A DNA stretch of 64,000 nt from assembly GCF_900104765.1 (NCBI RefSeq), contig NZ_LT629737.1, forward strand, positions 248,001 to 312,000, given 5' to 3'. Of the stretch, positions 1-64,000 are shown one piece after another. This stretch comes from Gillisia sp. Hel1_33_143. GTDB lineage: Bacteria > Bacteroidota > Bacteroidia > Flavobacteriales > Flavobacteriaceae. Positions within the stretch are counted from its first letter, which is position 1. Each line of letters opens with the position of its first letter. Position numbers and translations under genes: made by a program. The notes beneath the pieces were generated by a model, which worked only from the letters and a program-made list of their open reading frames with translations, searched no databases and had not been told where the DNA came from.

Positions 1-58
1 CCAATCCTATGGCAAAAATAAATGCCATCATCGGTAATATTAATTTTTTAAATTTCAT
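1..58 (-). CDS. Partial: N-terminus of a small secreted protein
   Basis: Only the first 19 codons lie inside the window and the gene runs off the left edge. They encode a basic start (MKFKK) followed by a hydrophobic stretch (LILPMMAFIFAIGL), which is a typical signal peptide. Short proteins with this kind of leader, such as the DUF6520 group, are common in Flavobacteriia, but too little sequence is present to assign a family. It reads away from the PAS-AraC gene, in the same direction, with two palindromes in its upstream region. Confidence 0.5.
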   Translation of the reverse strand, partial: MKFKKLILPMMAFIFAIGL

Positions 59-100
59 GATTATAAAGTTTTAAAAGTTAAAAATATGCCTATTCTCTAT

Positions 101-136
101 CAGGTTAGGCTGAACCTGCATTATTGCGCAATAATG
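101..136. promoter_or_regulatory. Two adjacent palindromes upstream of the edge gene
   Basis: A 6-bp inverted repeat CAGGTT-N6-AACCTG (101-118) is directly followed by a perfect 18-bp palindrome CATTATTGCGCAATAATG (119-136). They lie 43-78 bp upstream of the edge gene start and downstream of the PAS-AraC gene. An operator for the small secreted protein gene is the simplest reading; no sequence feature identifies the regulator. Confidence 0.4.
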
Positions 137-221
137 TTTTCGTCTTATAGTATAAAGTTCCTCATTTAAGAGCTTGATGATTTGTCTTAAATGATTTGAT
201 AATAGCCTTAGAAGCTACTTT

Positions 222-1139
222 TTAAGATTTTCTAACTTGGGAGGGAGTCCTACCGTATTGTTTTTTAAAAGATCTGGAGAAATGAGAAAAGCTTTTAAAT
301 CCGCAATCTTCGGCTATCTCAAATATAGGATTGTTAGTCTCAACTAGAAGAATATATGCTTTTTCTAGGCGTTTATGAAAGTGGTATGCATATATTGTGT
401 CACCGTAAGCTCTTTTAAATACAGTTTTAATTTTACTTACACTACCCCCCACTTCACTTGAAATAACAGGTAAACTTTTTAATTTCCTATCAAGCCTTTT
501 CATAACATATTCGTGAAGTTTCCTTACTAATTTTCTTTGATCCTGTAAAAGTAAACTGCGATATTCACTAGGATATTTATTAGTGATTGAATGTTTATTC
601 CTATTCGAAATCTTCTGTCTTTCGTTATTGAACACCCCTTTGAAAACGGAAAGAATATAATTGTTTTCTCCATTAGATTTTATGTGATGCATATAACCAT
701 AGCCTGACCAGAAATAACCTCTAGCGTGTATAAACTCTACTTTAAATGCTTTATTTCTTTCCTTTGGATGTTTTAAATTAGTATTAAGCTGATCTGGTAG
801 AATTGTTTCTTCACTCGTAAATAATCTTACAGGTTTATTAATTATTTCATCTTCAGAGTAATTTAAAATTTCAAGTACATTTTCGGAGTAAGAGGTTATA
901 TGTAAATTTCGATCAAGATTGAGCACTATATTTTCAATTATCTCTTCACATTTTTGATTATTAATTTGGTGAACCGTGGTATCAATTTCTTCCACCATGG
1001 TGTTAAGTGATAAGACTATCTGTTCCAGTTCGTCCTTAACGTTTCTTAAAGGAAGTGTATAAGTATAATTACCTAGCGTGATTTCGGTTATAAAATCTAG
1101 GATTTCTTTTACCCTTTGTTTGGAATTAGCTGTATACAT
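222..1139 (-). CDS. PAS domain AraC-family transcriptional regulator
   Basis: This 305-residue protein has a C-terminal AraC-type DNA-binding domain (about residues 205-303). The second helix-turn-helix is clear in the segment IFEIAEDCGFKSFSHFSRSF followed by KKQYGRTPSQVR. Residues about 65-170 look like a PAS fold (NLDRNLHITSYSENVLEILNYS, then the INKPVRLF loop). An N-terminal helical segment of about 60 residues precedes it. AraC proteins activate or repress nearby promoters; the PAS part suggests a small-molecule or redox input. The gene lies 19 bp downstream of the STAS-like gene on the same strand, so both may be co-transcribed. Target genes cannot be read from the sequence. Confidence 0.85.
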   Translation of the reverse strand: MYTANSKQRVKEILDFITEITLGNYTYTLPLRNVKDELEQIVLSLNTMVEEIDTTVHQINNQKCEEIIENIVLNLDRNLHITSYSENVLEILNYSEDEIINKPVRLFTSEETILPDQLNTNLKHPKERNKAFKVEFIHARGYFWSGYGYMHHIKSNGENNYILSVFKGVFNNERQKISNRNKHSITNKYPSEYRSLLLQDQRKLVRKLHEYVMKRLDRKLKSLPVISSEVGGSVSKIKTVFKRAYGDTIYAYHFHKRLEKAYILLVETNNPIFEIAEDCGFKSFSHFSRSFKKQYGRTPSQVRKS

Positions 1140-1158
1140 ACTAACATTATTTCTAAGA

Positions 1159-1527
1159 TTATTTATACCTATATAGAAATGATAATGCTTCTGGCATATC
1201 CGTAAACTCCTTGGTAGGGACAGAAGGATTACTGATGATTAAAAAAGCTTTAGTTAGAGTTCCTAAATATTCTTTTTCTATAACAAGAGCAATTGCTAAG
1301 GCATTATAACAGCCCTTTTCAGCAAGAAACTCTCTAGCTGCTTTATTGGCTGTTTTTAGGTGCCGGATATCACATAGAATAGGATAGGAAACTCCATCTT
1401 GGAAACGTAATCTGTCTTTTACAATTGCTCTGGCAACATTTAAATCAATAACGGTATTTGGTTTGTAAACAAAATGAAGAATACCTTCATCAATCCAAAA
1501 GTGCGCATAATCTTCACCTTTAATCAT
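1159..1527 (-). CDS. Small STAS/SpoIIAA-like protein
   Basis: This 122-residue protein has no signal peptide or membrane segment. Its pattern of an early strand-rich part (HFWIDEGILHFVYKP), a helix (LNVARAIVKDRLRF) and then YPILCDIRHLKTANKAAREFLA resembles STAS-like folds found singly in Flavobacteriia. Such proteins are poorly characterised. A second protein of this general type occurs at 61072-61422, so the fold appears twice in the window in unrelated contexts. It is followed on the same strand by the PAS-AraC regulator and diverges from the oxoamine synthase gene across a 211-bp spacer. The function is unknown; a regulatory role is inference. Confidence 0.6.
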   Translation of the reverse strand: MIKGEDYAHFWIDEGILHFVYKPNTVIDLNVARAIVKDRLRFQDGVSYPILCDIRHLKTANKAAREFLAEKGCYNALAIALVIEKEYLGTLTKAFLIISNPSVPTKEFTDMPEALSFLYRYK

Positions 1528-1738
1528 TTGGAGCCCTATTTATATCCTAATTTAAAGAAAAAAAATAATATAATTATTAAAGCTAATCATCCTTACCAAA
1601 CGTAAATAAGTACCAGAACATAGCATTTGACCGCATTTGCCTTTAAAATATAATATTTGTCTTAGAAGTCATTTTATTTTATAAAACGCTGAATGCTAAA
1701 TTCTTTGATTAGTTTCATAGTTGTAAAAATATAGGGCG

Positions 1739-4147
1739 ATGGCAAAAATTAAGCACAATAACCTTCTGGATACTGTAATTTCGGTAATGACGAATGCAAA
1801 AGAATCGGGAGTCTTGCATTTATATGCTGAAGGTGAAAAATTTGATGGTAGACAGATTCAGATAAAAGGGAAGAAACTTTTTCATTTTGGTACTACAGGC
1901 TATTTAGGTTTAGAACAGGATTATCGACTGAAGCAAGGAGCTATAAATGCAATTAATTCCTATGGATCTCAATTTCCCCTTTCCAAATCTTATATATCTC
2001 AACCATTGTATGCAGAATTGGAATCTCTTTTATATGATATTTATGGAAGCCCAGTTGTAATAACCAAGAATAGTACGCTTGGTCATTTAGGAGTAATCCC
2101 CTCGATTGTGGATGATAGCGATGGAGTGATTTTAGATCATCAGGTACATTGGAGTGTTCAGAGCGCTGTAAATCCGTTAAAGCTGCGTTCGGTTCCTGTA
2201 GAAATGATTCGTCACAATAATCTGGAAATGTTGGAAGACAAAATTAGAAAACTACAATCTAAGTGCAAGAAGATTTGGTACATGGCTGACGGTATGTATT
2301 CCATGTATGGTGATTATGCTCCTATTAAAGAATTAATGCAACTATCCGAAAAATATCCACAACTTCATATTTATTTTGATGATGTGCATGGAATGAGTTG
2401 GAAAGGTAACAACGGTAGCGGATATGTGATGAGTGTTTTAAAAAAGCTACCCGATAGGATGATACTTTTTGGAACGCTTGGCAAAACATTTGGTGCTGGC
2501 GGTGCTGTAATGGTGTGTAACGATAAAAAAATACATCAAAGAATCAAAATTTTTGGAGGTCCCCTAACATTTTCTGTGCAATTGGAACCAGCCACCGTTG
2601 GGGCAGCTATTGCATCTGCAAAGATCCATTTAAGCGAAGAAATATATGAAATGCAAGACGATCTTTACGATCGAATTTCCTATTTCAATCAATGTTTGCA
2701 GAAAACAAACCTTCCTTTAATAATAAACAACAATTCGCCAATATTCTATATAGGGGCGGGTATGCCAGAAACAGGATTTAATTTAGTGAATAGGCTTATT
2801 GAGGCTGGGTTTTATGTAAATTTAGGTATGTTTCCAGCTGTTCCCGTAAAAAATACAGGCCTAAGAATTACAATATCTAGACATAATCAAAAACAAGAAA
2901 TTAAAGCCTTAGTAGAAGCACTTGAATACCATTTTCCAAAAGCTCTTGCAGAAACACATACAAATCTTGATCGTGTGAATTTCGCATTTGGTCGAGGAAA
3001 TAATAAAATGACCACATCCACACAGTCCAGATCAAACTTAACCTTAGAAACCTATAATTCAATCAAACATATTGATCCTAAATTATGGAATGAAACTGTG
3101 GGAGGTAATAGCTTTTATGACTGGAAAGGACTTAAGGACTTGGAAGGGGTTTTTAAGAATAATAGCTCTCCCGAAAACAATTATCAATTCTATTATTATG
3201 TAGTAAAAAATGATAAACAAGAGTGCATTTTAGCTACTTTTTTTTCTTATGGATTATGGAAAGAAGATATGCTTGCACCGGAGTCTGTTTCTGTTAAATT
3301 AGAAAAGATGAGGGAGGGTGAACCTTATTACCATACAAGCTATTGCCTTAGTATGGGTTCTATGATCACCGAGGGTGAACATTTATATTTATGCCAAGAC
3401 AAATCTGATTGGAAGGAAGCTTTTAACCTATTACTAGAGCAATTAGAAATATTAGAAAAAAAATTAAAACCTCAGTATGTCATTCTTCGGGATTTTAACA
3501 CAGCGGATAAAGCCATAAAAGCTTTTCTACATAATAAAGGTTTCGTTCAGGTTGCTATGCCCGAAGCGGCTGTCTATGATCAATTCAATTGGAATGATGA
3601 GGCTTCCTACATTGAAACACTAAGCAAAAGCTCCAGAAAACATTTCAGAAAAGATATTGAAGCTTTTAGAGATAAGTTCGAAATTCAGGTCTTGGATGAA
3701 TTATCAAATATAGAATTAGAAAAGAGTTTTGAACTTTATCAACAAGTAAAGAAGAATAATTTAGGACTCAACACATTTAGTTATCCTTTATCGCTTTTTA
3801 AGCACATGAATTTATCTCCACAATGGGAATACATACTTTTATATTTAAAGGAAGAAAAAATGCTTCAAGTCGGAGTAATGTTTTGCTATAAAAATTCCAA
3901 TAATATTTACACTCCTGCAATTATAGGAATGGATTATGAATTCTCCAGAGAATATAATGTTTATAGACAGCTGTTGTTCCAGACCATATTACGAGCAAAT
4001 GAGTTAGGCAATAAGAGAATAGATTTTGGTCTAACCGCTGGTTTTGAAAAACACAAAGTAGGTGCCAAGGTTTTGGAAAAGTGTGCCTACATACAAACGA
4101 AGGACAACTTTGCTTTGGAAGCCTTAGACTGGTTAAGAAAAGATTAA
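1739..4147 (+). CDS. Fused alpha-oxoamine synthase and GNAT-type acyltransferase
   Basis: Residues about 35-400 form a fold-type I PLP enzyme of the alpha-oxoamine synthase family (relatives: KBL, AONS, serine palmitoyltransferase, CqsA). The conserved YFDDVHG is at 212-218, with D214 and H217 expected to contact the cofactor. The Schiff-base lysine is K249 in GTLGKTFGAGG. Such enzymes condense an amino acid with an acyl thioester. After a linker, residues about 440-800 resemble a GNAT/FemAB-like acyltransferase (SSRKHFRKDIEAF; NELGNKRIDFGLTAGFEKHK). The fusion is known in Bacteroidota, but its product is not established; a modified amino-lipid or a CqsA-like signal is inference. It is monocistronic or leads into the rteC-like gene 50 bp downstream. 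Confidence 0.85.
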   Translation: MAKIKHNNLLDTVISVMTNAKESGVLHLYAEGEKFDGRQIQIKGKKLFHFGTTGYLGLEQDYRLKQGAINAINSYGSQFPLSKSYISQPLYAELESLLYDIYGSPVVITKNSTLGHLGVIPSIVDDSDGVILDHQVHWSVQSAVNPLKLRSVPVEMIRHNNLEMLEDKIRKLQSKCKKIWYMADGMYSMYGDYAPIKELMQLSEKYPQLHIYFDDVHGMSWKGNNGSGYVMSVLKKLPDRMILFGTLGKTFGAGGAVMVCNDKKIHQRIKIFGGPLTFSVQLEPATVGAAIASAKIHLSEEIYEMQDDLYDRISYFNQCLQKTNLPLIINNNSPIFYIGAGMPETGFNLVNRLIEAGFYVNLGMFPAVPVKNTGLRITISRHNQKQEIKALVEALEYHFPKALAETHTNLDRVNFAFGRGNNKMTTSTQSRSNLTLETYNSIKHIDPKLWNETVGGNSFYDWKGLKDLEGVFKNNSSPENNYQFYYYVVKNDKQECILATFFSYGLWKEDMLAPESVSVKLEKMREGEPYYHTSYCLSMGSMITEGEHLYLCQDKSDWKEAFNLLLEQLEILEKKLKPQYVILRDFNTADKAIKAFLHNKGFVQVAMPEAAVYDQFNWNDEASYIETLSKSSRKHFRKDIEAFRDKFEIQVLDELSNIELEKSFELYQQVKKNNLGLNTFSYPLSLFKHMNLSPQWEYILLYLKEEKMLQVGVMFCYKNSNNIYTPAIIGMDYEFSREYNVYRQLLFQTILRANELGNKRIDFGLTAGFEKHKVGAKVLEKCAYIQTKDNFALEALDWLRKD

Positions 4148-4248
4148 TACTCCCCCTATGAAGTATAGTTTTTAATGTATTCCCTTAAGCAAACCAATTG
4201 AAAATAGCGCAACAACGGTATTATTTATTTTCCTTAAATACTAATCTC

Positions 4249-5082
4249 ATGTTCGAGAAAGCAATGTTTATGTTTACGGATCAAATAAACCAGATCATCA
4301 ATTCGGAAAGCTCATCACTTGAAAAGGCCGAATTGGGAATTCGGCTTTGCAATAGTACCCTATCTGAACTGCAGCATATGGTAGAAAAGGAGGATTTTGA
4401 AGATTCAGCTTCTGAAATTAACTTCTTTAGAAATATCAAATCCCTTCCTATGAGCTATTTAATTTACTTTAGCGAAATAAGAAACTGCGAACATAGTATA
4501 CCCAAGGCAGGAAGTAGCCCAAAAGTTAGGTTTCTGGAAAAGGAAGTGAAAAAAATTAATAAATTCTTTTCCCAAAATAAAGATTTTGTGAACTATATGG
4601 AGCAATCCCATAATTATATGGATCCACAATTCTTCACTAGAAATAACCTCGATAATTTCCCATTTGCACCGACCATAAACTATTATCAATATCCTGAATT
4701 CTCCACCTCACACGATATGCTTTGGGCAATGGTTCAGGCTATGTATAAATTTATCCATTATATCCGTGATAAACTTCACAAATTACAACCCGATAATAAA
4801 GTTCTTTATGCAGAAAAGCAGCCTAAATTACTGTTATGGTCAGGATCTAAAACAGCTCTGGTAGAACTTATTTATTCCTTGTACGCCGATGGAGCATTAA
4901 ATCATGGGAATGTAGAAATAAGTACTATCATTTCATCTTTTGAGGATTTCTTCAATACTAAATTAGACCAAGGATACAAGACCTATTCTGAAATTAAAGC
5001 TAGGAAAGGTGACAGAACAAAATACCTAAATCAATTAATTTTGAAATTGGAAAGTAAAATGAGACGTGATGATGCAAAATAG
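4249..5082 (+). CDS. rteC: RteC-like regulator of a conjugative element
   Basis: This protein resembles RteC, the tetracycline-cascade regulator that controls excision in CTnDOT-type elements. It is all-helical, with the family-like phrases ALERAE-type start (SLEKAELGIRLCNSTLSEL), FFRNIKSLPMSYLIYFSEI and a C-terminal WSGSKTALVELIYSLYADGALN block that is the conserved RteC signature region. The reading frame opens upstream at a TTG (4198), but the ATG at 4249 gives the usual RteC start (MFEKAMFMF), so it is preferred. It sits beside excisionase-type HTH and replication-like genes, as expected for the regulatory end of such an element. No RteA/RteB two-component pair is present. Confidence 0.82.
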   Translation: MFEKAMFMFTDQINQIINSESSSLEKAELGIRLCNSTLSELQHMVEKEDFEDSASEINFFRNIKSLPMSYLIYFSEIRNCEHSIPKAGSSPKVRFLEKEVKKINKFFSQNKDFVNYMEQSHNYMDPQFFTRNNLDNFPFAPTINYYQYPEFSTSHDMLWAMVQAMYKFIHYIRDKLHKLQPDNKVLYAEKQPKLLLWSGSKTALVELIYSLYADGALNHGNVEISTIISSFEDFFNTKLDQGYKTYSEIKARKGDRTKYLNQLILKLESKMRRDDAK

Positions 5083-5300
5083 TTTTCGAATCAAATCGTA
5101 ATTACGTTTTTAAGTATTCCGCTAATTTTCTGTGCATAATTACTCCTAAAAGCTTTATTTCTATTCTTAAAACTATCAAAGTAAACTATATACCCTCAAA
5201 TATTATAACTGTTAAATTTTTTCGTAACTCCAATACTCATTGTGATAAAACAACATCAAACTGATTCAAATTTGTAAAACGAAAGTCAAATTAACCTAAT

Positions 5301-5340
5301 CCCGCTGCTTTAAAACGTATAACCTGCAGCGGGGTTTTTA
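5301..5340 (+). terminator. Strong GC hairpin with T-run before the HTH gene
   Basis: CCCGCTGC (5301-5308) pairs perfectly with GCAGCGGG (5326-5333) around a 17-nt loop and is followed by GTTTTT. It fits a Rho-independent terminator for the rteC-like transcript. It could also act as an attenuator in the leader of the HTH gene, whose start is only 15 bp downstream. The remainder of the 5083-5354 spacer is AT-rich and shows nothing else I can name. Confidence 0.6.
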
Positions 5341-5354
5341 AAAACCGTTTTACT

Positions 5355-5636
5355 ATGCCAACAAGTATTATTACCACAGACGATCTTCGAGATTTCAAAA
5401 TTGAACTGCTCCAAGACATTAGAAAGCTACTTACCAAACAAACTTCTGGAAATTTAAAGCGCTACTTGAAGTCGTCCGAAGTTATGGAATTACTTCAATT
5501 GAGCCCAGGTACTTTACAAAACCTTAGAATTAATGGTACGCTTCCCTATTCAAAGGTTGGTGGAATTATTTATTATGATTCTGAAGAAATCCACAAGCTT
5601 ATGAATAAAAATCGCATCCAGAACACATTTGATTAA
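5355..5636 (+). CDS. Excisionase-type helix-turn-helix protein
   Basis: This 93-residue protein carries a MerR/excisionase-like winged HTH in its C-terminal half: KRYLKSSEVMELLQLSPGTL, then NLRINGTLPYSKVGGIIYYDSEEIHKLM. Its N-terminal half is a short helical segment (DLRDFKIELLQDIRKLL). Proteins of this kind precede the replication and mobilization genes in many Bacteroidota integrative elements and either assist excision or regulate transcription. It ends 6 bp before the replication-like gene, so they are probably co-transcribed. No recombinase is nearby to which it could be paired. Confidence 0.8.
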   Translation: MPTSIITTDDLRDFKIELLQDIRKLLTKQTSGNLKRYLKSSEVMELLQLSPGTLQNLRINGTLPYSKVGGIIYYDSEEIHKLMNKNRIQNTFD

Positions 5637-5642
5637 AAGGTT

Positions 5643-6395
5643 ATGAATTATATAAAGCTACTAAATGCGGCTTTTGAAAAGTTCTTTTTTGATGACCGCC
5701 TAAATCCGACCCATATAAGCCTTTATATGGCGCTGTTCCAGGAATGGAACAGCAGCCGCTTTGCAGATGAGTTTTACGTGAACCGCAGGGATTTGATGAT
5801 GGCGTCCAAAATAGGTTCAAAATCCACTTACCACAGATGTATAACTGAATTATATTCCTGGAACTATCTATTCTATTTTCCATCGAACAATCCATACAAA
5901 GGCAGCAAAATCAAGATGGCCATTATTGGGACAAGTGATGAACCAGTTACGGGACACTACGATCCCATATTAGAACAGCTTGCGGAACAGTACCGTCCCA
6001 GAAATGAACCAGTAGTGAACCAGCACCATCCCATAAATGGACAAGCACTGTACCCGCACCGTCCCATCAGTGGACAAGCATTGGTATCTACTATAAACAA
6101 TACCAAACAAGTAAACAATATAAAACAACCAAAGGGCTGGCAGGCCGTTATTAATTTTTTTATTGAAAGAAGTTTTAATGCTGATGAAGGAAAAAAATTC
6201 TTCGAGCATTATGAAACTCGGAATTGGCAAACGAGCGATGGAAATGAAATTCGAGATTGGCGTGCCTTAGCCACCAATTGGATGGATAGATCAGAGCTAT
6301 ATGTCGAAGAAAACAAACCAAACGAAAAACCGGCATCCCAAATCAAGGACAACTTGCGAACCACTAAAAATAAGGATTATGGACAACCCCTCTAA
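5643..6395 (+). CDS. Replication-initiation-like winged-helix protein
   Basis: The N-terminal 90 residues (LNPTHISLYMALFQEWN; FYVNRRDLMMASKIGSKSTYHRCITELYSW) resemble the winged-helix N-domain of RepA/DnaD-like proteins that occur next to a DnaC-like ATPase in Bacteroidota mobile elements. The C-terminal part (WQAVINFFIERSF, later RDWRALATNWMDR) resembles the DnaD C-domain that contacts the helicase loader. Between them lies a low-complexity linker of 11-residue repeats (HHPINGQALYP, HRPISGQALVS) that corresponds to four to five 33-bp DNA iterons. It overlaps the start of the ATPase gene by 17 bp. A role in replication or stabilisation of the excised element is inferred from family and context. 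Confidence 0.65.
   Translation: MNYIKLLNAAFEKFFFDDRLNPTHISLYMALFQEWNSSRFADEFYVNRRDLMMASKIGSKSTYHRCITELYSWNYLFYFPSNNPYKGSKIKMAIIGTSDEPVTGHYDPILEQLAEQYRPRNEPVVNQHHPINGQALYPHRPISGQALVSTINNTKQVNNIKQPKGWQAVINFFIERSFNADEGKKFFEHYETRNWQTSDGNEIRDWRALATNWMDRSELYVEENKPNEKPASQIKDNLRTTKNKDYGQPL
5930..6094 (+). repeat. 33-bp iterons inside the replication-like gene
   Basis: The core TCCCA recurs at 5963, 5996, 6029 and 6062, exactly 33 bp apart, in units of the form yrCCrTCCCAtnAnTGGACAAG. A weaker unit lies one period upstream, near 5930. The period is both 11 codons and about three helical turns. It may encode only a repetitive linker, or may be an iteron-type origin bound by the Rep-like product. Confidence 0.6.
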
Positions 6396-7041
6396 AATCA
6401 CCGAAGGTAGCGTGGAATATTCGCTTGGAAAGTTTGATGGAAAATCTGTGCTCTACGATTTTCCAAAAATCCTTGTTTATCTTAAGGCAAAGGGTAAACT
6501 TCTCTTTGGAGAAAAATTTAAAATTTATAAGCAGGATAAAGCTATCTTACTTCAGCTATGCTCCTACTTCATTAAGGATAAGGAGAACTGTCATAAATTT
6601 GGAATTGATACAGAAAAAGGTCTACTGCTTTCCGGTCCCGTGGGATGTGGTAAAACCAGTTTAATGAAATTACTTCGACACATCGTCCCGATGCAACGAC
6701 CGTATGAGATGATTCCGTGCAGAAATGTTACTTTTAGCTTTAATCACCTCGGTTATAAAACCATCGAGGAATATGGGAATACTAAATTCTTCTGTTTCGA
6801 CGATCTGGGCATAGAGCCTCCGGGAAGATTTTATGGCAAGGATCTCAACGTAATGGGCGAAGTGCTCCTGTCTCGTTACGAATTATATCTACAGACCAAA
6901 CACAAAATTAAGACCCACGCCACGACCAATCTAAATGCCGAGGAACTGGAAGAGCGGTATGGAAATAGAGTTCGTAGCCGAATGCGGGAACTGTTTAATT
7001 TGGTGGCTTTTGATAAATATAGTCATGATAAAAGAAAATAA
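6379..7041 (+). CDS. DnaC/IstB-like AAA+ ATPase (helicase loader type)
   Basis: This is a P-loop ATPase with a Walker A GPVGCGKTS, a Walker B FFCFDDLG followed by IEPPGRFYG, and a C-terminal RYGNRVRSRMRELF arginine-rich region. It resembles the DnaC/IstB helicase-loader group. The frame is open further upstream (6301), but the ATG at 6379 starts a protein of normal length (220 residues) and limits the overlap with the replication-like gene to 17 bp. The pair likely acts together: the upstream protein binds DNA and this one loads a helicase. Conserved in this position in several Bacteroidota elements. Confidence 0.78.
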   Translation: MDNPSKITEGSVEYSLGKFDGKSVLYDFPKILVYLKAKGKLLFGEKFKIYKQDKAILLQLCSYFIKDKENCHKFGIDTEKGLLLSGPVGCGKTSLMKLLRHIVPMQRPYEMIPCRNVTFSFNHLGYKTIEEYGNTKFFCFDDLGIEPPGRFYGKDLNVMGEVLLSRYELYLQTKHKIKTHATTNLNAEELEERYGNRVRSRMRELFNLVAFDKYSHDKRK

Positions 7042-7043
7042 AT

Positions 7044-7181
7044 ATGGATTCTAATGGACTACTGAATATTTATGAGCAATATTATCACGCAAATTTAAGA
7101 TATGGCATTTCTTTGAGAGCAAATACTTGTCACTCAATTGTTCAGTCCCTTATGATCTATGAAAAAAGGGTAAGACTCTAG
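7044..7181 (+). CDS. Small ORF after the ATPase gene (45 aa)
   Basis: An ATG 2 bp after the ATPase stop opens a 45-codon frame (starts MDSNGLLNIYEQYY, ends EKRVRL). The position suggests translational coupling. No family is recognised, and it may be the stump of a longer gene cut by the defence insertion that begins right after it. The 55 bp that follow hold no further gene. Confidence 0.35.
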   Translation: MDSNGLLNIYEQYYHANLRYGISLRANTCHSIVQSLMIYEKRVRL

Positions 7182-7236
7182 TAAAGTCAAACCCCATTAT
7201 TTTTAATTTACATTTATTGGGATTGTGTCAAGAAAA

Positions 7237-8727
7237 TTAAAAACTAAACAAGGAATTTATAGATTCTTTTAAATAAGTATAAAATCCTTTGTTCTTTTTA
7301 TTCACTAATGAATTTTCATGTTTAATTCTAATATTGTCTGCTGCTAAATGTTTTATTATCAAATTTTTATTTAATTCATCTGCACTACCAAGTAAACCTT
7401 GAGAAATTACACAATCTTGTCTGCATTCATTTTCAAAATCAAAATCTATGTTACCTGTATTAAAATCCATTTCTTTTGGACCATAATAAATTCCTCTAGG
7501 TTTCAAAATCAAGGATAAGAATTGTTGTATTTCCATTCCTGCCAAACTCAAACTAAAACCAAAAACATTTTCACCTCTATTAATAAAATGATTTTTTGGT
7601 AAGCCTTTAATATAATTAGGATTGTCCAATTCTCCAGACATTTCCAATGCAGCATCTTCAGGTTTATATTGCCCTAAACATTGCATACAGATTCTTTCAG
7701 GTCCAATTGTGTGAGCCTTCCATCTAGCTTGATCTATATTAGATAAATCTTCCATTGGGTTTGTATCAATTCCACCATCAATTACTGGTATTAAATTCGC
7801 AAATGATAAACAATCTAAAGTGTATCTCGGCAAAGGCATATCTACACAAGAAAATAATATATCGCAATCTAGAGCTGCATCCTGTCCTTCTTTTTCAGTA
7901 ATACTAAATGGGACAGCATTAATACTTAAATCTGAAATAAGCTCGGTACTTAAAAGACGTTCTTTAAGAACATCTACTTTAAATTTGCCTACATCTACCC
8001 TATTTACTGCTAATAATCTATCTAAATTTTTCAATTCAACTACATCAAAATCTATAAAGGTTAAGTTTTTTATACCAGTTCTTAGAAGAGCTTCAGCAAC
8101 AATGGAACCAACACTACCTAATCCAACTATTCCAATTTTTAACCTAGTAATTTCATGCTGCTTTAAATCTCCCCAAGATGAAATAGTACGTTTAAACTCT
8201 TCTCCGAAATTAGATTTTGGCAAAACATCGTCACAAAAATATGTTTTTAGAGACTTCCCTACTACCCTTACAGATTCACAACAATAACGTTCATAAGTAT
8301 TTGGAGCTTCTTTAATCCAAAAGCGAGCACTCCAATAGTTATCTGTTCCAAGTGTCATTCCAATTAATGGTAATCCAGTTACTGCCTTAACTCTTGGTGC
8401 TAACATTTTCTCTGCTTCAATGTCATCAAAGCTCATTCCTTGCCAACCCGGATAAGGATGGCTATGGATAAAACAGATTCCTAAATTATTAGCTAACGCA
8501 TAAGAAGTCACTTTATCAAAATAAACTGAATTAAAACTTACGTTTCCATGTACATTTCTGTCCCCGAATTCTGGCAAAATCATTTCATTAATCACTCCTG
8601 TTTTCCTTGATTTTCCAGTAGACAACTTATAAAATGCAAAACATAAATCTTCTTGACCATCCTCTCTAATGAGGTGTTCAAAAAGTATCCTATTGACACT
8701 TTCTGTCATTGTTATGCTATATTTCAT
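7237..8727 (-). CDS. JAB peptidase - E1 (ThiF) fusion, ubiquitin-like pathway
   Basis: The N-terminal domain (about 1-140) is a JAB/MPN metalloprotease: metal ligands H88 and H90 in HSHP, and S99/D102 in SFDD. The spacing HSHP-x7-SxxD is one residue longer than the canonical JAMM form. The C-terminal domain (about 175-430) is a ThiF/E1-like adenylyltransferase with GLGSVG at 202-207, acidic D226/D228, N234 and R237, and a CxxC at 347-350 typical of a zinc site. In bacterial Ub-like systems the JAB trims the Ub-like precursor or removes the tag, and the E1 adenylates its C-terminal glycine or equivalent. It is the last gene of the three-gene Ub operon and overlaps the E2-like gene by 4 bp. Confidence 0.88.
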   Translation of the reverse strand: MKYSITMTESVNRILFEHLIREDGQEDLCFAFYKLSTGKSRKTGVINEMILPEFGDRNVHGNVSFNSVYFDKVTSYALANNLGICFIHSHPYPGWQGMSFDDIEAEKMLAPRVKAVTGLPLIGMTLGTDNYWSARFWIKEAPNTYERYCCESVRVVGKSLKTYFCDDVLPKSNFGEEFKRTISSWGDLKQHEITRLKIGIVGLGSVGSIVAEALLRTGIKNLTFIDFDVVELKNLDRLLAVNRVDVGKFKVDVLKERLLSTELISDLSINAVPFSITEKEGQDAALDCDILFSCVDMPLPRYTLDCLSFANLIPVIDGGIDTNPMEDLSNIDQARWKAHTIGPERICMQCLGQYKPEDAALEMSGELDNPNYIKGLPKNHFINRGENVFGFSLSLAGMEIQQFLSLILKPRGIYYGPKEMDFNTGNIDFDFENECRQDCVISQGLLGSADELNKNLIIKHLAADNIRIKHENSLVNKKNKGFYTYLKESINSLFSF

Positions 8728-9083
8728 TCGAAATCTAATAATGTTCTTAAAAATGCTAAATAATCATCTGCAGTCATTCCAGAAGTCCATCCTTTAAATG
8801 GACGACTCCAATACTGAAATTCAGGTGTTGGAACTTTTCTGTCATGTATTCCACCAAAAGGATGCACTCCTCCACCTCCAGTAATTGGAAGTATATGTGG
8901 TTTAATATGTGGTCCTGAAGGTGGTAATAAAGGAAATTGCTGACCTTGTAAAGCTATTTCAATTTCTTGCCCTTTAAACCTTCCTAATGGTACGATAAAC
9001 TTGAAGCACACAAAGTTATTTGTGTGCATCCAAGTTTCGAGCCCTTTGTTTTGCAACTGACTCATCAACTCTTGATTTCCCAT
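8724..9083 (-). CDS. E2/UBC-like protein of the ubiquitin-like operon
   Basis: This 119-residue protein is recognised by context and by the pattern of prokaryotic E2/UBC-like proteins: a strand pair (VCFKFIVPLGRFKGQEIEIAL), a proline-rich turn (FPLLPPSGPHIKPHILP), a GGGGVHPFGGIHDR loop and a C-terminal helix (TADDYLAFLRTLL). Its only cysteine is C26 in an early strand; there is none near the loop where an E2 catalytic cysteine would sit. It could be a non-catalytic adaptor, or use a histidine of the HPFGGIH loop. The gene lies 2 bp after the double Ub-like gene and overlaps the JAB-E1 gene. Confidence 0.7.
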   Translation of the reverse strand: MGNQELMSQLQNKGLETWMHTNNFVCFKFIVPLGRFKGQEIEIALQGQQFPLLPPSGPHIKPHILPITGGGGVHPFGGIHDRKVPTPEFQYWSRPFKGWTSGMTADDYLAFLRTLLDFE

Positions 9084-9085
9084 AA

Positions 9086-9529
9086 CTATGAAACAGTTGT
9101 AGGTTCAAGCTTGCAAGAACTAAATTTAAGACCATTTTTAATAGCTATTTTATGTTCTCTGTCATTCTTATAACTAACTTCTTTATGTCCACTAATCTGT
9201 TTTAAATAAAACCCATTAGCATCTTTTCCTGCAGCAGTTAATATTTCATTTGGTGTCATGAAACATTCATCGACTTCTAAGGGTTCATCATCAACATAAA
9301 TTATTAGCATCTTATAAGGTTTAGCAAAAAAGCCTTCAATCCCCGCACCTTTTAAATCAATTTTTTCATCTAATTGAAGGGGCTCGAAACCTCTTTCGTT
9401 TACCTTAATTAATAATTCATAATCTTCTACAGGTAATAAATTTGCGTTTTCTAAAATTTCTTTTCCTGTAATAATTGCGTCAACAGTTTCAAATTTTTCT
9501 CTGTTAACTTTGTAAATAAAATTTCCCAT
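9086..9529 (-). CDS. Multiubiquitin-type protein with two Ub-like domains
   Basis: Two tandem beta-grasp-like domains are visible. The first runs from MGNFIYKVNREKFE through ITGKEILENANLLP to GIEGFFAKP; the second from KMLIIYVDDEPLEV through MTPNEILTAAG to HKIAIKNG. The repeated (T/P)xxEIL-x-AAG/ENA element is typical of the multiubiquitin family. The protein would be the modifier, activated by the adjacent E1. The C-terminus (EPTTVS) lacks a diglycine. The frame stays open to a TTG at 9613, but ATG 9529 is preferred: it begins at the first domain strand, and a 9-bp inverted repeat sits over the upstream alternatives. Confidence 0.75.
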   Translation of the reverse strand: MGNFIYKVNREKFETVDAIITGKEILENANLLPVEDYELLIKVNERGFEPLQLDEKIDLKGAGIEGFFAKPYKMLIIYVDDEPLEVDECFMTPNEILTAAGKDANGFYLKQISGHKEVSYKNDREHKIAIKNGLKFSSCKLEPTTVS

Positions 9530-9553
9530 TGGAATAATTGTATTAAATATTAA

Positions 9554-9584
9554 TGTTCTCATTTTTTCTGACAGCATGAGAACA
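9554..9584. promoter_or_regulatory. Inverted repeat upstream of the Ub-like operon
   Basis: TGTTCTCAT (9554-9562) and ATGAGAACA (9576-9584) are perfect 9-bp arms around a 13-bp spacer. The element lies 25-55 bp upstream of the chosen start, as an operator would. The same region contains two TGTCAGA copies. Confidence 0.5.
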
Positions 9585-9724
9585 GACACTGTTTTTGACG
9601 TATCTGACAACAAAACTTGTGTAATATTTAAAAAATCATTACCATTGTATACAGTACAAAGGGAGTTATAAGGTGGATAAGCCTTATATTATAGAGTCCG
9701 TCAAAACTTTAAATCCCATTTTAT

Positions 9725-9764
9725 AATCCAATTTATTGTTCAAGCAATAGATTGGATTTTTTAT
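9725..9764 (+). terminator. Hairpin with T-run between the two defence modules
   Basis: AATCCAAT (9725-9732) pairs with ATTGGATT (9751-9758), and TATTG/CAATA pair inside it. A T-rich run follows on the plus strand. It separates the protease gene from the Ub-like operon, both minus-strand; in that direction the T-run precedes the stem, so termination there would be weak. Confidence 0.5.
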
Positions 9765-9802
9765 TTCTCTTATCGGCTTATTTTTTTAAGATTAAACATA
9801 TA

Positions 9803-12490
9803 TTATCTTACCCAACCCAGCATTAATAGTTTATTCATATTACTATTGATACCAGATTGTATTAATTTATTACTATCCAATTTATTAATTTCCATTTTTC
9901 TAATTTCTTCATCTAATGGCATATAATTAATTGCTACTTCCTCAACTTGATTTTCTAAATATTTAGATAACGTGTCGAAGTCGTTTGCTGTGAATCCTTC
10001 AGTTTGATTATCAATATCATATTCGAAAATCAATGTATTATTCTCTAAATCAGGTTGGGCTGTATTCATAAGTATTTCAGCTCTTTTAATTGCTTCAATT
10101 TCCCAAAGTTGCAGCTCGTCATCTGCTACTTTTGTACCTATTGAAGAATCAACCTCTATTCGGATTTCTTCCCTTATTTTTATATTAGAGTGCAGAAAGT
10201 TCCTATCTGCTAACAACCTAGATACCTCATTGTAAACTTGTTGTTGTCCTTTTGTATCTCGTATTGTCACTATCATAGTAAAATCTTGATTTAAAACTTC
10301 ACCATCTTCTTTTGATCTTGTTTCTGCAAATTCTCTATATTCCCCCTTTATTATAGTATACCATTTTCTTCCTTTGGCTAAACTGTCTCTTTGTCTAGCA
10401 GCTGTCATTTCATCTAGGTTTATTGAGTATTTTTTAACAGGCTGATATTTTTTACCGTAATTTAATAGCATTCGTTCTCTAGCATAATCACTAGATGTAT
10501 CCTTCTTATAAGAGCTACCGTAGTTCGAATCTAGTATTACATTTTTTGGATCGTCCGGACCTATTGGATTTAGAATATTGGATTTGGTAGTATCTCTATT
10601 CTTTATGTCATCATATGTACCAAATTGTAATTTGAGATTTGATTGGCAGTATTCAGCTCCTTGTTTCTCCCTTAAAACAGGTTGTGCTACCAATGTTATT
10701 TTAACTTCACCATAAAAGAAACCATTCTCATCGATTAAGCTTTCAGGAAAGGGGAAATCAAGAATTTCTATAAATTCTCCTTTGTTTATGTTCTCCTGTA
10801 ATATTAAAGTAATTTCGTGTGGGTCATTATAGATAATATCATCAGCAGATGAAGCAACTCCAAAACCCATTTGATTTACTTTGTCGCTTATTGAGAAATT
10901 AATTCCTAATGGATATTTAGCTGAATGAATGGCTAGTGCCTTTAATAACGTTGGATTAAAATTTTCTTTTACTTTAAAGTTCAGTTCTGATAACAGTGAA
11001 GTTACTCTGGGTGTAGAAAAACTAGTTCCAATTATTTTTACCATGCTGCCATCTGGTGCAATAGCTTTTACACCATTCTCAACTCTTCTTCCTCCTTTCA
11101 TTCCAGCATTACCTCCATATGAGACTAAATCTGGTTTGATACTATTAGCAGGACCTGGACCAATTCTAGTAAAAGGTGATGGATGATTTACTTCTGCAAT
11201 ATCACTTTCATTTTTTGAATGCGTTAGTGACCCTACCACAATTGAACGCATTGAGTCTCCTGACCTAGCAACCCTGCTCTTAGGAAAACCACTCTCAAAA
11301 TTTCTGCAATTTCCTATAGACTTGCAAATAATTACTTCATTTGATATTTGAATATCATCTAAAGCCTTACCGAAATCTGAAAAATCACTTAAATCCGATT
11401 CAGATCCTGTACCTAAGGAAAGGTTCCAAATTTTAATATCAGAATTATTTTTTATTGCAGTTCTAATATTTAAGATTAGTTCATCTTCATCTATACTCTC
11501 CTTTTTGTCATCAGGAAATACTGTTGCATCAAAGAGTTTACACCCTGAATTACCTGTCCAATTTTGACCTTCCAATTCATCACCATAAATAATAATACTT
11601 GAAACACAAGAGCCATGAGTTGGATTTATTAAATCCTCTGGGTATGACGAATAATTTCTATCAAGAAGCCAAGGTTTTAGGTATTTATTTTTAGCGATAC
11701 CAGAATCCAAAACTCCAATAATAGGATACTCTTCATCCGCAATTGGTTCTTTAACCTCAAGCGACTCAGTAGTTTCTAATAAATCCATGCCAACACTATA
11801 TTTGGGCATAAACGTTATAGATTCTAAGGCTTCAAAATCACTTATACTATCTAATTGTGCTTTGGTAGCATTTTTGAGTTTAAAAATTATTAAGCCCGAC
11901 GAATAATTGCTTTCTATAATATCTAAATTCTTTTGCTTACAGTATTTTTCAAATGAGGCCTTGACCGCATTATTTATTTCGTAATTTAGAAAATCTATTA
12001 GTGAAATTTTAACCGTCTCATTTTCTTTAATATCTGCAATAAACGGTTCAAATACTTTTACAGCCTCAACAGCAGAAATAGCTTTAGGATTTTGGCTATA
12101 GTTTTTGATATTTCTCTTTATCGCATTATTATCTTCAATACTGTCTACTTTCACAATAGCACTATTGGAATTTATAAAACCAATTATATTATTCTTTGTA
12201 AACTGACCATTAAATAATTTCTGAATGTCTTTTCTGTGTGATTTTGCGATAGCATTATCATCAATATCTACACGCAAAGTTGCCGGAATGAAACTCCTTG
12301 CATTATCACGAGTATTAAAAAAACTATCCAATTCACTTAAAGGCTCCAATAGACTATTTGCTCTAGATATAAGTTCTTCACCTTCAAGTTGCCATTTTGG
12401 TGGAATATTACTATTCATGCCTTCAACTCTTCTATCGTCTATTTTTTGTCTCTTTTGAAAGAGTTTTATTGGTAAATTTTTCTTAGCCAT
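9803..12490 (-). CDS. Subtilisin-like (S8) serine protease
   Basis: An 895-residue protease without a signal peptide, so probably cytoplasmic. The catalytic triad is D262 (GVLDSG), H292 (PTHGSCV) and S490 (GTSFSTP), and the oxyanion asparagine is N394 (SIGN). About 250 residues precede the domain and 380 follow it; neither flank resembles a secretion domain. It lies 1 bp after the AAA+ gene. Cytoplasmic S8 proteases encoded next to an AAA+ ATPase are a recurring pair in defence islands, where the ATPase is thought to control or feed the protease. Whether it also serves the Ub-like module downstream is unproven. Confidence 0.9.
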   Translation of the reverse strand: MAKKNLPIKLFQKRQKIDDRRVEGMNSNIPPKWQLEGEELISRANSLLEPLSELDSFFNTRDNARSFIPATLRVDIDDNAIAKSHRKDIQKLFNGQFTKNNIIGFINSNSAIVKVDSIEDNNAIKRNIKNYSQNPKAISAVEAVKVFEPFIADIKENETVKISLIDFLNYEINNAVKASFEKYCKQKNLDIIESNYSSGLIIFKLKNATKAQLDSISDFEALESITFMPKYSVGMDLLETTESLEVKEPIADEEYPIIGVLDSGIAKNKYLKPWLLDRNYSSYPEDLINPTHGSCVSSIIIYGDELEGQNWTGNSGCKLFDATVFPDDKKESIDEDELILNIRTAIKNNSDIKIWNLSLGTGSESDLSDFSDFGKALDDIQISNEVIICKSIGNCRNFESGFPKSRVARSGDSMRSIVVGSLTHSKNESDIAEVNHPSPFTRIGPGPANSIKPDLVSYGGNAGMKGGRRVENGVKAIAPDGSMVKIIGTSFSTPRVTSLLSELNFKVKENFNPTLLKALAIHSAKYPLGINFSISDKVNQMGFGVASSADDIIYNDPHEITLILQENINKGEFIEILDFPFPESLIDENGFFYGEVKITLVAQPVLREKQGAEYCQSNLKLQFGTYDDIKNRDTTKSNILNPIGPDDPKNVILDSNYGSSYKKDTSSDYARERMLLNYGKKYQPVKKYSINLDEMTAARQRDSLAKGRKWYTIIKGEYREFAETRSKEDGEVLNQDFTMIVTIRDTKGQQQVYNEVSRLLADRNFLHSNIKIREEIRIEVDSSIGTKVADDELQLWEIEAIKRAEILMNTAQPDLENNTLIFEYDIDNQTEGFTANDFDTLSKYLENQVEEVAINYMPLDEEIRKMEINKLDSNKLIQSGINSNMNKLLMLGWVR

Positions 12491-12491
12491 C

Positions 12492-13580
12492 TTACTCTAC
12501 ATTTAATGCGTTTCTTACTTGTCTTATTGAAATATCTAGGTAATTAGCTATTTGTTTTTGAGGTATATGACTCTCATTTAAAAAACGTATCATTTCCTCT
12601 GGCGTAAACCTGTTGTTATGTTTGTATTTGAAGTATTCAGAAAAAATTTCATCATATTCAAATTCTTTATTTTTAATGATCGAATTATAAAATGCACTAT
12701 TTATAATCTTAATTATTTCAGAATGCGAGAAATCATTTAAATAAGAAGACAACATATCAAACTTCTTGTCTTCAATATCCAATTTAGAGTCTACTTTATT
12801 AAAATAGCTCCCTATAAGGTTCTTAATTTCATCTGAATTTGGTTTGTTTACATTGATTACTTTTTCAAATCTTCTCCAAATGGCACTATCTAACAATTGT
12901 TCGTGATTTGTAGCAGCAATTAGAATACCTGTTTCTAAAAAATCGTCAATATTTTGAAGCAAACTATTGATTACCCTTTTTAACTCTCCTGTTTCATGAT
13001 TATCGTCTCTTGCTTTAGCAATTGCATCAAACTCATCAAGAAATAATATGCATGGTTTACTTTTTGCATAATCAAACAATTTTCTGATATTCTTTGCGGT
13101 ATTACCTAAAAGTGATGATATTAAAGAATCAAATCTAGCAATTACTATAGGAATATCTAATTCTTTAGCAATATGCTTAGCTAAAGTAGTTTTACCACAT
13201 CCAGGTGGGCCATAAAGTAATAATGATAAATTCATTTGCAGTCCTTTACTTTCTATTTCATTTTTTGAATTAACCAGAGAAATAAAATTATTCACAGGGT
13301 TTTTGATACTATCAGAAAGTAAAATATCTAACTTTATATCTTGAGGTAAAATGATGTCAGCAATATTTAGCCTTGTATCATTATCTACGGGCGCGTCAAA
13401 TAATTGATCTTTAAATACAGGAATACCTGTTGAACCTTCAATAGTTTTAATAATCTTATCTGCAAGTTTATCCGCCCCATCTTCTCTTAACTTTTTTGCC
13501 AAGTGCTTAGAATAGCTGATAACCTTCTTTGGATCGTGATTAAGACCACCTTCAATTATTTTAATGAGCTCTGTATACAT
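12492..13580 (-). CDS. AAA+ ATPase paired with the S8 protease
   Basis: A classical AAA+ module: Walker A GPPGCGKT at 124-131, Walker B LFLDEFD at 179-185, sensor asparagine N225 (AATNH) and arginines R236/R237. It resembles the FtsH/katanin-like clade often paired with cytoplasmic proteases. The C-terminal 30 residues (IPQKQIANYLDISIRQVRNAL) form a helix-turn-helix, so the protein may bind DNA. Its own upstream region contains six 21-bp phased repeats, which would suit autoregulation. It starts the AAA-protease gene pair. Confidence 0.88.
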   Translation of the reverse strand: MYTELIKIIEGGLNHDPKKVISYSKHLAKKLREDGADKLADKIIKTIEGSTGIPVFKDQLFDAPVDNDTRLNIADIILPQDIKLDILLSDSIKNPVNNFISLVNSKNEIESKGLQMNLSLLLYGPPGCGKTTLAKHIAKELDIPIVIARFDSLISSLLGNTAKNIRKLFDYAKSKPCILFLDEFDAIAKARDDNHETGELKRVINSLLQNIDDFLETGILIAATNHEQLLDSAIWRRFEKVINVNKPNSDEIKNLIGSYFNKVDSKLDIEDKKFDMLSSYLNDFSHSEIIKIINSAFYNSIIKNKEFEYDEIFSEYFKYKHNNRFTPEEMIRFLNESHIPQKQIANYLDISIRQVRNALNVE

Positions 13581-13586
13581 ATATCT

Positions 13587-13712
13587 GTAATATTATTTTA
13601 AATTTACGTTACAAATATAACTATAAATGTAATAATAAAACATAACTTCGTAATTATTTTTTTAATTTTCGTAATATTTATTTAACAGAGTGTAATAAAT
13701 TTTAATTATTTT
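13587..13712. promoter_or_regulatory. Six direct repeats of GTAAT phased at 21 bp
   Basis: GTAAT (or GTTAC) begins at 13587, 13608, 13629, 13650, 13671 and 13692, every 21 bp, which is two helical turns. All lie on one face of the DNA immediately upstream of the AAA+ gene start. Cooperative binding of a repressor or of the ATPase's own C-terminal HTH is a reasonable inference. Confidence 0.65.
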
Positions 13713-13766
13713 GTTGTATATGAAGACTTTAAAGCACCACTCCACAGAAGTAGAGCTCGTCCCTTC

Positions 13767-13856
13767 TCAAGACATCCTTTTTTTAAAAAGAGCCTTATAG
13801 AATTCCATTAAAATTTTCTTTATCACATTTATTATTTCCGTTCCCAACTCTCTCAT
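13767..13856 (-). CDS. Possible 29-aa amphipathic peptide
   Basis: An ATG-started frame 11 bp after the amidase stop encodes a 29-residue peptide with alternating hydrophobic and basic residues (IINVIKKILMEFYKALFKKR). No family is recognised. It could be a real small gene co-transcribed with the amidase or a chance frame. Confidence 0.25.
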   Translation of the reverse strand: MRELGTEIINVIKKILMEFYKALFKKRMS

Positions 13857-13866
13857 CGTTTTTATA

Positions 13867-14496
13867 TTATATGATTAAACTTTTCCATATTACAAAAGCT
13901 AAAACTTGATAGGATTCTAACTTTTGATAATACTTACTTTCATCCCTATTACTCAAAAACCCAAATTCGACTAAAATCGAAGGACAATAGGTCGTTGTTC
14001 CCCTTAGCACTTGGAAATTCCCAAACTTCACACCCCTACTCTCAAAACCCATTTCTCTTTTAAGCGCAGCTTGCAATTGAAAAGCCAACCAAGTTGAATC
14101 ATCTAAATAATGCGATTCACTATTAGATACATATACTTCAATTCCTCTAGCATTCGGATTATTCGAATGATTACAATGCAGCGAAATAAACAAATCTGCA
14201 TCCAAGGATTTGGCCAATTTAGTCCTATCCAATAAAGAAATAAGCGTATCACTATATCTCGTCAAATAAATATCCATTGGTGTTTCTGAATTTTCGTTAA
14301 GGCTCAAAATTTCCAGAGCAATATTCAATACTACATCCTTTTCTTGGATGCCATTTATTCCGATTGCACCAGAATCTTTTCCACCGTGTCCAACATCAAT
14401 TACAATTCGTTTTTGAGCTACTGTTTCCTGTCCAAAAATGATACACATTTTTAGAAGCAAAAGGACAAAACTGACGTTTTTGAAGACTTTTTTCAT
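13867..14496 (-). CDS. N-acetylmuramoyl-L-alanine amidase (Amidase_3)
   Basis: A secreted zinc amidase of the AmiC/CwlD type. The N-terminus from M9 of the open frame (MKKVFKNVSFVLLLLKMCIIFG) is a signal peptide, which fixes the start. Metal-ligand motifs follow: IDVGHGGKDSGA, then FISLHCNHSN, and the catalytic-glutamate motif ILVEFGFLSN near the C-terminus. Such amidases accompany conjugation operons of Bacteroidota elements and probably open peptidoglycan locally for the transfer channel. It is divergent to the transfer operon across a 165-bp spacer that contains an inverted repeat. Confidence 0.88.
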   Translation of the reverse strand: MKKVFKNVSFVLLLLKMCIIFGQETVAQKRIVIDVGHGGKDSGAIGINGIQEKDVVLNIALEILSLNENSETPMDIYLTRYSDTLISLLDRTKLAKSLDADLFISLHCNHSNNPNARGIEVYVSNSESHYLDDSTWLAFQLQAALKREMGFESRGVKFGNFQVLRGTTTYCPSILVEFGFLSNRDESKYYQKLESYQVLAFVIWKSLII

Positions 14497-14606
14497 TTTC
14501 AATTTTTGGGTTATTAACAACCTCCTTTCAAAAATTCATAGAATTTGATACCAAATAATAGCAACGGAATTTAAACGAAACTAAATAATATTTTATTCAC
14601 AATTAC

Positions 14607-14631
14607 TTGATTATCAGTTATTTATAATCAA
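14607..14631. promoter_or_regulatory. Inverted repeat in the transfer-operon promoter region
   Basis: TTGATTAT (14607-14614) and ATAATCAA (14624-14631) form perfect 8-bp arms around a 9-bp spacer, about 55 bp before the first tra start. The position between the divergent amidase and tra genes fits an operator acting on one or both. Confidence 0.4.
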
Positions 14632-14685
14632 ATATATGTAAATTTCCAATAACGAAAACAAGACATAATTTTAAACTGTTACGTT

Positions 14686-14973
14686 ATGAAAAAATCAATC
14701 TATTTAGCGACTATCCTATCCTTCCTCTCAACATCACTTTTTGCTCAAATTGGTGGTATTGAGAATTCAGTTAATGATGTATCAAACACCATTCGAACCA
14801 TTTTCCCCATCATTCTGGGGGTAATTTTCCTAATTGGTTTCCTGTTTAATGCAGGACACTTCTTTGGAGAAAATACAGACCTCAAAAAAGGAATTACAAG
14901 GGTTCTTGTATTTGTTTTAATCGCTGGGGCAGTAGTAGGCATTTTTACCTACCTAATAGGAATCGTAGTCTAA
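14686..14973 (+). CDS. traE: TraE/DUF4134-like conjugation protein (VirB2 type)
   Basis: A 95-residue protein with a signal peptide (MKKSIYLATILSFLSTSLFAQ) and two hydrophobic segments (TIFPIILGVIFLIGFLF; GITRVLVFVLIAGAVVGIFTYLIG). This is the layout of VirB2-like pilins and of Bacteroidota DUF4134/TraE. It is the first gene of the transfer operon and precedes the VirB3-like gene by 34 bp. It would form the pilus subunit or a membrane component of the channel. Confidence 0.82.
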   Translation: MKKSIYLATILSFLSTSLFAQIGGIENSVNDVSNTIRTIFPIILGVIFLIGFLFNAGHFFGENTDLKKGITRVLVFVLIAGAVVGIFTYLIGIVV

Positions 14974-15007
14974 GCCTCTAAGAGGCATTTTAATACAAAC
15001 AGTACTT

Positions 15008-15292
15008 ATGAAAAAGTTCGAGATTTATAAAAATATCAGAAAACAAGCAATCATTTTTGGGCTGCCCATTTCCCTGTTTGCTTTGATCATGGTTTCCATT
15101 CTTGCTTCGCTTTTGGTCATTATTTTCTCTTTCAGTTTCGGGATGATAATAGGTGCTCTGGTTTTTAATGCTGCGCTCTATGTGGCATTGACAAGAATTA
15201 CCCACAACCCACAGATTTTTCAAACGTCTAAGGCTTTCCCAAAAATTATAAGTAATAAAAGAAATTCAGGCATCTATTATGTACAAGATTAA
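15008..15292 (+). CDS. traF: TraF/DUF4133-like conjugation protein (VirB3 type)
   Basis: A 94-residue inner-membrane protein with a cytoplasmic start (MKKFEIYKNIRKQ) and two adjacent membrane helices (IIFGLPISLFALIMVSILASL; VIIFSFSFGMIIGALVFNAAL). This matches VirB3/DUF4133 proteins that anchor the VirB4-like ATPase. Its last 14 bp overlap the start of that ATPase gene, suggesting coupled translation. Confidence 0.82.
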   Translation: MKKFEIYKNIRKQAIIFGLPISLFALIMVSILASLLVIIFSFSFGMIIGALVFNAALYVALTRITHNPQIFQTSKAFPKIISNKRNSGIYYVQD

Positions 15293-17681
15293 CCTATCGG
15301 CATATCAGCCCATTGCAGATATTCAGAAAAATATCGTCTTTGCCAATAATGGCAACGTGGTTTTGTGCTATGAAGGTAACTTACCAGAAATCTATTCTCT
15401 GTCGGAAAAGGATTTTGAGGATATGCACGGAGCTTGGTTTCAGGCATTAAAATCTTTGCCTGTTGGTACTGTAGTCCATAAACAGGATATCTATCTTAAA
15501 AAATCATATACTTCAGAAGAGCTTCCGAATACGACCTTTCTCGAAAAGGCTACACACGAACATTTTAAAGGACGTGGACATATCGAACACAAATGCTATT
15601 TGTTCTTTATACTGACAAAAAATAAGGCACTTAATAATCCTAAATATGTCAATCCTTTCCGAAAAGTTTCAAAGGGAATCGTACAAGAACTGGATGACAA
15701 TATCAAGAGTTTCTCCAACTCGGTAAGCGATTCTGTTTCCTTCATCAACAATAGTCGAAAGATGGATTTCGTTTCGCTTAAAGCGGAAGAAATTCAGCAG
15801 CTGACAAAAAGTTACTTCAACGGGTTTAATGAGGGCTTTGATACCGATATTTTACTGGATAAGAAAAGCGTCAATATTGGAGAAAACCATTTTGATGCCC
15901 TGGCCATCAATAGCGAACTGTGCTTTGGCGAAAGTGTACAGAGTAGCATAACCAATGAGAAATTCACTTCAGACGATTTTGTATTTCAACAAGGGTTTAT
16001 TGATGGTCTAGGGCTTACACTAAATGAAAATCACATTGTCAACCAGATTATTTATCTAGACGACAAACATAAGTGGCGCAAGCTGCTCGATAAGAAAATC
16101 GAGGAACTGAAAAAGAGTTCCAATTTCGGTTCACAAAACAAGGTGGTACTTGGAAAGATCCAGCAAATCCTCGACCAGATCAATGCCGATGATAATGCAC
16201 GGATTATCCGCGGTCATCTCAACATTGTGTATTGGGCGAAGGAAGCCAAAGACTTGGATAAAATTACTTCTAAAATAAAGACCGAGTTTAAAGAATTGGA
16301 TATCATCCCTTATTATCCAAGAGGGGAAGAACGCAAGAATTATATACTTAACAGTTACTGCGGCTTCTCGTCAAATTTTTCCAATGAAGATTTATATGTA
16401 ACCGATTTAAAACATGCACTTTGCTTGTTCATTAATAACACAAACTATAAGTCCGATGCTACGGGAATCATCTTCAATGATAGGGAACACAATATTCCTG
16501 TGCTTAAGGATGTATGGGACGAACGCAAAAAGCGAATTAAGGCACGGAACTTTGCCATTTTCGCACCTACAGGCGAGGGAAAATCCTTTTTGGCCAATAA
16601 CATCCTGCGTCAATATTTTGAAAGTGGCGTTCGCCTTGTCATTATCGATTTGGGCGGTTCTTATACAAAATTTGCCAAACTCTATCCTGAACAATACGCC
16701 GTACTACGTTATGAAAGTGGAAAAAACTTGGGAATTAATCCATTTTATATCAGCAATCAAAATGACTTGTCTCCTGAGCGTCTTGAAGATTTATCAGTAT
16801 TCTTATTTGAATTGTTTGCATCCGACTTAAAAGTGACCAAGGCACAATCGGTATCTATCAAAAAGATATTACGTCATTATTACGACAGCACTTCAGAACA
16901 CCATTCTTTGGAAGGTTTCTATGAATTTATCGAAAAGAATCAGAAGGATCTTCTAAACACCCTTAAAATCCATCCCGACTACTTCAATGTTACAAACTTC
17001 TTGCACGTAATGTCCGAGTACGTTGGTGATGGTCTATATAGTTTTCTGTTTGAAGTAAGCGAAGACCAGACCTATAAAATCGAAGACAAACGATTGATTG
17101 TTTTTGAACTGGATGAAGTGAAGGACAATAAGGAAATTCTGTCTGTAATGTTGAAGCTGATCAAATCAGCCATCCAAAGAACTATTTGGAAAAACCGGGC
17201 TGAAAAAGGCATCATCCTTTTCGATGAATTTGCCAAGCAGTTGAAGTTTGAAAACGTATTGGAAAGTGTTGAATTCTACTATCAAGCCATCCGTAAACAG
17301 AATGGTGCGATTGGGATTATCCTACAATCCATAAATCAGCTTCCAAATAATTCAACATCCGCAAGTATTCTCGAAAACACACAGGTCATCTACAGCCTCA
17401 ATAATGAAAAAGGGTATTCCGAATTGGCTAAAAGGCTCAACCTTTCCAGTCACGACTTGAATCAATTAAAGTCCATCAAAAACAATCTTTCTGGCCATAG
17501 GAAGTACACCGAAATGTTTATCAAAATTGGAAAGGAAAGCAACATTTTCAGGCTCGAAGTTCCCAAAGAAGTTTATGCAGCATATCTAACCGAGGGACAA
17601 GAAAACGAAGCCATAATGGCGATTTATAAAAGAACCCAAAATATGGAACAGGCCATAATAGAATTCACATATAAAACATAA
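15279..17681 (+). CDS. traG: TraG-family conjugation ATPase (VirB4 type)
   Basis: An 800-residue conjugation ATPase. Walker A is APTGEGKS at 429-436; Walker B is in GIILFDEFAKQ; the late motif AIGIILQSINQLP is typical of VirB4/TraG. The N-terminal 400 residues are the variable VirB4 N-domain. It powers assembly of the transfer channel and substrate passage at the inner membrane. In CTnDOT-type nomenclature this is TraG. It overlaps the VirB3-like gene and is 4 bp from the next gene. It is distinct from the coupling protein at 36202-37752. Confidence 0.92.
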   Translation: MYKINLSAYQPIADIQKNIVFANNGNVVLCYEGNLPEIYSLSEKDFEDMHGAWFQALKSLPVGTVVHKQDIYLKKSYTSEELPNTTFLEKATHEHFKGRGHIEHKCYLFFILTKNKALNNPKYVNPFRKVSKGIVQELDDNIKSFSNSVSDSVSFINNSRKMDFVSLKAEEIQQLTKSYFNGFNEGFDTDILLDKKSVNIGENHFDALAINSELCFGESVQSSITNEKFTSDDFVFQQGFIDGLGLTLNENHIVNQIIYLDDKHKWRKLLDKKIEELKKSSNFGSQNKVVLGKIQQILDQINADDNARIIRGHLNIVYWAKEAKDLDKITSKIKTEFKELDIIPYYPRGEERKNYILNSYCGFSSNFSNEDLYVTDLKHALCLFINNTNYKSDATGIIFNDREHNIPVLKDVWDERKKRIKARNFAIFAPTGEGKSFLANNILRQYFESGVRLVIIDLGGSYTKFAKLYPEQYAVLRYESGKNLGINPFYISNQNDLSPERLEDLSVFLFELFASDLKVTKAQSVSIKKILRHYYDSTSEHHSLEGFYEFIEKNQKDLLNTLKIHPDYFNVTNFLHVMSEYVGDGLYSFLFEVSEDQTYKIEDKRLIVFELDEVKDNKEILSVMLKLIKSAIQRTIWKNRAEKGIILFDEFAKQLKFENVLESVEFYYQAIRKQNGAIGIILQSINQLPNNSTSASILENTQVIYSLNNEKGYSELAKRLNLSSHDLNQLKSIKNNLSGHRKYTEMFIKIGKESNIFRLEVPKEVYAAYLTEGQENEAIMAIYKRTQNMEQAIIEFTYKT

Positions 17682-17685
17682 TATT

Positions 17686-18273
17686 ATGAAGACTAAAATT
17701 AAAACAATCTTGTTGGGTCTAATCCTTTCGATTGCCCTTTTATTGCATGGCGGTGCTACCGCCCAGGGAATGCCCACTTATGACAATACCAATTTTATCA
17801 GCTTGGTAAAACAACTGATAGAATCAGGAAAGCAAACCGCAAACATTATCAAGACCGTTCAGTTCTTAAAAACACAAAAAGAAAATATTGAAAAGGTCAA
17901 CGATGTGGTTAGACAATTAAAAGCTGTCCGCGAAATTGGAAGGAACAACCAACGACTTATCCAAGTGATGCAAAATGATTTGAGGGATATTCTTGATAGC
18001 CCTTATATCAAACCCGATGAAGTGGCCAGGGTATCAGAATCGTTTACTGCTATTGTAGAAAATTCTTTGGACACAATGGATTTTATAGATGAAATCCTTT
18101 CTAGTGATTATTTAAAAATGAGCGATGCAGAACGCGCTGAAATACTTAAACAAAAAGAACTGGAATCGAAAGAAATGGTTTCCAGCATTATTGTAAAAAC
18201 CAAACGATATAGAGCTATCATTTCCTTTAGGAAAATGCAGGATAAAATCAATAACCGCGAAACAGAATATTAG
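17686..18273 (+). CDS. traI: TraI/DUF4141-like conjugation protein (VirB5-like)
   Basis: A 195-residue secreted protein: signal peptide (TILLGLILSIALLLHGGATAQ), then long amphipathic helices (FISLVKQLIESGKQTANIIKTV; ENIEKVNDVVRQLKAVREIG). Position between the VirB4-like and TraJ genes and this helical layout match the DUF4141/TraI group, a periplasmic VirB5-like component. It ends 2 bp before TraJ. Confidence 0.7.
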   Translation: MKTKIKTILLGLILSIALLLHGGATAQGMPTYDNTNFISLVKQLIESGKQTANIIKTVQFLKTQKENIEKVNDVVRQLKAVREIGRNNQRLIQVMQNDLRDILDSPYIKPDEVARVSESFTAIVENSLDTMDFIDEILSSDYLKMSDAERAEILKQKELESKEMVSSIIVKTKRYRAIISFRKMQDKINNRETEY

Positions 18274-18275
18274 CG

Positions 18276-19118
18276 ATGACCGCAACCATCATTTTAGGAA
18301 TCGGACTGGAATATATCGACGCGGTTTTCCAGACCATACAGGACAGTAGCTTCTCGCAGTACACTATTGCGGGAATGAAGACACTTGCTGTGTTGTTCTT
18401 TCTAGTCAATATCCTTAAAAAATACAATGAAGGCATTTCGGATAAGGACGGTTACACTTGGGGTTTGAGTCCGGGCGAACTGGCTAAAAACTTTTCTGTG
18501 GTGCTCTTGGTTATATTCTCTACTCAGATATTGGGCTTCTTTGATAGCATTCTAGTTTCCATAGAAGCACAATATCGCGGAACTGCTCCTGCACTACTCC
18601 CCTTACAAATGCAGGACATTCCAATAGAAGCGGATATAAATCTTATAGATGCTGCTAAAAATGCAATGACATTGCTTTATGAAGCTTTGGTCACACCGCT
18701 GTATGGTTTTAAAATATTTGCTTTTATTATAAGCATCTTCCTTTGGATTTTGGACTTGTTTATTTACCCCCTCTTTCTTGCTGAACGTTATTTCCTTTTG
18801 GGCATCATGCAAGCCTTTTTTCCTTTGGTTATAAGCTTAGCGGTATTTGAGAAATTCCGATCCTTAGCCTATACATTTTTCAAGTTGTACGCTGCGGTTT
18901 ATATGCTTGTGCCCGCCTTCTTTTTGGTCAACATATTTATCAATGCAATCTACACTGAAATCAATACTAATTTCTGGACGAATCTTTTCGGAACGGATAC
19001 TGGCCAGGGCTTTTTTGCGCCTGTTATGCAGCTTGGGTCAGTTGGCTTCATTGTCTTCCTGAAATTTAAATTATACATGCGAGCTACATCCTTCACCCTC
19101 AGATTATTCACCAACTAA
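18276..19118 (+). CDS. traJ: TraJ-like inner-membrane conjugation protein (VirB6 type)
   Basis: A 280-residue polytopic membrane protein with about five to six helices (TLAVLFFLVNIL; VVLLVIFSTQILGFF; IFAFIISIFLWILDLFIYPLF; ILGIMQAFFPLVISLAVF; VYMLVPAFFLVNIF). A conserved central RYFLLGIMQAFFPLV stretch is typical of Bacteroidota TraJ. It is the channel-forming VirB6 counterpart. Confidence 0.85.
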   Translation: MTATIILGIGLEYIDAVFQTIQDSSFSQYTIAGMKTLAVLFFLVNILKKYNEGISDKDGYTWGLSPGELAKNFSVVLLVIFSTQILGFFDSILVSIEAQYRGTAPALLPLQMQDIPIEADINLIDAAKNAMTLLYEALVTPLYGFKIFAFIISIFLWILDLFIYPLFLAERYFLLGIMQAFFPLVISLAVFEKFRSLAYTFFKLYAAVYMLVPAFFLVNIFINAIYTEINTNFWTNLFGTDTGQGFFAPVMQLGSVGFIVFLKFKLYMRATSFTLRLFTN

Positions 19119-19129
19119 TTCAAATCAGA

Positions 19130-19744
19130 ATGAAAGCACCTTATAACAACATTTACAACATCTTAAAATTAAACCGGTTCATCGTGCTAGCGGTTGTGAT
19201 TTTTGCTTTTTTATTCAGCATATTCTCATTATGGATGGCATTTAGCACGAATAAAAAAGCGCTGAACAGTGCTTTTGCAATCAATACAGATGGAAGTATC
19301 ATTCCGTTGAAGCTCGTTACACAAAAAGAAAATTTTAAGGTTGAAGCTTTGGCGCATTTAGAATTGTTCCACAATTACTTCTATAATATCGATGCTAGTA
19401 ACTATGAGCGGAACTTAGAAAAGGCGCTATGGTTGGGCAATAGTTCCGTGGATAACCTCTATCGTCAGAAAAAAGCTGATGGTGTCTATAATCGATTATT
19501 ACAGTATTCACTGGTTCAAAAAGTGCTGAGTATAGATTCACAGATAAATGAAAATAATAGTTCTTACAGTTTTACAACTACAACCATTTTTGAAATCAAT
19601 AGAGGTTCCATAATCGACACCTATGAACTGGTTTCCACAGGAAGCCTGATTATGGTCGACCGAAACTTCCCAAACAATCCACACGGATTATTGATTACCG
19701 ATTACTTCGAAAACACCTTAAAAAAGCTGAACTATGAAAATTGA
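19130..19744 (+). CDS. traK: TraK-like conjugation protein (VirB8 type)
   Basis: A bitopic protein of 204 residues: short cytoplasmic start (MKAPYNNIYNILKLNRF), one membrane helix (IVLAVVIFAFLFSIFSLWMAF), and a periplasmic domain containing FKVEALAHLELFHNYFYNID, the conserved TraK/VirB8 helix. It bridges inner-membrane and outer-membrane parts of the channel. The 57-bp spacer that follows contains a GC-rich imperfect hairpin (around 19748-19782) before the TraM gene. Confidence 0.87.
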   Translation: MKAPYNNIYNILKLNRFIVLAVVIFAFLFSIFSLWMAFSTNKKALNSAFAINTDGSIIPLKLVTQKENFKVEALAHLELFHNYFYNIDASNYERNLEKALWLGNSSVDNLYRQKKADGVYNRLLQYSLVQKVLSIDSQINENNSSYSFTTTTIFEINRGSIIDTYELVSTGSLIMVDRNFPNNPHGLLITDYFENTLKKLNYEN

Positions 19745-19801
19745 AAACCGACCCGCCTGACCACATTCGGGCAGGTAATCGGCATTTAAAAACCCACAAT
19801 T

Positions 19802-20731
19802 ATGAAAATAGAAAAGAATAAAATTGTCTTCGCAGCAGTATTGGCTGTAATTTTTATATTCCTTATTTCCTATACAATTTTGGTTATGGGAGATGACGAA
19901 AGTGAAAATGAAAACCTTGAACAGACTCAGATACCAGACTTGGAAGAAAACCAAAAAGAGTACGATTCTAAATTGGATGCTATCAATGATTTAAAGGAAG
20001 TCCGTGAGAACAATGCGCCGAGTATTTACGATGAAAAACTGATTGATTCCCTTGGTTATTATGATCCAGATCTGCCAGAGCGTGAAAAAGAGCGCATTGT
20101 AGATAGCATCTATTCCGCAGGGAAAATCAAATATTCTGAATCGACCTATCAGAATCTTGGGGCAGGAAAAACAGTTCCCAATAAAATTCAAGAAATAGAT
20201 TCTGAAGAAATAAAACGGGAACAGAAGATTGAAACCCAGGAATTAGGTTTGGAACATCAACTTTTCTTTGCCGCCTCGCCCAAATCCAATGACATTTCAA
20301 GTATCGGGAATACAGATGAAACAATCTATGTAGTTGTCGATGGCGATCAAGTTGTTAAAGTCAATAGCCGATTGAGAATGCGACTTTCAAAAGCTGCAAT
20401 GATCAACAACAAGCAAATGCCAAAAAACACCCCTGTTTTTGGATTTATTAGCTTTCAGCCCAATCGTGCTTTAATAGAAATCGAGAATATCAATCATCAT
20501 CCTACAAAACTTAAAGCCTTCGATTTACAGGATGGTAGTGAAGGTATCTATGTGGAAAATAACTTTCGGGCAGAAGCTACCAATGAAGTATTGGATGACA
20601 TTATTGGCGATATCAATATTCCGAGTGTTCCTCAAGTTGGTGGAATTACCAAAGTTCTAAAGCGCAATAACCGAAGCCTGAAAGTGACCGTTCTGAACAA
20701 TTACAAACTTATTCTAAAACCAAAACTATAA
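19802..20731 (+). CDS. traM: TraM-like conjugation protein (VirB10 type)
   Basis: A 309-residue protein with an N-terminal membrane helix (IVFAAVLAVIFIFLISYTILVM), a long acidic periplasmic linker and a C-terminal domain (YVVVDGDQVVKVNSRLRMRL; NTPVFGFISFQPNRALIEIENI) characteristic of TraM/VirB10. It spans the periplasm and links inner and outer channel rings. The start ATG lies 57 bp after TraK and the stop 30 bp before TraN. Confidence 0.88.
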   Translation: MKIEKNKIVFAAVLAVIFIFLISYTILVMGDDESENENLEQTQIPDLEENQKEYDSKLDAINDLKEVRENNAPSIYDEKLIDSLGYYDPDLPEREKERIVDSIYSAGKIKYSESTYQNLGAGKTVPNKIQEIDSEEIKREQKIETQELGLEHQLFFAASPKSNDISSIGNTDETIYVVVDGDQVVKVNSRLRMRLSKAAMINNKQMPKNTPVFGFISFQPNRALIEIENINHHPTKLKAFDLQDGSEGIYVENNFRAEATNEVLDDIIGDINIPSVPQVGGITKVLKRNNRSLKVTVLNNYKLILKPKL

Positions 20732-20761
20732 ACACATAATGTGTTTTTAAAATTTACTCTT

Positions 20762-21619
20762 ATGAAAAGATATATAATAACTTCAATTTTTTTAGCTACT
20801 TGCAGTTTTGCACCTCTTCTTTGCTCGGCACAAATTACAGAGCAAACACCCAAAGACCTCGATACCATTTATGCCAATGACACCAAAAATGTAGCGCTCT
20901 TTTTTCCCGAGCCTATACGACAAGGGATTACTGGTTCAGAGAATTTTGTATTTTCTTACAACCGTGAAGAAGAACAGAATTTCGGACTGCTTCAGGCAAA
21001 GCCGGGAAAGGAAAGCAATCTGTTGATTATCAATAAAGATGGCTCAATTTTTTCGTATATTGTAAGATATAAAGAGCATCTTTTAAAGCTCAATTATTTC
21101 ATTCCCTTATCAAGTAGAATCGGGAATGAAAAGCCATTGGTAACCGATTCAATTGAGGTAATAACTTATGAAGAAAGTATAGATAATAAAACGTATTATT
21201 ATCAGAAATTCTCTTCTCATCTTCTTGACAGACAACAGCATATTGGTCGGATTAAGAAGCGAAATGAAGGCATTGCGTTGAGCGTTGAGAATATTGTTTT
21301 CAATAAAGAGGAACTCTACTTCGTTATCCAGATTGAGAATAAATCTACCTTAGATTACGATTTGAATTTCTTAAACCTCTCGATTGAAACAAGACAAAAA
21401 GGGAAAAGGAAATCATTGCAACGACTAAATAAAGAACCTCAGTTTCGATATAATGTGCCTTCCCGAATTAGTGAAAACGAAACGGTGAGATTGGTATATG
21501 TGTTGCCCAAGTTTTCATTATCCAATGATCATAGGGCAATTTTAGAGTTGAATGAAAAGAATGGCGAACGTAATATAGAACTGAAAATATCGCATAGATA
21601 TATTAATAATCCAAATTGA
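20762..21619 (+). CDS. traN: TraN-like outer-membrane conjugation protein (VirB9 type, DUF4138)
   Basis: From M8 of the open frame there is a signal peptide (MKRYIITSIFLATCSFAPLLCSAQ), which fixes the start at 20762. The mature part begins with the family phrase NDTKNVALFFPEPIRQGITGSENFVFSYNR-type segment and includes VENIVFNKEELYFVIQIENKS. TraN is the VirB9 counterpart and forms the outer-membrane ring with TraM. It is followed 7 bp later by a lipoprotein gene. Confidence 0.87.
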   Translation: MKRYIITSIFLATCSFAPLLCSAQITEQTPKDLDTIYANDTKNVALFFPEPIRQGITGSENFVFSYNREEEQNFGLLQAKPGKESNLLIINKDGSIFSYIVRYKEHLLKLNYFIPLSSRIGNEKPLVTDSIEVITYEESIDNKTYYYQKFSSHLLDRQQHIGRIKKRNEGIALSVENIVFNKEELYFVIQIENKSTLDYDLNFLNLSIETRQKGKRKSLQRLNKEPQFRYNVPSRISENETVRLVYVLPKFSLSNDHRAILELNEKNGERNIELKISHRYINNPN

Positions 21620-21626
21620 TAATATT

Positions 21627-21992
21627 ATGAAACATATAGTTATATGCTCGGTAGTAATTTTATTTATTTCCTGTTCTCAAAATAAAAACCTAAGCCCTAC
21701 AGAAACCGCCAAAGTTGTTGCCGAAAGTTTTTATCACGGTAATGAAGTAACCTTAAAAAAACATACCACTGAGGAAGGTTATGCAAACCTTTCAAGTATT
21801 CAGGAGATGTTTGCTCAAGACAAAAGCTCAGACTCCAATTTCAAAATAGTAGATGAAGCTATGGAAGACAAAGTCGCATGGATAAAATATTCCACAGATT
21901 ACGACCCGAAGCCTGGGGTTTTTAAGTTGGTTCAGGAAGATGGTCAATGGAAGGTTACTCATAATGGCCCAAGAGAAAGAGGGCCTTTCTAA
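21627..21992 (+). CDS. Lipoprotein (DUF4878-like) at the end of the tra operon
   Basis: A 121-residue lipoprotein: lipobox LFISC within the first 16 residues, then a small NTF2-like domain (ETAKVVAESFYHGNEVTLKKH; AWIKYSTDYDPKPGVFKLVQEDGQWKVTH) as in DUF4878. It is the last gene of the transfer operon. A role in channel anchoring or entry exclusion is possible but not shown. Its final 4 bp overlap the end of the convergent hsdR gene, so the restriction operon was fitted tightly against the tra operon. Confidence 0.7.
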   Translation: MKHIVICSVVILFISCSQNKNLSPTETAKVVAESFYHGNEVTLKKHTTEEGYANLSSIQEMFAQDKSSDSNFKIVDEAMEDKVAWIKYSTDYDPKPGVFKLVQEDGQWKVTHNGPRERGPF

Positions 21993-24900
21993 GAACGGCG
22001 ATTTTTCTTAAAATTTTCCGCTTGTTCAAAGATTTCATCATAAACTTCATCCCTTTCCACTGGGGGATAGCCGTGTTCATCAAGCAATAGAATCAAACCA
22101 ACCTTTAAGGCAGCTTTAATGTCATTCCGTTTGCTCCAATCGGGAAATTGCGCTTGTTCGTTCACTAAATACTTTACGGATTTTGAAAGTTTGATAAGCT
22201 TATCTTCTGGATACCGAAAATCATATTTTATGCAAAGTTCTTTCAAAATATCATAAAAAGCCTTTTCCTCAAAATCAATCCCTAACTTCTCCCCTGCCGA
22301 AAACTCCTGTTGTACCTGCCAAATAAGATCAGTGAGTTGATCAGCCATTTCTTCATAGACTTCCCCACGTAATACATCACCTTTTCGCTCATTGTATCGG
22401 GACACTAAACCTTCCATCTTTTTGGAAAAATCTACTCCTTTTACCTTGTTCACCTTTTTGATTTCCCCAATTGCTTTGGCCAATAATTGTTGCAAGAGTT
22501 TAATCTTAGTGTTGGGCAATTTAATCTTGTCGATTTTCGCTAGATAGTCTTCATCAAAAATATCCTGTTGGCTATTCGTTTCATCCCCCATTTTAAAAAT
22601 TTCCTCTACACCTTCACTAGCCAAAGCATTTTTGATCATCTCCCTTACTTTAGTATTCATCCGGGCAGTATCGGGAGCATTCCCTTTGGTGAGTTTAAAA
22701 ACGATAGAGCGTACAGCCAGATAAAAATGGGTGTAATCCCGTTCTGTTTGAGTTATTTTTTCACTTCCCGCACAAATATCATAAGCTGCTTTTAAGCGTT
22801 TGACCAAGCCCATAAACCTCGTTTCCAGTTCTTTGGTTTTTTGTACAAATTCCACCGCCATATTGAGCGTATTCAATTGAGCTAAGGGAGTTCCTTCAAA
22901 ATAATTCGTACTATCAAACTTATGGAAAACCTTAGCTAATAAATCCAAGTGGTTTCTAACGATGGTCAGGGATTCTTTAATATCTTCAAAATTCTCTCGC
23001 TCTCCCTTGTTGTATTTAGCGAGAGCTAAGTTCATTTGCTTTTTAATACCTATATAATCGACTACCAGGCCTTTATTCTTGTTCTTAAACTTTCGATTTA
23101 CACGAGAAATGGTTTGAATCAGATTGTGTTGTTGAATTGGTTTATCAATATAGATACTATCTAAAAAAGGAACGTCAAAACCAGTAAGCCACATATCGAC
23201 CACAATTGCAATCTTAAAATTAGATTTCTCATTTTTAAATTGTCGATCCAATTCTTTACGATACTCTTTTGTTCCCAACAAATTATACATTTCTTTAGGA
23301 TCATCTTTACCACGGGTCATAATCATTTTAATACGCTCCATAGGTTTGAGCTCCCGTTTTTCTTTTTCGGTGAGCTCCGCTCCTCTTTCCGCTTTTCTAA
23401 TTTCTGCCCATTCTGGTTTTATCTGTATAATGTTTTTATAAAGTTCATAGGCTATTTCACGACTGCTACACACAAACATCGCTTTTCCTTTAACCGTGGC
23501 ACCTTCTGAAACTCGGTTTTCATAATGCTTAACAAAATCTTCAGCAATAGCCTGCAAGCGATCGGGATCGCCTAAAATAGCGTTCATATTTGCCGATTGC
23601 TTTTTACTCTCTTCTACCTGATATTCGTTCGCGCCTTCTTCTTCAGCTACTTGATAGTATTCTTCAATTTTCTTTAACTCACTATTTTCAAGGGCTACTT
23701 TTGCTGCCTTGCCTTCATAAACAATACGTACCGTAATTTCATCCTTTACAGATTCGGTCATGGTATATTCATCAACCACTTGTCCAAACACATCTAAGGT
23801 AGCATCAATGGGCGTACCGGTAAAGCCTACAAAAGTTGCATTGGGTAACGAATCGTGTAGGTATTTGGCGAAACCAAAAGTTTTCTGAACGCCTTTTTCG
23901 GTAATTTTTATTTTCTGGTCAAGATTGGTTTGGCTTCGGTGTGCTTCATCAGAAATACAAATAACATTACTTCTGGTAGTCAGCAATTCGGTGTCTTCGG
24001 TGAATTTATGAATGGTGGTAAGGAATACGCCTCCACTTTCCCTTCCTCTAATCCTTTCTCTTAGATCTGAGCGACTTTCAACACTGGCGATGGTATCATC
24101 CCCAATAAAGGTTTTGGCATTGGTAAACTCCCCCGCTAGCTGATCGTCTAAATCTGTTCTATCGGTTATTAAGACAATCGTCGGACTTTCAAAATAAACA
24201 CTTTTCATTAGAATCCGAGCCAAGAAAAGCATCGTAAAACTTTTGCCAGATCCAGTTGCCCCAAAATAAGTACCTCCTTTTCCATCACCCGCTGGTTTTT
24301 GCGCCTTTTTAATGCTTTCAAATAAAGCCCTGGCTGCATAATACTGGGGATAACGGCATACAATCTTTTCATCTTTCTTTGAACTATCCGGCAGAAAAAT
24401 AAAATTCCTTATAATATCACGTAATCGGTCTTGCTGTAGCATTCCCTGAATAAGTGTAAACATACTATCTATGCCATCTACGTCTTTCGATAAACCTGCA
24501 ATCCTGCGCCAAGCGTAAAAGAATTCGTAAGGAGCAAAAAATGAACCTGCCTTGGTATTTACTCCATCACTAATCACGCAAAAGGCATTATATTTAAAAA
24601 GTTCTGGAATATCCCGCTGGTAACGCACGGTTAACTGGATATAGGCATTGTGAATTGTACAATTTTCTTGAATAGCAGTTTTAAACTCGAAGACAACTAC
24701 AGGAATTCCATTTACATAGAGAATCCCGTCTGGAATGCGTTTGTGAGTACCCATTATTTCAAGCTGGTTCACGAATTTATAGCTGTTCAGATTTTCTGTT
24801 GAATAATCTATCAAATAAATCCAGATATCTTTTTGTGAACGGTCTTCCCTTTTTAAAGGAAAACCATCGGAAAGCATTCGCATAAAATCTTTATTGCTTT

Positions 24901-25129
24901 CGTAAAGATCGGAAGCTGGAAGGGTTTTGAGCTTAAGAAGAATAGATTCTACCTCAATTTTTGTTATGCCTTCTTTACAATAGGTTTTCATTAAAAAATT
25001 CCGGAGGTCTTCATCAATAAGCACTTCGTCTTCCTTTCGAGAAATGGTGTTCCCTAATTGATGCGTATAGCCTTCTTGTTCTAATTGCTCGGCAAAAACG
25101 GTTTCCAAGTGTGCTTCGGTAAATTTCAT
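21989..25129 (-). CDS. hsdR: Type I restriction enzyme, R subunit
   Basis: A 1046-residue DNA translocase/endonuclease. The N-terminal PD-(D/E)XK nuclease has D134 (PDGILYVNG), E148 and K150 (FEFK). The SF2 motor follows with Walker A GATGSGKS at 290-297, DEAH at 394-397 and the motif III-like FVGFTGTPID. The C-terminal half includes IQTISRVNRKFKNK (motif VI) and the helical HsdR tail. It cleaves unmodified DNA after translocation together with HsdM and HsdS. It is the last gene of the nine-gene operon, separated from hsdM and hsdS by five genes, and overlaps the AlbA-type gene by 4 bp. Confidence 0.95.
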   Translation of the reverse strand: MKFTEAHLETVFAEQLEQEGYTHQLGNTISRKEDEVLIDEDLRNFLMKTYCKEGITKIEVESILLKLKTLPASDLYESNKDFMRMLSDGFPLKREDRSQKDIWIYLIDYSTENLNSYKFVNQLEIMGTHKRIPDGILYVNGIPVVVFEFKTAIQENCTIHNAYIQLTVRYQRDIPELFKYNAFCVISDGVNTKAGSFFAPYEFFYAWRRIAGLSKDVDGIDSMFTLIQGMLQQDRLRDIIRNFIFLPDSSKKDEKIVCRYPQYYAARALFESIKKAQKPAGDGKGGTYFGATGSGKSFTMLFLARILMKSVYFESPTIVLITDRTDLDDQLAGEFTNAKTFIGDDTIASVESRSDLRERIRGRESGGVFLTTIHKFTEDTELLTTRSNVICISDEAHRSQTNLDQKIKITEKGVQKTFGFAKYLHDSLPNATFVGFTGTPIDATLDVFGQVVDEYTMTESVKDEITVRIVYEGKAAKVALENSELKKIEEYYQVAEEEGANEYQVEESKKQSANMNAILGDPDRLQAIAEDFVKHYENRVSEGATVKGKAMFVCSSREIAYELYKNIIQIKPEWAEIRKAERGAELTEKEKRELKPMERIKMIMTRGKDDPKEMYNLLGTKEYRKELDRQFKNEKSNFKIAIVVDMWLTGFDVPFLDSIYIDKPIQQHNLIQTISRVNRKFKNKNKGLVVDYIGIKKQMNLALAKYNKGERENFEDIKESLTIVRNHLDLLAKVFHKFDSTNYFEGTPLAQLNTLNMAVEFVQKTKELETRFMGLVKRLKAAYDICAGSEKITQTERDYTHFYLAVRSIVFKLTKGNAPDTARMNTKVREMIKNALASEGVEEIFKMGDETNSQQDIFDEDYLAKIDKIKLPNTKIKLLQQLLAKAIGEIKKVNKVKGVDFSKKMEGLVSRYNERKGDVLRGEVYEEMADQLTDLIWQVQQEFSAGEKLGIDFEEKAFYDILKELCIKYDFRYPEDKLIKLSKSVKYLVNEQAQFPDWSKRNDIKAALKVGLILLLDEHGYPPVERDEVYDEIFEQAENFKKNRRS

Positions 25130-26511
25130 CCTTTCCTTGCTTTTTTCCCTTTTTCGGTAAGTCTATACTGCTGCTTACTACTTTTTGGCTTATCGGGGAG
25201 TGTGAGTTCTACTAAACCTAATTCTATGGCTTTTTGAATATAGGCTGCTCTAAAATGTTCCCTATGTGTTAATTGCAACTTTTCCATTAATTCTTTCCTA
25301 CTATACGCTTTATCCATAACCGATAATAGATTTTTGACTTGCTCGGTGACTTGCTCGTTAACATGCTCGGTGTCTTGCGCGGTGACTTGGGGGATACTTG
25401 CGGGGTACTTGGAGTGTAATTGCTCGGTTGCATAAACAGATTCTGCCGAAGGCAATACCATTCGTAGAAAATTATCAGAAAAATGAAAGCAATCTTTATC
25501 ATAATGCTCCAGTATTCTAGGAATCCCAGATCCCAGTTGTTCCACAAGGTCCAAATCTTTATAAACACGCATTAATTCTTTATTCCTAGGGATAGAGTAG
25601 CCTTCAAAAAACTCACTTTTACTTAAACCATCTGGTAAATATCCTGCCGACGTAATTTCTATTCGATCCTTAAAAATTTCAAATTTCGGTGCTATCTCAC
25701 GAGTATAATTATTATGAACAAAAGCATTTACAATCGCTTCTCTTAACGAAATAGCATTCCAAAGACGCTGCTCTTTTCGTTCTTTTGATGTGATTTGAGT
25801 GATTGTACGGTTTTCTAAATTTATTTTGTCCAATACACTTTTAGTTGCCTTTATCAGCGAGCAGTACCCGTATTCATTGCTTTCTATTAAATCTACACGC
25901 GTTTCGCCTTTATACTTAGCTACTTTTACAGAAACGTTATTTTCATCGGCCAACAAATATGCCGCATAATTTAGATCCCCGTTTGTGGTTGTAAGCTCTA
26001 AGTTTTTTCTGAATTGTTTATTGAGTGGCTTTTGTTTTTCCTGATAGTAAATGTGAAGCTGTTCAAAGTTTAGCTCTTGGCGATGCGCTTTTATAATTCC
26101 AATAGAATTACGAGTACGAGAAGCAAAAAGTTCATCAATCATTTTTTGAGGCATTGGTTCTGCAGCAGAGCCTAAACGTATAAAACAGCCTTTTTCACTC
26201 ATCCCATACTTTTTAAGATGATAAGGTTTCTCTGAACCACTGGCCACAATAATTTTTAAAATTTCCTTTCCATCCCGTTCTTCACTTACTATATCAAACA
26301 GTCCCAGTGCAGAAGGACGAATGTTGTTTTTTAAACGGTCTTTTATTTTTAATTGATCTTCATCGGCATCTTTAACTCCAACCGTTTTACCCTCCTTATC
26401 TATACCTATGTAAATAATGCCACCTTCCCGGTAATTAAGAAAAGCCACAACCTCCTTTTCCAAACCTTCGGAAAGTTCACGTTTATATTCTATGCGATTG
26501 GTTTCAGGCAT
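25126..26511 (-). CDS. AlbA_2/Schlafen-type ATP-binding regulator
   Basis: N-terminal AlbA_2/Schlafen domain (IEYKRELSEGLEKEVVAFLN; GGIIYIGIDKEGKTVGV), then a GHKL-type ATP-binding region (LREAIVNAFVHNNY; AGYLPDGLS; LVEQLGSGIPRI) and a C-terminal winged helix (YSRKELMEKLQLTHREHF). About residues 365-385 are a 4-residue repeat (TEHV-NEQV-TEQV) encoded by 12-bp DNA repeats, common in this family. Such proteins occur inside restriction loci, possibly as regulators or nucleic-acid sensors. Located between the predicted nuclease (9 bp) and hsdR (4-bp overlap). Confidence 0.8.
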   Translation of the reverse strand: MPETNRIEYKRELSEGLEKEVVAFLNYREGGIIYIGIDKEGKTVGVKDADEDQLKIKDRLKNNIRPSALGLFDIVSEERDGKEILKIIVASGSEKPYHLKKYGMSEKGCFIRLGSAAEPMPQKMIDELFASRTRNSIGIIKAHRQELNFEQLHIYYQEKQKPLNKQFRKNLELTTTNGDLNYAAYLLADENNVSVKVAKYKGETRVDLIESNEYGYCSLIKATKSVLDKINLENRTITQITSKERKEQRLWNAISLREAIVNAFVHNNYTREIAPKFEIFKDRIEITSAGYLPDGLSKSEFFEGYSIPRNKELMRVYKDLDLVEQLGSGIPRILEHYDKDCFHFSDNFLRMVLPSAESVYATEQLHSKYPASIPQVTAQDTEHVNEQVTEQVKNLLSVMDKAYSRKELMEKLQLTHREHFRAAYIQKAIELGLVELTLPDKPKSSKQQYRLTEKGKKARKG

Positions 26512-26520
26512 TATTGTATG

Positions 26521-27546
26521 TTAGAAATTTAAAATATCCTTCTCAATCATCTTGTATTCATCCTTAACCTCGTCCCCCATATAAAAATCCAAAAGGTCTT
26601 TTTTGGTTAAAGTGCCAGTTTGTAAAAACTGGGTTAAATACTTTTGATTAAAATCCATCAATAACATTGACTTTTCTAATTGTTTCAATATCTCCCGATT
26701 AGTATCAATATTTCGCTCCACCAAGGTTTTGATTGCCTTTATCTCGTTAATGTCTTTTATTATTCGAGTAACGATTACGCTTAAAACATCCTTATCCAAT
26801 TCAACATTCTTGGCATTAAGCGCAATATCACGCGCCAACATATAAGCGATAGCCAAATTAGTATAATCTCCTTTTTGTGAATCTATGATTGCTATAAAAC
26901 CTATCTCAGGGATATAACCCACATTCTCGCAAAACTTTAAGATAGAGTTATCTACCAATGAAATATCAAAAACAATAAGGCTTACCTTACTGTTTCTGTT
27001 AGCATCTGATTCTATTAACTGACTCCAGGCCGTATCTGTTTTTCTGATAAACAAATCTCTGCTATCTATGGGGCCAAGTTTTATGCTTTTATCAAACTTA
27101 CACTCAATGGCTATTTTTAATTCCGGATCTCCGTTTACCTCACAAATAATATCCCCTGTTTTATTCCGTGCCAAAGCTCCGGCAGCATTACCCGTAAGCA
27201 AGGCTCTATCTGCCATCTTTTTGCTTTTAAAATACTCATTTAAAAACTCGGCAATATCATCCTCCGCGAGAGAACCTTTTATGGTAGATTTATAAAACAG
27301 CTCCTTTTTCATTTCAAAGATCATCTTTAGACTTTCTAACTCTGTTCCCAACTCATTGGAGGTTTTGGAAAGAAAAGCAGAAATACGGTCTTCCATCAGG
27401 GCCAGTACTCCAATGTATAATGCACGGACTAACTTATCATCACGCTCTGACGCAGGAAGGTTGTCAAAATAATTGAAGACAATAGGATTGTCCATCTCAA
27501 ATCTTTGGAGTTCTACACGTTTTAATTTTTGATTGAGTTTAATCAT
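26521..27546 (-). CDS. Predicted PD-(D/E)XK nuclease in the RM operon
   Basis: A 341-residue soluble protein of no family I can name. Residues 131-153 carry a nuclease-type core: GDIICEVNG (D132), a hydrophobic strand and IAIECKFDKS (E148, K150), with an upstream helix containing E96/E100. Helical segments follow, ending with a charged C-terminus. The D...ExK pattern predicts a restriction-endonuclease fold; the activity is inference. It is translated 2 bp after the KTSC gene and 9 bp before the AlbA-type gene, so it belongs to the inserted cassette. Confidence 0.6.
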   Translation of the reverse strand: MIKLNQKLKRVELQRFEMDNPIVFNYFDNLPASERDDKLVRALYIGVLALMEDRISAFLSKTSNELGTELESLKMIFEMKKELFYKSTIKGSLAEDDIAEFLNEYFKSKKMADRALLTGNAAGALARNKTGDIICEVNGDPELKIAIECKFDKSIKLGPIDSRDLFIRKTDTAWSQLIESDANRNSKVSLIVFDISLVDNSILKFCENVGYIPEIGFIAIIDSQKGDYTNLAIAYMLARDIALNAKNVELDKDVLSVIVTRIIKDINEIKAIKTLVERNIDTNREILKQLEKSMLLMDFNQKYLTQFLQTGTLTKKDLLDFYMGDEVKDEYKMIEKDILNF

Positions 27547-27548
27547 TT

Positions 27549-27770
27549 TTAACCTACTTTTTCATAAGGATATACATTTTTAAAGTTCCTATGCAAATAA
27601 GAACCTAAAGATGGAGCGCATTTAAAATTTTCAAACTCATGAATTGGAACGCCTTTGTATTTATACAAAGTATTGTTAATAAACTGTACATAAACTTCTT
27701 GATTTTGTTCATCATAACCTATACTAGCTATATTAGATGAACTTACTAGAATCATTTCTGGAGTATTCAT
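27549..27770 (-). CDS. KTSC domain protein
   Basis: This 73-residue protein has the KTSC pattern: VSSSNIASIGYD, then VYVQFINNTLYKYKGVP and CAPSLGSYLHRNFKN. KTSC proteins are small RNA/DNA-binding-like units often found with SIR2, nucleases or RM genes. The gene overlaps the HerA gene by 4 bp (ATGA) and precedes the nuclease by 2 bp, so it is an integral part of the cassette. Confidence 0.75.
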   Translation of the reverse strand: MNTPEMILVSSSNIASIGYDEQNQEVYVQFINNTLYKYKGVPIHEFENFKCAPSLGSYLHRNFKNVYPYEKVG

Positions 27771-29548
27771 AATTTATAATTTTTATTTCTCCAAGATTTC
27801 AATAAAGTAGTATATTCATCTTGGACGTTATTAATTTCTTTTAACCATTTTTCCGAAGCTTTTGGATCCGAACCTTTTGGGGCGTTTGCAATTTTGAAAA
27901 ATTTTACTCGCGAGGGTAATTTTACTGCTTCTCCCGAAATTATTCCCTCACCAACTCTTAAACTTGGTAATAAATCAACCATACTCTGCAATTCATCTTG
28001 AACAGCAGCTCTTATATTTCCCCTATCTTTTGAATTGTTCATCCTAAGCGCAATCATTGTTCCACATTGACTCAGGACAGTCTCATCAAGTTCGGATGGT
28101 CTTTGAGTAACCAAAAGCAAACCAACACCGTACTTACGCCCTTCTTTTGCAATCATTTGCACTGTTCTAGAAGAAATAGAATTTTCACCGGCTTTCAGAT
28201 AATTATGCGCCTCTTCTAAAACAATTAATAAGGGTTGATTTTTTCCTCCAACAGCTGTGTTTACTCCCCAAAATAATCCGTCGTATATTATTTTTAAAAG
28301 GGTGCCAGAAATAGAAGACATTACTTCACTGGGAATACCAGACAAATCCAAAATGGTAATTGGTAGTTTATCTCCCAACCAATCATAAAATAAACTATCC
28401 AGATCTAAATCTATTTTTCCGTTAGACTTTGGTGTATATTTTTCTGGAGAAAATAAAAAGGAATAACTATCGTCATTTAATTTGTTTCTTACAGAATCTA
28501 AAAAGCTTAACAAACCTTTCGCTCTTTGATTTAGAAAAGGTGCACTATTACCTATCCCAGCAATAGGATATTGATTCGATTTTAAATCTTGAACGTCACC
28601 TTCTTCTACCAATGGTTCTGGAGTTATCCTATCGCCTTGAAATGTCATCCGTTCAAAATCATCGAGTTCGAACCAGAGCTTTTTTATACTAAACGGAATT
28701 GGAGAATCAGCGTTAATAGATTGATCGCTAACTTCTATTTTATTTTTTTTAGCACTTTTAATTTTTGCATCTACTACCTTTTCCCTTATATACTCTCTGT
28801 TTTGATCAGATAGATTGCCAGAAAATATTTTCATTAATTCATTAAATGGTAATGCCCAAAATGGAATCTTCAATCTGTTTTTCTCATCTGTAGAATTAAC
28901 CTCTATTACTTTTGAGTATCCTGAAAGTGCATCATTATACTCACCATGCGGATCAATTACCAAAATTCTTGAACTAGGAAATTTTCTCAATGCTATAGAT
29001 TGCAGCAATACAGAAACTGCATTTGATTTACCGCTTCCAGTTGAGCCCACTATAGCACAATGCCTTGAAATAAGTTTGTCTAAATCTAATTTAGCATCTA
29101 AACTCTCAGAAACACTTATGTTACCTACAACTATAGAATTTGAATCTTCATACCCACCATAAATTATATCTAAATCTTGAATTGTAACTAGATGAACTTT
29201 ATCCCCTGTCGTGGGAAATTGAGTTATACCTCTTTCAAATTTTTTCCCGACTTGTTCCCCAGCTAAAACAATGTTTATCCAACTTGTATTTTTAAATGAA
29301 CTGTAATCATTTACATATGCATCTTTTAAGTTCTCGGGAATTGCACCTGAGCCTATTTGAGTTACAATGCCATATAAGTTTGCATAACCCAAAGATATTT
29401 TCACAAACGAGCCTATCTGACCTACTTTATAAACAACACCTTCAATAACCGGCATTTTTGACTTCATGTTGTCAAGTAACTTAACAGAAATATTATTTCC
29501 GCTTATACTATCGATTTGTCCAATTTCTGTAATTTTACTATTTAGCAT
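27767..29548 (-). CDS. herA: HerA-like ATPase paired with SIR2
   Basis: A 593-residue HerA/FtsK-type hexameric ATPase. The N-terminal 150 residues are a HAS-barrel-like beta region. Walker A is GSTGSGKS at 168-175, followed by RILVIDPHGEYND; Walker B is in LLIVLEEAHNYL; the C-terminal GVGLLLVTQRPSELDE and RMNNSKDRG motifs are typical. HerA-SIR2 pairs form large complexes in anti-phage defence (SIR2-HerA, also called Nezha), in which the motor controls a SIR2 NADase or nuclease. It overlaps the SIR2 gene by 11 bp. Confidence 0.9.
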   Translation of the reverse strand: MLNSKITEIGQIDSISGNNISVKLLDNMKSKMPVIEGVVYKVGQIGSFVKISLGYANLYGIVTQIGSGAIPENLKDAYVNDYSSFKNTSWINIVLAGEQVGKKFERGITQFPTTGDKVHLVTIQDLDIIYGGYEDSNSIVVGNISVSESLDAKLDLDKLISRHCAIVGSTGSGKSNAVSVLLQSIALRKFPSSRILVIDPHGEYNDALSGYSKVIEVNSTDEKNRLKIPFWALPFNELMKIFSGNLSDQNREYIREKVVDAKIKSAKKNKIEVSDQSINADSPIPFSIKKLWFELDDFERMTFQGDRITPEPLVEEGDVQDLKSNQYPIAGIGNSAPFLNQRAKGLLSFLDSVRNKLNDDSYSFLFSPEKYTPKSNGKIDLDLDSLFYDWLGDKLPITILDLSGIPSEVMSSISGTLLKIIYDGLFWGVNTAVGGKNQPLLIVLEEAHNYLKAGENSISSRTVQMIAKEGRKYGVGLLLVTQRPSELDETVLSQCGTMIALRMNNSKDRGNIRAAVQDELQSMVDLLPSLRVGEGIISGEAVKLPSRVKFFKIANAPKGSDPKASEKWLKEINNVQDEYTTLLKSWRNKNYKL

Positions 29549-30830
29549 TTCTACCTATTTGACTTATTACATTTTCATTAATCATTGAGTTTAAAAAAAC
29601 AACCAATTTGCCAAAATCACCTAATATGAAGCCTCCATACCCAGTCCAATTTTCACCTCCTGTTTTTTCTTCCCCAGTTTTTTCCGTTTCGTAGGTAGGT
29701 CCATCCTCATCGAAATATAAATTCAGATTTACAGTATCATCAGTACTTGGTTCAGATTTCAGTTTCCAAGGTCCATACTTACAACCTATTACGCTATGTT
29801 TATATCCATAGATTGATATTTTTGGATTATCAAGTGCGAGTTTAACTATGTTCGAATTTTCTTCTAAATCCCCATGAATAAGTCCAATTACGTGAGAGGT
29901 GGTATTTGTTTTGAGAGCGGAAAGAATTCTTGAGTTAATATGTTCATCTCCCCAAGAATAGCCACATGTTATTAAAATGGCATCATCGGTTTTTACAAAA
30001 TGTGTAAGTCTATCCAATAAACTTTCAAAAGGTTGCTTCTTTGAATCCTTATATTTTAATGTAGATGGGTATATTAAAATATCCTCATCATCTGGATTGA
30101 CTCTTAGAATCCTGTCCGTGTCCTTATCATAATGCCAACCAAGTGAGCCATGGATTTTCCATAGCTTAGTTTGATTAGATAGAAATTCTGTATCTTCTAC
30201 AGATTCTGGATTAAAAAACGGTCTAAGGCTACCGCAAAACCCATCATAGTATGGTATTTCTTTAGCTTCAAGCCCCAACTCAAAAAGAAAATCATAATTA
30301 GTGGTAAATATTTCAACTGGATATTTTCTTTCTGCTTGACCTATCCAATTTGCAAAATCATTATGAGCAAGATGTTCAACAATGTCTTTTGAAACCAATT
30401 TATGTATAACTTTTTTAGTATCAATATCACATAATTCTAATAAATGAACACTAACAATTTTCCTGACATTTTGCTTTATTTGAATTATTAATTCTTCAAA
30501 ATCTTCTTCCTTTAATGAGTTTAAAGTTCCAGTACTTATAAATTTAGCCTTTTGTTCTAAATTGGATAATATTGTTTCAATATTAAAATTTTCTTCACCT
30601 AATTCTGTTTTAATTTCATCCAGAGCAATTTTAAATTTTTTTATTTTTCTTATTTCTTGAACAATATTTTTTGTCATCTCACCTATAGCAGGAACAGTTA
30701 AGGTTCTTTGATTTTTTCTTGCTAGAGAACTTCCGGCACCGAACAAAAAACCAATTCTTTTTTTATCTGAAATCAATATTTGCTGTATTCCCCTTATATA
30801 TTCTGAAGGATCATGTGTTATTTCAATCAT
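29538..30830 (-). CDS. SIR2-domain defence effector
   Basis: A 430-residue protein with the SIR2 NAD-binding landmarks of defence effectors: GAGSS at 31-35, TTNYD at 176-180 (N178, D180) and IHGSLGW with H227. The C-terminal half includes ILITCGYSWGDEHIN (second NAD-site region). Such SIR2 proteins deplete NAD+ during phage infection, causing growth arrest. Its partner is the overlapping HerA gene. It begins 5 bp after hsdS, so it is co-transcribed with the modification genes, unlike free-standing SIR2-HerA loci. Confidence 0.88.
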   Translation of the reverse strand: MIEITHDPSEYIRGIQQILISDKKRIGFLFGAGSSLARKNQRTLTVPAIGEMTKNIVQEIRKIKKFKIALDEIKTELGEENFNIETILSNLEQKAKFISTGTLNSLKEEDFEELIIQIKQNVRKIVSVHLLELCDIDTKKVIHKLVSKDIVEHLAHNDFANWIGQAERKYPVEIFTTNYDFLFELGLEAKEIPYYDGFCGSLRPFFNPESVEDTEFLSNQTKLWKIHGSLGWHYDKDTDRILRVNPDDEDILIYPSTLKYKDSKKQPFESLLDRLTHFVKTDDAILITCGYSWGDEHINSRILSALKTNTTSHVIGLIHGDLEENSNIVKLALDNPKISIYGYKHSVIGCKYGPWKLKSEPSTDDTVNLNLYFDEDGPTYETEKTGEEKTGGENWTGYGGFILGDFGKLVVFLNSMINENVISQIGRNAK

Positions 30831-30835
30831 ATAAA

Positions 30836-32119
30836 TTAATTTTTTAAAACTGGTTCATTTTTCTCACTCTCCACAGTTGCCATTTTAGAAAAGATAAGTG
30901 TTTGCAATTTATTTAAGGCCTTAATATCTCTTGTAATTACTTCCTTTAAATTCAAAATTTGCACAAAGGGATGACTATCAAATAGTTTTAATTCAGGTCT
31001 AAGAATTGGCACGTTTTCTATTATTTCCTTGCTCAAATTAGGTTGAGCTCCACCAATGGCTGCGCTTACAATTTCTTGCTGATTGACTCTTAAATGATAG
31101 TACAAAAATGAAGCTTGTACTTCATTTTTGCAAATCATTGCACAACAAGCTTGATTTGTAGAAGCCTCTATTTTCAAATATCCAACTTGACCTTTTGTAT
31201 TTCCTTGGCCATACATTGCTACTAATACCGTATTTTTCGGTAAAAGCTTTGCCGAACTATTTCTTAAACCCTCTAAAGAAATGTATTCTTCCGCATCAAT
31301 TAACACGCTATTTCGAAGCTCTCCAGTTTTGAACCAGGGTATTTCTGGTTTATTCCAATAACTATTTTCAGGTCTACTCGGAGTTCCTCCACTTTTCATC
31401 TCTGAACAAAAATCTATTATAGAGCATAATTCCCACCCCTTTGGTATTTCCTTATCCAATTCCTCATTAAAAACCATTTTACCTCCGGCAGATTTATAGC
31501 CAAGAGGTTGAGATCCTGAAACAAGTTTAGGATGACTTTCTTTGGAGACTGGAAATTCAAAATCGACAAACCAAAGTTTATATAATGCCTGCGCAGTTTC
31601 TTCTAAGTTTCGGTTGAGTTGCTCATTTAAAGCAATCCGGTTTTTCACCACATTGTATTCCTTTACAATTTCTTGCTGTTTTTCAATGGAAGGAACAGGA
31701 AGTTCCATCGCCAGAAAATCTTCCCATTCTAAAGTTCCCCGAACTCCTCCTACTGCTAAAAATTCCGCATGCCTGTCAAATTCTGCACGAGAAAACCACA
31801 TCATCAAATATTCAGGCAGTATTTGGTTTTTATCATGTATTTCAAAAATGGGATAAGCCTGTGAAATAATTGCTTCATCAAAATCGGTCAATAAAGCAAC
31901 TGGCATTTTTCTATCACGCCGTACTTGCATGGTGCTACACGCAAATTGATTTTTACGAATTATTTTATAGTTGCGCATATCTGTCCCAACCGTATTCGCC
32001 ACTGACCGAATGAATTCTTTAGATATGCTCAACCCTAATAGTCTGGTTACTTTTAAATCTTTATTGCGTTCATCAACAAGATGTATGTAATCACCAATAG
32101 GCTTATAGTTTGATCGCAT
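30836..32119 (-). CDS. hsdS: Type I RM specificity subunit
   Basis: Two target recognition domains with coiled-coil spacers. The first TRD begins MRSNYKPIGDYIHLVDERN and ends PVPSIEKQQEIVKEYNVVK; a central conserved helix includes LEETAQALYKLWFVDFEFP. The second TRD runs from GWELCSIIDFCSEMKSGGTP to the terminal helix EVITRDIKALNKLQTLIF. HsdS selects the bipartite DNA site. The frame opens earlier (32152), but the ATG at 32119 gives the normal start and overlaps hsdM by 17 bp. No inverted half-copies of hsdS are nearby, so phase variation by inversion is not indicated. Confidence 0.92.
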   Translation of the reverse strand: MRSNYKPIGDYIHLVDERNKDLKVTRLLGLSISKEFIRSVANTVGTDMRNYKIIRKNQFACSTMQVRRDRKMPVALLTDFDEAIISQAYPIFEIHDKNQILPEYLMMWFSRAEFDRHAEFLAVGGVRGTLEWEDFLAMELPVPSIEKQQEIVKEYNVVKNRIALNEQLNRNLEETAQALYKLWFVDFEFPVSKESHPKLVSGSQPLGYKSAGGKMVFNEELDKEIPKGWELCSIIDFCSEMKSGGTPSRPENSYWNKPEIPWFKTGELRNSVLIDAEEYISLEGLRNSSAKLLPKNTVLVAMYGQGNTKGQVGYLKIEASTNQACCAMICKNEVQASFLYYHLRVNQQEIVSAAIGGAQPNLSKEIIENVPILRPELKLFDSHPFVQILNLKEVITRDIKALNKLQTLIFSKMATVESEKNEPVLKN

Positions 32120-33668
32120 AGCCCAGCTCTTTAAAAACATCCAACAATTCACTTTTAGATTGCTCTTCTTGTTGCAGCAAATCGGTCAGTTCGCTTTGTA
32201 AACTCGCCATTTTTGTATCAAAATCGATATTTTCATCTCGGTTCACGAACTCGATATACTTACTGGGCACCAAAGAAAAATCTTTCTTTTCAATATCCGT
32301 CTTGGTGGCACTATAACAATATTCCGGAATGTCTTTAAAATCGGTCTTTTTTTGTTGCCAATCGTGGTAGGTTTTGGCGATTTCTTGAATATGTTTTGGA
32401 CTAAACTGAATGAATTTTTTCTCGAATGGTTCCCCTATCTGTCGTAAATCCATAAACAACACTTCCTCTTCACGATCCCGGTATTGGCGTTCTTCGTCAC
32501 CAATGGAACGTGTATGCGCTTTTTTGTTTTTATTGAGTATCCAAACGGTTACGCTTATATTGGTAGTATAAAACATGTTTTGTGGCAAAATCACAATGGC
32601 TTCCACCAAATTGTTCTCCAACAACTTTCTACGAATTTTATATTCTTCGCCACCACCAGAAAGGGCGCCATTTGCCAGGATAAAACCTGCAACTCCATCG
32701 TCTGAAAGTTTGGAAACCATATTCAAGATCCATGCATAGTTTGCATTGCTTTTAGGAGGAACCTCATAACCCATCCAGCGCGGATCATCGATTAACTCCT
32801 TTTGCCCACGCCAATCCTTTTGATTAAAAGGAGGATTCGCCATAATATAATCGGCTTTCAAATCTTTATGTTGGTCGTTGCTAAAGGTATCGGCTGCTTT
32901 TTCACCTAGATTAGCAGATATCCCCCGAATGGCCAAGTTCATTTTTGCCAATTTATAGGTGGTGTTGGTGTACTCCTGCCCGTAAATAGAAATCTCCTGT
33001 TTACTTCCATGGTGGCTTTCTATAAACTTAATAGACTGTACAAACATTCCGCCCGAACCACAAGCCGGATCATAAATAATTCCTTTGTAAGGCTCTATCA
33101 TTTCGGCAATGAGATTTACAATACTTTTTGGCGTATAAAACTCTCCCTTACCTTTCCCTTCTGCCAATGCGAATTTGGATAAAAAATATTCATACACGCG
33201 ACCCACAATATCCTGAGATTTATCTTTCTGGGTATCAATTTTATTAATGGTATCTAAAAGTGAGGCTAATTTACTCTTGTCCAGTCCCAAGCGGGAAAAA
33301 TAATTATCGGGTAAAGCGCCTTTTAAGGAAGGATTGTTCTTTTCAATCTGGTTGAGAGCGGTATCTATTTTTAAGGCGATATCGTCCTGTTTGGCATTTT
33401 TTATAATATAATTCCATCGGGAAGTTTCTGAAAGAAAAAAGACGTTCTTCATATTATAGAAGTCTTTCATTTCCAGGTATTTTTCTTTGTTTTCTGTAAT
33501 GAGTTCCTTTCGGCGTTCCTCAAATTTATCATTGGCAAATTTCAGAAATATAAGCCCAAGGACTACGTGTTTATATTCTGAAGGTTCGATGGAGCCACGT
33601 AATTTATTGGCCGCATCCCATAGGCTTTCTTCAATAGATTTTTGTTTAGTAGTGTTTTTCTTGGCCAT
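32103..33668 (-). CDS. hsdM: Type I RM methyltransferase subunit
   Basis: A 521-residue N6-adenine methyltransferase: helical N-domain to about residue 165, GEFYTPKSIV, the AdoMet motif DPACGSGG at 200-207 and the catalytic NPPF at 278-281 (ADYIMANPPF). With HsdS it methylates the host site; with HsdR it forms the restriction complex. It starts exactly after the XRE gene stop and overlaps hsdS. Confidence 0.95.
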   Translation of the reverse strand: MAKKNTTKQKSIEESLWDAANKLRGSIEPSEYKHVVLGLIFLKFANDKFEERRKELITENKEKYLEMKDFYNMKNVFFLSETSRWNYIIKNAKQDDIALKIDTALNQIEKNNPSLKGALPDNYFSRLGLDKSKLASLLDTINKIDTQKDKSQDIVGRVYEYFLSKFALAEGKGKGEFYTPKSIVNLIAEMIEPYKGIIYDPACGSGGMFVQSIKFIESHHGSKQEISIYGQEYTNTTYKLAKMNLAIRGISANLGEKAADTFSNDQHKDLKADYIMANPPFNQKDWRGQKELIDDPRWMGYEVPPKSNANYAWILNMVSKLSDDGVAGFILANGALSGGGEEYKIRRKLLENNLVEAIVILPQNMFYTTNISVTVWILNKNKKAHTRSIGDEERQYRDREEEVLFMDLRQIGEPFEKKFIQFSPKHIQEIAKTYHDWQQKKTDFKDIPEYCYSATKTDIEKKDFSLVPSKYIEFVNRDENIDFDTKMASLQSELTDLLQQEEQSKSELLDVFKELGYAIKL

Positions 33669-33872
33669 TTATAATTTTCGGTCTTTATGTTCTAATAGTA
33701 ATTCTTTTGCTTCCACATTTAGGATCTCGGCTATTCTATATAAATCTTCCAAGCTAGGCTGTCTTCTGTTCTGCGCATAAGAATTGACCATATTGTAGCT
33801 TTTTACCATCTTAGTAGCAAGCCATTTTTGCGTTAAGTCTTTTTCTTCCAGTACTGCTTTGATTCGGTTCAT
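33669..33872 (-). CDS. XRE-family regulator of the RM operon
   Basis: A 67-residue helix-turn-helix protein (LTQKWLATKMVKSYNMVNSY, then RRQPSLEDLYRIAEILNV), the Cro/C1 fold. It is the first gene of the restriction operon with no gap before hsdM. Its position matches control (C) proteins that delay restriction until methylation is established. A palindromic element 44-67 bp upstream is a likely binding site. Confidence 0.85.
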   Translation of the reverse strand: MNRIKAVLEEKDLTQKWLATKMVKSYNMVNSYAQNRRQPSLEDLYRIAEILNVEAKELLLEHKDRKL

Positions 33873-33915
33873 TTATAAAAAAATATTTCGAAGTTCTAAT
33901 TTATAAATTTTTCTT

Positions 33916-33939
33916 AAATATCTCATTATATGAGTATTT
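33916..33939. promoter_or_regulatory. Palindrome upstream of the RM operon
   Basis: AAATA-t-CTCAT / TAT / ATGAG-TATTT forms a near-perfect inverted repeat (10-bp arms, one extra base) about 50 bp upstream of the XRE start. It suits autoregulation by the XRE protein. Confidence 0.45.
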
Positions 33940-34061
33940 AATTATAAAACAGACTTACTCAACGATAGATTTATAATCGAAGAGACATCTTCATAATTTT
34001 ATTTCTTAATATCCATTTAAGCTAGGAATCACTGCGCACCCCGTATTCCTAAAAGTTTTGA

Positions 34062-34380
34062 CTATTTTTCATTATTTTGCTCTAATTCTAATTGCAAAGG
34101 AACTGATTTAGATTCTGTGGATTGTTTATGTAAGGAAATAGTACATCTCACATCTTCGTTTGTTGTAGGTGGAAGTATTTCAAACCAATATAAAATTGGA
34201 CCCGTAAGTGTCCCTAGGTTTACAAATAGTTCTTTGTGTTATTTGGAATTACTTATATCGTTAAGATTCTTATCTTGGAAAAGCGAACAATCAAAATCGT
34301 GCTGAAAATAAGTTTTAACATCGCGAACTTTTTGTAAATCTTTAATGCGCTTGTCGGTTACCTCCTTTATTCTGTCAATT
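34062..34380 (-). pseudogene. Decayed gene of unknown family
   Basis: A minus-strand frame reads like protein for about 105 codons: IDRIKEVTDKRIKDLQKV, DVKTYFQHDFDCSLFQDK, then an in-frame TAA after NDISNSK, then HKELFVNLGTLTGPILYWFEI to LQLELEQNNEK. There is no start codon on the upstream side, where the AbiEii gene ends. It appears to be a remnant cut by insertion of the AbiE genes and broken by a nonsense change. The start of a GIY-YIG-type protein is one possibility, not established. The rest of 33873-34061 holds only the palindrome and AT-rich DNA. Confidence 0.45.
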
Positions 34381-34385
34381 ATAAC

Positions 34386-35366
34386 TTAATTAATATTCCA
34401 TTTTATCTCTTTAAGCCTTGACCCAATCTTCAACAATGATTGTAGCACATCCTTTTCATTAGGAAGATCTCCAGTTAGTAACTCCTTAAAAGAGCCAGCA
34501 TAAGTTTTGCTCAAAGTTTTCCAAACTTTTTCGGTTTCGCTAAAAAATAAAGATTCTGATGGATGTTTGGACAACCATTCCTTATCGTTGGGTATGGCTT
34601 TGTCATCATCTTTTCCTACTTGTATTAGCATTGTTTCAAAATCATCCGATTTCAAAAAAGATGAGATCCTACTTTGATTTAGTAATTGGTGTAAATCGTA
34701 GGTGTGACGAACTTTATTAGTCAAATCCTCTAAAGGGTTTTCGGTATACGAAAATCTGACGAGGCTTATTATTTTTTCACAAAAGGTGCGCTCGATGGAA
34801 AGAGCATTCACCTCAAAAGGTTCTAGTTCATAGAATCTAATTAAGTCGGTATTATTAGTTGCCGCAATAAATTCTACAATCATCGTTTGGATTTTCAACT
34901 TTTTGGATGGCTGTGAATTTCCCAGACTTGAAACTTCCAATACAATTTGGTCGCGAATTTGACCATAAGAGCCTTTAACTCCAACTTTTTCATATTCATA
35001 GACAAGTTTTCTAATTTTCCCCATCTTATTTTCCAAATGATGTCCGGGAACATAGTTAAGCGGTTGTTTAACTGCTTCTGTAACTGTTTTTAATTTTTTC
35101 TTAAGTAGATTCCCGGATTCGTCCTCTTCCTGTATGACCACCAAATCTATATCTTCCGAAAATCGATCTATTATTCCATAGCATTTAGAAAGGGATGTTC
35201 CACCTTTAAAAACCGCAATATCTTTAGTGTTTTTATCTGTAAATATTTGCTTTAGGGCATAGGTCACCCAATAATCCTTTTCAATATATATTTCTGAAAT
35301 TCCAAGATGTTCCGAAGTGGCGACAATGGCACCTTCAAAGGCATTTTTATAGTTGTGTAATTTCAT
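34386..35366 (-). CDS. abiEii: AbiEii-type nucleotidyltransferase toxin
   Basis: A 326-residue DUF1814/AbiEii protein. The nucleotidyltransferase motifs are FKGGTSLSK (55-61) and RFSEDIDLVV (D72 and D74 as metal ligands). AbiEii-family toxins transfer nucleotides to tRNA or another target and stop growth during phage infection. Its ATG overlaps the antitoxin gene stop by one base (TAATG). A second, diverged system of this kind is at 47139-49002. Confidence 0.9.
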   Translation of the reverse strand: MKLHNYKNAFEGAIVATSEHLGISEIYIEKDYWVTYALKQIFTDKNTKDIAVFKGGTSLSKCYGIIDRFSEDIDLVVIQEEDESGNLLKKKLKTVTEAVKQPLNYVPGHHLENKMGKIRKLVYEYEKVGVKGSYGQIRDQIVLEVSSLGNSQPSKKLKIQTMIVEFIAATNNTDLIRFYELEPFEVNALSIERTFCEKIISLVRFSYTENPLEDLTNKVRHTYDLHQLLNQSRISSFLKSDDFETMLIQVGKDDDKAIPNDKEWLSKHPSESLFFSETEKVWKTLSKTYAGSFKELLTGDLPNEKDVLQSLLKIGSRLKEIKWNIN

Positions 35367-36091
35367 TAAGTGATGTTCCAGTTTGTGATGGCAGGCAATG
35401 TTTTTTCGGATATTCCAAATTCATAACTGCTCAAATAATTAATTGTTTCTTTAAGTGATTGACTCAATTGATCAAGTGAAAGGGCTTCAAGAAGTGCCCC
35501 CAACAAAGCTCTAACTTTTGGAGGGTATGCTTTTGCAAAACTGGTTAACTTGTCTTTATCTGCATCGGAAAGTTTATCAATCTTTTCCTTTAAAAAATCA
35601 ATACCTAACTTTTTATCCATATCTGGAATGTTCTTAAAATCTTTCATTACGTCCAAGAGTTGTAATAAAGGTACATTCTTTTTCGTAACAGAAATATAAC
35701 TCTTGGCAGGCTTTATTACAAGGCTTCCAATTTTTGTCTTTATCTCTTTATCCTTACTTGCCAATCTCATAACGTTAGAAACTTGGGTGGTCAATCCAAG
35801 ATGGTTATATAATCGAACACCGGTTATGTATGCAATTTGTTTATCGTTCTCAAAGAGATAATTTTTAAGCAATTCATCCTCTCTTGGTTTTAGTTCTCCA
35901 AAAGCGGTTTGTTTGGGTTTATAGTACATTCCATTTTTATATCTCTTGATTACGCCATTGGAAACCATGCGGCTTAAAGCCTTTGCTGCTGCCGAAAATT
36001 CACTTTGAGCAATAGATAAGGTATCGTATGTAAATACTTCTCCAGTATCTATACGAGCGACTTTGTTCTTTATTGATGTTGTTATATTCAT
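35366..36091 (-). CDS. abiEi: AbiEi-like antitoxin (DUF6088-like)
   Basis: A 241-residue protein with an N-terminal winged helix (KNKVARIDTGEVFTYDTL; AAKALSRMVSNGVIKRYKNGMYY) and a C-terminal region as in AbiEi/DUF6088 antitoxins (YITGVRLYNHLGLT). AbiEi proteins bind their own promoter and also silence the toxin. An inverted repeat lies about 40-70 bp upstream. Translation is coupled to abiEii. Confidence 0.82.
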   Translation of the reverse strand: MNITTSIKNKVARIDTGEVFTYDTLSIAQSEFSAAAKALSRMVSNGVIKRYKNGMYYKPKQTAFGELKPREDELLKNYLFENDKQIAYITGVRLYNHLGLTTQVSNVMRLASKDKEIKTKIGSLVIKPAKSYISVTKKNVPLLQLLDVMKDFKNIPDMDKKLGIDFLKEKIDKLSDADKDKLTSFAKAYPPKVRALLGALLEALSLDQLSQSLKETINYLSSYEFGISEKTLPAITNWNIT

Positions 36092-36129
36092 AATTATGAT
36101 AGGACAAAGATACTCATTACAGTAATATT

Positions 36130-36159
36130 TGTCAAGTTTTTTCCATTTTTTACTTGACA
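36130..36159. promoter_or_regulatory. Inverted repeat upstream of abiE
   Basis: TGTCAAGT (36130-36137) and ACTTGACA (36152-36159) are perfect 8-bp arms with a 14-bp T/C-rich spacer. AbiEi antitoxins repress their promoters through inverted repeats, so this is the likely operator. Confidence 0.5.
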
Positions 36160-36201
36160 GTTAGAAGTAATAATATTTCAGTTATAGATTTAGTGAATAA
36201 A

Positions 36202-37752
36202 TTATTTATTAAAAATAGACCTAGCCTCCTCATAGATCCTTTCAAAATTAGCTTCCAAATCTGCATTAGAAAATTCTTTTGCACCTCGTGGAAGTTCTCT
36301 CTCAATCTTCTGCAACTTAAATTGAACTTTTTTATCCTTCCCATCCGCATAGGTAATAAATTCACCTTGCTTTAAACGAAAGAAAACATCAGCTCTTATT
36401 TTAGGGATTTCCTTTTCTCCTGTTGTTACGCGCGTATCAAAATCTAGGTTATAACCTCGACTTACACTTTTGGTCGGATCTTTAACTATCTCAAAGAATC
36501 GTTCGTAATATTTCGCGGTGTCTGGATCGTTGACCTTTCCGAAAAACTGATAAGATAGATTACTTAGAATCGCCTTGCTAGCTTTATCACCATACATCAT
36601 ATCATTTTGAATCTTGTCCTGCATCACATAGATCGTGGCAATGTCATAACTTCGCAATGTTGCAGGAATACGGTGCATATTCAATAAACGAATGGTAGGA
36701 GCCTCTTCCATGAGTAGGAAAGAAGGTTTGCTATTTCGGACACTCATCTGCTTAGTGATCGTATGGATGATCGTAGCGATAACAGGCGAATACGAAGTGT
36801 CAAATTTTGGATTGTTCACGATTGAAATTACGCATGGATTTTCAGGATTATTTATATTGAGTGGTACTTCATCAGCTGAAAGTGTCATAAAAATACGCTG
36901 TGTACTAATTCGCTTTAGCGCATTGGCCAAAGTGCTCTTTACACCAGCGGTCTGCCGTTCCGAATCTTTTCCACTTATAAACGCATCCGCCATTGCCCTC
37001 GATGTCGTATTTGTTTCCAAAAACTGTATAAGGCTGTCCGTATCAAGAAATTGGTAGATCGCTATTAAATGTGGTAAAGTACAGAATTCGGGATAAGAGG
37101 TTTTCAGTTTCCAAATTAATCCACCAATTAATCCCTCGGCGGCATCGTTGAAAAATTTTGTCGTTCCAGATGTTCCAGATTCTCTTTGTTCCAATAAGTT
37201 TTCAATTAATACCCGTGAAACTTCATTAACGCTCTCCTCGTTCTCCAAATACCGTGGGGCTATGGGATTTACTTTATGGATGATTTTATCAAAGGAAATA
37301 ACCTTAAATGGAATTTCTCCATCTTTAAAAAGTGGATACGCCATTTCCGTGAGTTCAAAATCTTTGTAATCATGGATAATTCCGCAGAACTTATACTTTT
37401 GAAAATGTTTTAGAAAACCGAAAACAACGCTTTCAGTCTTTCCACTTCCAGCAGAGCCAATAACTGAAACACCCCTCCTGATATTTTCAATTTGAAAACT
37501 TTTCTTTGAGGTTTTAAAATTAACCTTATATTTTTCTGGAACTGTTTCTATCAACTTTCCATCAAAATAATATGCATATAACACCGTATTCAAAAAGATT
37601 AGTGGACATGCTAGATAGACCATTCCTCTTAATACAGAATTTATGGTATAGCTAAAAAGAAATATCATTAGCAAAATAGAAATATTGGTAATCAGGAGAT
37701 AGTATTTGAAACTATAATAAAGAACACAGAGTATTAAATTTTTTGCTTTCAT
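36202..37752 (-). CDS. Type IV coupling protein (VirD4/TraG type)
   Basis: A 516-residue T4CP. Two N-terminal membrane helices (YYLLITNISILLMIFLFSYTI; MVYLACPLIFLNTVLYAYYF) are followed by Walker A GSAGSGKT at 99-106, and a TraM-recognition/TraD-like C-domain with SFLLMEEAPTIRL and DIATIYVMQDKIQ. It delivers the relaxase-DNA complex to the channel. It is 28 bp downstream of the MobB gene on the same strand, forming a mob operon. This is the MobC position in Bacteroides nomenclature, so no single symbol is given. Confidence 0.9.
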   Translation of the reverse strand: MKAKNLILCVLYYSFKYYLLITNISILLMIFLFSYTINSVLRGMVYLACPLIFLNTVLYAYYFDGKLIETVPEKYKVNFKTSKKSFQIENIRRGVSVIGSAGSGKTESVVFGFLKHFQKYKFCGIIHDYKDFELTEMAYPLFKDGEIPFKVISFDKIIHKVNPIAPRYLENEESVNEVSRVLIENLLEQRESGTSGTTKFFNDAAEGLIGGLIWKLKTSYPEFCTLPHLIAIYQFLDTDSLIQFLETNTTSRAMADAFISGKDSERQTAGVKSTLANALKRISTQRIFMTLSADEVPLNINNPENPCVISIVNNPKFDTSYSPVIATIIHTITKQMSVRNSKPSFLLMEEAPTIRLLNMHRIPATLRSYDIATIYVMQDKIQNDMMYGDKASKAILSNLSYQFFGKVNDPDTAKYYERFFEIVKDPTKSVSRGYNLDFDTRVTTGEKEIPKIRADVFFRLKQGEFITYADGKDKKVQFKLQKIERELPRGAKEFSNADLEANFERIYEEARSIFNK

Positions 37753-37779
37753 AACATTTAATTTTAGTTAATTATCTCG

Positions 37780-38811
37780 TCAAATTCCTATGGAACTTGA
37801 TTTAATAGCCACTTCGACACCTCGACGTAGCCTGTTAAAAACTTTCATTGCCAATTGTGCTTGCGTGACTGGAATACTTGACATCATCGGAATGCCCGTC
37901 TTGCCCAATATTTTGAATGCTAATGCTTTTTCATTGGTTGGCAATTTCATCAGGGACGCGAAATAGACTTTGGGATTCTTAATAAAATCCTTTCTTGCCT
38001 TATAGGTTTCTGCAAAATTTCTTTGGTAGCCGAATGTTTTATCAAAACTTTTCTCAGCGCGCTCAAAAAATTTATCACGGTCAAAACCACGTTTTACATT
38101 CTTACCGTGCATTTCAACTTCGGATGCTTTATGCTTACTTCCAGGGGAAAGACTCACCGAATTTGAAGCATCCTTTCTACTAACGATGATATGTATATGA
38201 CTCTGGTTTCCAACCTTTGGCATTCCCTGCACGATCCGTTTTCCATCTTGCTGATGTGGGGCTTCTTTTTCTAGTTTTGCAAGCTTACTTTGCATCTCCT
38301 TTATATTTCCTTCTTTTCTACCTTCCTCGACATTTCGGATCTCCGTTTTGAGCTGAAGTATTTTCGTAGCATAGGGTTGATTTTCTCTTATCTGTATGTC
38401 AGTTCCTTTAAAGGTTCTTTGATGTTCAATTTTTGCATAGTATTTTATATCATCGATGTTAATTGGACGTCCGTTAATTTCCCGGTTGAAGGAAGCAACA
38501 TAATCCTTCATCAGCTCACGGGTGTATTTTTTTAGATCTTCGCTGCTGTTTTGTAATCTGTTCAATTCATATTTTGAAGGACTAACAGTAATCGAATAAA
38601 ATTTCGGTTCGGTCTTTTTGAGTTTGGCACCATTTCCATCAATATCTTTTACCACTTCCTCTGCTGAAATCTCATCGCCATATTGATTGAAAAAGTTTTC
38701 CATTTCTTCCTGTTCCAAACCTTGATTTTCTTTCTCCAGATATCCTACAAAATCCGCTGAACTTTGTGAGTAGGTGCCTCCTAATTTTTGAGGTGTAATT
38801 GTGATATACAT
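37780..38811 (-). CDS. mobB: MobB-type relaxase (DUF5712)
   Basis: A 343-residue relaxase-like protein. The N-terminal MYITITPQKLGGTYSQSSADFVGYLEKE is typical of Bacteroidota MobB/DUF5712. Metal-binding histidines are in SHIHIIVSRKD (H205, H207), and YYAKIEHQRT includes H130. It would nick oriT and stay bound to the 5' end. The gene lies 11 bp after the BfmA/BtgA gene and just downstream of the oriT candidate. Confidence 0.85.
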   Translation of the reverse strand: MYITITPQKLGGTYSQSSADFVGYLEKENQGLEQEEMENFFNQYGDEISAEEVVKDIDGNGAKLKKTEPKFYSITVSPSKYELNRLQNSSEDLKKYTRELMKDYVASFNREINGRPINIDDIKYYAKIEHQRTFKGTDIQIRENQPYATKILQLKTEIRNVEEGRKEGNIKEMQSKLAKLEKEAPHQQDGKRIVQGMPKVGNQSHIHIIVSRKDASNSVSLSPGSKHKASEVEMHGKNVKRGFDRDKFFERAEKSFDKTFGYQRNFAETYKARKDFIKNPKVYFASLMKLPTNEKALAFKILGKTGIPMMSSIPVTQAQLAMKVFNRLRRGVEVAIKSSSIGI

Positions 38812-38822
38812 AGCTCAAAAAT

Positions 38823-39203
38823 TTAAAGTTCGTTGTTGTGATTTCGCTTCTCTTGAAAGCGTACTTCCTTCTTTTCCTCGATAAATTTCTTCTCCAAAAT
38901 CAAAGGTTTTTTTGCTGGTGTTTCTGTCTGAAAAAGGGATTCTATCATCGCAACTGTCGGCTTGGTTTGCGTTTTTTCCATATCCCTCATAATGGCAATT
39001 ACCGCATTGATCCGCTTTTTAATTGAAGCTTCTATTGTTCTACCAGTCGGGCCCAGTTTTTCCTTTGGTGAGATTTCGTTATAGAAGAAAAAATCAAGCA
39101 TCGTGGCTATCGCCTCGGTGTGTGATTTAAAGTGAGTTCTTGAAAATTCTTGAAAACGTTTTGCTGTTTCCTTTTTGAATCTAATTCCGATAAATGAGTC
39201 CAT
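38823..39203 (-). CDS. mobA: BfmA/BtgA-family mobilization protein
   Basis: A 126-residue basic protein starting DSFIGIRFKKETAKRFQEFSRTHFKSHTEA, a ribbon-helix-helix-like start found in BfmA/BtgA accessory mobilization proteins, which bind oriT and assist the relaxase. It is the first gene of the mob operon. Two 13-bp palindromic repeats directly upstream are its probable autoregulatory sites. Confidence 0.85.
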   Translation of the reverse strand: MDSFIGIRFKKETAKRFQEFSRTHFKSHTEAIATMLDFFFYNEISPKEKLGPTGRTIEASIKKRINAVIAIMRDMEKTQTKPTVAMIESLFQTETPAKKPLILEKKFIEEKKEVRFQEKRNHNNEL

Positions 39204-39212
39204 AATTCGCCG

Positions 39213-39267
39213 ATTTGTCGCAAATCTTTCCCTAAAAATGAAGGCTTACAGGCTATTTGTCGCAAAT
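39213..39267. promoter_or_regulatory. Two 13-bp operator-like repeats before mobA
   Basis: ATTTGTCGCAAAT occurs at 39213-39225 and 39255-39267, identical and 42 bp apart, which is four helical turns. Each is internally palindromic (ATTTG/CAAAT). They start 10 bp upstream of the mobilization start, matching autoregulation by an RHH protein. Confidence 0.55.
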
Positions 39268-39326
39268 TGCTGAAGGTCAAGAAATTATATATTTTTCAAG
39301 TAACTGATTATCAGCGTTTTGAAAAC

Positions 39327-39396
39327 AAAAAGGAGTGCTTAACATCGCGTAGCGTGTTACCCTCTTGCTACTCCTTTTCGTCCCGCCCAGCGGGAC
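39327..39396. other. Candidate origin of transfer (oriT)
   Basis: Immediately upstream of the mob operon there are nested inverted repeats: AAAAAGGAGTGC (39327-39338) with GCTACTCCTTTT (39367-39378), an inner TAACA-t-CGC/GCG-TGTTA hairpin, and a separate perfect GTCCCGC-CCA-GCGGGAC hairpin (39380-39396). This is the density of structure expected of an oriT recognised by a MobA/MobB pair. The nick site cannot be read off. Confidence 0.6.
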
Positions 39397-39635
39397 AAAA
39401 ATTTCGTACAATCTGGCTAAAAGCCAATTGCCATTTCAGGGAAATAAATTTCCGATATGTTATTTTTTTGATGGGTATGGTTATCGGCGAAAGTCAGAAA
39501 ATGGATAACCGTACATAAAATTAAAAGCTGAATTTCAGCTATTTAAAGATACATATTTTTTTATTTAAATATGAATTCTACATTAATTGCCATAAAATAT
39601 TTTGAATAATCAAAAGAAAATTTAACTTTATTGTA

Positions 39636-39700
39636 CAGGTCATTCCCTCCGACCTGGAATAGAGGGAAAATTCAGGTAACAGCGGATTTTCCCTTTTTTT
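39636..39700 (+). terminator. Terminator with competing upstream hairpin
   Basis: AGGGAAAAT (39663-39671) pairs with ATTTTCCCT (39686-39694), followed by seven T residues. Upstream, CAGGTC (39636-39641) pairs with GACCTG (39651-39656), and its loop holds TTCCCTC (39643-39649), which can pair with GAGGGAA (39662-39668), part of the terminator stem. The two pairings exclude each other. No plus-strand gene follows, so it may end a small RNA from the oriT side. Confidence 0.5.
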
Positions 39701-39771
39701 ACAAAATACGCATAGTGCGTTATTTGTTGTTTACAATTGTATTATTGTTTTTCACGACTTGAATAAATGAC

Positions 39772-39805
39772 AAACACCCCCGAAAGTTCAGAGGTGTTTT
39801 ATTAT
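39772..39805. terminator. Terminator after the ssb operon
   Basis: AAACACC (39772-39778) and GGTGTTT (39793-39799) form a perfect 7-bp stem followed on the plus strand by a T-rich tract. It sits 20-47 bp beyond the 65-aa gene and may end transcription from both sides. Confidence 0.55.
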
Positions 39806-39818
39806 TATTTTTAAAAAA

Positions 39819-40016
39819 TTAGACGTTGAATATGAAGGTATACGAATATAGATTTCTCAATGCTTCTTCCTCTATTGTCGTTTCAAAACATGAATAATTT
39901 TCCCTTACATATTTACGAATGCTATCGCCAAATTTTCGTTCCACGTCCTTCTTTGAATTTTCCAAAAGTCGGTTCTGAGCTTCCTCGTTCAGGTCTGTAA
40001 AATTTAGATATACCAT
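39819..40016 (-). CDS. Small hypothetical protein, 65 aa
   Basis: A 65-residue charged protein (LNFTDLNEEAQNRLLENSKK, then EEALRNLYSYTFIFNV). The family is unknown. It is the third gene in a row after ssb and the DUF6876-like gene, with an 11-bp gap, and a terminator follows, which supports it as a real gene. Small proteins of this type recur beside ssb in Bacteroidota mobile elements. Confidence 0.6.
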   Translation of the reverse strand: MVYLNFTDLNEEAQNRLLENSKKDVERKFGDSIRKYVRENYSCFETTIEEEALRNLYSYTFIFNV

Positions 40017-40027
40017 AGCTTCAAATT

Positions 40028-40408
40028 TTAATATTCACTAGGTAACATCAGTGTATCATTTACAAAAAATAACCGTAATTCATCGAGCGGAAAATCTGTT
40101 ACTCGATACCCGTGTTTTTCCAAAATAGTATTGTTGCCATCCGTATAAATAATTTCAGCTTCGTAACCTGTAAATTCTTGTTTTTCCTCGGACAATCTTT
40201 TAAAATCTATGGTAATAAATTCGCTTCGATCCATTAGACTTTTTGCAATTACGGAAGTGTCTGTAATAAGCCAAAAACATTCGGCAGCTTCCGCCAAATA
40301 TTTTAGTCCGTTGGTATATCGAGTTCTCAATAATGGGATTTGAAATATCGTTTCCGATCCGTGAAAATGTTGTAATCCTTCTTTTATATCGTTAACTTGT
40401 GCTTTCAT
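40028..40408 (-). CDS. DUF6876-like protein
   Basis: From the ATG at 40408 (M15 of the longer frame) the protein is 126 residues (MKAQVNDIKEGLQHFHGSE). It has the DUF6876 core TNGLKYLAEAAECFWLITDT and a C-terminal LDELRLFFVNDTLMLP. The function of this family is unknown. It is common in conjugative elements of Bacteroidota beside ssb. An in-frame upstream extension to 40450 would begin in the ssb spacer and looks spurious. Confidence 0.75.
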   Translation of the reverse strand: MKAQVNDIKEGLQHFHGSETIFQIPLLRTRYTNGLKYLAEAAECFWLITDTSVIAKSLMDRSEFITIDFKRLSEEKQEFTGYEAEIIYTDGNNTILEKHGYRVTDFPLDELRLFFVNDTLMLPSEY

Positions 40409-40483
40409 TTTGTTTTTTGTTAAGGAGTTGATAATAAAAAGAGGGCGCATCTTTCGACGGAACGCCCTCTTTAATTTTAATGA

Positions 40484-40828
40484 TTAGCTATCGCTTTTAC
40501 TTCCAAGCAAAAGGATTTCTTTGGCTTCTATTTCGGTAACGTATCTTTTTATACCATCGTTATCCTCATAGTTACGAGATTTAAGTTTACCTGTAACTCC
40601 TACCTCTTTACCCTTACCTACATATCTTTCGATAATTTCGGCAGTCTTTCCCCAAGCTACAACGGTGTGCCAATCTGTTGTCTGTGTTTTCTCTCCTTTG
40701 TCATTTTTATAAAATTCATTCGTGGCGAGTGAAAAACGGGCTACTTTCTTACCGCTTTCAAGGTTTGTAATGGTTGGTTCTTGTCCAACATTTCCGATTA
40801 ACTGTACGTGATTTTTTAAAGTACTCAT
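40484..40828 (-). CDS. ssb: Single-stranded DNA-binding protein
   Basis: A 114-residue OB-fold protein: LKNHVQLIGNVGQEPTIT, VARFSLATNEFY, TDWHTVVAWGKTAEIIERYV and GKEVGVTGKLKSRNYED are all standard SSB segments. The C-terminus (LLGSKSDS) is short and lacks the acidic DDDIPF-type tail of chromosomal SSB, as in plasmid and element versions. It protects the transferred strand. Confidence 0.93.
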   Translation of the reverse strand: MSTLKNHVQLIGNVGQEPTITNLESGKKVARFSLATNEFYKNDKGEKTQTTDWHTVVAWGKTAEIIERYVGKGKEVGVTGKLKSRNYEDNDGIKRYVTEIEAKEILLLGSKSDS

Positions 40829-40849
40829 AATAAAATATTTAAAGATTAA

Positions 40850-41011
40850 TTAAAATCTATCTGAACTATTCAGACAGTTTGCGTTTATATTTTTTTGAAG
40901 TGATTTACTTATTATATCTGGAGCGTTTTCCTTTTTTGTTTTTTTTGGTGCCGCTTCCTTTTTGATGTTTTTGTGAGATTTCATAAGATTCATTTTAGAT
41001 TTACTTTCCAT
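40850..41011 (-). CDS. Small lysine-rich protein, 53 aa
   Basis: An ATG frame upstream of ssb encodes a 53-residue highly basic peptide (HKNIKKEAAPKKTKKENAP core; stop 21 bp before the ssb start). Basic composition and position suggest a small nucleic-acid-binding partner, but no family is recognised. The stretch from here to 41280 holds no convincing gene. Confidence 0.4.
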   Translation of the reverse strand: MESKSKMNLMKSHKNIKKEAAPKKTKKENAPDIISKSLQKNINANCLNSSDRF

Positions 41012-41280
41012 AGCGCCCTCGCTGTTACCTTTTTTTGTTGCTGATACAGTTGAAATATTTGGAATTGATAAGGACTTATAAAGAGAGAAGCGCAGCGAAA
41101 CGGTTTATGCAGTCCGTTCAACTTCCAAATGTTGGTATTTTGCTGTCAAAAAAAGGGTATAACAGTGAGGGTGCGGATGTAGGTCTAAAGGTTTATGTGA
41201 AGTACAAAAACATAGGAAGCTGTACCAAATCATTAAATGGAATTCAAATAAAGCGGGCGCTATTCACGATTTCGGATTGG

Positions 41281-41655
41281 GAATGAAGCGTCCCGTTCCA
41301 GCATAGCGGATCGGGTTAGTGGAATGGAAAGTAGAAATTGGGGATTGTGTCCAAGACCTGTGTAGAGAAGCTCTTTTCCCGGAATGTAGCTTTTCGCGAA
41401 ATGCAGGGCAATGTGCTGACCGGGTTTTGAAAACGGATTATTCTTGTTAAGTAGGATTTAAAGCGGACTTGACTTCAAAGATGGAGATGGAATGGAGTTT
41501 GTCCGCTTTCTGACTTTTTCGGGAATTAGCGGACAAGTGGAATGGAAATCGGAAGCTTTGAAGTTGTGTCCAAGACCTGGGTAGGGAAGCTCTTTTCCCG
41601 GAATGGAGCGTTTTGCGCAATGTAGGGGAATGTGCTGAACGGGTTATGAAAATTA
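41281..41655. repeat. Dispersed repeat array, copy 1 (two units)
   Basis: Two tandem copies about 219 bp apart of a noncoding unit. The alpha part starts TGTGTCCAAGACCTG and contains GAAGCTCTTTTCCCGGAATG (41346 and 41565 starts). The beta part contains AAAGCGGAC ... GTCCGCTTT (9-bp arms) and GCGGACAAGTGGAATGG. Related arrays lie at 45462-45772 and 49159-49335. It fills most of the 41012-41745 gene-free stretch. Confidence 0.75.
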
Positions 41656-41745
41656 AGTTATTCACAGATTAAAAAAATTACTTGAAATCCGGATGTTAAG
41701 GGTGTTAAATACAAAATATAAAGAATCGTAACTATAATATTATTG

Positions 41746-42828
41746 CTAACGGCCATTGTTCTTTTTATACGCTCTAAAGTAGTAAAATCTCAGACCGGTA
41801 ATAAATAGAATTATAGGAACAAATCCTGAGATAAAAACCAAAATCCTTCCCAACAAGCCTGAGATCTCTCCAATATGGATTGGATACATTTGTGCTGCGA
41901 TTTGTTCACTAATGGGGTCGCTGTCAAAGGAGGTCTCATTAATAACTTTATCATTTTGATCTACTTTTAATTCCTTGGTTTTTCTAAGACCGGAAACAAT
42001 AAACCGATCTTTTATGTACCTAAATTGATATGCATCATTTGGATCTTTAGGCAAATAAATTGCTCGCAGTGAATATTGTTTGTCTGGATTCTTCAATAAG
42101 TCCTTTACATCTAAAGCACTTCCTACTTCAATCCTTTTTTTAAGTGTGTTGTTTGCGCTAATAGTATCTACCAACTTAAAACCCTCTTTATAATAGGTGT
42201 TATAAGTAAAATACCCACCAGAAAAGGCCATAATAAGTAAAGGCAAGAAAAAGAGGAAGCCAAGTGTTTTATGAACATCGTAGTTAAATCTTTTTCTATT
42301 TCGTTTCCATTTAATCTTAATCCCTTTATTAAAATTCAACTTGTATTTTTTCCACCATAAAAACAGTCCAGATGTTAAGAGAAAAAGGAAAAACAAAAGC
42401 GCACTTCCACCTACAATGTATTTACCAATTTTAGGAATCCCAAGGGTGCGATGAATATTCAATAAATCCTCGAAAAATGATATGGAAGCTGATTTTTGGC
42501 CTAGAACTTTTCCATTTTTTGGATGATAATAAAGAGTTTGGCCATTATTATAAACAATAGAAATAGTCTGCTGTTCTCGATAAGGAAGGAATATTTTAGC
42601 TACTGTATCCTTTTGATTTTCATATAGAGCCAATGAAGTTTTTAGAAGTTCTTCTTCCGAAATATTTTCTATAGAATCTACCTTCAGTAAATTTGGATTT
42701 AAATCGGCTGTTATCTCTGGCTGCCATACATACATAGAACCAGTGAGACCAGATATGGAAGCTAAAATACCGCAAGACAATCCTAAATAAAGATGAAATT
42801 TATTAACTATTTTTGAGAAAAGCATCAA
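41746..42828 (-). CDS. PepSY-domain membrane protein (iron-siderophore reductase type)
   Basis: A 360-residue PepSY_TM protein with four membrane helices (LSCGILASISGLTGSMYVW; YIVGGSALLFFLFLLTSGLFLWW; LGFLFFLPLLIMAFSGGYF; ILVFISGFVPIILFITGL). Conserved histidines (KFHLYLGL, DVHKTLGF, YPIHIGE) resemble haem/ferric reductase ligands. Such proteins accompany TonB siderophore receptors and are thought to reduce ferric iron at the inner membrane. It is 73 bp downstream of the receptor gene. Confidence 0.85.
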   Translation of the reverse strand: MMLFSKIVNKFHLYLGLSCGILASISGLTGSMYVWQPEITADLNPNLLKVDSIENISEEELLKTSLALYENQKDTVAKIFLPYREQQTISIVYNNGQTLYYHPKNGKVLGQKSASISFFEDLLNIHRTLGIPKIGKYIVGGSALLFFLFLLTSGLFLWWKKYKLNFNKGIKIKWKRNRKRFNYDVHKTLGFLFFLPLLIMAFSGGYFTYNTYYKEGFKLVDTISANNTLKKRIEVGSALDVKDLLKNPDKQYSLRAIYLPKDPNDAYQFRYIKDRFIVSGLRKTKELKVDQNDKVINETSFDSDPISEQIAAQMYPIHIGEISGLLGRILVFISGFVPIILFITGLRFYYFRAYKKNNGR

Positions 42829-42901
42829 GTAATAATTTTGTTTGTGAAGTTGAATTGCCTTTGTTTATGAATTGAAATTTATAAACAAAGGCATCCAATA
42901 T

Positions 42902-45292
42902 TTAAAAATTATAAGTTACACCAAGACGGGCATTAGCTCCTTCTCCTACTACACTAAAAGATCTTAATGGAGCAGCCCACTGCGATCTTGCGGGCAAATA
43001 ATACTCGTTTAAAAGGTTGTTTATTCCTAAAGAAACATCAATATTGCTCTTTATTTGATAAGTCGCCGATAGATTGACTATCGTATACCCATTAACTGGA
43101 AACTCCGTATGTCTAAAAGCAAAATTACCTTCTGCATCCTGAAACGGATCAAACCTTTTTCGATCTCCCAAATTTAAAATCCTCAAAGAAGTACTTATCT
43201 TTTCAGTTGGGCTCCAAGTGACATAAGCTGTTAATTTGGGAGCAGAAATAACATCGCCACCAACATAACTTAAGTTGTTTTCATCTCCTTTAGGGTTTTT
43301 AAGTCCTTCCACATAAGAATACGAAGCTCCCAAAATTAATTTATTGTTTGGAAAAGCATAGTCTACTGCTAGCTCCCCACCGAATATTTTTTGCGGTTGT
43401 TCTGACGGTATAAATGAATTTACCTCATCACTAAATACAACTCCGGTGCCTAAATTTGAGGTACTGTAGTATCCAACAGCCTCTATGCGAAGATTATTAA
43501 ATTTCGAAATAAATCCGAATTCATAATTATTGGTAACCGCTGGTTCTAGTTGAATATTGTCTATACTTTCAGCTCTTGCAGATCTTAAAATAGAACCTAA
43601 ATCGGCTATGGAAAAGCCTTGAGAATAACTTATATATGGAATAAATTCATCGTGTTCAATATATCTTAGTCCTAAATTAAACGCAAGATTATCGAATGCA
43701 AGCTTCCCTCCTTCAACTGAAACCGAAGGATTAAAATTACCATCTCCCTTAGGCGAATACGGAAGAGTGTTATAATTGGCAATATCCATTTTCAAATCAT
43801 CGTAACGTATTCCTGCTTTAAACGTCCACTTTTTGTCCAATTTCAAAGTAGTTTGTAGATATGGTGCAACACTCATAAGTTCAATATTTGGCACCCACAA
43901 TCTTCCATCTATCAAACCCTGATTAGTTTCATCCCTTAATAGATCCAGTCCATAGATAAATGAGATATCAGAACCATTAAATAAATTGATTCGAGTATTG
44001 AAATTAGGTCTTAAACCATATTTTTCTGAATTGATAACAGATTGTCCGCCATTTTCAAATTTATCAGAATAAAAGAAAATACTCTTGGCTTTCGAATAAT
44101 ACAGGTCAGTTTCAAAATCTGTGGTCCCAGAAAAAATGGAATTTAAATTATATTTCAATCTCCCATTTAGTAATTGGGAACCTGTAGGTTGCTCTTCTGG
44201 AATTGAACCTTCGATACCGAAGCCTGGCTGCAAGGCATAGTCTCCATCTTCATTAAATACCTGAACCTCTGCAAATACTGGGATAAAAGGGGAGTCTTGG
44301 AGCGATTTATAAAGATTTCCGTTTATAGTCAATTTTTGATTTTCAGAAAGCAAATACTCAAGCTTAGCATAGGTACTATAAATATTCGTATTATCGAGAC
44401 CATACGTTGGAAGAAGGGGCGCACCTTCTGCATCATATTTATTTCCTGTATGCTCTACACTTCCACTAACATAATAATTAAATTTATTAAGCTGGCCAGT
44501 AAAGGATTGATAAACACCGTATCCCAGCGCATTTTCTGAATTAGAAAGTTGGGAGGTTCCCCAAATTTCGGTCGTTCCGCTTATTTTCTCAATAGTAGTC
44601 GGGCTCTTAGTGATATAGTTAATAAAGCCTCCATTACCACCATTTCCGAATATCGAAGTTGCCCCTTTAATGACTTCAACCCTGTTTATATCATTAGGAT
44701 TTATACTTTTAATTCCTAATAGTCCATTTCGTAATGGGGTAGATTGAGGAATTCCATCTACCATTACCAGTAAGGACCGGCCTCTTAAAGTTTGCCCCCA
44801 ATTGGAGGAAGTTCCAGTGCTCACAGCAAGTCCTGGCACTGTATACGCTAAAATTTCATTAATATTGGATGTTAATTTGGTGAATTCTTTAAGTTTCGCA
44901 GAATTAACAACAGTGATGGAAGCAGGAATTTCAGAAAGATATTCTGGATTTCGGCTTGCAGAGATTACAACTTCGTCCAGATTACCGTAATCTTCCTTTA
45001 ATGTGGTACTATAAGTTTGGATGTTATCGGTAGTAAATACTACCTTTTCTTTTTTGGTTTGATAACCTAACATTCTCACTGTTACTGTCCAAGTTCCTTT
45101 GGGAATATTTTTTAAAGTATAAAATCCGTCGAAATCTGTTGTGGTTCCTTTTTGTAATTCCTGTAGATAAATTGTGGCTCCGGCAAGAGGTTCATTTAAT
45201 TCATTTTTAATTTCGCCTTTTAATCCAGATCCAGATTGGGAAAATACACATACGCTAAGAAGCATCAAAGCTGATAAAGTAAAATATTTCAT
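42902..45292 (-). CDS. TonB-dependent siderophore receptor
   Basis: A 796-residue outer-membrane receptor: signal peptide (MKYFTLSALMLLSVCVFSQ), carboxypeptidase-like regulatory domain (about 25-110), plug domain (about 115-230, with LRGRSLLVMVDGIPQ and VEVIKGATSIFGNGGNGGFIN), and a 22-strand-type barrel ending in an aromatic residue (GVTYNF). It resembles ferric-siderophore receptors (FhuA/FecA types). The substrate is unknown. With the PepSY gene it forms an iron-acquisition operon with a clear promoter. Confidence 0.9.
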   Translation of the reverse strand: MKYFTLSALMLLSVCVFSQSGSGLKGEIKNELNEPLAGATIYLQELQKGTTTDFDGFYTLKNIPKGTWTVTVRMLGYQTKKEKVVFTTDNIQTYSTTLKEDYGNLDEVVISASRNPEYLSEIPASITVVNSAKLKEFTKLTSNINEILAYTVPGLAVSTGTSSNWGQTLRGRSLLVMVDGIPQSTPLRNGLLGIKSINPNDINRVEVIKGATSIFGNGGNGGFINYITKSPTTIEKISGTTEIWGTSQLSNSENALGYGVYQSFTGQLNKFNYYVSGSVEHTGNKYDAEGAPLLPTYGLDNTNIYSTYAKLEYLLSENQKLTINGNLYKSLQDSPFIPVFAEVQVFNEDGDYALQPGFGIEGSIPEEQPTGSQLLNGRLKYNLNSIFSGTTDFETDLYYSKAKSIFFYSDKFENGGQSVINSEKYGLRPNFNTRINLFNGSDISFIYGLDLLRDETNQGLIDGRLWVPNIELMSVAPYLQTTLKLDKKWTFKAGIRYDDLKMDIANYNTLPYSPKGDGNFNPSVSVEGGKLAFDNLAFNLGLRYIEHDEFIPYISYSQGFSIADLGSILRSARAESIDNIQLEPAVTNNYEFGFISKFNNLRIEAVGYYSTSNLGTGVVFSDEVNSFIPSEQPQKIFGGELAVDYAFPNNKLILGASYSYVEGLKNPKGDENNLSYVGGDVISAPKLTAYVTWSPTEKISTSLRILNLGDRKRFDPFQDAEGNFAFRHTEFPVNGYTIVNLSATYQIKSNIDVSLGINNLLNEYYLPARSQWAAPLRSFSVVGEGANARLGVTYNF

Positions 45293-45323
45293 TATTCTTA
45301 TTTAGATTTATTAAAAATAATGA

Positions 45324-45354
45324 CAAATATATATGCCTAATTTTAATTTGGCAA
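45324..45354 (-). promoter_or_regulatory. Promoter of the TonB receptor operon
   Basis: On the minus strand TTG (45354-45352), a 20-bp spacer and TATATTTG (45331-45324) match the Bacteroidota consensus TTG-N17-23-TAnnTTTG. It lies about 30 bp upstream of the receptor start. Confidence 0.6.
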
Positions 45355-45461
45355 GGAAGTTTTTCCTTTTTTTATAACTTTTTTTAAAAGAATAAAAAGG
45401 GATTGCAGCCTCTGTAAATATTTGAATAGAATAAATGAAAAGAAGATCTAAGTATATGAAG

Positions 45462-45772
45462 TGTGCCCCAGCCCTATGTAGGGAAGCTCTTCTCCCGGAA
45501 TGTAGCTTTTCGCGAAATACAGCGGCAATGTGCTGACCGGGTTTTGAAAATGAATTAAACGTGTTAAGTAAAAACTAAAGTGGACTAGACTTCAATCATG
45601 TAGATTGGAATGGAGTTTGGCCGCTTCCCGCCTTTTCTCGGGAACAAGCGGACAAGTGGAATGCAAATAGGAAGCTTTGGAGTTTTGCCCGAGACTTTTA
45701 TAATGAAGCGCTTTTCCCGAAATGTAGCTTTTTCTGTGGAATGTAGGGGAATGGGCTGAATGTTGATTTGAA
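45462..45772. repeat. Dispersed repeat array, copy 2
   Basis: Alpha parts begin at 45462 and 45683 (221 bp apart) with a beta part between them (GGAATGGAGTTTGGCCGCTTC, then CAAGCGGACAAGTGGAATG). Sequence drift from copy 1 is moderate. It separates the TonB/PepSY operon from the nuclease/AbiE block and fills much of the 45355-45836 stretch. Confidence 0.75.
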
Positions 45773-45836
45773 CAATCAATATTGTTAAAGTCAAAGCACC
45801 ATTATGACAACAGATTATCAATTCATAATTTGGAAA

Positions 45837-47033
45837 TTATGGATTGTTAATTCCAAATCCATTAAAGTTTTCTACTGAATATTCGGAATTATGGGATTGT
45901 GTTGGATTTTTAAAATATCCTAGCTTCTGCTGTATTTCTTTTGCATTTTTTATAAATTCATCAGTGATTTCAGGAATGTAGTGATAGCAGATATCATACA
46001 CACTTTCATCTTTACCGTTTGAACCAATACCTATTCCAATAATTGTATCTACGGAGGGATTTAAATATCGTGCAACAATACATCTCAACTCTAACTCTTT
46101 CTCTTTTCCCTCCCAATTTTTTTGGGTTAGAGGCATAAATACATACATATGTTTAGCACCTGGCTGTGGAAGAAGCATTCTACCAATTGATTTCTTTTTA
46201 ATGGCATTATCAAGGGCTAAACCTAGTTCAGTTCTGTGTATTCTGTCCTCTTGGTTTATTATTCGGATTGCATTTTCTAAATCTTGAATTTGCTGGCTAT
46301 TTGTTGTTTTATTTATATGATATTCGTGTAATTGGGTTATCATATAATCCCAAATAAAACTCGGTATAATACGTTTTCTCCAATCACTATAATCTTCTGA
46401 CTTAATATAACTTTCCCAAAGTCCACCTGAACCAGCTACTGCATCGACTGGATAATCAAATTCAAGCCCTGTTTGGATATAAAGGGCAAAAAAATCGGTT
46501 TCTTCTGGAAGTAACATATGATTCGAAGAAAGAAAACTTTCCTTTACTTCCAGGTATCTTGTAAAATCAGTTATTGTATCAAGTTCACTTATAATAGTTG
46601 CTGTTGACTTTTCGTCAAATACGTGTATAAAACCCCTCTTATTTATTCCCATTGGTAACGGAAAATCATATTCACTTCCAAAGGCAATTGCAATTCTATA
46701 AATGGTTTGCAATTTTTTATCTGGTAGCTTAACCTTTGTAATACGGTTTTTTAATTTTATTTCTTTAATATTTTTCAAAAACCTTTCTGCTCCATAAAGC
46801 TGTTGAATTGAATCGTCCACAGCCTTTTTAACCCACCTTGTATACTGAATACTTTTATCTTTATGATTTGATACTTGGATATCTTTAACAGATATCAAAA
46901 TGATTGTGTTACCGCATACAACAAGAACATCACATAACTCTTTGTCTTTCTTGCCCAACGGATTTGGAAAACTCCAAAATGGTAAAAAAGACTTCTTACA
47001 TAAATTCGCTACGTATTTTTCTGAAGGTGTCAT
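45837..47033 (-). CDS. Unknown protein with a possible PD-(D/E)XK N-domain
   Basis: A 398-residue soluble protein. The N-terminus (YVANLCKKSFLPFWSFPNP; ELCDVLVVCGNTIILISVKD) shows a D...(S)xK arrangement like NERD or restriction-endonuclease-fold domains, with D35 and K50-region residues as candidates. The remainder is helical with no family recognised. Its location between two repeat arrays, next to an AbiE-like pair, suggests a defence role; this is inference. The start is just after a short spacer containing a hairpin (47092-47127). Confidence 0.5.
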   Translation of the reverse strand: MTPSEKYVANLCKKSFLPFWSFPNPLGKKDKELCDVLVVCGNTIILISVKDIQVSNHKDKSIQYTRWVKKAVDDSIQQLYGAERFLKNIKEIKLKNRITKVKLPDKKLQTIYRIAIAFGSEYDFPLPMGINKRGFIHVFDEKSTATIISELDTITDFTRYLEVKESFLSSNHMLLPEETDFFALYIQTGLEFDYPVDAVAGSGGLWESYIKSEDYSDWRKRIIPSFIWDYMITQLHEYHINKTTNSQQIQDLENAIRIINQEDRIHRTELGLALDNAIKKKSIGRMLLPQPGAKHMYVFMPLTQKNWEGKEKELELRCIVARYLNPSVDTIIGIGIGSNGKDESVYDICYHYIPEITDEFIKNAKEIQQKLGYFKNPTQSHNSEYSVENFNGFGINNP

Positions 47034-47138
47034 TATATCTTAATTAATCCTGTTCCTTAAGTTTTTTGTTTAGTTAGGTGTGGTATGTTTTAGGAAGGCT
47101 TACAATACTATGACCTGATTAGCCTCCTTTTTTTATAC

Positions 47139-48242
47139 TTATAATAATTCCACTGCCTTGTACCAATAATAAAAGATGGTTTTATCTGGTTGTCGTTTTA
47201 ATTTGTTCAAGAATAACCAATCCTCTTTTTCTATAGTAAGTGTAGATATATCCTGTCCTTCATAATATTCAATTTCAGTAATTTCGGGCTGTAATAAAAG
47301 TGCATTCAAATAAGCTACTCTCGCCGAAGCTGCCATTGCCTCTTCTATCCTGAAATGTCCTGTCATAAGAAAAGCACTTCCAAAACTTCGTATACCCAAG
47401 TTCAAATCAGTAAATTTTTTTTTGGTTTCGGCTGTTGGATTGCGTTCTCTTCTGGCTATGATTGCACAGGTGTTTAAGGAATCCCATAATACATCTTTTT
47501 CTTTTAAATTTTTGCTACTAAAATCTTTATCGGAACTTCGATAAGATAGTTCTGCTTTTGAGAAAGCGGAAAAACTTGCTTTAACGATAGACATATCCGT
47601 AATATTTTCAAACAACTTCCCTAAATCGAACAATTGCTTACAGATTTCCATTGTAAATAACTGGTCGCCCTTATAATAGGGAATACCGATGGTCTCTGGT
47701 GCAAAAGCAGTAAGCTTATCGCCACAGATGGAATTTACCGAAGGTGTGGCAATTGATATTATAGGTTTAGCAATCGATAGCCACGAAATCTCAACTGAAG
47801 ATTCTATAAGTTCTGGATAATGTGGACTGTCAAAAAGAACATCCAAAAGAATAGTTCCTGGAACGTTCGGGTTGTAATCTGAATCAAATTCAAAAGTATA
47901 ATGTGCCTTTGGAACGCCTTCTTTGTAGCTTCGACGTTCATTCAAAGTATGGCTTTTAAAATGTGAGTTGGCAACAACCGCATCAAGAATTTTTTCCAAT
48001 GGGTCACGCTCTACACTCGAAATAATATCGATATCTATTGAAAACCGATTGCCTTCTTCAAGTAAAAGCACGAGTGATGTGCCGCCTTTAAAGACAAAAT
48101 CAAGCCCTTCTATCTTTAGATGTTCTAATAAAGAAAATGCGTGAACCATTTTTTCTAGAATGGTTACGTTAATGCCTTTATGTTCTTTTTTTGACCGGAA
48201 AATATCCAACCATTCCTTTGTGAAGCTTTTGTTTTCAATCAT
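47139..48242 (-). CDS. AbiEii-like nucleotidyltransferase (second system)
   Basis: A 367-residue DUF1814-type protein: FKGGTSLVLL (53-60) and NRFSIDIDII (D70, D72), a weaker match than the 34386 gene and not a close paralogue. C-terminal helices include CGDKLTAFAPETIG, the conserved element of this family. It is probably the toxin of a type IV-like pair with the upstream gene, which it overlaps by 8 bp. Confidence 0.82.
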   Translation of the reverse strand: MIENKSFTKEWLDIFRSKKEHKGINVTILEKMVHAFSLLEHLKIEGLDFVFKGGTSLVLLLEEGNRFSIDIDIISSVERDPLEKILDAVVANSHFKSHTLNERRSYKEGVPKAHYTFEFDSDYNPNVPGTILLDVLFDSPHYPELIESSVEISWLSIAKPIISIATPSVNSICGDKLTAFAPETIGIPYYKGDQLFTMEICKQLFDLGKLFENITDMSIVKASFSAFSKAELSYRSSDKDFSSKNLKEKDVLWDSLNTCAIIARRERNPTAETKKKFTDLNLGIRSFGSAFLMTGHFRIEEAMAASARVAYLNALLLQPEITEIEYYEGQDISTLTIEKEDWLFLNKLKRQPDKTIFYYWYKAVELL

Positions 48243-49002
48243 TGATTATATTCTCTAAAATATTCGGTATGTGGTTATTGATAAACTGCTTGATTTCCTG
48301 TTCTTTCTTTCGTCTTTTCGCATAGCTAAAAAGCTTTGTGAAATTAATGCTGTATCGTTCAAGTATCTTTTCATAAATGTTTATAAGTTCAGAGCCTTGG
48401 TAAAAATGGAACAGGTTTTCATCTGCAAACAAGTCCACCATTATTTTTTCAAGCGTGGCAATGGGAACTACATTTTTTTTATCTTTCAGCTTGCTTATCG
48501 GTGCTCTTGTAACGAGACGTTTTATGACCACGGGGACAGCACTCTCGGAAATGTAGAATTCAATTTCCTTGTCATCGGGATTCAAGAAAAAATCCATTTT
48601 CAATGAATCATTTAGATAATAGTAGAGCGATTCTGTAAATTCCTTTTCCACTTCCACCACAATCATTTGATTGGATACCTGATGCTGTGTAAATTCATTG
48701 AACCATTGGTTTTCCCATATAGCATATTGGATTTCCTTAAACCGTTCATTGGTCTTACTTGCTATTTTTAGAACGCTATCAGACAGTACTGGTCTATACT
48801 TGGGTTTATAGGATATGATATACAACCCACGACCAATAGTTTTGATGATGTCCTTTTTCTTCAGGTCATAAATTCGCCAACTAAAGGTGCTTTCCTTCAA
48901 ATCCGGTTCAAAGTCCAGATAGAACTGAAATAGTTCATCCCTATCAAAAGAACCACGTTCCTTAAATGCTTCTATAAGCTTATTTTCTACAATCTTTGGC
49001 AT
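48235..49002 (-). CDS. AbiEi-like antitoxin (DUF6577-like)
   Basis: A 255-residue protein with an N-terminal winged helix (KERGSFDRDELFQFY; TFSWRIYDLKKKDIIKTIGRGLYII) that suits DNA binding, then an alpha/beta part (RLVTRAPISKLKDKKNVVPIATLEKIMVDLF) as in antitoxins paired with AbiEii-like proteins. It precedes and overlaps the toxin gene. Repeated elements upstream are probable binding sites. Confidence 0.72.
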   Translation of the reverse strand: MPKIVENKLIEAFKERGSFDRDELFQFYLDFEPDLKESTFSWRIYDLKKKDIIKTIGRGLYIISYKPKYRPVLSDSVLKIASKTNERFKEIQYAIWENQWFNEFTQHQVSNQMIVVEVEKEFTESLYYYLNDSLKMDFFLNPDDKEIEFYISESAVPVVIKRLVTRAPISKLKDKKNVVPIATLEKIMVDLFADENLFHFYQGSELINIYEKILERYSINFTKLFSYAKRRKKEQEIKQFINNHIPNILENIIND

Positions 49003-49039
49003 AATCTCTATATCAAAACTTTACCAAAAGTACAAAAAA

Positions 49040-49100
49040 GTGGCGAATATTTGAAAACTAATTATTGCCACTATATAAATAAAGTGGTAAATATTTGAAA
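49040..49100. promoter_or_regulatory. Repeated elements upstream of the second AbiE-like pair
   Basis: AGTGGCGAATATTTGAAA (49040-49057) and AGTGGTAAATATTTGAAA (49083-49100) are direct repeats 43 bp apart, about four helical turns. The first also pairs with TGCCACT (49066-49072) as an inverted repeat. They precede the antitoxin start by about 40-100 bp. Confidence 0.5.
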
Positions 49101-49158
49101 TTATTAATACTATCTTTGAAAAAAACAATAACTAAAACCATCGATAGAAATGTTGTTT

Positions 49159-49335
49159 AAAGCAGACTAAACAATAAAAGTGTTGATTAGGAATGAAGCG
49201 TTGCTGCTTTTTTCGCGGCAGGATAAACGCAATGGAAATGGAAGCTTTGGAGTTTTGCCCAAGACTTTTGTAATGAAGCTCTTTCCCCGAAATGTAGCTT
49301 TTTCTGAGGAACGTAGGGGAATGGGCTGAGTGGAA
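49159..49335. repeat. Dispersed repeat array, copy 3 (one unit)
   Basis: One beta-alpha unit: GAATGAAGCGTTGCTGC..., GGAAGCTTTGGAGTTTTGCC, then AAGACTTTTGTAATGAAGCTC and CGAAATGTAGCTTTTTCTG. It is most like the second unit of copy 2. It separates the AbiE-like pair from the DUF4238 gene. Confidence 0.75.
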
Positions 49336-49412
49336 TCGAATGGGAAAAATATTCATATCAAAAAGGATGAAAAGATTAAGAATATTTAAATTGGTGATCT
49401 ATTAAGATTTTT

Positions 49413-50462
49413 ATGTCCGAAAAAAAGAAACAACATTATGTTCCAAAATTTTATTTGAAATTTTTCAGTATTAAGCATAATCAAAAGCACATAAAATTAT
49501 GTTTAAAAAAATCAGGTGAAATTATTCAACAAGCAGATTTAGTGAGCCAAGCACAAGAATCATATTTTTATGGTAAGGATTTAGAAAGAGAAAAATGGTT
49601 TGGAACCATTGAGGATACCACCTCTGTTATTCTAAAGGAAGTAGTTAAAACGAAAACTTTACCTAAAAACAACTCCGATGACTACTATTGGATCTGGCTA
49701 TTTATTTTACTTCAAGCCTATCGCACGCGAGCACATGCAGATGAGTTCAATGATATAATTGATAAAACAATGAAAACTGCAATGAAATTTGAATCTCAAT
49801 TCAAAGATTTTGAATATGACAATTATTTCTTTGCTTACGATGATGCAATTGAAAAAACAATGGACATTTTACTTAAGAGCCTACCAATGATGAGAGATAT
49901 GCAAATAAAGCTACTTCTTAATAAAACTACTGAAGAAATTATAACCAGTGATAACCCAGTTTCCAAATACAATCAATTCTTAGAATCCAGGAAATTTCCT
50001 TATGGACACAATGGTATGGCAAGCAAAGGTTTACAGATTCTATATCCATTAGCTCCAGATTTGATGCTATTAATGTACGACCCCAAAATATATAAAGTGG
50101 GAAATAGAAAACAATTCAGTCAGATAGTAATAAATGAAAAAGATGTTGGAGTTTTAAATCTTTTAACCTGTTTATATGCAAATAAGGTTTTGTATTCCAC
50201 AAACAATGTAACTGATTTTCATTTTGAACAATTGCTGGAAAATTCCAACAAATTCAAAAATCAAAAGAAACTGGAATTGAAATATTATGATCCCGTTACA
50301 AACTATGATGAAACTAAATCGGTCATAGTTCAACATCATAAAACACCTTATATGCTTAACCTTAACTTATCTTTTGTTAAACAAACCCAGCATGCTAAAT
50401 CTTATAAGTTGTCAGGCTGCTATTCAGAAATTAGGGATGAAAGCTATCGCAATAAAAGATAA
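49413..50462 (+). CDS. DUF4238 protein
   Basis: A 349-residue protein beginning with the DUF4238 signature KKQHYVPKFYLKFFS, followed by a conserved ITSDNPVSKYN and PLAPDLMLLMYDP. DUF4238 proteins are uncharacterised and frequent in defence islands and mobile elements. It is the only plus-strand gene between the tra operon and the right end, and its stop is 1 bp from the truncated P-type ATPase fragment, so it probably marks a junction. Confidence 0.85.
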   Translation: MSEKKKQHYVPKFYLKFFSIKHNQKHIKLCLKKSGEIIQQADLVSQAQESYFYGKDLEREKWFGTIEDTTSVILKEVVKTKTLPKNNSDDYYWIWLFILLQAYRTRAHADEFNDIIDKTMKTAMKFESQFKDFEYDNYFFAYDDAIEKTMDILLKSLPMMRDMQIKLLLNKTTEEIITSDNPVSKYNQFLESRKFPYGHNGMASKGLQILYPLAPDLMLLMYDPKIYKVGNRKQFSQIVINEKDVGVLNLLTCLYANKVLYSTNNVTDFHFEQLLENSNKFKNQKKLELKYYDPVTNYDETKSVIVQHHKTPYMLNLNLSFVKQTQHAKSYKLSGCYSEIRDESYRNKR

Positions 50463-50463
50463 A

Positions 50464-50785
50464 TTATTCCCATTTCATTTTCTGCAACCGTACAGCATTT
50501 ATTATCGCCAATAAAGCTACACCAACATCAGCAAAAACAGCTCCCCACATAGTTGCCATTCCTACTGCACCTAAAATTAACACTAGGGCCTTCACTCCAA
50601 AAGCAAGACATATGTTTTGCCAAACGATACGTCTTGTAAAACGCCCTATTTTGATGGCTCTCGCTATTTTGGAAGGTTGGTCTGTCTGGATAATAACATC
50701 TGCCGTTTCGATGGCCACATCACTGCCCAAAACACACCATTGCAATATCCACATCGCTAGTTGCCAAACCAGGTGTTATGTTGCC
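50464..50785 (-). pseudogene. Truncated, frameshifted 3' end of a P1B-type ATPase
   Basis: The last 90 codons (SDVAIETADVIIQTDQPSKIARAIKIGR ... INAVRLQKMKWE-type end) are about 85-90% identical to the C-terminus of the intact ATPase at 52887-54839. Upstream, a second frame continues the homology (PGLATSDVDIAMV against PVLAASDVGIAMG), so a frameshift lies near 50740-50755. Homology stops at the FTR1 gene end. This is the remnant of a second ATPase gene, lost by deletion after FTR1 and before DUF4238. Confidence 0.82.
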
Positions 50786-52732
50786 CTATTTAATTTTGAT
50801 TACTCTATTTCTATAATTGCTCAGGTAATAAAGCAACATTAGAATCCCAAGTAAAACCAGTTGTGATACCAGACTTTCCAATGTAGGATAGATTCCCAAC
50901 CAATCAATCTTAAGGGTAACCGGAAAGCCGGTTATAGAAAGCCATCCAGCCTCCTGAATGGCGTGGACACCCTTGCCGATAAGGATTACAGCCAAAAGGG
51001 TTATTATCCAAGAAGAATACCTAAAAAGTAGCCTGACAGGTATTTTTTTGGAATATTTCAGGAAAATAAAGGCAATTAATCCTATCAAAGCGAAAGCTGC
51101 CAAAACACCAAACCCGATAGATGATTGGTCGCCTGCTTGGGTTTCCAATCCAATTGCCTGTAGAAAAAGGATTGATTCAAAAGCTTCGCGAAAAACAACC
51201 ATAAATGAAAAGAAGGCCAGCCCAATCATTTTTTCGCCCTTCAATTGTGCCACAACCTTTTTTTCAATAAACTCTTTCCACTTTTTGGAATGGGAATGGT
51301 TATGTAGCCAAAAACCGACAAAGGCAAGTACAATAACCGCTATCAAAGAGATCATCCCCTCCATTATCTCCCTATTCTGTCCACTTATGCCAATAATCCA
51401 ATCTGAAAGGAACCATCCTGCCACCCCCATTAGAATGGCAATTATCCATCCCCCGTGAATATAAGGTAAAGCTTTTTTTGCCCCTGGTGTACTGCGTATT
51501 AGTGCCAAGATAAGGGCAATGATCAAAAAGGCTTCCAGTCCTTCCCGTAACATAATAGATGCGGATAAAAAGAAAGACAACCAGTAATTAATCTTTTCAT
51601 CGTCCATCATTTTTTGGGCACTGTCAATTGTTGAGAGTGCACTATTTATTTTGTTTTCGACCTCTTTTGGATTTTCGCCTTGTTCAATCGTCTGCCTTAC
51701 GTCCATCATTTTTTGCTCCAATTGCGAGGTAAATTCAGGGTCGTTTGCTTTTAGGCGCACTTCTACAGGTTCAATTCCTTCCAAATAGGCAGCAAGAGCT
51801 TTTTGGCGTGATTCGTCTTTATTGCCATTTTTATAGCTTGCCAATGCTTGATAAAGATAATCCCTCGCGATGCTTAAACTGGATTGCGATAGTTTTTCCG
51901 AAGGGGAAAAAGCCCTTAACGCTTTCAGCTTTTTTTGTCCCTGCATATCTGAACCGAGTTTGTTCGATAATTCATTATCGGATAAGGTGGCAACTTCTTT
52001 TAGGGAGATGTTACCATATTCCTGATTGAATATTTTTTTTAGGTTTACGGAATCTATTTTTTGTTTTTGAAACCGTAGTGATTTGACATAAAAGGCCAAA
52101 TCCCAGGCTTCCTTATCGCTCAGTTCTGTAAATGCGCGCATAGCCGTCCCTTCCACGCCCAGTTTTACCGTATTATAAGCTTCAAACGGGGACAAGTCAG
52201 ACATTAGGGAATCATTTAAAAAATTTGCCGGTGCCGGTTTTAACCCGATTGCTAAACTTCCATTTCCAGCGCCTTTTAGCCCGTGGCATTGAACACAGTT
52301 CAGCAAATACAGGCTTTGGCCATTTGATATACCCGGCCAATTTTGGGGAGCAACTTCATAACCGGTCACTTTAATGATCGCCCATTTTGATTTTTCTGCT
52401 AAGTCCTTGACTTTTTTGCTGGGAGCTTTATCCTGGACAAGGTTTTTTAGATCATTTAAGTCAGAAAGAATAGACTGGCCGGACTCGGAAGGCAGGTTTA
52501 TCGCTTTGGCCAAATTGAATATCTTTGCGCTAAACTCCTGCATTTCGGCATATTCCGCCTTATCGAGTACCCTGCCATCCCTTACCGCCGTTGGATAATC
52601 TTTTGAAAGATAGTCCAGAAGGTGGATTACACTTTGAATACTAGTATCCTTATCCTTGGCGGAAATCTGAAGAGCCGAGAAAAATATAAAAACATATAGA
52701 AAATATGAAGGGATTGAATGGTTTGATATCAT
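50786..52732 (-). CDS. FTR1-family permease fused to a c-type cytochrome
   Basis: Signal peptide; a cytochrome c domain with CVQCH (C146, C149, H150) and heme Met M198; a helical linker with coiled-coil character; then a seven-helix FTR1/EfeU-type permease with REGLE (396-400) and REAFE (515-519). FTR1 permeases import Fe; the cytochrome-fused form is also the PbrT lead/iron transporter type. It sits beside a P1B ATPase, LspA and a CDF transporter, so a lead/zinc/cadmium-handling role is likely, with iron uptake as the alternative. The C-terminus runs into the truncated ATPase fragment. Confidence 0.85.
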   Translation of the reverse strand: MISNHSIPSYFLYVFIFFSALQISAKDKDTSIQSVIHLLDYLSKDYPTAVRDGRVLDKAEYAEMQEFSAKIFNLAKAINLPSESGQSILSDLNDLKNLVQDKAPSKKVKDLAEKSKWAIIKVTGYEVAPQNWPGISNGQSLYLLNCVQCHGLKGAGNGSLAIGLKPAPANFLNDSLMSDLSPFEAYNTVKLGVEGTAMRAFTELSDKEAWDLAFYVKSLRFQKQKIDSVNLKKIFNQEYGNISLKEVATLSDNELSNKLGSDMQGQKKLKALRAFSPSEKLSQSSLSIARDYLYQALASYKNGNKDESRQKALAAYLEGIEPVEVRLKANDPEFTSQLEQKMMDVRQTIEQGENPKEVENKINSALSTIDSAQKMMDDEKINYWLSFFLSASIMLREGLEAFLIIALILALIRSTPGAKKALPYIHGGWIIAILMGVAGWFLSDWIIGISGQNREIMEGMISLIAVIVLAFVGFWLHNHSHSKKWKEFIEKKVVAQLKGEKMIGLAFFSFMVVFREAFESILFLQAIGLETQAGDQSSIGFGVLAAFALIGLIAFIFLKYSKKIPVRLLFRYSSWIITLLAVILIGKGVHAIQEAGWLSITGFPVTLKIDWLGIYPTLESLVSQLVLLGILMLLYYLSNYRNRVIKIK

Positions 52733-52779
52733 TGGGAAAGTATAAAAAATTAACTATTGTTATTTAGACTAAATATAAA

Positions 52780-52787
52780 CAAAGGTA
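52780..52787 (-). promoter_or_regulatory. -7 box of the FTR1-cytochrome gene
   Basis: TACCTTTG on the minus strand matches the Bacteroidota TAnnTTTG box, about 48 bp upstream of the start codon. No good TTG -33 element is seen at the expected distance. Confidence 0.4.
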
Positions 52788-52886
52788 TCATATTTTGTAA
52801 ATCACTATACATTATGCGCCTTTTTTTTCTGGTTTATAAACTTTTTCCTTTCGTCTATTTCTTCTATTTTGAGATATAATAACATA

Positions 52887-54839
52887 CTATTCCCAATTCA
52901 TTTTCTGTAATCGAATGGCATTGAGTATTGCCAGAAAGGCCACTCCAACGTCTGCAAAAACAGCCTCCCACATTGTAGCCATCCCCATTGCGCCCAAAAT
53001 CATAACAATGATTTTTACACCAAAGGCCAAACCAATATTCTGCCAGACGATACGACGTGTAGAACGACCGATTTTTATTGCTCTTGCAATTTTTGAAGGT
53101 TGGTCGGTCTGGATGATAACATCTGCCGTTTCAATGGCCACATCGCTGCCCAAGCCACCCATTGCGATGCCAACATCGCTCGCTGCCAATACGGGGGCAT
53201 CGTTGATACCATCACCAATAAAGGCTACTTTAGTGCCAACCTGTTTTTTTAAGGCCTCTACTTCGTTTAACTTATCTTCAGGAAGCAGTCCGCCTTTTGC
53301 CCAATCAACACCCATTTCTTTTGCCACTTGTTGGGTTATGGAATCCTTGTCTCCAGATAGCATTATGATTTTGGAAATACCCGATTCCCGAATCTGCTTT
53401 ATTGCTTCGTGGGCATCTTCTTTCAGTTCATCCGCAATGGTTATATAGCCGGCAAAAGTGCCATCAATAGCGACCATAACTATTGATTCTACTATTGTAT
53501 CGGTTTCCGCAGGAACTTCTATTTTATTGGCTGTCATCAAAGCCTTATTTCCTGCCAAGACCATTTTTCCGTTAACGGTACCCTTGAGGCCTTTGCCTGC
53601 TATTTCCGTTACTTTCGTGGCGCTGAATTTTTTTATTTGTAATTCGTACTGCATAACGGCACGGGCAATGGGGTGTGTGGATTGCTCTTCCATTGCGAGC
53701 AGATAGTTCATAAACTCTTTTTCTGCAAAAGCAGAACTTACAATTTGCTTGATTTTAAAAACCCCGTGGGTTACGGTTCCGGTTTTATCCATAACCACGG
53801 TATTCACTTGGGTCATCGTATCCAAAAAGGAGGCACCTTTGAAAAGAATACCATTTCGGGATGCAGCACCCAATCCGCCGAAATAACCCAGAGGAATGGA
53901 AATGACCAACGCACAGGGACAGGATATCACAAGGAAAATCAATGCCCTGTACAACCAATCACTAAATACATAATTTTCAACAATAAAATAGGGCAGGACC
54001 GTTAAGCAAATAGCCAAAAAAACTACGATAGGGGTGTAAATGCGAGCGAATTTTCTAATGAACAATTCGGTCTTTGATTTACGAGCGGTCGCATTCTGCA
54101 CCATATCCAGGATCCGGGCTATGGAACTGTCCTTGAATTCTTTTGTTGACTGAATCTCGATAACACCTTCTAGATTTATGCTTCCTGCAAATACCTTGTC
54201 ACCCTTTGAAATTGCATCGGGCTTGCTTTCTCCCGTAATGGCAGCAGTGTTTACCGATGCCTTTTGAGAAAGTAGCACTCCATCCAAAGGAATTTTTTCC
54301 CCTACCCGGATTTGAACTTTTTCCCCAATTTCTACAGTTTCAGGGTCAACCGAAACATAATCGCCGTTCCGATAGACCAAAGCCGTATTGGGTCTTACAT
54401 CCAATAGTGCCTTTATGTTGCCCTTAGCTCTTTTTACGGCTGCGTTTTGGAACAGTTCGCCTACGGCATAGAATAGCATTACGGCCACACCTTCCGGATA
54501 TTCCCCAATGGCGAACGCCCCTAAGGTTGCGATGGACATCAGGAAGAATTCGGTAAAGAAATCCCCCTGTTTAATACTTTCCCAACCCTCTTTTATTACA
54601 GGAAATCCAACTGGGATATACGCAACCACGTACCAGAGGATGCGGATCCAGCCCGAAAATTGGGGAAATGTTTCAAAATAGTCAAAAAGGATGCCTGCTA
54701 TCAGCATTACAAAACTGAATATGGAAGGTATATATTCCCTAATGCTCAGCTGTGATGAAACTTTGTTATTCATAGAACCTTCCTTTTTGCCGCTATCATC
54801 GACCTTGAGATCCCTTAAGTTTAATTTTTTCTTTTTCAT
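52887..54839 (-). CDS. P1B-type heavy-metal ATPase (Zn/Cd/Pb type)
   Basis: A 650-residue exporter with the CPC metal-site motif (SCPCALV, 307-309), phosphorylated D351 in DKTGTVTHG, TGES at 202-205 and GDGINDAPVLAASD. The N-terminal soluble metal-binding domain (HMA) is absent; only a short basic, Lys-rich tail precedes the first helix. It belongs to the CadA/ZntA/PbrA group. It is upstream of the FTR1-cytochrome gene and downstream of LspA in one operon-like row. Confidence 0.93.
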   Translation of the reverse strand: MKKKKLNLRDLKVDDSGKKEGSMNNKVSSQLSIREYIPSIFSFVMLIAGILFDYFETFPQFSGWIRILWYVVAYIPVGFPVIKEGWESIKQGDFFTEFFLMSIATLGAFAIGEYPEGVAVMLFYAVGELFQNAAVKRAKGNIKALLDVRPNTALVYRNGDYVSVDPETVEIGEKVQIRVGEKIPLDGVLLSQKASVNTAAITGESKPDAISKGDKVFAGSINLEGVIEIQSTKEFKDSSIARILDMVQNATARKSKTELFIRKFARIYTPIVVFLAICLTVLPYFIVENYVFSDWLYRALIFLVISCPCALVISIPLGYFGGLGAASRNGILFKGASFLDTMTQVNTVVMDKTGTVTHGVFKIKQIVSSAFAEKEFMNYLLAMEEQSTHPIARAVMQYELQIKKFSATKVTEIAGKGLKGTVNGKMVLAGNKALMTANKIEVPAETDTIVESIVMVAIDGTFAGYITIADELKEDAHEAIKQIRESGISKIIMLSGDKDSITQQVAKEMGVDWAKGGLLPEDKLNEVEALKKQVGTKVAFIGDGINDAPVLAASDVGIAMGGLGSDVAIETADVIIQTDQPSKIARAIKIGRSTRRIVWQNIGLAFGVKIIVMILGAMGMATMWEAVFADVGVAFLAILNAIRLQKMNWE

Positions 54840-54916
54840 ATTTCTGTATTAATATTTGTACGAATCCAATGAAATAGCCTCAAACTGATTTAAATACGTT
54901 CATTATTAATCGTTGT

Positions 54917-55585
54917 TTAAAACTGTTCCGGACCTGCGGTATATTTAGGGTGTTTTTTATTCGAAATGTTCAGGTCTTTACGTCCTTTGTTTTGAAAAAT
55001 CAGGAGTGAAATCACGCCCATACTAATCCAAACATCCGCAGTATTGAATACCGGGTCAAAAAACGTAAATTTGTTACCTCCCCATTGCGGCAACCAATCC
55101 GGAAGCCTTGTATCTATAATTGGAAAGAACCACATATCGACCACATTGCCATTTAAAAATCCAGAATAACCACCTCTTGCAGGGAAAATTTCTGCAATGT
55201 TCTGAAGCGCTGGATCACTTTTTTCAAAAATCATCCCGTAGAAGGCTCCATCAATCAAGTTGCCCAATGCACCTGCGTATATAAATGCTGCACAGATTAT
55301 TAAGACCTTGGTATATCCCTTGCTAATCATCTTTTTGATATAAAAGGTTCCCCAAACAATAGCGGCTAATCGGAATAAGATTAAAACAACCTTGGCTAGA
55401 TAACCTTCGCCAAACTTCAATCCCCAGGCCATCCCGGGGTTTTCCAAGAAATGTAAGCGAAACCAATCCTGTCCAAATACATAATATTCCTCTCCATAAT
55501 AGAAATGGGTCTTTACATATATCTTTATTGCCTGGTCTATAGCCAACAACAGTAAAATCAATAAGATTATATTTCTATTCTTCAT
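54917..55585 (-). CDS. lspA: Signal peptidase II (metal operon copy)
   Basis: From the ATG at 55585 (M14 of the longer frame) the protein has four membrane helices and both catalytic aspartate motifs: GNLIDGAFYG and FNTADVWISMGV. It processes lipoproteins. The gene is next to P1B ATPase and FTR1-cytochrome genes, as the PbrC-type peptidase is in pbr lead-resistance operons. It carries an insertion between the two Asp motifs (KSDPALQNIAEIFP region), typical of Bacteroidota LspA. Confidence 0.88.
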   Translation of the reverse strand: MKNRNIILLILLLLAIDQAIKIYVKTHFYYGEEYYVFGQDWFRLHFLENPGMAWGLKFGEGYLAKVVLILFRLAAIVWGTFYIKKMISKGYTKVLIICAAFIYAGALGNLIDGAFYGMIFEKSDPALQNIAEIFPARGGYSGFLNGNVVDMWFFPIIDTRLPDWLPQWGGNKFTFFDPVFNTADVWISMGVISLLIFQNKGRKDLNISNKKHPKYTAGPEQF

Positions 55586-55631
55586 AATTGTCTTGGTGTC
55601 ACCCAATGCTTTGCGAAAACGCACATTTAAA

Positions 55632-56423
55632 TTATTTGGACAATTTTAAAATCTTAATCGCTCCCTGCATAACAAACGTGAAAACAATAGCTCCAATAAC
55701 CAAATCTGGCCATTTACTATCTAAAAAATATACCAAGGTTCCCGCTAATATGACACCTCCGTTTACTATAATATCGTTGGAGGTAAAAATCGCGCTCGCC
55801 TGCATATGGGCTTCCTTACTTTTGGCTTTGTTAATCAACCAAAGCGAAATAAGATTACCAAGTAAGGCAAATATGGAAACAATGATCATCCATTGGAATA
55901 AAGGTGTTTCGCTTTCAGTAAAAAACCTTCTCAATACTTCCATAAATCCAAGTGTCGCCAGAGCCATCTGAAAGTATCCGCTGAATTTCGCCACTTTCTT
56001 TTTTCTAGCAATAGCACCGCCGACCGCAAAAAGACTCAACGCGTACACGATGGAATCTGCCAACATATCCAACGAATCTGCAATTAGACCCATAGAAGAA
56101 GAAATCCAACCCGTAGTCATTTCGATGACGAAAAATCCAAAATTGATTCCTAAGACCCACCAAAGAATTTTTTTTTGTTTGGATTGGTCTTCCATTACAG
56201 GAGGTTCGGCTTCTTCGGTTCCCTGAAGTGTTTCATTGAACTTTAATTCGGCAATTGATGAACGTATCTCTTCGATCGCTTCTAAATGGTACACTTCCAA
56301 CTTTCTGTTGGGTATATCAAAATCCAAGTATTTAACCTGGGTGTAAGTCTCTAATTTCATCCGAATCATCTGCTCTTCCGAGGGACAGTCCATTTTACTT
56401 ATTATGAAAGTGCTTTTGTTCAT
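55632..56423 (-). CDS. CDF cation transporter with HMA-like N-terminus
   Basis: The N-terminal 70 residues are HMA-like (MDCPSEEQM; only one Cys, so the MxCxxC motif is incomplete). The rest is a six-helix cation diffusion facilitator with the metal-site pattern SMGLIADSLDMLADS and, later, SNDIIVNGGV. It lacks the C-terminal cytosolic domain. It would export Zn, Cd or Pb from the cytoplasm. It lies between lspA and the ACP-like gene. Confidence 0.87.
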   Translation of the reverse strand: MNKSTFIISKMDCPSEEQMIRMKLETYTQVKYLDFDIPNRKLEVYHLEAIEEIRSSIAELKFNETLQGTEEAEPPVMEDQSKQKKILWWVLGINFGFFVIEMTTGWISSSMGLIADSLDMLADSIVYALSLFAVGGAIARKKKVAKFSGYFQMALATLGFMEVLRRFFTESETPLFQWMIIVSIFALLGNLISLWLINKAKSKEAHMQASAIFTSNDIIVNGGVILAGTLVYFLDSKWPDLVIGAIVFTFVMQGAIKILKLSK

Positions 56424-56500
56424 TATTATGTACTATTGGATTATTTAATTTAAATCTTGATTATTTGCTATTTGAAATATTCAAGTTTGCTCCATTTTTG

Positions 56501-56749
56501 TTAAGATCTACTATTTTTAATTTTATCTTTAATATATGTCTCGGCTTCGCCTAGGGTAGTTATTTTTTCTGCTTCATCATCTGAAATGACTATATTAAAC
56601 TCATTTTCAAACTCCAGCATCAATTCCACCATATCCAAAATATCCGCTCCCAGGTCTTCCCTAAAATTTGCTTCTGGTCTCAACAAGTTTGGATGTCTTC
56701 CAAATTTATCGGTCAGGAGCTTGTTGAACCTTTTTTTTAAATTTTCCAT
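56501..56749 (-). CDS. Acyl-carrier-like protein lacking the phosphopantetheine serine
   Basis: An 82-residue protein matches ACP along its length (EDLGADxLDxVEL; FNIVISDDEAEKITTLGEAETYIK). At the site of the attachment serine (DSL) it has isoleucine, I37 in GADILDMVEL, coded by ATT; a single base change from AGT would explain it. Without the serine it cannot carry 4'-phosphopantetheine. It may be a non-acylated regulator or scaffold, or a recently inactivated gene; the rest of the fold is intact. It overlaps the next gene by 1 bp. Confidence 0.85.
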   Translation of the reverse strand: MENLKKRFNKLLTDKFGRHPNLLRPEANFREDLGADILDMVELMLEFENEFNIVISDDEAEKITTLGEAETYIKDKIKNSRS

Positions 56750-56967
56750 TAGTGCTTCATTTGTTTATGCGATTCTATATATCTTTCCAAGATTGACTTC
56801 AAGCTATCCAAATATTCCACAAACGAGCTGACGGAAATCTTTGGTGTTTCGCAATCAGGGATTGTAATAGGGTTTTCATCAAGATATTGGTATAGTTCGG
56901 GGTAGTCCTGTTCAATTCTCAATGTCAGTTCATTAATTTCCTTGGTCAATTGCTGAAGCTTCTTCAT
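56749..56967 (-). CDS. Small hypothetical protein, 72 aa, next to the ACP-like gene
   Basis: A 72-residue charged helical protein (KLQQLTKEINELTLRIEQDYPELYQYL) with a C-terminal amphipathic helix (SSFVEYLDSLKSILERYI). The family is unknown. The gene overlaps the ACP-like gene by one base, so the two are translationally coupled and may interact. Confidence 0.65.
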   Translation of the reverse strand: MKKLQQLTKEINELTLRIEQDYPELYQYLDENPITIPDCETPKISVSSFVEYLDSLKSILERYIESHKQMKH

Positions 56968-57002
56968 TCTTTTTAATTTTATTGTGCCAGTTTTTGTAAA
57001 AA

Positions 57003-58406
57003 TTAAATATGCAATGCCCTATCATCGGTAGCGGCCAGACACGCCTCCTTAAAGGTCTCTGAAAAAGTGGGGTGCCCGTGTGACATCCTTGCAATATCTT
57101 CGGCAGATGCCCTAAATTCCATTGCTACCACCGCTTCGGTATAACTATCTGCAATGCGAGGCCCTATCATATGTACACCCAATATCTCATCGGTCTGCTT
57201 ATCTGTAATCACTTTGATGAAACCATCTGTATCCATACTAATTTTTGCCCTTGCATTAGCCTTAAATGGGAAAGACCCTGTTTTTATACTTCTATTGGCC
57301 TTCTTTAGTTCTTCTTCGGTCAAGCCTACGCCGGCAACCTCTGGCTGGGTGTAAATAATATTAGGTATCAGCGAATAATTGATATGTGGCTTTTGTCCGA
57401 CAATTCTTTCGGCTACAAAAACACCCTCTTCACTGGCCTTATGGGCAAGCATTGCTCCTCGAATTACGTCTCCTATGGCATACACCCCTTTGACATTAGT
57501 TTCAAGGTTTTCATCTACTGATATCTGTCCCTTTTCATTGGTTTCCACTCCTATATTCTCAAGTCCTAAATTGTCGGTGTACGGGTTACGACCAATGGCC
57601 ATAAGGCAAAAATCGCCTTCTAAACTCATTTCTTTTTTATTGGAAAGGTTTTCAGCTTTCAATTCCACTTTGTTATCTATCGTTCTTGCTTCCGTGACCT
57701 TATGTCCCAAATAAAATTCGACACCCTGTTTTCTTAAGGAACGGTGCAATTGATGTCCCAAAGAGCTATCCATAGTGGCTATGAGACTATCAAAATATTC
57801 TACAATAGAAACCTTTGAACCCAAGCGGGCAAATACGGAACCTATCTCTACACCGATAACCCCACCGCCAACGACCATTAAATGTTTGGGGATTTCTTGT
57901 AAGGCAAGGGCTTCGGTAGAAGAGATAATCCTCTTTTTGTCTATTTTGATATTAGGTAGCGAAGCGGGTTTGGATCCGGTGGCAATTATGATTTTATCTG
58001 TTTCTATGATTTCTGTTTTATCTTTACCCTTAATTTCAATCGTATTTTTGTCCTTAATACTGCCATGGCCTTCATATACGGTAACTTTGTTCTTTTTCAT
58101 CAAATAGTCAACTCCATTGATGATTTCCTTTACGACGTCCTGAACCCTTTGGTTCATTTTTACGATATCGACATTTGCTTCTTTTACATCAATCCCAAAA
58201 TTTTCAAATTGATGCTTGAGTTTGTAATAATGTTCAGAGGCTTCCAGCCAGGCTTTTGATGGGATGCAGCCCACATTAAGACAGGTGCCTCCCAACGTGC
58301 TGTACCTTTCAACAATGGCCACTTTTAAACCTAACTGGGCGCAACGGATGGCACTTACATATCCGCCCGGGCCAGATCCTATAATTGTTACATCAAATTT
58401 TTCCAT
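57003..58406 (-). CDS. lpdA: Dihydrolipoamide dehydrogenase
   Basis: A 467-residue flavoprotein disulfide reductase. FAD site GSGPGG near residue 10; active disulfide C42/C47 in GGTCLNVGCIPSK; second nucleotide site GGGVIGVE; C-terminal catalytic HGHPTFSE. The E3 subunit of 2-oxoacid dehydrogenases. Here it lies in a metal row, without E1/E2 genes, so it may supply thiol reductase activity in metal stress; this is inference. Another member of the family (mercuric reductase type) is less likely because the Lpd-specific sequence fits throughout. Confidence 0.9.
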   Translation of the reverse strand: MEKFDVTIIGSGPGGYVSAIRCAQLGLKVAIVERYSTLGGTCLNVGCIPSKAWLEASEHYYKLKHQFENFGIDVKEANVDIVKMNQRVQDVVKEIINGVDYLMKKNKVTVYEGHGSIKDKNTIEIKGKDKTEIIETDKIIIATGSKPASLPNIKIDKKRIISSTEALALQEIPKHLMVVGGGVIGVEIGSVFARLGSKVSIVEYFDSLIATMDSSLGHQLHRSLRKQGVEFYLGHKVTEARTIDNKVELKAENLSNKKEMSLEGDFCLMAIGRNPYTDNLGLENIGVETNEKGQISVDENLETNVKGVYAIGDVIRGAMLAHKASEEGVFVAERIVGQKPHINYSLIPNIIYTQPEVAGVGLTEEELKKANRSIKTGSFPFKANARAKISMDTDGFIKVITDKQTDEILGVHMIGPRIADSYTEAVVAMEFRASAEDIARMSHGHPTFSETFKEACLAATDDRALHI

Positions 58407-58497
58407 AGTTACATAATTTTTTTTAAGTTAGAGAAGGTGGAAGAAACCTGAACCTGACCATTGGGCGCAAGGGTTTAAAGTTCTCGTCATCCACCTG

Positions 58498-58947
58498 TTA
58501 TTTCTCCCTGCATTTTTTACATATCCCTATTAAGACCAAATTCATATTGTTTACCTCATATTCGTCCGGCAAGCTTTCTTCCGGTATCTTATTTGGTAAA
58601 CAGATCGTTTTCCTACAATCGGTACAATGAAAGTGCATATGTAAATCTGTACCGTATTTACCCTTGGTGTTTTCGTCAGAAACTGCATATTTCGCAATGG
58701 CTGTTCCATCGTCGATTTGGTGCACCATACGCTTTTCCTCAAAAAGTTTTATCGCCCTATAGAATGTGGTTTTATTAGCTGTTTTATTTTTTTCGCTCTT
58801 GACAACAAAGACATTTTGCATTTCCTTTAAGGTTAGGGCATATGTTTTCCTTTTGAGGTATTTATAAATCTTCAACCTCATTACAGTAGGGCGTATCCCT
58901 TTGGTAAATAATATTTTTTCCGTTGTTGTCATAGCAAAACTCTTCAA
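58498..58947 (-). CDS. Fur-family regulator 1
   Basis: A 149-residue Fur/Zur/PerR-like protein. The DNA-binding winged helix (FTKGIRPTVMRLKIYKYLKRK; KTTFYRAIKLFEEKRMVHQIDDG) is followed by a dimerisation domain with HMHFHCTDCRKTICLP (CxxC zinc pair) and a final CKKC. It should respond to a divalent metal and control neighbouring genes. It is similar in layout to the second Fur at 61456-61887 but clearly diverged. Confidence 0.88.
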   Translation of the reverse strand: MKSFAMTTTEKILFTKGIRPTVMRLKIYKYLKRKTYALTLKEMQNVFVVKSEKNKTANKTTFYRAIKLFEEKRMVHQIDDGTAIAKYAVSDENTKGKYGTDLHMHFHCTDCRKTICLPNKIPEESLPDEYEVNNMNLVLIGICKKCREK

Positions 58948-58993
58948 AAATCGATTTTATAAAAGGCCGGCCAGTACTATGCCTGTTCACCTT

Positions 58994-60643
58994 TTATTCA
59001 ATTTTAAAGTTGCGCATCATTCCCATATCTTCGTGTTCCAGATTATGGCAGTGGTATAAAAAGAGCCCTTTAAAGTCTTCAAAGCGCATAATTAGTTTAA
59101 CACTCATACCTGGCATTAACAGAACCGTGTCTTGCCAACCCTCATCTATAAATCCATCCTTAACCGAATTCCAAATCCTGCTGTCCACTTTAGAAACGTC
59201 CCTTTCAAGAATATTAAATTGTAAATGATGAATATGAAAAGGGTGCGGCATTTGCATTCCCCCTTCCATCATTCCTCTGTCGCTTTCCATTTCTCCACGG
59301 TCTCGCATTCGACCTCTTTCTCCCATCATATTGCCATTGCCCATCATTCCACCACCACTATTTATGATTTCCCAAATTTCAGTTGTATCTAATTTAACCG
59401 TTTCTTCTTCGGTAACCCCCGTCATTTCCCAAGTTCGTCCGTTGATTGTCCATTGCATTCGCCTCATAAAGAAGCGGAACGTTCTTGGATTGTTTCTATT
59501 AACGGCAGTGGCAGGATCAAGTTTATTGAATACTGCCAGTTTTTGTGAGAGCTGGAAGTTGTTGCTTCCTGCTTTATCGATGGAAATTTTCAATATTTCA
59601 TACTCACTGCCTAGGGGAAGGTTGTTTCGACCCCTGCCCATCATTCCACCCATCATCCCCATCATCCCGGGAGAGAACGACAAACTTTTCATAATCATTT
59701 GGGAGCCTTGAGGTTTGTTCCTTAAATCGAGCCATACATCGATTCTTTCCGCAACGCCCAACATTATATAGGGTTTAGATTTAGGACTATCCAGTAAACT
59801 CCCATCCTTACCTATAATAACAAGGGGAGTGCCATCTTCCCAGGCTAACTTATAAAAGCGCGAATTGGAACCGTTGAGAAAACGCAGTCGATAGACGCAT
59901 CCATTTTTAAAAGAAAGTTCCCTATCCGGATTTCCATTGACAAGAATTCGGTTGCCCAAAAAACCGTTCATCCTGTCCATACGTTCACGGTTTAGATATA
60001 CCAATTGATTATTACCATCAAACTGACGATCTTGCAGTACAACGGGAACATCATATTCGCCAGATGGTAACTTCAACTGTTGTTCCTCATCGTCCGTAAC
60101 TATAAAAAGTCCTGCTAGGCCATTATAAACCTGTGGTCCAGTACGTCCGTGGGGGTGTGGGTGGAACCAATAGGTGCCGGCACGGTTCATTATTTCAAAT
60201 TCATACACATAGGTATCACCGTTTCCTATTACATCTTTAGGATGGCCATCATCCTTTTCTGGGACGTGCATTCCGTGCCAATGCACGATACTTTCCTCGG
60301 GTAATTGATTTTTGAATCGGATTCTTATTTTCTGCCCTTTCTTTACGCGAATCACAGGTCCTAAATAGCTCTCGCCCAATTTTTGGACTGCGGTTCCATT
60401 ACCGGCAAGAACCTTTCCTTCAAACATCCAAACCTTGGTGGTATTTCCTTTAAACAATTGAACATTCGCCTCTTTCGCCGTCAGTTCCAAGTCCAAATCT
60501 GCTTGAAAATTGGAATTGATCGTATTTTCTTTTTCCGAAGCAAGCCCGTTACAAGAATTCAGAAGAGGCCAGGCAATAACAACAGTTGCCCCCAGGCTAC
60601 CAAGCCTGATGAAGTTCCTCCTATCTATTTTGTTCTCATCCAT
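58994..60643 (-). CDS. Multicopper oxidase (CueO-like), Tat lipoprotein signal
   Basis: Twin arginines (RRNFIRLG) and a hydrophobic stretch ending LLNSC indicate a Tat-exported lipoprotein. Copper-ligand motifs are HWHG (121-124), HPHPH (161-165), HPFHIHHLQF and HCHNLEHEDMGMM (T1/T2/T3 centre). Two Met-rich inserts (FSPGMMGMMGGMMG and GGGMMGNGNMMGERG) resemble the Met-rich regions that bind Cu(I) in CueO. It oxidises Cu(I) to less toxic Cu(II). It ends 46 bp before the first Fur gene. Confidence 0.92.
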   Translation of the reverse strand: MDENKIDRRNFIRLGSLGATVVIAWPLLNSCNGLASEKENTINSNFQADLDLELTAKEANVQLFKGNTTKVWMFEGKVLAGNGTAVQKLGESYLGPVIRVKKGQKIRIRFKNQLPEESIVHWHGMHVPEKDDGHPKDVIGNGDTYVYEFEIMNRAGTYWFHPHPHGRTGPQVYNGLAGLFIVTDDEEQQLKLPSGEYDVPVVLQDRQFDGNNQLVYLNRERMDRMNGFLGNRILVNGNPDRELSFKNGCVYRLRFLNGSNSRFYKLAWEDGTPLVIIGKDGSLLDSPKSKPYIMLGVAERIDVWLDLRNKPQGSQMIMKSLSFSPGMMGMMGGMMGRGRNNLPLGSEYEILKISIDKAGSNNFQLSQKLAVFNKLDPATAVNRNNPRTFRFFMRRMQWTINGRTWEMTGVTEEETVKLDTTEIWEIINSGGGMMGNGNMMGERGRMRDRGEMESDRGMMEGGMQMPHPFHIHHLQFNILERDVSKVDSRIWNSVKDGFIDEGWQDTVLLMPGMSVKLIMRFEDFKGLFLYHCHNLEHEDMGMMRNFKIE

Positions 60644-60701
60644 TTTCTATTGAATTTTTGTTGTAAAAGTTTCTAAAAAAGAAGTGCAAAAAATTAAATT
60701 A

Positions 60702-61037
60702 CTATCCTTTATCTTTATTCTCATCCTCGTCCATTTTACATTGGCACGTTCCATCTTCTTTTTTACACTCACATTCGCACTTCAGCCCTTTTTCTTTTTT
60801 CATTGTGGCCATTTTTTCCTTCATCATTTTTGACATCGTAGTGTCCTTTTCCACCATCTTCATCATTTTTTCCATCATTTCCATTCTCATCTCAGGATTG
60901 TTGCCAATGGCCGTCATAATTTGTTCCCTTTTTTCAGGATCCTTCAAAATTTTGTCTGTGTTTTGCGCATTGCTTTGAAAGCTTATCATCGAAGCCACCA
61001 AAATCATTAGAATACCTGCATTTTTAATTTGTTTCAT
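60702..61037 (-). CDS. Small secreted Met/Cys-rich metal-binding protein
   Basis: From the ATG at 61037 a signal peptide (MKQIKNAGILMILVASMISFQSNAQ) leads into a 111-residue protein with a Met-rich helix (PEMRMEMMEKMMKMVEKDTTM) and a Cys-rich tail (CECECKKEDGTCQC). These suit binding of Cu(I) or another soft metal in the periplasm. It lies directly upstream of the multicopper oxidase. No family name is certain. Confidence 0.7.
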   Translation of the reverse strand: MKQIKNAGILMILVASMISFQSNAQNTDKILKDPEKREQIMTAIGNNPEMRMEMMEKMMKMVEKDTTMSKMMKEKMATMKKEKGLKCECECKKEDGTCQCKMDEDENKDKG

Positions 61038-61071
61038 AATATCTGTTTTTAAATGTTTATTAATTTTCTGT

Positions 61072-61422
61072 TTAAACCTCAATCCACTCTTTGGCAGTAG
61101 CGGAGTCCTTACTATCAAAATACCTGATATGTGCTCTGGAAAAGGGCATTATTAATCTGGTAAATTCTTCCTGATATCTGGGAGTACCTATAATCGCCAC
61201 CTTCTCAAGGTGTATCTCTTTTTCAAGGTTCAGAAAATAATCTTTCTGAAACACCTCTGGTTTACAGCCCTGGGAATTCATCATTTCAAAATAACAACGG
61301 ACATCTTTAGCAGTGTTAATTTGCTTATTCAACTCTGAAAAAAAGTTCTCGCAGTCATTGTGGTCAAGCACCCCTTTAGCTATAAAATAGAGGGTTTTAT
61401 TTTTTTTAGTTATTGTTATCAT
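61072..61422 (-). CDS. SpoIIAA/STAS-like protein
   Basis: A 116-residue protein with the SpoIIAA-like fold (LYFIAKGVLDHNDCENFFSEL; VRCYFEMMNSQGCKPEVF; EKVAIIGTPRYQEEFTRLIMPF) found in many stress and metal loci. Function unknown. It is located between the second Fur gene and the Met/Cys-rich protein. Confidence 0.7.
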   Translation of the reverse strand: MITITKKNKTLYFIAKGVLDHNDCENFFSELNKQINTAKDVRCYFEMMNSQGCKPEVFQKDYFLNLEKEIHLEKVAIIGTPRYQEEFTRLIMPFSRAHIRYFDSKDSATAKEWIEV

Positions 61423-61455
61423 TTTAAATATCTTTCAATTTTTAATAATCTAAAA

Positions 61456-61887
61456 TCATAGTGAACCTTGACCTTCCTTCCCACACTTAATGCATATCCC
61501 CTGTACGATCAAATTGATATTTTCTGCCTTAAAACCTTCGGGTAAATTGATTTGGGGTATTTTATGGTCTGTGAGGCATATTGTTTCATCGCATTTATTA
61601 CAGTGAAAATGCAAATGAAGATCGATGCCCATTTCACATTGACAATCTATACTACAAAGAGCATATTTGACAAGGCCTGAACCGTCTTCGATGGCGTGTA
61701 CTAATTTATATTCCTCAAATGTTTTTATAGTACGGAAAAGTGTGCTACGCTCTGAACTTTTAAAATGTTTTTCGAGTTCGCCCAAACTTATTGCCACTTT
61801 CATTTTTGATAAATATTTGTAAGTTAGCAGGCGCATAGCGGTAGGTTTAACGCCCTTATCTTCCAGTTTTTTTACTATGTCTTCCAT
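61456..61887 (-). CDS. Fur-family regulator 2
   Basis: A 143-residue Fur-type protein: MEDIVKKLEDKGVKPTAMRLLTYKYL, winged helix with RSTLFRTIKTFEEYKLVHAIEDG, then CQCEMGIDLHLHFHCNKCDETICL and a final CIKCG. Its extra cysteines (SIDCQCEMG) before the HLHFH motif distinguish it from the first Fur. It probably regulates the RND/PII row downstream and the copper genes. It lies 14 bp after the PII-like gene. Confidence 0.88.
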   Translation of the reverse strand: MEDIVKKLEDKGVKPTAMRLLTYKYLSKMKVAISLGELEKHFKSSERSTLFRTIKTFEEYKLVHAIEDGSGLVKYALCSIDCQCEMGIDLHLHFHCNKCDETICLTDHKIPQINLPEGFKAENINLIVQGICIKCGKEGQGSL

Positions 61888-61901
61888 TTGTACATTAGGT
61901 T

Positions 61902-62240
61902 TTATAAATCATACCTCTTGAGAGATTCACCAGTTTTGATTTTAAAGGCATCGTCTATACTGGTTACATAAATTATTCCATCGCCCTTTTCCGGAGTTTT
62001 ACCATTTTCTGTTATAATATCTATAGCTGATTGTGCCTCTTCGTTCTGGCAGACGAGTTCCAATTTTACCACAGGGCTATCGGTTACGTGAAAATCGAGA
62101 GAGGGCCTTGCACCTTTGGCTTTAAACGCCCCGGTCCCTTCAGCCTGTGATAAGGTCATACTTTTAAAACCTTTATCACATAGGGCTTCAATTACTCGCT
62201 GTATCCTATTCGGTTTTACAAATGCTTTTATTTCTTTCAT
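61902..62240 (-). CDS. PII-like protein
   Basis: A 112-residue PII-fold protein (MKEIKAFVKPNRIQRVIEALCDKG; T-loop region EGTGAFKAKGARPSLDFH; B-loop PEKGDGIIYVTSIDDAFKI). The tyrosine of GlnB T-loops (Y51) has no counterpart, so uridylylation is unlikely. PII-like proteins occur in metal-efflux operons of Bacteroidota, possibly sensing metal or nucleotide state. It is 33 bp downstream of the RND adaptor. Confidence 0.82.
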   Translation of the reverse strand: MKEIKAFVKPNRIQRVIEALCDKGFKSMTLSQAEGTGAFKAKGARPSLDFHVTDSPVVKLELVCQNEEAQSAIDIITENGKTPEKGDGIIYVTSIDDAFKIKTGESLKRYDL

Positions 62241-62273
62241 ATTTTGTTTTTTAAATTATTGATGAATGAAAAT

Positions 62274-63518
62274 TTAGTCGTCATCTCCCAATTCTGATTT
62301 AATCATCTCGGAAGAGAGAATGTATGCTCCCTTTGTAACAATGGTTATATCTTTAGATATACCTGAAGGAAGGCTTATTTCCACATAGCCCAAATCACTT
62401 ATCCCTATATTTACAGGAACCATATTGAACCTTAATTTATTTTCTTCTTTCTTGTCATTATCCTGTACGAAAATGAACGTTTTTTCACCATTTTTGACAA
62501 TTGCATCCTCTGGTACCGCCAAGACCATTTTTTCACCTTGTACTATTCTACCTTCCACATACATTCCTGGAAGTAGGTCCTTATCTTTATTTTCGATATC
62601 TGCCAGAACTTCCAGAGCTTTTGGGTCGGTGTTGAAGGTTTTACCTACAGACCGAACGGTCGCTTTAAGCAGTTCATCTGGACGAGAGGCTGTTGAAAAA
62701 TGTATCTGTTGCCCTTTCTTGATTTGCTTTATGTCCTTCTCATATACTTTAAAATTGACATAAATCTTTGAATTATCGCTTATTGAGAACATTTTGGATT
62801 GTTGTGCCACATAGTCGCCCAGGCTAATCATTACTTCATCCACATAGCCACTTATGGGTGTGGTAATGGGAACAGCGGAATATATCTGGCCTTCAGCTAC
62901 TTTGTCTGGATTAATGCCCAACAGTCTCAATTGGGACCGCAAACCATTAACACTGGAGGTTGTTGAACGATATTGAGATTGCGCCATTTGGAACTCCTTA
63001 CCCGAGGAAACCCCTTTATCATAAAGGGTCTGCTTACGTTCAAAATCCTGTTTCAAAAAGACCAGTTCATCATTTTTTTCCTGATATTCCTGTTGCATTG
63101 CTATAATATCTGGATGTTCTATATATGCAAGCACCTGTCCTTTTCTAACATTATCCCCAGGAACAACTTTTATGGAGCTTACATTACCACCAACAAACGG
63201 ACTTATGTTCGCTTGGTCCTGTGGGAACAGTTCCAGCATTCCCGTAACTTTGATGTTATTCCCAAGATTCCTTTCTTCCAAAGTTTTGGTTTCCAAACCG
63301 ATGGTTTCGGCCTGTTGCATTGTAAGTATAACAACGCCTTCTTCTCCTTCTTCTTCTTCATTATGTTCACCTTCCTCAACGTGAGCATCTCCGTTATTTT
63401 TCATTTTTTCAGAGGTTGAACTATTTTCATTATGACCCATTTCCGACTCGGGTTTATCATTGCAGCCTACCATCAAGAATGTTATTATTGCCGCACTTAC
63501 TATTGCTATATTTCTCAT
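62274..63518 (-). CDS. RND efflux periplasmic adaptor (CusB/CzcB type)
   Basis: A lipoprotein (lipobox LMVGC at residue 19) with a His/Glu-rich N-terminal tail (HNEEEEGEEG, HVEEGEHNEEE) that may bind metal. A lipoyl/barrel-sandwich fold (NNIKVTGMLELFPQ ... VVPGDNVRKGQVLAYIEHP), a helical hairpin (KNDELVFLKQDFERKQTLYDKG) and a beta-barrel (GYVDEVMISLGDYVAQ) follow. It links an RND pump to the outer-membrane channel in Cu/Ag or Co/Zn/Cd export. The pump gene is not in the window. Confidence 0.9.
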   Translation of the reverse strand: MRNIAIVSAAIITFLMVGCNDKPESEMGHNENSSTSEKMKNNGDAHVEEGEHNEEEEGEEGVVILTMQQAETIGLETKTLEERNLGNNIKVTGMLELFPQDQANISPFVGGNVSSIKVVPGDNVRKGQVLAYIEHPDIIAMQQEYQEKNDELVFLKQDFERKQTLYDKGVSSGKEFQMAQSQYRSTTSSVNGLRSQLRLLGINPDKVAEGQIYSAVPITTPISGYVDEVMISLGDYVAQQSKMFSISDNSKIYVNFKVYEKDIKQIKKGQQIHFSTASRPDELLKATVRSVGKTFNTDPKALEVLADIENKDKDLLPGMYVEGRIVQGEKMVLAVPEDAIVKNGEKTFIFVQDNDKKEENKLRFNMVPVNIGISDLGYVEISLPSGISKDITIVTKGAYILSSEMIKSELGDDD

Positions 63519-63537
63519 TACTTATTCATTTTTTAGA

Positions 63538-64000
63538 TTATAGGTTACCCAATTGGTATTGCAGCTCAATGGACTGCTGGTTAAACTGATTTATAAATTG
63601 TAAATGGTTTTGCTTGATCCTAATGGCACTATTCAGGATCGTGATATAGTTCACATAATCTATTTCACCTTCCTTTGAAGCTAGTTCTGCTGTAGATATT
63701 TGCTCTTCTGCCAAAAGCAATGCCCCTTCCTGATAGTAATTCAAGGTTTTTTGAGTTTTTTCCAAGGATTTTAAAAGTTGTGAAACCCTGCTTTCAGTAA
63801 CCGCTTTTTGCTCTAAGTATTGATTTTCAGCAACCCTCGCATCTGCCTTGGCAGCCTTGACCCTTGATTTTTGTGGTAAGAACCAAAGCGGGATACTAAT
63901 ACCGGCCTGATAGGAGTTAAAACCAGATATATCATCAACGACTTGCCTTCCATAGGAAAGGTTGAACTTGGGCAAAAACTGTGATTTTTCCACACCAATA
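63538..64000 (-). CDS. Partial: TolC-family outer-membrane efflux protein
   Basis: The C-terminal 150 or so residues of a TolC/CusC-type channel (YGRQVVDDISGFNSYQAGISIPLW; SQLLKSLEKTQKTLNYYQEGALLLAEEQ; INQFNQQSIELQYQLG). The gene extends beyond the right edge. With the adaptor 19 bp downstream it forms the outer part of an RND efflux system. Confidence 0.82.
   Translation of the reverse strand, partial: IGVEKSQFLPKFNLSYGRQVVDDISGFNSYQAGISIPLWFLPQKSRVKAAKADARVAENQYLEQKAVTESRVSQLLKSLEKTQKTLNYYQEGALLLAEEQISTAELASKEGEIDYVNYITILNSAIRIKQNHLQFINQFNQQSIELQYQLGNL

What the first reader, a model, noticed from the sequence alone, without database searches (positions are those of the whole stretch)
7237..13580. 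Ubiquitin-like conjugation module beside an AAA+ ATPase and a cytoplasmic subtilase
The sequence shows a double Ub-like protein, an E2-like protein and a JAB-E1 fusion in one operon, immediately next to an AAA+ ATPase (own HTH) and an 895-residue S8 protease with no export signal. Both parts are known separately in defence islands. Their adjacency and shared strand raise the possibility of one system: tagging followed by ATP-dependent recognition and proteolysis. A hairpin and 189 bp lie between them, so they may also be two independent systems.
Basis: partly seen in the sequence, partly recalled or inferred. Interest (0 to 1): 0.8.

Follow-up and report, generated by a model that had tools for sequence, protein, structure and literature searches.

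The report
Protease toxin joined to ubiquitin-like operon
A mobile DNA element in a bacterium of the Flavobacterium family carries two known immune-type gene sets, a protease with its ATPase guard and a bacterial ubiquitin-like tagging operon, joined into one travelling block; similar pairings are seen in several relatives, but each half also lives alone, so a shared tag-and-destroy machine is not shown.

Summary
The genes are real. 13580-9803 (minus strand) is IetAS: an AAA+ ATPase (IetA) and an S8 protease (IetS), a known toxin-antitoxin/defence pair. 9613-7237 is a Bub operon (BubA multi-Ub, BubB-like E2, BubCD JAB-E1), predicted in 2006 as operon type 6e, with solved Citrobacter relatives.

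The pairing is probably more than one accident. The same five-gene block (window 7229-13746) sits in two other contigs with unrelated or rearranged flanks. IetAS of this clade also precedes a different Bub subtype in two Flavobacterium-genus genomes and a 6A-MBL-like operon on two Hymenobacter plasmids: 7 of 13 assessable clade loci, three kinds of module, against 0 of 34 other IetS-like loci.

The halves are separable: the trio exists without IetAS (89.5% DNA identity), IetAS without the trio, and the halves have different histories. In 23 of 38 other Bub loci the IetAS position holds a recognisable regulator.

Tag-then-degrade has no specific support. I favour two working modules packaged as one immune cassette, with IetAS in the regulator slot.

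The parts
7229..13746 (-). Five-gene cassette: the stretch homologous to L082 and L083, with the same two ends in both comparisons (the ends are breaks on the window's side; L082 and L083 share about 85 bp more upstream and about 280 bp more downstream with each other)
   Evidence: blastn 91.7% to L082 and 90.5% to L083; junction sequences
12492..13580 (-). ietA: AAA+ ATPase, 362 aa, HTH-like C-terminus
   Evidence: PADLOC IetA PDLC02196 454.7 bits; NCBIfam IteA 357 bits, below its cut-off of 510; HTH sub-threshold
9803..12490 (-). ietS: S8 subtilase, 895 aa
   Evidence: PADLOC IetS PDLC02201 1111 bits over residues 1-781; NCBIfam IteS 349.4 bits, below its cut-off of 900
9806..10156 (-). C-terminal extension of IetS (117 aa), seen only in the window, L082 and L083
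   Evidence: no other homologue among the loci then held; IetS of L141, L089 and L180 ends near residue 790; dN/dS 0.29-0.51 against 0.07 in the core; no fold match
9530..9766 (-). Leader of the Bub operon, homologous to the leader of the IetAS-free trio in L127
   Evidence: blastn block 7229-9766 against L127; alignment; the sigma-70-type scan lists no minus-strand promoter-like site here
9725..9758 (.). Conserved inverted repeat (14-bp arms, 6-nt loop)
   Evidence: same pattern in L082, L083, L127, L120, L123, L128, variant in L180, not found in L089; one copy in genome
9086..9613 (-). bubA-like multi-ubiquitin protein (two Ub-like domains; likely true start near 9529)
   Evidence: PF14452 1.7e-13; profile of ten homologues hits Citrobacter BubA 3.9e-5
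8724..9083 (-). bubB-like E2/RWD-like protein, 119 aa, no cysteine common to its homologues
   Evidence: position; alignment; non-significant match to Citrobacter BubB, E 0.94
7237..8727 (-). bubCD-like JAB-E1 fusion, 496 aa
   Evidence: ThiF 1.8e-30; Citrobacter BubCD 9ea4 1.7e-16 by phmmer, 4.6e-32 by profile

Best explanation
A mobile immune cassette made of two known modules set head to tail on one strand. Upstream, IetAS is expected to act as elsewhere: the AAA+ ATPase IetA restrains the cytoplasmic subtilase IetS, and a disturbance such as phage infection releases the protease, harming the infected cell. Downstream, the Bub operon is expected to adenylate the C-terminus of its double Ub-like protein with the E1 part of BubCD, attach it to targets with BubB, and remove it with the JAB part. 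The two act in parallel. They were joined, and IetAS was also joined to other Ub-type operons, because the combination or its shared control is useful: IetAS sits in the place where other Bub operons carry their regulator. Shown: gene content, cassette ends, occurrence as a block in different surroundings, recurrence, separability. Inferred: all biochemistry and the benefit of the joining.
For: Family assignments. The block 7229-13746 recurs in L082 and L083; the window's flanking genes are absent from L082, and in L083 the transfer genes lie on the other side and are 41-84% identical. IetA-IetS-Ub-E1-DUF6527 in L089 and L180 with no shared flanking gene. IetA-IetS-MBL-E2/E1/JAB in L141 and L183. 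The only two genomes of a 395-genome phylum sample with an IetS over 1000 bits (own, G154) are both Bub-linked. dN/dS 0.02-0.15 in the genes apart from the IetS extension. Separability: L127 trio alone, L091 and others IetAS alone; mosaic halves. Toxin and antitoxin roles shown for the related SGI1 pair sgiAT (PMC5006074, passages). IetAS showed synergy with Zorya II but not with Kiwa, as reported in PMC13427033 (passage), so parallel action with another system is plausible.
Against: The association could still be clustering of defence genes: other clade members neighbour GASH/GAP1 or nSTAND genes or, by eye, Pycsar-like ones. The clade scan was seeded with two Ub-linked proteins, so its sample is biased. 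Only 8 of 113 plasmid records with an IetS-like match were opened, and none of the 10 phage records. Bub operons had not been shown to protect against phage according to PMC13373217, although PMC12687455 says such systems appear to act mainly in phage defence. The IetS extension, found only beside Bub, hints at a tighter link than 'parallel'.
Confidence: 0.55

Rival explanations
1. IetAS is the regulator and trigger of the Bub operon. IetA, with its HTH-like end, silences the downstream operon; activation of IetS cuts or releases it, much as HTH plus protease pairs (CapH/CapP) do for other Bub operons.
For: In 38 Bub loci without IetAS, the slot upstream holds M78-peptidase (ImmA/IrrE) proteins in 15 (8 by Pfam, 7 by similarity to the HTH/M78 protein of L127; in two of the 15 it is the third gene), sigma-70-like proteins in 5 (3 over Pfam's cut-off), WYL in 2, an HTH/STAS-like protein in 1, an MqsR/Panacea toxin-antitoxin pair in 2, LytTR in 1, and nothing recognised in 12. 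In the 5 IetAS-linked Bub loci the gene next to the Ub gene is ietS. PMC13373217 (passages) reports 219 of 544 Bub operons with CapW or CapH+CapP and 59 with CapK+CapS.
Against: The HTH-like end of IetA is equally present in stand-alone IetAS and is below Pfam's cut-off. The inverted repeat is shared by leaders preceded by ImmA/IrrE, toxin-antitoxin and IetAS genes and is missing from L089, so it is not an IetA-specific site. L083 has an M78 gene about 2 kb further upstream. 12 of 38 loci show no recognised regulator, 4 of these not scanned.
Confidence: 0.2
2. One pathway: Bub tags proteins, the p97-like IetA recognises and unfolds them, IetS degrades them.
For: Joining of IetAS to three kinds of Ub-type module. 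IetA's best solved relatives are p97/CDC48. The 117-aa IetS extension is confined to Bub-linked copies of one cassette. PMC7159879 (passages) describes other conflict systems joining Ubl conjugation, FtsH and a caspase-like peptidase.
Against: Both halves occur alone. The other Bub- or 6A-linked IetS proteins lack the extension. No Ub-binding domain was recognised in IetA or IetS by Pfam. Similarity to p97 is general to this AAA class.
Confidence: 0.1
3. Pure coincidence: cargo genes landed side by side in a conjugative-element hot spot and spread.
For: IetAS lies beside the same element ATPase gene, with other cargo, in L084, L088, L090 and L091. Three of the seven linked loci are one cassette and two plasmids share the same annotated proteins.
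Against: Further joinings with different Ub-type modules and other flanks and 0 of 34 in other IetS-like loci. Fisher 2.7e-5 raw, 0.005 when collapsed to three joinings in eight; neither is corrected for sampling or kinship.
Confidence: 0.15

Closest known systems
IetAS (Ti plasmid pTiC58; SGI1 sgiAT; NCBIfam IteA/IteS; PADLOC IetA/IetS)
   Same: AAA+ ATPase gene directly followed by a cytoplasmic S8 protease gene; PADLOC scores 455 and 1111 bits
   Different: NCBIfam scores are below the equivalog cut-offs; IetS carries an extra 117-aa C-terminus
Bub (bacterial ubiquitination-like; Citrobacter BubA, BubB, BubCD; PDB 9ea4, 9ea8, 9eae, 9eav), the same layout as operon type 6e of Iyer et al. 2006
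   Same: multi-Ub, cysteine-less E2-like, JAB-E1 fusion in that order
   Different: distant in sequence from the Citrobacter proteins; preceded by IetAS instead of a regulator
6A-MBL anti-phage system
   Same: a Ub-type module of this layout lies downstream of the same IetAS clade in L141
   Different: not present in the window; assigned in L141 by architecture, the NCBIfam 6A-MBL model was not run on it
FtsH ternary systems (Kaur et al. 2020, PMC7159879)
   Same: Ubl conjugation beside an AAA+ chaperone and a peptidase
   Different: different proteins: FtsH, vWA-MoxR, caspase-like peptidase, RING E3 (passages)

Membership tests
IetAS | IetA-type AAA+ ATPase with intact Walker motifs, directly before ietS | tested here: met
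   PDLC02196 454.7 bits; GPPGCGKT and LFLDEFDA in the alignment; order
IetAS | IetS-type S8 protease with catalytic triad | tested here: met
   PDLC02201 1111 bits; in the six-row alignment D, H and S positions are invariant, the middle residue of DSG is not
IetAS | NCBIfam equivalog cut-offs for IteA/IteS | tested here: not met
   357 against 510 bits and 349.4 against 900 bits: same family, other branch
IetAS | toxicity of IetS relieved by IetA; phage protection | not testable with these tools
   toxicity reported for sgiAT; not assayed here
Bub / type 6e | tandem Ub-like protein | tested here: met
   two PF14452 stretches; BubA match 3.9e-5
Bub / type 6e | JAB fused N-terminal to E1-like domain | tested here: met
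   BubCD alignment residues 6-321; JAMM residues invariant in 7 of 7
Bub / type 6e | E2/RWD-like protein without catalytic cysteine between the two | tested here: inconclusive
   right position, no cysteine shared by all seven homologues; profile match to BubB only E 0.94; structure model pLDDT 48, unusable
Bub / type 6e | protein conjugation activity | not testable with these tools
CapH/CapP-like regulator beside Bub | HTH + M78 peptidase gene next to the operon | tested here: not met
   neighbours of the cassette are an amidase and a DnaC-like ATPase; own-genome search with the L127 regulator gives only a weak partial hit (E 4.3e-4, residues 8-94) about 2.6 Mb away

The most novel reading that the evidence does not exclude
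IetAS, a protease toxin with its ATPase antitoxin, has repeatedly been recruited as the sensor and switch of ubiquitin-like conjugation operons (Bub of two kinds and 6A-MBL), taking the slot of regulators that in other Bub operons respond to DNA damage, so that release of the protease also turns on protein tagging: a two-stage immune response in one mobile cassette.
Probability: 0.18. Interest if true: 0.75.

Novelty: new variant of a known kind. Interest (0 to 1): 0.5.

Why it matters
Bub operons have no demonstrated role in phage defence (statement in PMC13373217), and searches listed no paper that I recognised as giving a mechanism for IetAS. A naturally joined, mobile pair with clean ends, plus close relatives holding only one half each (L127, L091), gives ready-made material to test whether the halves help each other and whether IetAS controls Bub.

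Tried and rejected
Considered and rejected: the hairpin as a plain terminator of ietS, because no T-run follows it on the minus strand (the scan calls it terminator-like only on the plus strand), and the same repeat precedes Bub genes that have no co-directional gene just before them (L127, L120, L123). The hairpin as a dispersed repeat: one copy in the genome, no exact match in viral contigs. A known RNA family: the best match over the hairpin is 22.7 bits against a gathering score of 55.8. An origin of the IetS extension: no match among the loci held, only Pfam matches below cut-off (DUF4854 E 0.0049), no Foldseek match at E<=0.001 for a pLDDT-75.6 model. Viral contigs as a source of relatives: one truncated IetS, none for JAB-E1 or the E2-like protein. 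Direct repeats at the cassette ends: only 7-bp A/T-rich matches. The identical block ends in L082 and L083 are not proof of two independent insertions: the break is on the window's side, and L082, L083 and L127 share sequence beyond the window's 3' end.

Rows dropped from the IetS clade count (17 loci): L086 (0.9 kb downstream only), L092 (contig ends inside ietS), L093 (ietS broken, 1.2 kb downstream), L177 (ietS open for 484 aa only, no Ub gene seen). L088 was kept although its ietS is split in two frames. The 34 controls are L142, L144-L171 and L172-L176; of the 28 loci L144-L171, 23 show an IetA, and the other five may not all be IetS; several are at contig ends. L142 is counted as outside the clade (31% identity) although the tree places it inside with weak support. 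One of the 36 Multi_ubiq loci (G278:C14) is below Pfam's cut-off, and a few lie at contig ends with little upstream sequence (L128, L131, L132).

The tree of 17 IetS rows (partial and outside rows included) needs two changes of the Bub label, which may be two gains or a gain and a loss; L141 has a long branch. I read separate joinings because the Ub modules differ in genes and sequence, not from the tree alone.

Literature: searches listed no paper that, by title and abstract start, describes IetAS beside Bub; the library is open-access PMC only. The main Bub paper (PMC12885553) is not held and nothing of it was read. I read passages, not whole texts, of PMC1779556, PMC13373217, PMC11354881, PMC12687455, PMC5006074, PMC7159879 and PMC13427033.
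Full report
What is there. The window is a 64-kb piece of a 3.48-Mb single-contig genome, of the same family as Flavobacterium sp. 7A (G154 and L089 are the same 34,602-base contig). Around the finding it holds genes of a Bacteroidetes-type conjugative element: RteC (PF09357) and TraG (TIGR03783 over its cut-off). Between them lie five minus-strand genes, in transcription order: AAA+ ATPase 13580-12492, S8 protease 12490-9803, multi-ubiquitin 9613-9086, E2-like 9083-8724, JAB-E1 8727-7237. Coordinates and strand in the finding are right.

What the parts are. The ATPase and protease are IetA and IetS: PADLOC 454.7 and 1111 bits. They fall below NCBIfam's equivalog cut-offs, so they belong to another branch of the family. 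Family members act as toxin (protease) and antitoxin (ATPase) in SGI1 (PMC5006074, passages). NCBIfam labels the family anti-phage. The other three are a Bub operon, with the layout of operon type 6e of Iyer et al. 2006 (PMC1779556, passages): the JAB-E1 protein matches Citrobacter BubCD (1.7e-16; profile 4.6e-32), and a profile of the multi-Ub proteins matches BubA (3.9e-5). The E2-like protein fits BubB only by place, a WSR motif and a non-significant match (E 0.94). It has no cysteine common to the seven aligned homologues. In the seven aligned JAB-E1 proteins the only invariant cysteines are those of one CxxC. Seven of ten aligned Ub proteins, those of this type, end in V-S or V-A, and none of the ten ends in glycine.

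The five genes recur as a block. Against Algibacter MAG contig L082 and Arenibacter contig L083, the homologous DNA is window 7229-13746 in both comparisons, 91.7% and 90.5% identical. No other gene in L082 matches the 26 kb of window compared. In L083 the transfer genes lie on the other side of the block and are 41-84% identical at protein level, against 91-98% inside the block. The equal ends are breaks on the window's side: L082 and L083 share a little more with each other (about 85 bp upstream, 280 bp downstream). dN/dS is 0.02-0.03 in IetA, 0.07 in the IetS core and 0.06-0.15 in the trio.

IetAS meets other Ub modules too. A scan of the 84,980-species contig collection with an IetS alignment gave 12 loci. 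With a plasmid search, a genus search and a viral-contig scan the clade has 17 loci including the window. Thirteen can be judged. Seven have a ubiquitin-type module directly downstream on the same strand: the window, L082 and L083 (one cassette); L089 and L180, two Flavobacterium-genus genomes with a different Bub subtype (Ub, E1, DUF6527; IetS 75%, Ub 48%, E1 59% identical to each other, no shared flanking gene); and L141 and L183, two Hymenobacter plasmids with an MBL-like gene and an E2-E1-JAB fusion, i.e. a 6A-MBL-like operon. Six have none: L084, L085, L087, L088, L090, L091. Of 34 IetS-like loci outside the clade none has such genes in the stretch fetched. In a sample of 395 genomes of the phylum only two hold an IetS over 1000 bits, the window's own and G154, and both are Bub-linked. 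Fisher's test gives 2.7e-5 raw and 0.005 when collapsed to three joinings in eight. These values are rough: the clade scan was seeded with Ub-linked proteins, contigs differ in length, and only 8 of 113 plasmid records with an IetS-like match were opened. A tree of 17 IetS proteins needs two changes of the Bub label, two gains or a gain and a loss; the different make-up of the modules is my reason to read separate joinings.

But the halves are separable. From the Bub side, IetAS stands beside 1 of 36 other Multi_ubiq loci examined. L127 has the same trio (DNA 89.5%, window 7229-9766) without IetAS and with an HTH/M78 regulator gene in its place; L091 has the same IetAS (78%, window 10165-13699) without the trio. 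Within the cassette the IetAS half of the window is closest to L082, most of the trio to L083, and the leader to L127. So the halves, and the leader, have recombined separately.

The joint. Between the two homologous blocks lie the last 117 codons of ietS, absent from the stand-alone IetS proteins compared and from L089, L180 and L141. The stretch evolves fast (dN/dS 0.29-0.51), is modelled with moderate confidence as an alpha/beta domain (pLDDT 75.6 from three sequences) and matches no solved fold. Its restriction to the Bub-linked cassette is the one structural hint of a closer link, but it is one lineage only.

The slot before Bub. In 38 Bub loci without IetAS the upstream neighbours are M78-peptidase proteins in 15 (8 by Pfam, 7 by similarity to the L127 protein; third gene in L068 and L136), sigma-70-like in 5 (3 over cut-off), WYL in 2, HTH/STAS-like in 1, an MqsR/Panacea toxin-antitoxin pair in 2, LytTR in 1, none recognised in 12, of which 4 were not scanned. 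This agrees with published counts for Bub (219 of 544 with CapW or CapH+CapP, 59 with CapK+CapS; PMC13373217, passages). In the five IetAS-linked Bub loci ietS takes this place. IetA has an HTH-like C-terminus, conserved in the clade whether or not Bub follows and below Pfam's cut-offs.

The hairpin. The inverted repeat at 9725-9758 is a feature of a group of Bub leaders: pattern matches in L082, L083, L120, L123, L127 and L128, a variant in L180, none in L089, one copy in the genome. It stays the same whether IetAS, an M78 regulator or a toxin-antitoxin pair lies upstream, so it belongs to the Bub unit. The promoter scan shows no excess over shuffles and no minus-strand site in the leader. 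Its role is unknown.

Judgement. The one-system reading is half right: the pairing recurs and the block is found whole in different surroundings, but neither half depends on the other for existence, and nothing here shows that IetAS acts on Bub-tagged proteins. I give 0.55 to two parallel modules packaged together, 0.2 to IetAS as the switch of Bub, 0.15 to coincidence, 0.1 to tag-and-degrade. Ubl conjugation beside an AAA+ chaperone and a peptidase in conflict systems is already published for other proteins (PMC7159879, passages), so this is a new variant, not a new kind.

Noticed in passing
L121:9932-11316, L128:7724-9095: MqsR-like toxin plus MqsA/Panacea antitoxin genes directly upstream, same strand, of Bub-type Ub genes in two genomes; in L128 the Ub ORF is short and no E1 gene was found before the contig end.
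   Followed up: partly
L065, L066, L071, L080, L135 (upstream of the Ub gene): Sigma-70-like proteins (3 of 5 over Pfam's cut-off) encoded divergently next to Bub operons, several with a small unknown partner: possibly another regulator type for Bub.
   Followed up: partly
window 9725-9758 and L082, L083, L120, L123, L127, L128, L180: Conserved inverted repeat about 200 bp before this group of Bub operons; operator or RNA element, not decided.
   Followed up: partly
window 9806-10156: Fast-evolving 117-aa C-terminal extension of IetS of unknown origin, only in the Bub-linked cassette.
   Followed up: yes
L064:9169-9741: Fusion of two DUF1508 repeats to a Multi_ubiq domain.
   Followed up: no
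L149, L150, L164: IetA and IetS genes on opposite strands facing each other instead of in one operon.
   Followed up: no
L084:12371-17950; L091:12282-14194: IetAS immediately followed by a GASH/GAP1-EAD1 GTPase-centred conflict system in L084, and by a Pycsar-like cyclase and membrane protein in L091 (by eye).
   Followed up: no
L142 (Enterococcus faecium plasmid): An IetAS pair flanked by TIR-domain genes on a conjugative resistance plasmid; described only.
   Followed up: no
window 1739-4147: An 802-aa ORF that looks like an aminotransferase fused to an acyltransferase beside the conjugative element genes; judged by eye only.
   Followed up: no
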